Of a stretch of DNA of 12,828 nucleotides, positions 1 to 12,828 are shown piece after piece. The first letter of the stretch is position 1. Each line of letters opens with the position of its first letter. Source of the stretch: Bdellovibrionales bacterium (GTDB lineage: Bacteria; Bdellovibrionota; UBA1018). Below the pieces are notes generated by a model that was not told the origin of the DNA, did no database searches, and was given only the letters and a program-made list of their open reading frames with translations. The DNA is taken from contig JAGWZD010000028.1 in the NCBI GenBank assembly GCA_018968995.1, positions 1 through 12,828 of the forward strand. Direction: 5' to 3'. The translations under genes and the position numbers were made by a program.

Positions 1-750
1 TGAGAGGATTTTATCAAGAAATGCTGGTCCACACGTCAGACTGGCGGGCGACATCGTTAGCGGAAGTTCAGAAATGCGCTTGAGATGAGAGGGACTCCAG
101 GAAGTCGGCATGAGAATGGTGGTCCGACCCGAAGCCAGGTTTGCGAAAGTGAAATTAGCGAAGATCGACCAGTCGGGTCGATCCTCAGCAAAGCCCTGTT
201 CGCGATGAAATGCCGCCTCAAAGATGCGGTGTTGTTCTAGCAGATATCCGTGTGTTCTTACCACCCCCTTGGGTTCACCCGTGGTGCCAGAAGTGAAAGT
301 GAGGATTCCCGGATGGTCGGGAGAGACTGAATTCAAGGTTAGTTTTTCGGAAGCGTGCGACCCGCGAGGAGAAATCCATCGCGGAATATTGCGCACTCCA
401 GGATTTCTAAGACCCCATAGCTTTCCCAGAGTGCTGGCAACAAATGCCTTCGGTTTGACGATTTCGAGAGAGCGTTCAATTCTTGAGGCTGGCATCCAGG
501 GCTCTACTAGCAGGATCGGACATCCAAAAGAGAGTAGGGCAATGGCAGAAGCATAAAGGTCCAGTCCTAGACCTAAGAATAGCAGCACTGGATCGCCCGG
601 GCTCAGTCCCGCTGCCCGGAACTGCCGCTGAAGAGCCCTTCCGTAATCGAAAAGCTCCCTAAAGGTCATAGAAGATCCGTCGGGCATCCAGATGGCACAA
701 CGGTCGGGAGCCTCTGCCACTTGAAGAGTGAATTGTTCCACGCAGTTCAT
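1..750 (-). CDS. AMP-binding acyl-CoA ligase-like enzyme, N-terminal 250 residues (3' end beyond the left edge)
   Basis: Reading the minus strand from the ATG at 748-750 gives 250 open codons that run off the left edge. Seen: the ANL-superfamily phosphate-binding (A3) motif FTSGTTGEPKG at residues 152-162, followed by VVRTH, and an N-terminal MTFRELFDYGRAL segment typical of these enzymes. Known: the family adenylates a carboxylate with ATP and usually passes it to CoA or a carrier thiol; full length is usually 450-600 residues, so about half is visible. The segment around residues 196-215 (SIFANFTFANLASGRTTILMP) recalls OleC/fatty-acid-CoA-ligase relatives, which hints at an acyl substrate, but the substrate-defining C-terminal half is missing. 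No clear Shine-Dalgarno precedes the ATG; no better start is visible, since an in-frame TAA lies 18 codons upstream. It is divergent from the BtaA-like/ABC operon across 63 bp, so a shared role in lipid metabolism is possible but inferred. Confidence 0.9.
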   Translation of the reverse strand, partial: MNCVEQFTLQVAEAPDRCAIWMPDGSSMTFRELFDYGRALQRQFRAAGLSPGDPVLLFLGLGLDLYASAIALLSFGCPILLVEPWMPASRIERSLEIVKPKAFVASTLGKLWGLRNPGVRNIPRWISPRGSHASEKLTLNSVSPDHPGILTFTSGTTGEPKGVVRTHGYLLEQHRIFEAAFHREQGFAEDRPDWSIFANFTFANLASGRTTILMPTSWSPSHLKRISELPLTMSPASLTCGPAFLDKILS

Positions 751-813
751 GGTGCGAGAATTAGTGTACGGTGAATTGAAAAGGGTTGTGCAGTTCAAAA
801 TTTACGGAAGACA

Positions 814-1929
814 ATGAATCTAATGAGTCGCGCCACCTCTTATTTTTCACAGCTCAATTACACCCTGGCTAATGAAGACACAGCCCTTGAGGTGGCTCTA
901 CTGCCGGAAAAAACTGACACCATTTTGTCGATCGCTGGAAGTGGTTCGAGGGTAGTGCCCCTTCTGTCTCGGTCTCCCCGACGGGTCATTTGTGTGGATC
1001 TGTCGCCTGCTCAGCTGGCCTTGACGGAGCTGCGAATCTCTCTAGTTCGTGAGGTAAGCCGAAGTGAATTCATGGCATTTTTGGGCTACCCCTGTGCTGA
1101 GGCCGAGAAATCTCCTGAAAAACTTCGTAAGCATTGGCTCGAAAAACTGGAGCTTCGTCCCGAGACTCGATCCTTCTGTCGGGACTGGCTGTCGTCACGA
1201 GATTGGCAGAGTCCCATCTACTCGGGACGTTGGGAAAAGACGTTTCAAACGCTCAGTGCGCTTGTTCAGCGAATGGTAGGCACCACTTCGAGAGAGCTTT
1301 TTGACTGCCGCACGGTGGCGGAACAACAAGACTTCCTGAGAACTCGCTTTGCACACCAGCGCTGGCATCTTGCAGTGGCGCTTTTTGGAAACGCCTCAGT
1401 ATTTAATGCGCTTCTGTATAAAGGAAGCTTTCCCAAAAAGAACATTCCAGGCAGTCGATTTCATTTTTATCGCGATGCCTATTCCCGACTTTTCTCGATT
1501 TCTCCAGCGCGGCAGAATTTTTTTCTGCAGCTGTCATTTTTAGGCCACTTGGAGTTTGAGGAAGGTAACCCAGTGGAGTGCGACTCTTTGGTCTTTGAGA
1601 AGGCAAAGGAGGCGCTAGGTCGATCTGTTATGGAGTACGTTCATGCCGATGCCGTGGAGGCAGCGCAAAAAGAAAGGCAAAACATCGGTTTTCTTTCGTT
1701 TTCTGATGTCCCTTCCTATTTTAAAGGAGATACTGAACGTCAATTCATGCAAAAGATTCGCTCTGGCCTAAATGATCAGGCCCTCGTTGTCGTCCGAAAC
1801 TACCTCCGCGTTCCGAGTCAACCGGACCTTCGGGGCTTTGTGAATTTGCGTGAAGAGCATCGGGAGGTCATCGCTCAAGAAAAAGTTCAGGTGTATACAG
1901 TCGATGTATTTCGTCATGACTCAAAATAG
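814..1929 (+). CDS. DUF3419/BtaA-family SAM-dependent 3-amino-3-carboxypropyl transferase-like protein
   Basis: A 371-residue protein without signal peptide, probably cytosolic or at the inner membrane face. Seen: near the N-terminus, LNYTLANEDTALEVALLPE (residues 14-32), then a SAM-binding-like glycine loop ILSIAGSGSR (37-46) and an acidic strand end VICVDLSPAQLALTELR (58-74, D62), an arrangement I recognise from DUF3419/BtaA proteins. The C-terminal part (NIGFLSFSDVPSYF, then ALVVVRNYLR) also resembles that family. Known: BtaA moves the 3-amino-3-carboxypropyl group of SAM onto diacylglycerol to give diacylglyceryl-homoserine, which BtaB then methylates to the betaine lipid DGTS. No BtaB-like methyltransferase is present, so the product may be unmethylated or the acceptor different. 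GGAAG lies only 3 nt before the ATG at 814; the ATG at 823 is an alternative start. First gene of a five-gene operon. Family call fairly sure, exact reaction unsure. Confidence 0.85.
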   Translation: MNLMSRATSYFSQLNYTLANEDTALEVALLPEKTDTILSIAGSGSRVVPLLSRSPRRVICVDLSPAQLALTELRISLVREVSRSEFMAFLGYPCAEAEKSPEKLRKHWLEKLELRPETRSFCRDWLSSRDWQSPIYSGRWEKTFQTLSALVQRMVGTTSRELFDCRTVAEQQDFLRTRFAHQRWHLAVALFGNASVFNALLYKGSFPKKNIPGSRFHFYRDAYSRLFSISPARQNFFLQLSFLGHLEFEEGNPVECDSLVFEKAKEALGRSVMEYVHADAVEAAQKERQNIGFLSFSDVPSYFKGDTERQFMQKIRSGLNDQALVVVRNYLRVPSQPDLRGFVNLREEHREVIAQEKVQVYTVDVFRHDSK

Positions 1930-1961
1930 TCCAAGGTCTAAGAGGTAGAGAGCCTAAAGCT

Positions 1962-2633
1962 ATGATCTACAGTGTGCGCGATCTTCATTTTCAATACTGG
2001 CTTGATTTGATTCCCGTTCCAGCGCTTCGCGGAGTTTCGCTGGATATTGATTCAGGTGAATCCGTGGTTCTGAGCGGACCCTCGGGCTCTGGTAAAAGCA
2101 CTCTTCTCTCGCTTTTAGGGCTGATTGAGGGCGTGCAGGGCGGAAGCCTAAAGTTCTTAGGTCAGGAGTTTGCCGTTTTATCGGAAAAGAAAAAAAACGA
2201 TATTCGTCGATTTCAGATTGGGTTTATCTTTCAGAACTTCCAGTTGTTTCCGACGCTAACAGCAGAAGAGAATGTTGAATATTTTTTGATTCGTCAGGGC
2301 GTTCCAAGCCTAGAGCGAAAAAAGAGAGTGAAGCATGCTCTGGAAGCCGTGGGTTTATGGGATCGCCGCTCGCATCGCCCCAATGAGCTGAGTGGAGGCC
2401 AGAGACAGAGGGTAGCTATTGCACGCGCAGCTGCTAAAAGACCGAAAGTGATTCTTGCGGACGAGCCCACTGCTAGCCTCGATCAAAAGACTGGTGGCGA
2501 AATTTTACAGATGCTCGATCAGTTGCGAGGAGAATTCGGTACTACTCTTATCATTGCGAGCCATGATCCGTTGGTCATCGAACGTGCAGGACGGGTGTTT
2601 CAATTGATGGATGGTAAAGAGGTGAACCTGTGA
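1962..2633 (+). CDS. ABC transporter ATP-binding protein, LolD/MacB type
   Basis: A 223-residue stand-alone nucleotide-binding subunit with every expected motif: Walker A GPSGSGKST (39-47), Q-loop Q91 in FIFQNFQLFP, signature LSGGQRQR (143-150), Walker B VILADE (163-168), D-loop SLD (172-174) and switch histidine H201 in ASHD. The length and the LFPTLTAEENV segment fit the LolD/MacB/FtsE group, which powers mechanotransmission-type transporters that pull lipidated or amphipathic substrates from the inner membrane or periplasm rather than moving them through a channel. It should bind ATP on the cytoplasmic face as a dimer with the permease encoded immediately downstream (4-bp overlap). It starts 32 bp after the DUF3419 gene; GAGG at 1942-1945 is 16 nt from the ATG, rather far, so translation may depend partly on the upstream gene. 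Family assignment is secure; the substrate is unknown. Confidence 0.96.
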   Translation: MIYSVRDLHFQYWLDLIPVPALRGVSLDIDSGESVVLSGPSGSGKSTLLSLLGLIEGVQGGSLKFLGQEFAVLSEKKKNDIRRFQIGFIFQNFQLFPTLTAEENVEYFLIRQGVPSLERKKRVKHALEAVGLWDRRSHRPNELSGGQRQRVAIARAAAKRPKVILADEPTASLDQKTGGEILQMLDQLRGEFGTTLIIASHDPLVIERAGRVFQLMDGKEVNL

Positions 2634-3871
2634 ACGCTTCCACTCAGTTCTTCTGGCGCCTCTACTGGATTTGGAAGCTCGCCCTGAGAAGTTTACTTCG
2701 TCAGCCTCGTCGTACAGCGACAGTGCTACTCACAGTGGGTATTGGGACGGCATCATTGTTTTTATTCCAGGGTTTTAACACGAGCATCATGAATTCCTAT
2801 CGAGAGAACTCTATACATGCTCGGTATGGACATGGGCAGCTGCACACGGCGGGGTACAGAGATTCAGTATATGAAAAGCCGTGGGAACACTGGATTGAGG
2901 ATTCGGGTCAGATTCGTAGTGAGCTTTTAAAAATGCCAGAGGTCAAGCAGGTCTTTCCGCGCATTGAGTTTTTCGCTTTGCTTACAAACGGACAAATTAA
3001 TGTAAGCGGCAGAGGAACCGGAGTTGACGGGAAGGAAGAATCGACTTTTTTCACGACGATGAATGTCGTGGAGGGAAAAATGCTCTCAGACGAGCCAGAG
3101 GGTATTTTGATTGGACGGGGCCTCGCCAACGCGTTGAACCTCAAGCCCGGAGATCGGGTGACCGTTCTTGCAAATACCATTCACGGCAGTCTGAATGGCG
3201 CGGACTTAACGGTCACTGGAATTTTTCACACGGGAAGTAAAGAGTTTGATGATGTTGCGTTTAGAATACCTCTTAGCCAAGCTCAAAAGTTATTAGATAC
3301 TGAGAAAGTAGAGTCGATTGCTCTTGGGCTTGCTCGGGATGAGGATTGGGATATTTTTTCTCAAAAGGTGGCGACAGTCTTTCCGCAGCTCTCTGCAACG
3401 TCGTTCGCGGTCCTAGATAAGATTTACTATCAGCATTCTATTGATTGGCTGAAATCACAGTTCGGAGTCATTCGGCTTATCATTCTTGCCGTTGTGGTGT
3501 TGGGAATATTTAATGTGGTCGCTACTTCTATTTTTGAGCGAAAGGCGGAGATTGGTAATTTGCGTGCTAATGGCGACTCGAGGTGGGATGTCTTACTTTT
3601 GCTTTTAAGTGAGGGCACTGCGGTGGGATTAATTGGTGCCCTGGTTGGAATTTTAGGGGCAGCCATCCTGAACTCCACCCTGCTCTCAAAGGGTATTTTG
3701 ATGCCCCCGGCGCCTGGGCTCACTCGGACATTTCATATTCCTATTGTTTTGGATTTATGGACTGCGGTTATCACGTTCGCCCTGGGCGGAGTAAGCTGTC
3801 TTTTCGCCACCCTATTATCGGCTTGGCGAGTAGTGGGTATGTCTATTGGAAATGCCCTTCGATCGACTTGA
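2630..3871 (+). CDS. ABC transporter permease, LolC/E-MacB (FtsX-fold) type
   Basis: A 413-residue inner-membrane protein. Starts at GTG 2630-2632, overlapping the ATPase stop as GTGA, with GAGG (2619-2622) 7 nt upstream, so GTG is well supported. Topology read from hydrophobicity: a basic N-terminus (LRQPRR) and TM1 at about 29-50; a large periplasmic MacB_PCD-like domain to about residue 275, beginning with GHGQLHTAGY; then three C-terminal TM segments: VIRLIILAVVVLGIFNVVAT, the GTAVGLIGALVGILGAAIL stretch, and WTAVITFALGGVSCLFATLL. The ERKAEIGNLRANGDS segment after TM2 is the characteristic cytoplasmic coupling region of FtsX-domain permeases. Only one permease gene is present, so a homodimer like MacB is likelier than a LolC/LolE heterodimer. 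The N-terminal style matches permeases often encoded beside LolA-like proteins, as here. It probably lifts a lipid or lipoprotein from the inner membrane; substrate inferred only. Confidence 0.94.
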   Translation: MNASTQFFWRLYWIWKLALRSLLRQPRRTATVLLTVGIGTASLFLFQGFNTSIMNSYRENSIHARYGHGQLHTAGYRDSVYEKPWEHWIEDSGQIRSELLKMPEVKQVFPRIEFFALLTNGQINVSGRGTGVDGKEESTFFTTMNVVEGKMLSDEPEGILIGRGLANALNLKPGDRVTVLANTIHGSLNGADLTVTGIFHTGSKEFDDVAFRIPLSQAQKLLDTEKVESIALGLARDEDWDIFSQKVATVFPQLSATSFAVLDKIYYQHSIDWLKSQFGVIRLIILAVVVLGIFNVVATSIFERKAEIGNLRANGDSRWDVLLLLLSEGTAVGLIGALVGILGAAILNSTLLSKGILMPPAPGLTRTFHIPIVLDLWTAVITFALGGVSCLFATLLSAWRVVGMSIGNALRST

Positions 3872-3872
3872 T

Positions 3873-3878
3873 GAGGAG
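3873..3878 (+). promoter_or_regulatory. Ribosome binding site of the LolA-like gene
   Basis: GAGGAG ends 5 nt before the ATG at 3884. It lies in the 12-bp gap after the permease stop codon and fixes the start of the LolA-like gene at the Met preceding the signal peptide. Confidence 0.8.
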
Positions 3879-3883
3879 CAACG

Positions 3884-4594
3884 ATGTACTTTTTAAGAAT
3901 CGCAAGGTTACTAGGTTTGGCATTCATCAGCAGTATTGGAATCAATTCAAGTCATTCGATGGCCGCAGTGTCGCCAGAGCAGATCCTAAAAAATGTGGAT
4001 GATGTACGAAATCCTTCAGAGAGTTATCAGATGCGAGTGCGAATTGGGGATAGCTTGTTTGAAGTGAAAATCGAGGGAAATTCAAAGACTCTGATCGAGA
4101 CCCTGGAGCCCGCAAGAGATCACGGACGCGATATGCTAATGATTGGTGAAGAGATGTGGGCCTATGTTCCCAATCTCAAGCGTGCCGTACGAGTCAGCTT
4201 AAGCCAGAAGTTGACCGGGCAGGCAGCCAATGGCGACATCAGTCGTATGCGATGGGCGGGAGACTATCAACCCAAGGTCATCTCTGAGACACCTCAAACA
4301 TGGACATTGGATCTGACCGCTTTAAAAAAAGGCCTTACCTATGAGCGAATCCGTGTTGAGGTCGAAAAGAAGACTTTCCATCCCCAGACAGCCGAGTTTC
4401 AGACGGCTTCATCTAAGCCACTCAAGCGCGCAGTTTTTGGAAGGTTTAAGCTCATTGCTGGAAGAGTAAGGCCAACAGAATTACAAATCTCCAGCGCCGT
4501 CAATGTGAACGAGCGGTCAACGATACAGGTGGAAGCGATGGAAAAAAAGGCGTTCCCGGCAGCGCTCTTTAATCCCCAGAGATTTTCTCGATGA
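3884..4594 (+). CDS. Periplasmic LolA-like 'outer membrane lipoprotein-sorting' family protein
   Basis: A 236-residue exported protein. Signal peptide at about 1-27 (basic RIAR, hydrophobic LLGLAFISSIGI, likely cleavage near SMA|A). The mature part has the hallmarks I associate with the LolA_like family (PF17131): a strand-rich start, then GRDMLMIGEEMWAYVPNLKRAVRV (in two pieces, residues 81-90 and 91-104) and a late FNPQRF (229-234). Known: LolA-fold proteins form an open hydrophobic half-barrel that shields lipid anchors in the periplasm; the PF17131 branch is widespread and its ligands are mostly undefined. Its place after a LolCD/MacB-like ABC pair, and a 4-bp overlap with a beta-barrel gene, suggest it accepts an amphiphile from the permease and delivers it to the outer membrane. 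This is not necessarily the housekeeping LolA; nothing here shows that its cargo is a lipoprotein. Confidence 0.88.
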   Translation: MYFLRIARLLGLAFISSIGINSSHSMAAVSPEQILKNVDDVRNPSESYQMRVRIGDSLFEVKIEGNSKTLIETLEPARDHGRDMLMIGEEMWAYVPNLKRAVRVSLSQKLTGQAANGDISRMRWAGDYQPKVISETPQTWTLDLTALKKGLTYERIRVEVEKKTFHPQTAEFQTASSKPLKRAVFGRFKLIAGRVRPTELQISSAVNVNERSTIQVEAMEKKAFPAALFNPQRFSR

Positions 4595-5715
4595 GAATGG
4601 GCGTCGCGGCGAGTTTAATTAGCCTAACTATCGCGCAGATTTTATTTTGGAGTCCAGGACACGCGCAGGGCGCTCTCCGTTATTCGGGAGAGTTGGGAGT
4701 TATCGGCGCGCTGGGATCCGACTCCGTAGTTCAATCACGAGCGAGGGGCTATTTGGATCCCGCCATCGACTTTAAGGTAACAGAAGATGGATTTGGTTGG
4801 AGTGCCCGAGTGTCGGCGCGGGGATGGTCGCAGTTTGCAGAGGTTCAGTCGATCAGCCAGACTCAGACTGAGGCGGAGATTCGTGACTCCTACATTGGCT
4901 ATGATTGGCAAAATACTCGGGTGCGTTTAGGTTTTCAGTCGTTATCTTGGGGAGAGACTTTCGGTTTTTTTATAGCAGATCTCCCCAATCCCCGAGACCT
5001 TTCGGACCCACTCTTATTAGAGATCGCGCATATTAAGAAGCCCCAGTTCATGCTGCAGGCGCAGAGGTTTTTTTCTGATGGGGGAGTACAATTGTATTTT
5101 GTGCCATTAGCGCGGCCCTCTGATTTCTCACTAGCGCCTTCAACTGAATCCTTCCAAAAGGTAGGACCCGATTCGGAGTATGGATTTCGGGTCCATCGGC
5201 TCATGAGCTTTGGATTGGATGGCTCGTTCTTTTTAATTCATCATCATGAAAGAGAAGTGATTTTTAATCCATCTCCAGTCTGGAGTTCGGGAGTGACCGC
5301 CTCTCAGTCTATGGGGAGTGACTGGGTTCTGAGAACCGATCAGGTTTTAATTGACCTCAAGAAGCGACCCTTAGACGCATGGAGAGGCGTTCTGGGTTTA
5401 GATTGGAATGGAGTAGAGAATGTGACCCTGGGGGGCCAGCTTCAGCGAGATCCCTTAAATACCGGAGGTTCTCTTCGTCTAACCCTTCGTAGAACTTCAG
5501 GGCTTTTAGATGGGATGGAGTTTGAGGCATTTTGGTTTCAAGGGTTAAGCAAGTCCGAGACCTGGGTTCAGCCCAAGCTGAGCTACACGACCAAGAGTAA
5601 TCTTAAGATCTCTCTGCGATACGACTGGATCGAGGGAAGTATTTTTGACCCGGGTCTGCTTCGCGGCCTTCTGCAGGAGGACCGCGGACTACTCTGGATG
5701 AGTTATGGTTTTTGA
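4591..5715 (+). CDS. Predicted outer-membrane beta-barrel protein (DUF1302-like)
   Basis: A 374-residue protein with a signal peptide (MRMGVAASLISLTIAQILFW, cleavage probably after HAQ or HAQG, about residues 26-27). The mature part is built of alternating-residue strands rich in aromatics and Gly, e.g. FGWSARVSARGW, RVRLGFQSLSWGETFGFF and SGLLDGMEFEAFWFQ, and ends in LLWMSYGF with a C-terminal Phe, as expected of a BAM substrate. The SWGE...NPRDLSDPL segment resembles DUF1302-type barrels; that name is tentative. It is the last operon gene and overlaps the LolA-like gene as ATGA; the ATG at 4597 is an alternative start. Plausible role: outer-membrane acceptor or conduit for cargo carried by the LolA-like protein. 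Its 3' end overlaps the convergent neighbour by 13 bp, and I see no terminator between them. Confidence 0.82.
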   Translation: MRMGVAASLISLTIAQILFWSPGHAQGALRYSGELGVIGALGSDSVVQSRARGYLDPAIDFKVTEDGFGWSARVSARGWSQFAEVQSISQTQTEAEIRDSYIGYDWQNTRVRLGFQSLSWGETFGFFIADLPNPRDLSDPLLLEIAHIKKPQFMLQAQRFFSDGGVQLYFVPLARPSDFSLAPSTESFQKVGPDSEYGFRVHRLMSFGLDGSFFLIHHHEREVIFNPSPVWSSGVTASQSMGSDWVLRTDQVLIDLKKRPLDAWRGVLGLDWNGVENVTLGGQLQRDPLNTGGSLRLTLRRTSGLLDGMEFEAFWFQGLSKSETWVQPKLSYTTKSNLKISLRYDWIEGSIFDPGLLRGLLQEDRGLLWMSYGF

Positions 5716-7529
5716 ATGCGAGACTGTCCAATCTGTTGGACTTTTGCTCTGATCACATCACTGGATGCCCGAGAAACCAGTTGATCCAGATTCGACGCAC
5801 TCAGATCTGATGCCGACTCGGCCCCTTTGATCAGAATCAAGTCACGATACTCATCGGCATTTAGTCCCGGCTTATAGAGGCCATCGCTGAAAGTGACTGC
5901 ATCAGTAACGGTGAAGGGCGCTAACTTTGGAAGACCCCGTAAAAGAAGATCTTTCGCGGTGCTCTCTAAGATAGAGGCATTAAAGAGTGAGAGCATTTCC
6001 CGGGTGTTCATCGCACCTGCAAGATCTAGTGTCACAGAGATGAGACCGTCTCGGGCCTCTTCGGCAGGTAGAACCAGTATGATCTCAGCCACCACGGTAG
6101 TAGCGGGCTCGGTAGTGCGCGTGAAGGCACTTTTAAAAAGCTCTGTTCGGCAGGACCATGCAGAGCATGCCAGTAACAGATTGCGAAGAGCGGTGCGGTC
6201 CATCGATGCAATATTCACGGTGGCCAGTAGAATGAGCTGGTCGCGAAAAGCACTCGAAGGTCTTCCTGAGAGCAGAGTGATCACTTGTCCAGCGGTGAGG
6301 GCCGTGATTCGAGAGGCGACAGTTCGGTAGAGTTCTAACACGATTTGATCCGATTCAATCGGTGCGGTGAGCGCAGCGAATTCGGCAACATTTACTGGTC
6401 CCGTAGATTGTGCGGCGATACTGGTCAGTTGGTCTCGCTTTGGGCCTATGGGAATCTGTCGAACCAGGTCGAGCAGTGCACCGACACTTTTGTCAGAGTC
6501 ATTCAGGAAGGAGTCTTTTCCGATGGAAACGGCAAAATCTAATGCCCGCTTTTCTGCTGCGAGCGAGAACATTTTTAGTTTTTCATCAGGTCGCAACGCC
6601 TCAAAAGATCCGCCTAGTCGCTCAAGCGCAAGCTGGAAAGCAAGCTCGGGGCTTTCTGGACCTTCCTGGATTCGGGACAAAATATTTTGCGCTTCGATAA
6701 ACTTAAAACCCTTAATTTTCACTAATCCCACCATGAGTAAGCGGTTACTCAGGGGGGCGAACTGTTCAGCCAGGGCTAAGTTTTGAGTGAGCGTTTTTCG
6801 AAGAGCAGCATTTTCAAGGTTATCCGGCAACTCGCGAAGTCGACGCTTCATTGCGGTCACGGCACTTGCCGGGAATACGACACCATCGAGTAGAAGCTGA
6901 AGTCGACTGGAGTCAATGGAGGGGGCTTTCTGAGCGAGATCGACCAACTGTTGGTGAAAAGCTTGAGAGGTGGAGGAAACGGCACGAATGCGCAAGAGTG
7001 AGTCCTCGAGATCATCTAGACGAAGCAGGTCGATGAGGTCAGATTCCGAGAAGGATAGTCCCGGCCCGCTTGTCGGAGCAACAAGCTCATACTCTTCGCG
7101 AGGCTCTGCTGCGATTTTATAGGAGACACCCGAGCCGTCAGCCGAAAGCTGCAGAAAAAGAGTGGCGCCCGTTCTTGCTCGTTTTCTAGCTGGATCAAGT
7201 TCCGCTCGCGACATTTGCAGGAGTGCTTTGCCGTCAGAGGAGAGTACCTTTAACCCCTGCAGGGTCAGGAGTCTCGAATCCTTCCGTGACATGAGTGGAA
7301 TCTGCTGAGTGGTTTCGATCTTTTGAGAAAGCTCGAGCGAAATGGGGTTAATCGGATCCACGCGCCCGTACTCGAGCTGGAGCGAGCCCGGTATTGATGT
7401 GCCGGTTATTTTGATCTCGATAAAGCCGCCGCCATTGAATGGGCCAGAGGCTTCTGCGGACCGGGCCGGTGTTGCCGATAGTCCAATCCAAGCGGAGAGA
7501 AGGAAGCTGAAGAGGGGGATCAGGCGCAT
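5703..7529 (-). CDS. Exported protein with eight tandem ~32-residue alpha-helical repeats, unknown function
   Basis: I do not recognise a named family. I chose the ATG at 7527-7529 (608 residues) because GGAG (7539-7542) lies 9 nt upstream and the product starts directly with a signal peptide, MRLIPLFSFLLSAWIGLSA, with likely cleavage after ARS or RSA. The open frame extends to a GTG at 7547 (614 residues), which has no ribosome-binding site. Residues 23-160 look strand-rich and may form a beta domain; the rest is helical. From residue 348 to the end, the sequence divides into eight consecutive units, seven of exactly 32 residues and one of 37, with a shared pattern: L..LL in the first helix, (R/K)D.L in the second. 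This predicts a periplasmic or surface alpha-solenoid, usually a protein-binding scaffold. Transcribed alone, convergent with the barrel gene and divergent from the hemerythrin gene. Confidence 0.88.
   Translation of the reverse strand: MRLIPLFSFLLSAWIGLSATPARSAEASGPFNGGGFIEIKITGTSIPGSLQLEYGRVDPINPISLELSQKIETTQQIPLMSRKDSRLLTLQGLKVLSSDGKALLQMSRAELDPARKRARTGATLFLQLSADGSGVSYKIAAEPREEYELVAPTSGPGLSFSESDLIDLLRLDDLEDSLLRIRAVSSTSQAFHQQLVDLAQKAPSIDSSRLQLLLDGVVFPASAVTAMKRRLRELPDNLENAALRKTLTQNLALAEQFAPLSNRLLMVGLVKIKGFKFIEAQNILSRIQEGPESPELAFQLALERLGGSFEALRPDEKLKMFSLAAEKRALDFAVSIGKDSFLNDSDKSVGALLDLVRQIPIGPKRDQLTSIAAQSTGPVNVAEFAALTAPIESDQIVLELYRTVASRITALTAGQVITLLSGRPSSAFRDQLILLATVNIASMDRTALRNLLLACSAWSCRTELFKSAFTRTTEPATTVVAEIILVLPAEEARDGLISVTLDLAGAMNTREMLSLFNASILESTAKDLLLRGLPKLAPFTVTDAVTFSDGLYKPGLNADEYRDLILIKGAESASDLSASNLDQLVSRASSDVIRAKVQQIGQSRIQKP
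5706..6488 (-). repeat. Protein-level tandem repeat: eight units, mostly 32 codons each
   Basis: Units in the 608-residue numbering: 348-379, 380-411, 412-443, 444-475, 476-507, 508-539, 540-576 (five-residue insertion) and 577-608. They begin SVGALLDL, NVAEFAAL, TAGQVITL, DRTALRNL, ATTVVAEI, NTREMLSL, TVTDAVTF and SASNLDQL. The DNA has diverged, so this is an old duplication seen only in protein. The unit length and L..LL...RD.L pattern suit two short helices per repeat. Unit boundaries are mine by eye. Confidence 0.7.
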
Positions 7530-7544
7530 TCGGGTGAGCTCCAT

Positions 7545-7580
7545 CACGAGTCACGTAGCACTCGTGACGCCACGAGTCAA
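7545..7580. promoter_or_regulatory. Palindromic operator-like site overlapping a candidate promoter of the solenoid gene
   Basis: ACTCGTG (7560-7566) and CACGAGT (7571-7577) form a perfect 7-bp inverted repeat with a 4-bp spacer; a third half-site, CACGAGT (7545-7551), lies 8 bp away in the opposite orientation to the central copy. On the minus strand a candidate promoter overlaps it: TTGACT (7580-7575) as -35, 17 bp, then TG-extended TACGTG (7557-7552) as a poor -10. Transcription would start near 7545, leaving a short leader with the GGAG before the ATG at 7529. A dimeric repressor could bind here. A hairpin in RNA is the alternative reading. The palindrome is certain; its function is inferred. 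Confidence 0.45.
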
Positions 7581-7680
7581 TTTTAAGAAATTTTTGTTTT
7601 GATTTCGATAACTTATGCATCCAGCCACCCTCTTCTGTGCACGCCCTTTGCACACCCTGCGGGCGAGGCAAGAGCCTGAT

Positions 7681-7686
7681 GGAGGA
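7681..7686 (+). promoter_or_regulatory. Ribosome binding site that sets the hemerythrin start
   Basis: GGAGGA ends 3 nt before the ATG at 7690. It supports that start over the in-frame upstream ATG at 7615, whose 25 additional residues look unlike the family and have no ribosome-binding site. Confidence 0.75.
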
Positions 7687-7689
7687 ACG

Positions 7690-8124
7690 ATGAAGGCGTT
7701 GGACCTACTTCGCGCAGATCACCGACAATTGGGGCAGCTATTTGAACAAGTACGTCAAACCCAGGACTTCGCCGAGCGTCGAGAGCTTTTTGAGGACATT
7801 CGCGACCGTCTGGACTGGCACTCTAGCCTTGAAGAAGAAATTTTTTATCCGCGATTTCTGAAGGCTTCCGAACTGAGTGAGCTGATGAGTGAATCCATGG
7901 AGGACCATCAACTCATGCGAGAAATCGTTGGAGAGCTATCGACCACCTATGATCGGGAAGATTTCAATGAACTACTCGAAGAACTGATAGATACGATCGA
8001 AGATCACGTCGCCGAGGAGGAGAGCGAAGTGTTTCCTCGCCTACTTGGCGCGCTTTCTGACGACGAGTGGAGTGATCTCTACGAAAAAATGATTCAGCGG
8101 AGCAATACAGCAGAAGCCGCTTGA
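7690..8124 (+). CDS. Hemerythrin-like HHE-domain protein
   Basis: A 144-residue soluble four-helix-bundle protein without signal peptide. Candidate non-heme di-iron ligands appear in order and at family spacing: H11 (ADHRQLG), H44 and E48 (HSSLE), H73 (EDHQLM), H106 and E110 or E111 (HVAEEE). The F52-x-P54 and F115-P116 turns after each H...E helix (EEEIFYPR, ESEVFPRL) are typical. Known: these proteins bind O2 or sense or scavenge oxygen, NO, peroxide or iron at a di-iron site; the role varies between paralogues. The start at 7690 is set by a strong ribosome-binding site. It is a single-gene unit, divergent from the solenoid gene, and its stop codon directly abuts the end of the convergent lipoprotein gene. 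It has no visible functional link to either neighbour. Confidence 0.94.
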   Translation: MKALDLLRADHRQLGQLFEQVRQTQDFAERRELFEDIRDRLDWHSSLEEEIFYPRFLKASELSELMSESMEDHQLMREIVGELSTTYDREDFNELLEELIDTIEDHVAEEESEVFPRLLGALSDDEWSDLYEKMIQRSNTAEAA

Positions 8125-9519
8125 TTAGGGGAATTCTATGGTCAAGGGTTGAGCTCGGTGGCTGCTCCAGTACTGACAGGTCGTTCCGGACTGTACATCA
8201 GCAGAAGACCTCTCGAGCCCGGGAAATCGAAATGGACTACATCGTAAACGCACGTCGAAAACGGCTGAACCCTGCTGCAGTTTTGTTCGGGCATCGAGAG
8301 TTTGTGAGCGCTCATCAAATGAGCCCTGTTCAAAAGATATCACCAGTTTTTCTCTCGCTGAGTGTCCAGGTAATTCAAATTGAAGAGAGAGACTCACTTC
8401 GTGTTCAGTGGAAGGCACGAAAAGCTCACGAAGCTCTTGTTCTCGAGTCCGCGCCGCATAAGTAGCCTTCAGCCAGACCTTTAACGAGTTATCATTCAAC
8501 GTGGTCCGGCCGTCTAATTCCCTGAACAGAATCGACCGTGAATCGGCGTTATCAACAGGTAATTTGTCGATCGCGCTGGGGTCGGTTTGCAGAGAGACAG
8601 TGGTGGTCGCAACACGGCCAAATCCCTCAGTAGAGTGAGAGCATTTCCACTCCGTTCCAGTGGACTCGCATTCTGTAATCACTTCTGAAATTGCGTTATT
8701 TCTCTCAACCAAGGCTTTGCCCGTAAGTTTTCCAGTCCGGCGATCAAGCAAGGCATCTTTGTGCACCAATCGAAAGGAATTACCGTAATTCAGCGTGAAC
8801 TGTACGACCTGAAGTGACGCAAATCGGTTCAAAAACTTTTCTTCAGGAGAGACCTCAGACTCAATAAAGATAGCGCTTACGGGCTGTTCCTTGCTCTGGC
8901 CAAACTGTGTTGAGCCTAGCCATAATTCGGTTGAGGTTCCTGGCTTTGAGGATCGAATTTTTTCCGCAATTTCAGAAATGGACTGTTTTGAGTCCTTGGT
9001 GAGCTTGAAAAGACCAGCGAGCTCGGCAGCTCCAGTGATTTGTAGCTCGCCTCCGAGGCTATTATTTGCAACAGATCCACTCAGGATCACTTGCTCGACT
9101 CGCCCACCCGATCTCTGAAGAGGTAGGGTGACTTCTAATTTTCCCGTGGATTGATCAAAATAACTATCTAGTGCCGTGAGTGCTAATCGATTAGAAGAAT
9201 CTTGGAAAATTATACGTGCTGCAAGGGTTGCTTGTCCGTCCGCGCGATCACCTGATGAGCCAGCAACGACTTTAACTTGCGGAACCAGCGTAATTTCAAA
9301 GGCACCAATCGCTTCTCCGGTTTGTTTGGAGGTGAGATCACCACGATAAATTCCTGCAGCCGAGTAGAGCTCGCCGAGGTCCTCGTTGAGCTTCTGTCGT
9401 CTCCAGTCCTCGAGGTCCTTGTCGCCCACACAGCCGAAAGAGGAAAACAGGATCAGAGCGCCAATTCCAAACGAGGTCAGGCCCGCGAGTGAATCGCTTT
9501 TACGCCTTATTTTGAACAC
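8125..9519 (-). CDS. Predicted lipoprotein with a triplicated beta-rich module, unknown function
   Basis: A 464-residue protein starting at GTG (9517-9519), supported by GGAGG (9525-9529) 5 nt upstream. The N-terminus KIRRK, a hydrophobic stretch and SSFGC with Cys30 look like a lipoprotein signal, though the lipobox is imperfect (Ser-Phe-Gly before Cys). The mature part is strand-rich. A similar segment recurs three times about 140 residues apart: DSYFDQSTGKLEV (118-130), DALLDRRTGKLTG (255-267) and QGSFDERSQTLDA (398-410), each followed by a strand of similar pattern. The second and third modules carry Cys pairs (C284/C293, C427/C448) that could form disulfides; the first has none. It lies 50 bp downstream of the RND-TolC gene on the same strand and may be co-transcribed, so an accessory envelope role for that pump is possible but unproven. 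No family recognised. Confidence 0.85.
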   Translation of the reverse strand: MFKIRRKSDSLAGLTSFGIGALILFSSFGCVGDKDLEDWRRQKLNEDLGELYSAAGIYRGDLTSKQTGEAIGAFEITLVPQVKVVAGSSGDRADGQATLAARIIFQDSSNRLALTALDSYFDQSTGKLEVTLPLQRSGGRVEQVILSGSVANNSLGGELQITGAAELAGLFKLTKDSKQSISEIAEKIRSSKPGTSTELWLGSTQFGQSKEQPVSAIFIESEVSPEEKFLNRFASLQVVQFTLNYGNSFRLVHKDALLDRRTGKLTGKALVERNNAISEVITECESTGTEWKCSHSTEGFGRVATTTVSLQTDPSAIDKLPVDNADSRSILFRELDGRTTLNDNSLKVWLKATYAARTREQELRELFVPSTEHEVSLSLQFELPGHSAREKLVISFEQGSFDERSQTLDARTKLQQGSAVFDVRLRCSPFRFPGLERSSADVQSGTTCQYWSSHRAQPLTIEFP

Positions 9520-9524
9520 GCGAA

Positions 9525-9529
9525 CCTCC
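9525..9529 (-). promoter_or_regulatory. Ribosome binding site supporting a GTG start of the lipoprotein gene
   Basis: On the minus strand GGAGG is followed by 5 nt and the GTG at 9519. It supports the GTG start, which is needed to include the basic signal-peptide region. Confidence 0.75.
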
Positions 9530-9569
9530 GGTTACTCTTTAAACAAGGCCCGAGAAAGGGGGCACTAGT

Positions 9570-12500
9570 TCAGTTGAGAATCTCAACAAGAGTCGTGGGG
9601 TCTATTCCCATAGCTTTGGTGCTCTGCGCAAGGGCTTCGAGGTACTCAAAACGGGCCTGGTCTAGGGCGTTCTCAGCTTCAGAGTAGGACTGTTGAACCT
9701 GTAAAAACTGTAAAAGATCAATGGTTGCAAGGCGATAGTTCCGTTTAGCCTCTTCGAGGCTCGATTTGGCGAGTTCCTGTGCCTTGGTCGAAACATCGAT
9801 CTTTCTGAGCGCGACCTGAAGGGCCTCCTGGGCTTTTACCTGATCTAAAGAGAGGTTTTGGCGAAGCGACTCTTCATCCAAGGCGAGTTGCCGAGCTTGA
9901 GACGTGAAGCTGTGGCGTTCATGGACCGAGGAGAGTCCACTAAACAAAGGAATGTTGACCGTGACGGTGGCGTTATACGCATTAGCCGCAGAATCGAGCA
10001 AGTCAGACGCTCGATAGGCTCCCCGACTCAAGCTTCCGGTGAATTGCACCGAGGGAAGGTCTTTTCCGAGAGTCGACCTTCGAACACTTTCAAGTTGCTT
10101 ACGGCGAAGTCCGATCTCTTCGAACTCAAGAATCTTGGAAAGCCGGCCATCAAAAAGTCCAGATACCTTTTTTTCCTCTGGCGGCAAAAGAGAGCCTCGC
10201 ACACTAATCACATCGGGACGCTCATGTCCTAGAAGCGTGGCGAGCTGTTGGGCTGAAATCTTTAGTCCGCTTTCTGCTTGTTCGAGCTTGGGTTGAAGTA
10301 GCGCAAGCTGGGTCTTGGCCTGCAGCAAATCGATGACCTGTCCGCGTCCAATGGCCTGACGACGCTGAGTCGTGGTAACGCTTTCTTTTTGAAGCTTTTC
10401 AACAGTACGAAGCGTCTCTAGGTTCCGTTGGTTGAGTAGGACCCTATAAAAACTCCTGATCACTTCAAGGATCGTATCTCTCTCGTTTATTTCTAAATCT
10501 AGGCGCGCGATGTCTCGATTTTTGTCAGCAACATCTATTCCTGATTTCAGTCCAAACACGAATAGTGGCTGAGTCAGTTGCAGGGAGCTAGTGTAATAAT
10601 TGTAAGAGTCCCCGCCAAAACGCGCTGTATTCATGATCACCGCGTCCTTTCGGGTAGATGCTGTAGCCTGCGCCGACAGGGTTGGAAAAATGGTCGACCA
10701 AGTTCTCAGAACCTCGGCTTCTGATTGCGAAATTCTCTCTCGATACTTTTGTAAACGCGGTTGATTCTGAATCGCCTCCTTGACGGCAGAAGACAGAGAT
10801 AAAGGAGATGTTTCCGCTAGGGCTTCCGAGGCGGGTAGTGCTGCCAAAAATAGAAGCACAACCGAAGCCTGCCCGGCCTGCTTGAAGCGCCGCTGAAACC
10901 TGGAGAAACCGAGATAGGCACAAGGAACAACAAAAAGCGTGAGAGCCGTAGAAACCAATACCCCACCAATAACCGTGACCGCCATCGGAACCCGGGTTTC
11001 AGCGCCAGGGCCTAGGGCTAGGGCTGGTGGAATGGCTCCGGCAACCGTTGCAAACGAAGTCATCAAGATGGGGCGCAGTCGCATCGGGCAGGCTTGAGTA
11101 AGCGCATCATAAACCGATAGTCGCCCTCTTCCGTTCTCGATCGCCTGATTCGTGAAGTCGACTAGAAGGATAGAGTTCTTTTTTACGATCCCCATCAGCA
11201 AGATAAGCCCGATAAAGCTGTAGATGTTCAAAGTCTGCCCCGTTAACAGAAGACCTAAAAAGGCACCCGACACGCTAAAAGGAAGGGCCAGAAGAACGGA
11301 TATGGGATCAATAAAGCTGTTAAACTGTGAAGCGAGAACCATATAGGCGACAGCAATGCCGAGGATCAGTGCAAAGCCCAAGTCACGAAACGATTCTTTA
11401 AATGTCTCTGCGCTGCCGCTCATGATGAGTTTGTAATCAGAAGGTAAGATCTCTTTGCCAATCTTCTGAATCTGGAGCACGGCCTCATTTTGAGACCTTC
11501 CAGGCTTCATGTTCGCAAATACGCTAATGGCTCGTTCGCGGTTATATCGATTGATTTGCGAAAGGCTAGGCTTCTCGCTGAGAGTAACGACTTCAGAAAG
11601 ACGCACAAGCTCACCGCGATTGTTTCGAACGAATAATTTGGTGATTTGCTCAGCACGCGCTCTCTCTTCACGCTCGAGACGAAGTCGAATGTCATAGCGG
11701 CGCCCCCCAGACTCATATTTACCGACATTCACTCCTCCAACGAGGGCGTTAATGACCTCAGAGATCGCCCGCACGCTCACACCCCGTGCGTTAGCGCGGT
11801 TTCGGTCTGGGGTGATCTGGATTTCCGGTTTTCCTAACTTGTAATCCCAGTCGATATCCGCCATCAGGCCGGTTTCTTCCATTCGAGTCTTCAATTTCTC
11901 AGAGTACGCGGCCAGCTTGTCCCAGTCGGCCCCGCGAACTGAAAATTCCACTGGAAATCCTCGACCAGCGCTAAAGCCACGCATCGAAAGATCTTGGGCG
12001 AAGACTTTGAGGTCCGGTATCTTGCTCAATATTTTTCGGAACTCTTCCATGAGATCTTGCTGAGTCCAGGCTTTGCCAGTTTTTGGGTTTTTTCCTCTTT
12101 GATTCTTCTCCTTTAAGGAGACGAAAATTACACCTGTGTTGACTTCGCCACCGCCAAATCCACCAACAGCAGAGTAGATTCGTACTATCTCAGGGCGTGC
12201 CATCAATAGTTTTTCCGCCTCTTGAAACTTGGTATTGGTGTACTCTAGCGAGCTGTCTGTGGGAGTTTTCAGGCGCATTAAGAAAACCCCTTGGTCTTGG
12301 GTTGGAGAAAACTCTTTTCCAATAAATTTTACGGAAAACGAGGTCGCAACCAGGAATACTAGCGATGCGAAAAGGACCATTTTGTAACGCGCCAGCGCAA
12401 GCTTTAGTATTGATCCGTACAGCTCAGTGCAGCGTTTAAAGGCACTATCTACCCAGGCTCCCAGTCCCCGGGTGCGGTGTGAGCTGTCTAGAAACTGAGA

Positions 12501-12828
12501 ACAACGCATCGGTGTAAGCGTGAGTGCCTCGAGGAGAGATAGTCCAACGGCAACGGTAAGAGTGATTCCGAACTGGAAGAAGAATTTTCCAATGGCACCT
12601 TTCATGAACACCACTGGAATAAAAATGGCTGCAATCGCAATCGTTGCCGCTAAGGCTGCAAAGGTAATTTCTTTAGATCCAGTAATGGCAGCCTCGAGTC
12701 GAGATTTCCCCATCTCTTTATGTCGAACAATGTTCTCGAGAACCATGATTGCGTCATCTACAACAATGCCGATGGCGAGACTCAGCCCAAGCAGGGTGAA
12801 CGTGTTGAGAGTGAAGTTCATGAAGGAT
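9570..12828 (-). CDS. RND efflux pump (HAE1 type) fused in frame to a TolC-family outer-membrane factor; N-terminus beyond the right edge
   Basis: One uninterrupted frame; numbering here is from the Met at 12821. RND part, residues 1 to about 640: TM4 with the proton-relay pair D22-D23 (GIVVDDAIMVLEN, equivalent to AcrB D407/D408), TM5-TM7, the second periplasmic loop, and TM10 with GIVKKNSILLVDF, where K548 matches AcrB K940; TM12 is about 617-637. The relay looks intact, so the pump should be active. Roughly the first 370-390 residues of an AcrB-length protein are outside the window. Then a short basic linker (RFQRRFKQAGQ), a signal-peptide-like segment (ASVVLLFLAALPASEALA|E, about 652-669), and a 414-residue TolC/OEP domain with coiled-coil helices and FSGL/LLQFLQVQQSY features. 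Normally these are separate proteins. AcrB ends in the cytoplasm, so topology permits export of the TolC part. No adaptor (AcrA-like) is visible; it may lie upstream. Confidence 0.92.
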   Translation of the reverse strand, partial: SFMNFTLNTFTLLGLSLAIGIVVDDAIMVLENIVRHKEMGKSRLEAAITGSKEITFAALAATIAIAAIFIPVVFMKGAIGKFFFQFGITLTVAVGLSLLEALTLTPMRCSQFLDSSHRTRGLGAWVDSAFKRCTELYGSILKLALARYKMVLFASLVFLVATSFSVKFIGKEFSPTQDQGVFLMRLKTPTDSSLEYTNTKFQEAEKLLMARPEIVRIYSAVGGFGGGEVNTGVIFVSLKEKNQRGKNPKTGKAWTQQDLMEEFRKILSKIPDLKVFAQDLSMRGFSAGRGFPVEFSVRGADWDKLAAYSEKLKTRMEETGLMADIDWDYKLGKPEIQITPDRNRANARGVSVRAISEVINALVGGVNVGKYESGGRRYDIRLRLEREERARAEQITKLFVRNNRGELVRLSEVVTLSEKPSLSQINRYNRERAISVFANMKPGRSQNEAVLQIQKIGKEILPSDYKLIMSGSAETFKESFRDLGFALILGIAVAYMVLASQFNSFIDPISVLLALPFSVSGAFLGLLLTGQTLNIYSFIGLILLMGIVKKNSILLVDFTNQAIENGRGRLSVYDALTQACPMRLRPILMTSFATVAGAIPPALALGPGAETRVPMAVTVIGGVLVSTALTLFVVPCAYLGFSRFQRRFKQAGQASVVLLFLAALPASEALAETSPLSLSSAVKEAIQNQPRLQKYRERISQSEAEVLRTWSTIFPTLSAQATASTRKDAVIMNTARFGGDSYNYYTSSLQLTQPLFVFGLKSGIDVADKNRDIARLDLEINERDTILEVIRSFYRVLLNQRNLETLRTVEKLQKESVTTTQRRQAIGRGQVIDLLQAKTQLALLQPKLEQAESGLKISAQQLATLLGHERPDVISVRGSLLPPEEKKVSGLFDGRLSKILEFEEIGLRRKQLESVRRSTLGKDLPSVQFTGSLSRGAYRASDLLDSAANAYNATVTVNIPLFSGLSSVHERHSFTSQARQLALDEESLRQNLSLDQVKAQEALQVALRKIDVSTKAQELAKSSLEEAKRNYRLATIDLLQFLQVQQSYSEAENALDQARFEYLEALAQSTKAMGIDPTTLVEILN
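10815..10910 (-). other. Internal signal-peptide-like junction between the RND and TolC domains
   Basis: Codons 638-669 of the visible fragment encode a basic stretch with two arginines and a lysine (residues 644-647), a hydrophobic run (654-661) and a signal-peptidase-I-like ALA|E site, after which the mature TolC domain begins at 10814. There is no stop codon and no ATG between the domains. The only internal start candidates, e.g. the GTG at 10857-10859, lack a convincing ribosome-binding site and would remove the basic n-region. Cleavage is predicted, not shown. Confidence 0.65.

Follow-up and report, generated by a model that had tools for sequence, protein, structure and literature searches.

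A divergent locus of Bdellovibrio relatives that probably builds an undescribed lipid and delivers it by a Lol-like route

The window, a 12,828-nucleotide stretch of DNA from a Bdellovibrionales bacterium (contig JAGWZD010000028.1), carries a five-gene operon encoding a DUF3419 (BtaA-type) protein, an ABC ATPase, a permease, a LolA-like carrier and an outer-membrane barrel (Table 1). These five genes are one wing of a bigger divergent locus. We infer from the gene content which reactions occur, what is carried and in which direction, and we think it probable that the locus builds an undescribed lipid and moves the product to the outer membrane through an exporter of its own that is Lol-like and not Lol. 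The sequence-only reading had drawn the five genes as a complete line that attaches an aminocarboxypropyl headgroup to a lipid and exports it. All five genes were found where it had placed them, with gaps of 32, −4, 12 and −4 bp. A promoter scan found no promoter-like match in the divergent intergenic region, and neither the promoter scan nor the terminator scan gave more sites than shuffled sequence.

Table 1. Features of the window, numbered from its first nucleotide.
Feature	Coordinates	Strand	Remarks
AMP-forming ligase, N-terminal part	1..750	-	PF00501; divergent from operon; truncated by contig end
Divergent intergenic region, 63 bp	751..813		Measured from first ATG of ligase
DUF3419 (BtaA-type) protein, 371 aa	814..1929	+	Putative SAM-dependent 3-amino-3-carboxypropyl transferase
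ABC ATPase, 223 aa	1962..2633	+	LolD/MacB-like; below cut-offs of 25 NCBIfam models shown
Single FtsX/MacB_PCD permease, 413 aa	2630..3871	+	Subfamily apart from relatives' better LolC/E matches
PF17131 LolA-like periplasmic carrier, 236 aa	3884..4594	+	Signal-peptide-like N-terminus; match to solved structure 3buu
Outer-membrane beta-barrel, 374 aa	4591..5715	+	OprD/AlgE-like model fold; signal-peptide-like N-terminus; C-terminal Phe
Terminator-like hairpin	5726..5741	+	3' of last operon gene; such matches no commoner than in shuffles

Linkage of DUF3419 to the transport cassette, which had been set beforehand as the refutation test, was conserved. Across 290 genomes of the phylum, with matches taken at E up to 1e-50 for the permease and 1e-30 for DUF3419, 35 of 40 strong permease matches lay no more than 10.1 kb from a DUF3419 gene. 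None of the 37 weaker permease matches did so, 11 of them being in DUF3419-containing genomes. The count drew on all 77 permease matches and on 46 DUF3419 matches (44 genomes with a permease match, plus two others). The genes were found in at least nine arrangements, and several families of the phylum possess the set. On a tree of 87 rows the change count was 10 over all rows and 9 over the 61 rows left when cassette-less rows with less than 19 kb of sequence were excluded. Gene content, subfamily identities and conserved linkage are direct observations. Some genomes count against the preferred explanation: 59 of 95 DUF3419-positive genomes had no strong cassette permease, G114 and G260 (two copies) carried the cassette with no DUF3419 found, its neighbours there being known as ORFs only, and three loci (L026, L039 and L051) had the ABC ATPase and permease with no LolA-like gene nearby. 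A cassette with no DUF3419 found also occurred in G002, an assembly 78% complete whose permease gene sits close to where a short contig ends.

In the window's genome, genes for an AMP-ligase, a UbiA-like protein, a dikinase, a GNAT protein and a lipid kinase make up the other wing, which is spread across three contigs; the AMP-ligase gene of the window seems to run on into contig C265 of that assembly. The loci of relatives add an acyl-ACP-reductase-like protein and an SDR, sometimes also a formyltransferase. No acyl-ACP-reductase-like gene was found in the assembly of the window itself, which is 87% complete, although both same-genus relatives have one. In Bdellovibrio sp. KM01 most of the gene set lies inside 16 kb. 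The AMP-ligase had its best NCBIfam match in PRK09274, under the cut-off of that model, and the AMP-ligase and the SDR showed a distant likeness to OleC and OleD, again under cut-offs; the thiolase OleA of the OleABCD olefin pathway was not noticed among the neighbours. The dikinase passed the NCBI cut-off for a phosphoenolpyruvate synthase model (910.5 bits vs 883), so that a housekeeping name is available for it. The locus survey covered the best 80 of 114 confirmed DUF3419 relatives, some of them on short contigs, and after ORF selection 76 of the 80 loci still included their DUF3419 gene. MMPL-type proteins occurred in 7 of these 80 loci, presence being counted with profiles built from the same surveyed loci; the names MMPL, P450 and large-FtsX were assigned from one Pfam-scanned member each.

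The fact that linkage held in at least nine gene orders supports the reading of the operon as synthesis plus export. The self-contained, five-step headgroup line did not survive the analysis, as about nine enzymes are linked at the locus, DUF3419 among them. A plain BtaA/diacylglycerol headgroup is too simple a product, because it would need neither the AMP-ligase nor the acyl-ACP-reductase-like, UbiA-like, dikinase and lipid kinase proteins.

The DUF3419 protein belongs to PF11899, which it matched with 112 bits (cut-off 28.2) over profile positions 5–373 of 385. Residues G42, G44, R46 and D62, which include the glycine motif and the acidic residue and which we take to be the SAM site, were invariant in an alignment of 22 sequences. 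No relative of solved structure was found at the thresholds used, one sequence search giving two chance-level matches and another none. Six plasmid-borne relatives were 25–39% identical to the window's protein; those on alphaproteobacterial plasmids, themselves not proven BtaA, were 25–27% identical. No gene named as a methyltransferase occurred in the three annotated plasmid neighbourhoods (the fourth, a Shinella stretch, is unannotated), and no methyltransferase, the class to which the BtaA partner BtaB belongs, was among the commonest recurrent neighbour families identified across many DUF3419 loci. Two methyltransferases adjoin one locus (L078), and the same ORF families occur in L100 and L101. 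BtaA is counted among SAM-using 3-amino-3-carboxypropyl transferases in a review (PMC10491745).

The ATPase and the permease are related to LolD and LolC/E, and the carrier is LolA-like, so that the cassette might be a second lipoprotein-sorting system whose lipid-enzyme neighbourhood is incidental or regulatory. The ATPase scored 184.9 bits with the LolD model TIGR02211 (cut-off 307.75) and the permease 99.5 bits with TIGR02212 (cut-off 362.45). The latter cut-off was reached in none of 11 tested genomes of the phylum, where the best matches had 99 to 313 bits. In line with a second Lol system, no LolC/E match better than the cassette permease was found in the window's own assembly, and in G155 and G217 the cassette permease was outscored by little (103 and 94 bits vs 109 and 111 for the best match elsewhere). 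However, matches of 306–313 bits occurred elsewhere in G001, G003 and G021, and of 268–269 bits in two g73 genomes, against 86–98 bits for the cassette permease. The window's genome also holds two separate PF03548 LolA proteins (contigs C98 and C108), the strong cassette permease is limited to 39 of the 290 genomes, and the weaker permeases never adjoin DUF3419. We consider a second Lol system quite improbable. A role of the cassette as the sole Lol system of these organisms was rejected, since several cassette genomes have separate and much better LolC/E matches. MacAB-TolC was also rejected: no HlyD/MacA adaptor was found by Pfam among the five genes, and the ATPase and permease are unfused. 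The hook loop of LolC is the docking element for LolA; the cassette permease presumably works as a homodimer. Two stretches of the permease, PPAPGLTR and EKPWEHW, are conserved.

At E up to 0.1 the carrier matched no Pfam family but PF17131 and did not qualify as PF03548 (LolA). For the barrel, sequence search found no solved relative at E up to 1. Its predicted structure has an OprD/AlgE-like fold across most of the chain, and the closest folds to the model are channels, including OprD/Occ, and the alginate exporter. The barrels of relatives are only 18–53% identical to that of the window; given this poor conservation, an exact common ligand is not evident from them. With a barrel of this predicted kind, a secreted small molecule, either an amino-acid-bearing lipid or a metallophore-like natural product, might leave through the channel instead of staying in the outer membrane. 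The AMP-ligase, formyltransferase, P450 and GNAT genes lend the locus a natural-product flavour, and in Aestuariibacter a DUF3419 gene stands beside genes for HlyD, AcrB, an AMP-ligase and a penicillin-amidase-like protein. We regard secretion as unlikely: no multi-domain NRPS/PKS match was found among the scanned neighbour proteins (representatives only), no TolC-type channel or adaptor is among the five genes, the set recurs in several families, and carriers of the LolA type are known for hydrophobic cargo. Inward transport, in which barrel and carrier import prey or environmental lipid that the enzymes remodel, appears very improbable. OprD/Occ channels are known for uptake, and many of the genomes concerned belong to predators. 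MacB/LolCDE-type permeases, however, are known as extruders, and the neighbours are chiefly enzymes of activation and elaboration, as opposed to degradation.

Under the preferred reading of synthesis and delivery to the outer membrane, the AMP-ligase and the acyl-ACP-reductase-like enzyme would supply an activated acyl chain or fatty aldehyde, which the SDR, UbiA-like, dikinase, lipid kinase and GNAT proteins may elaborate. The DUF3419 protein would add a SAM-derived 3-amino-3-carboxypropyl (homoserine-ether) group. The ABC ATPase and a homodimeric Lol/MacB-type permease would extract the product from the inner membrane, the PF17131 protein would shield it while it crosses the periplasm, and the OprD/AlgE-like barrel would receive it at the outer membrane. 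We put forward tentatively a fuller version, in which Bdellovibrio and its relatives possess a new lipid, elaborated with prenyl or phospho groups, with an acyl-ACP-derived chain and a SAM-derived homoserine-ether; its delivery by the Lol-like ABC transporter, LolA-like carrier and OprD/AlgE-like barrel could be a trans-envelope route distinct from those of Lol, Lpt, Mla and the AsmA-like bridges.

For lipids apart from LPS and lipoproteins, the way to the outer membrane is still to be explained. Since the genes of the Lol-like exporter are linked to a single biosynthetic locus, gene deletion offers a joint test of cargo and route, and KM01 is a named strain with most of the set in one stretch. 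If the proposal is true, bacterial DUF3419 proteins gain a pathway context besides betaine-lipid synthesis, and a supply route of the outer membrane that has yet to be described becomes testable. No description of this gene set was found by title or abstract in the literature searched, most subscription papers and preprints being outside the search. In that literature DUF3419 is mentioned in 4 papers, and no paper has Bdellovibrio together with 'betaine lipid'; for BtaA and Bdellovibrio there is one study, on Sinorhizobium attacked by Myxococcus. The words betaine and homoserine do not occur in a paper on a Bdellovibrio outer-membrane protein (PMC12228718).

Among known systems, the Borrelia BBJ23-29 cluster likewise combines a homodimeric MacB-like ABC transporter, a LolA-like protein and an outer-membrane barrel, and its proposed role is the transport of a non-polar ligand to the outer membrane (PMC13078400). 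The Borrelia barrel is of the Omp85 family and is accompanied by TPR proteins, whereas the barrel here is predicted to be OprD/AlgE-like; its description names no biosynthetic enzymes in the seven-gene cluster, in contrast to the multi-enzyme pathway of the present locus. With BtaA of betaine-lipid (DGTS) synthesis the DUF3419 protein shares the family PF11899, matched along almost the whole profile, and the type of reaction to be expected, but the commonest recurrent neighbour families include no methyltransferase and the linked enzymes indicate another backbone. Lipid-export neighbourhoods with PF17131, DUF1302 and MMPL proteins exist in Proteobacteria; they share the LolA-like carrier and a DUF1302-type barrel, whereas here an ABC transporter supplies the energy. 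The Lol systems (LolCDE, or LolDF with LolA) share a LolD-like ATPase, a carrier of LolA fold and, in LolDF, a single LolC/E-F-type permease. Unlike them, the present proteins fall below the NCBIfam cut-offs, the permease forms a separate subfamily tied to DUF3419 and the enzyme set, the operon includes a barrel and lacks LolB, and there are separate LolA proteins elsewhere in the window's genome, as well as LolC/E matches of higher score in related genomes.

The exporter genes of the five-gene operon, an ABC ATPase, a permease, a LolA-like (PF17131) carrier and a barrel (the cassette), are linked to DUF3419 across related genomes. A profile of the cassette permease was searched against 290 genomes of the phylum (E up to 1e-50), of which 95 contained DUF3419. 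The 77 matches comprised 40 strong permeases at ≥375 bits (39 genomes) and 37 weaker ones at ≤286 bits (31 genomes). Conserved linkage, which the sequence-only reading had proposed to check by a neighbourhood survey, was found: DUF3419 lay on the same contig, 0.5–10.0 kb away, for 35 of the 40 strong permeases, and on the same contig for 0 of the 37 weaker ones, 11 of which were in DUF3419 genomes (Fisher's test on genomes, p = 7e-17, uncorrected for kinship). On the DUF3419 protein tree the cassette label required at least 9 changes (61 rows), or 10 with all 87 rows. The linkage is constant while the gene order varies, as listed by locus here.

Gene order at DUF3419 loci (L numbers) that carry cassette genes
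Order	Loci
DUF3419, then cassette	window, L022
Cassette 3' of dikinase or GNAT	L023, L024, L025, L065, L154
Cassette 5' of DUF3419	L098, L149
Cassette divergent from kinase-SDR-reductase-DUF3419	L047, L055
Cassette divergent from GNAT	L042
ABC and permease only, after DUF3419	L039, L051
Dikinase-kinase-SDR-reductase-cassette-DUF3419, single strand	L147, L148
ABC-permease, then kinase-SDR-reductase-LolA-barrel-DUF3419	L156, L157
Order of Bdellovibrio sp. KM01	L141

The barrel was called from position and size in L139–L141, L143, L147, L148, L150, L156 and L157; a Pfam scan of four such barrels gave one weak Alginate_exp match and three without a match.

In the window, which is contig C430 of a 2.4 Mb assembly (453 contigs, 87% complete) whose nearest named relatives are Bdellovibrionota MAGs, the five head-to-tail ORFs noted earlier were recovered, with re-measured gaps of 32, −4, 12 and −4 bp. 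Order and strand were identical in the closest same-genus genome (the sister, L022), with 54–77% identity. A search of the window for RNA families and tRNAs found none. The operon makes up one half of a divergent locus, whose other half begins with an AMP-forming ligase gene. In the sister, genes for a UbiA-like protein, a dikinase of 933 aa and a GNAT protein come after this ligase. In the window's assembly they are split between two other contigs: C265 carries the C-terminal part of the ligase with the UbiA-like gene and the larger part of the dikinase, and C199 the end of the dikinase together with GNAT and lipid kinase genes. The compared contig ends (200 bases each) had no common stretch of ≥15 bases, and the contig order was therefore inferred from the sister. 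Fusion of the ligase to UbiA in L099 supports joint action of both.

Coordinates of features in the window and in two other DUF3419 loci
Feature	Location	Strand	Remarks
AMP-forming ligase	window 750 down to 1	-	cut by contig end
Five-gene operon	window 814-5715		DUF3419, ABC_tran, FtsX+MacB_PCD, PF17131, DUF1302 (Pfam)
614-aa protein	window 5703-7547	-	no Pfam match; convergent, 13-bp overlap with barrel gene; 46% identity in sister species
464-aa protein	window 8125-9519	-	no Pfam match; lipoprotein-signal-like start; 52% identity in sister species
AcrB-type RND pump fused to TolC-type outer-membrane channel	window 9570-12827	-	single frame (PF00873, then PF02321); sister copy 1478 aa; fusion also in third same-genus genome
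Reductase-like protein	L023 7915-10050		~300 N-terminal residues, here and in relatives, without Pfam, NCBIfam or PDB match
Roseinatronobacter plasmid row	L162 523-8507		consecutive UbiA, PEP/pyruvate-binding dikinase, DUF3419, two unknown genes, AMP-ligase (AMP-binding)

Of the 114 DUF3419 loci in the genome collection, the best 80 were searched with profiles. The acyl-ACP-reductase-like gene and the lipid kinase were each found in 48 loci, SDR and AMP-ligase each in 43, dikinase in 42, the UbiA-like gene in 37, formyltransferase in 28 and GNAT in 18; the cassette permease occurred in 13 and the LolA-like protein in 11. These counts are lower bounds, because many loci end at contig ends. Eighteen of these 80 had no reductase, dikinase, SDR, kinase, ligase or UbiA gene. 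The C-terminal part of the reductase-like protein matched a solved long-chain acyl-ACP reductase and the aminotransferase entry 4ppm, which we take to be PigE. Despite exceeding the NCBI cut-off of the phosphoenolpyruvate synthase model (910.5 vs 883 bits), the dikinase was taken as a putative phosphotransferase, because its best solved relatives were 5fbs/5hv1 (457 bits; deposited as phosphoenolpyruvate synthase, presumably rifampin phosphotransferase) and its His domain is at the C-terminal end, the order found in the rifampin phosphotransferase group and not in true phosphoenolpyruvate synthase. The cultured strain KM01 (G188) carries within 16 kb formyltransferase, ligase, UbiA, dikinase, DUF3419, a barrel-sized gene, LolA-like, ABC, permease, reductase, SDR and lipid kinase genes; GNAT was not found in this set. 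In G115, of the same genus group, ~23 kb hold kinase, SDR, reductase, ABC, permease, DUF3419, dikinase, UbiA and ligase; a LolA-like gene was not recognised among them. The Roseinatronobacter plasmid row is the pathway core in an alphaproteobacterium, outside the phylum.

A PF14518 haem-oxygenase-like iron protein was directly 5' of DUF3419 in 8 of the best 80 of 114 loci (all 8 scanned), from Myxococcota, Bacteroidota and Pseudomonadota (L032, L033, L054, L074, L075, L077, L080, L086). A Deefgea plasmid (L161) also has a PF14518-type neighbour; SpeD follows DUF3419 there, which hints at an aminopropyl donor. L034, filed as Candidatus Nomurabacteria, has neighbours of Bdellovibrionota type and may be misbinned.

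The enzyme types fit a lipid product. Synthesis would involve acyl activation and reduction, a lipid kinase and a UbiA-like transferase, with DUF3419 as a putative SAM-dependent 3-amino-3-carboxypropyl transferase. The product would be extruded by the ABC ATPase with its single permease, which belong to a kind that extrudes lipidic cargo; for the PF17131 protein, 3buu is a solved relative from the LolA superfamily, and the barrel is OprD/AlgE-like in a structure model. We infer both the direction of transport and the cargo. An MMPL-type protein occurred in 7 of the best 80 of 114 loci, and in 6 of these it started ≤2.5 kb from DUF3419; four loci had a large FtsX permease immediately 5' of DUF3419, and L077 had HlyD with AcrB; these other exporter types fit an exported product, short of proof. 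Against lipid export stand the 59 of 95 DUF3419 genomes with no strong cassette permease, the absence of the LolA-like gene beside the cassettes of L026, L039 and L051, and the failure to find the acyl-ACP-reductase-like gene in the 87% complete assembly of the window. So do three of the five strong permeases without nearby DUF3419, one in G114 and two in G260, genomes with no DUF3419; searched at E up to 1e-60, G260 had dikinase relatives and no reductase, and G114 had neither. Of the other two, that of G002 sits close to where a short contig ends, in an assembly 78% complete, and in G227 permease and DUF3419 are on different contigs.

Identity with Lol is unlikely. The cassette fell below the curated Lol cut-offs, as did the phylum's better LolC/E matches; because those matches fall short too, more weight lies on the separate permeases of several cassette genomes, which score 268–313 bits with the LolC/E model, against 86–98 for the cassette permease, the gap being small in G155 and G217. 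In a literature search of titles and abstracts, with subscription papers and preprints mostly outside its scope, no paper found described the gene set. According to a review (PMC11784454), the most frequent form among Gracilicutes is LolDF, whose permease is a homodimer. The closest published arrangement found is the Borrelia BBJ23–29 cluster, which differs in its Omp85 barrel and in that none of its seven named genes is for a biosynthetic enzyme, and which combines a homodimeric MacB-like ABC transporter, a LolA-like protein and a barrel (PMC13078400).
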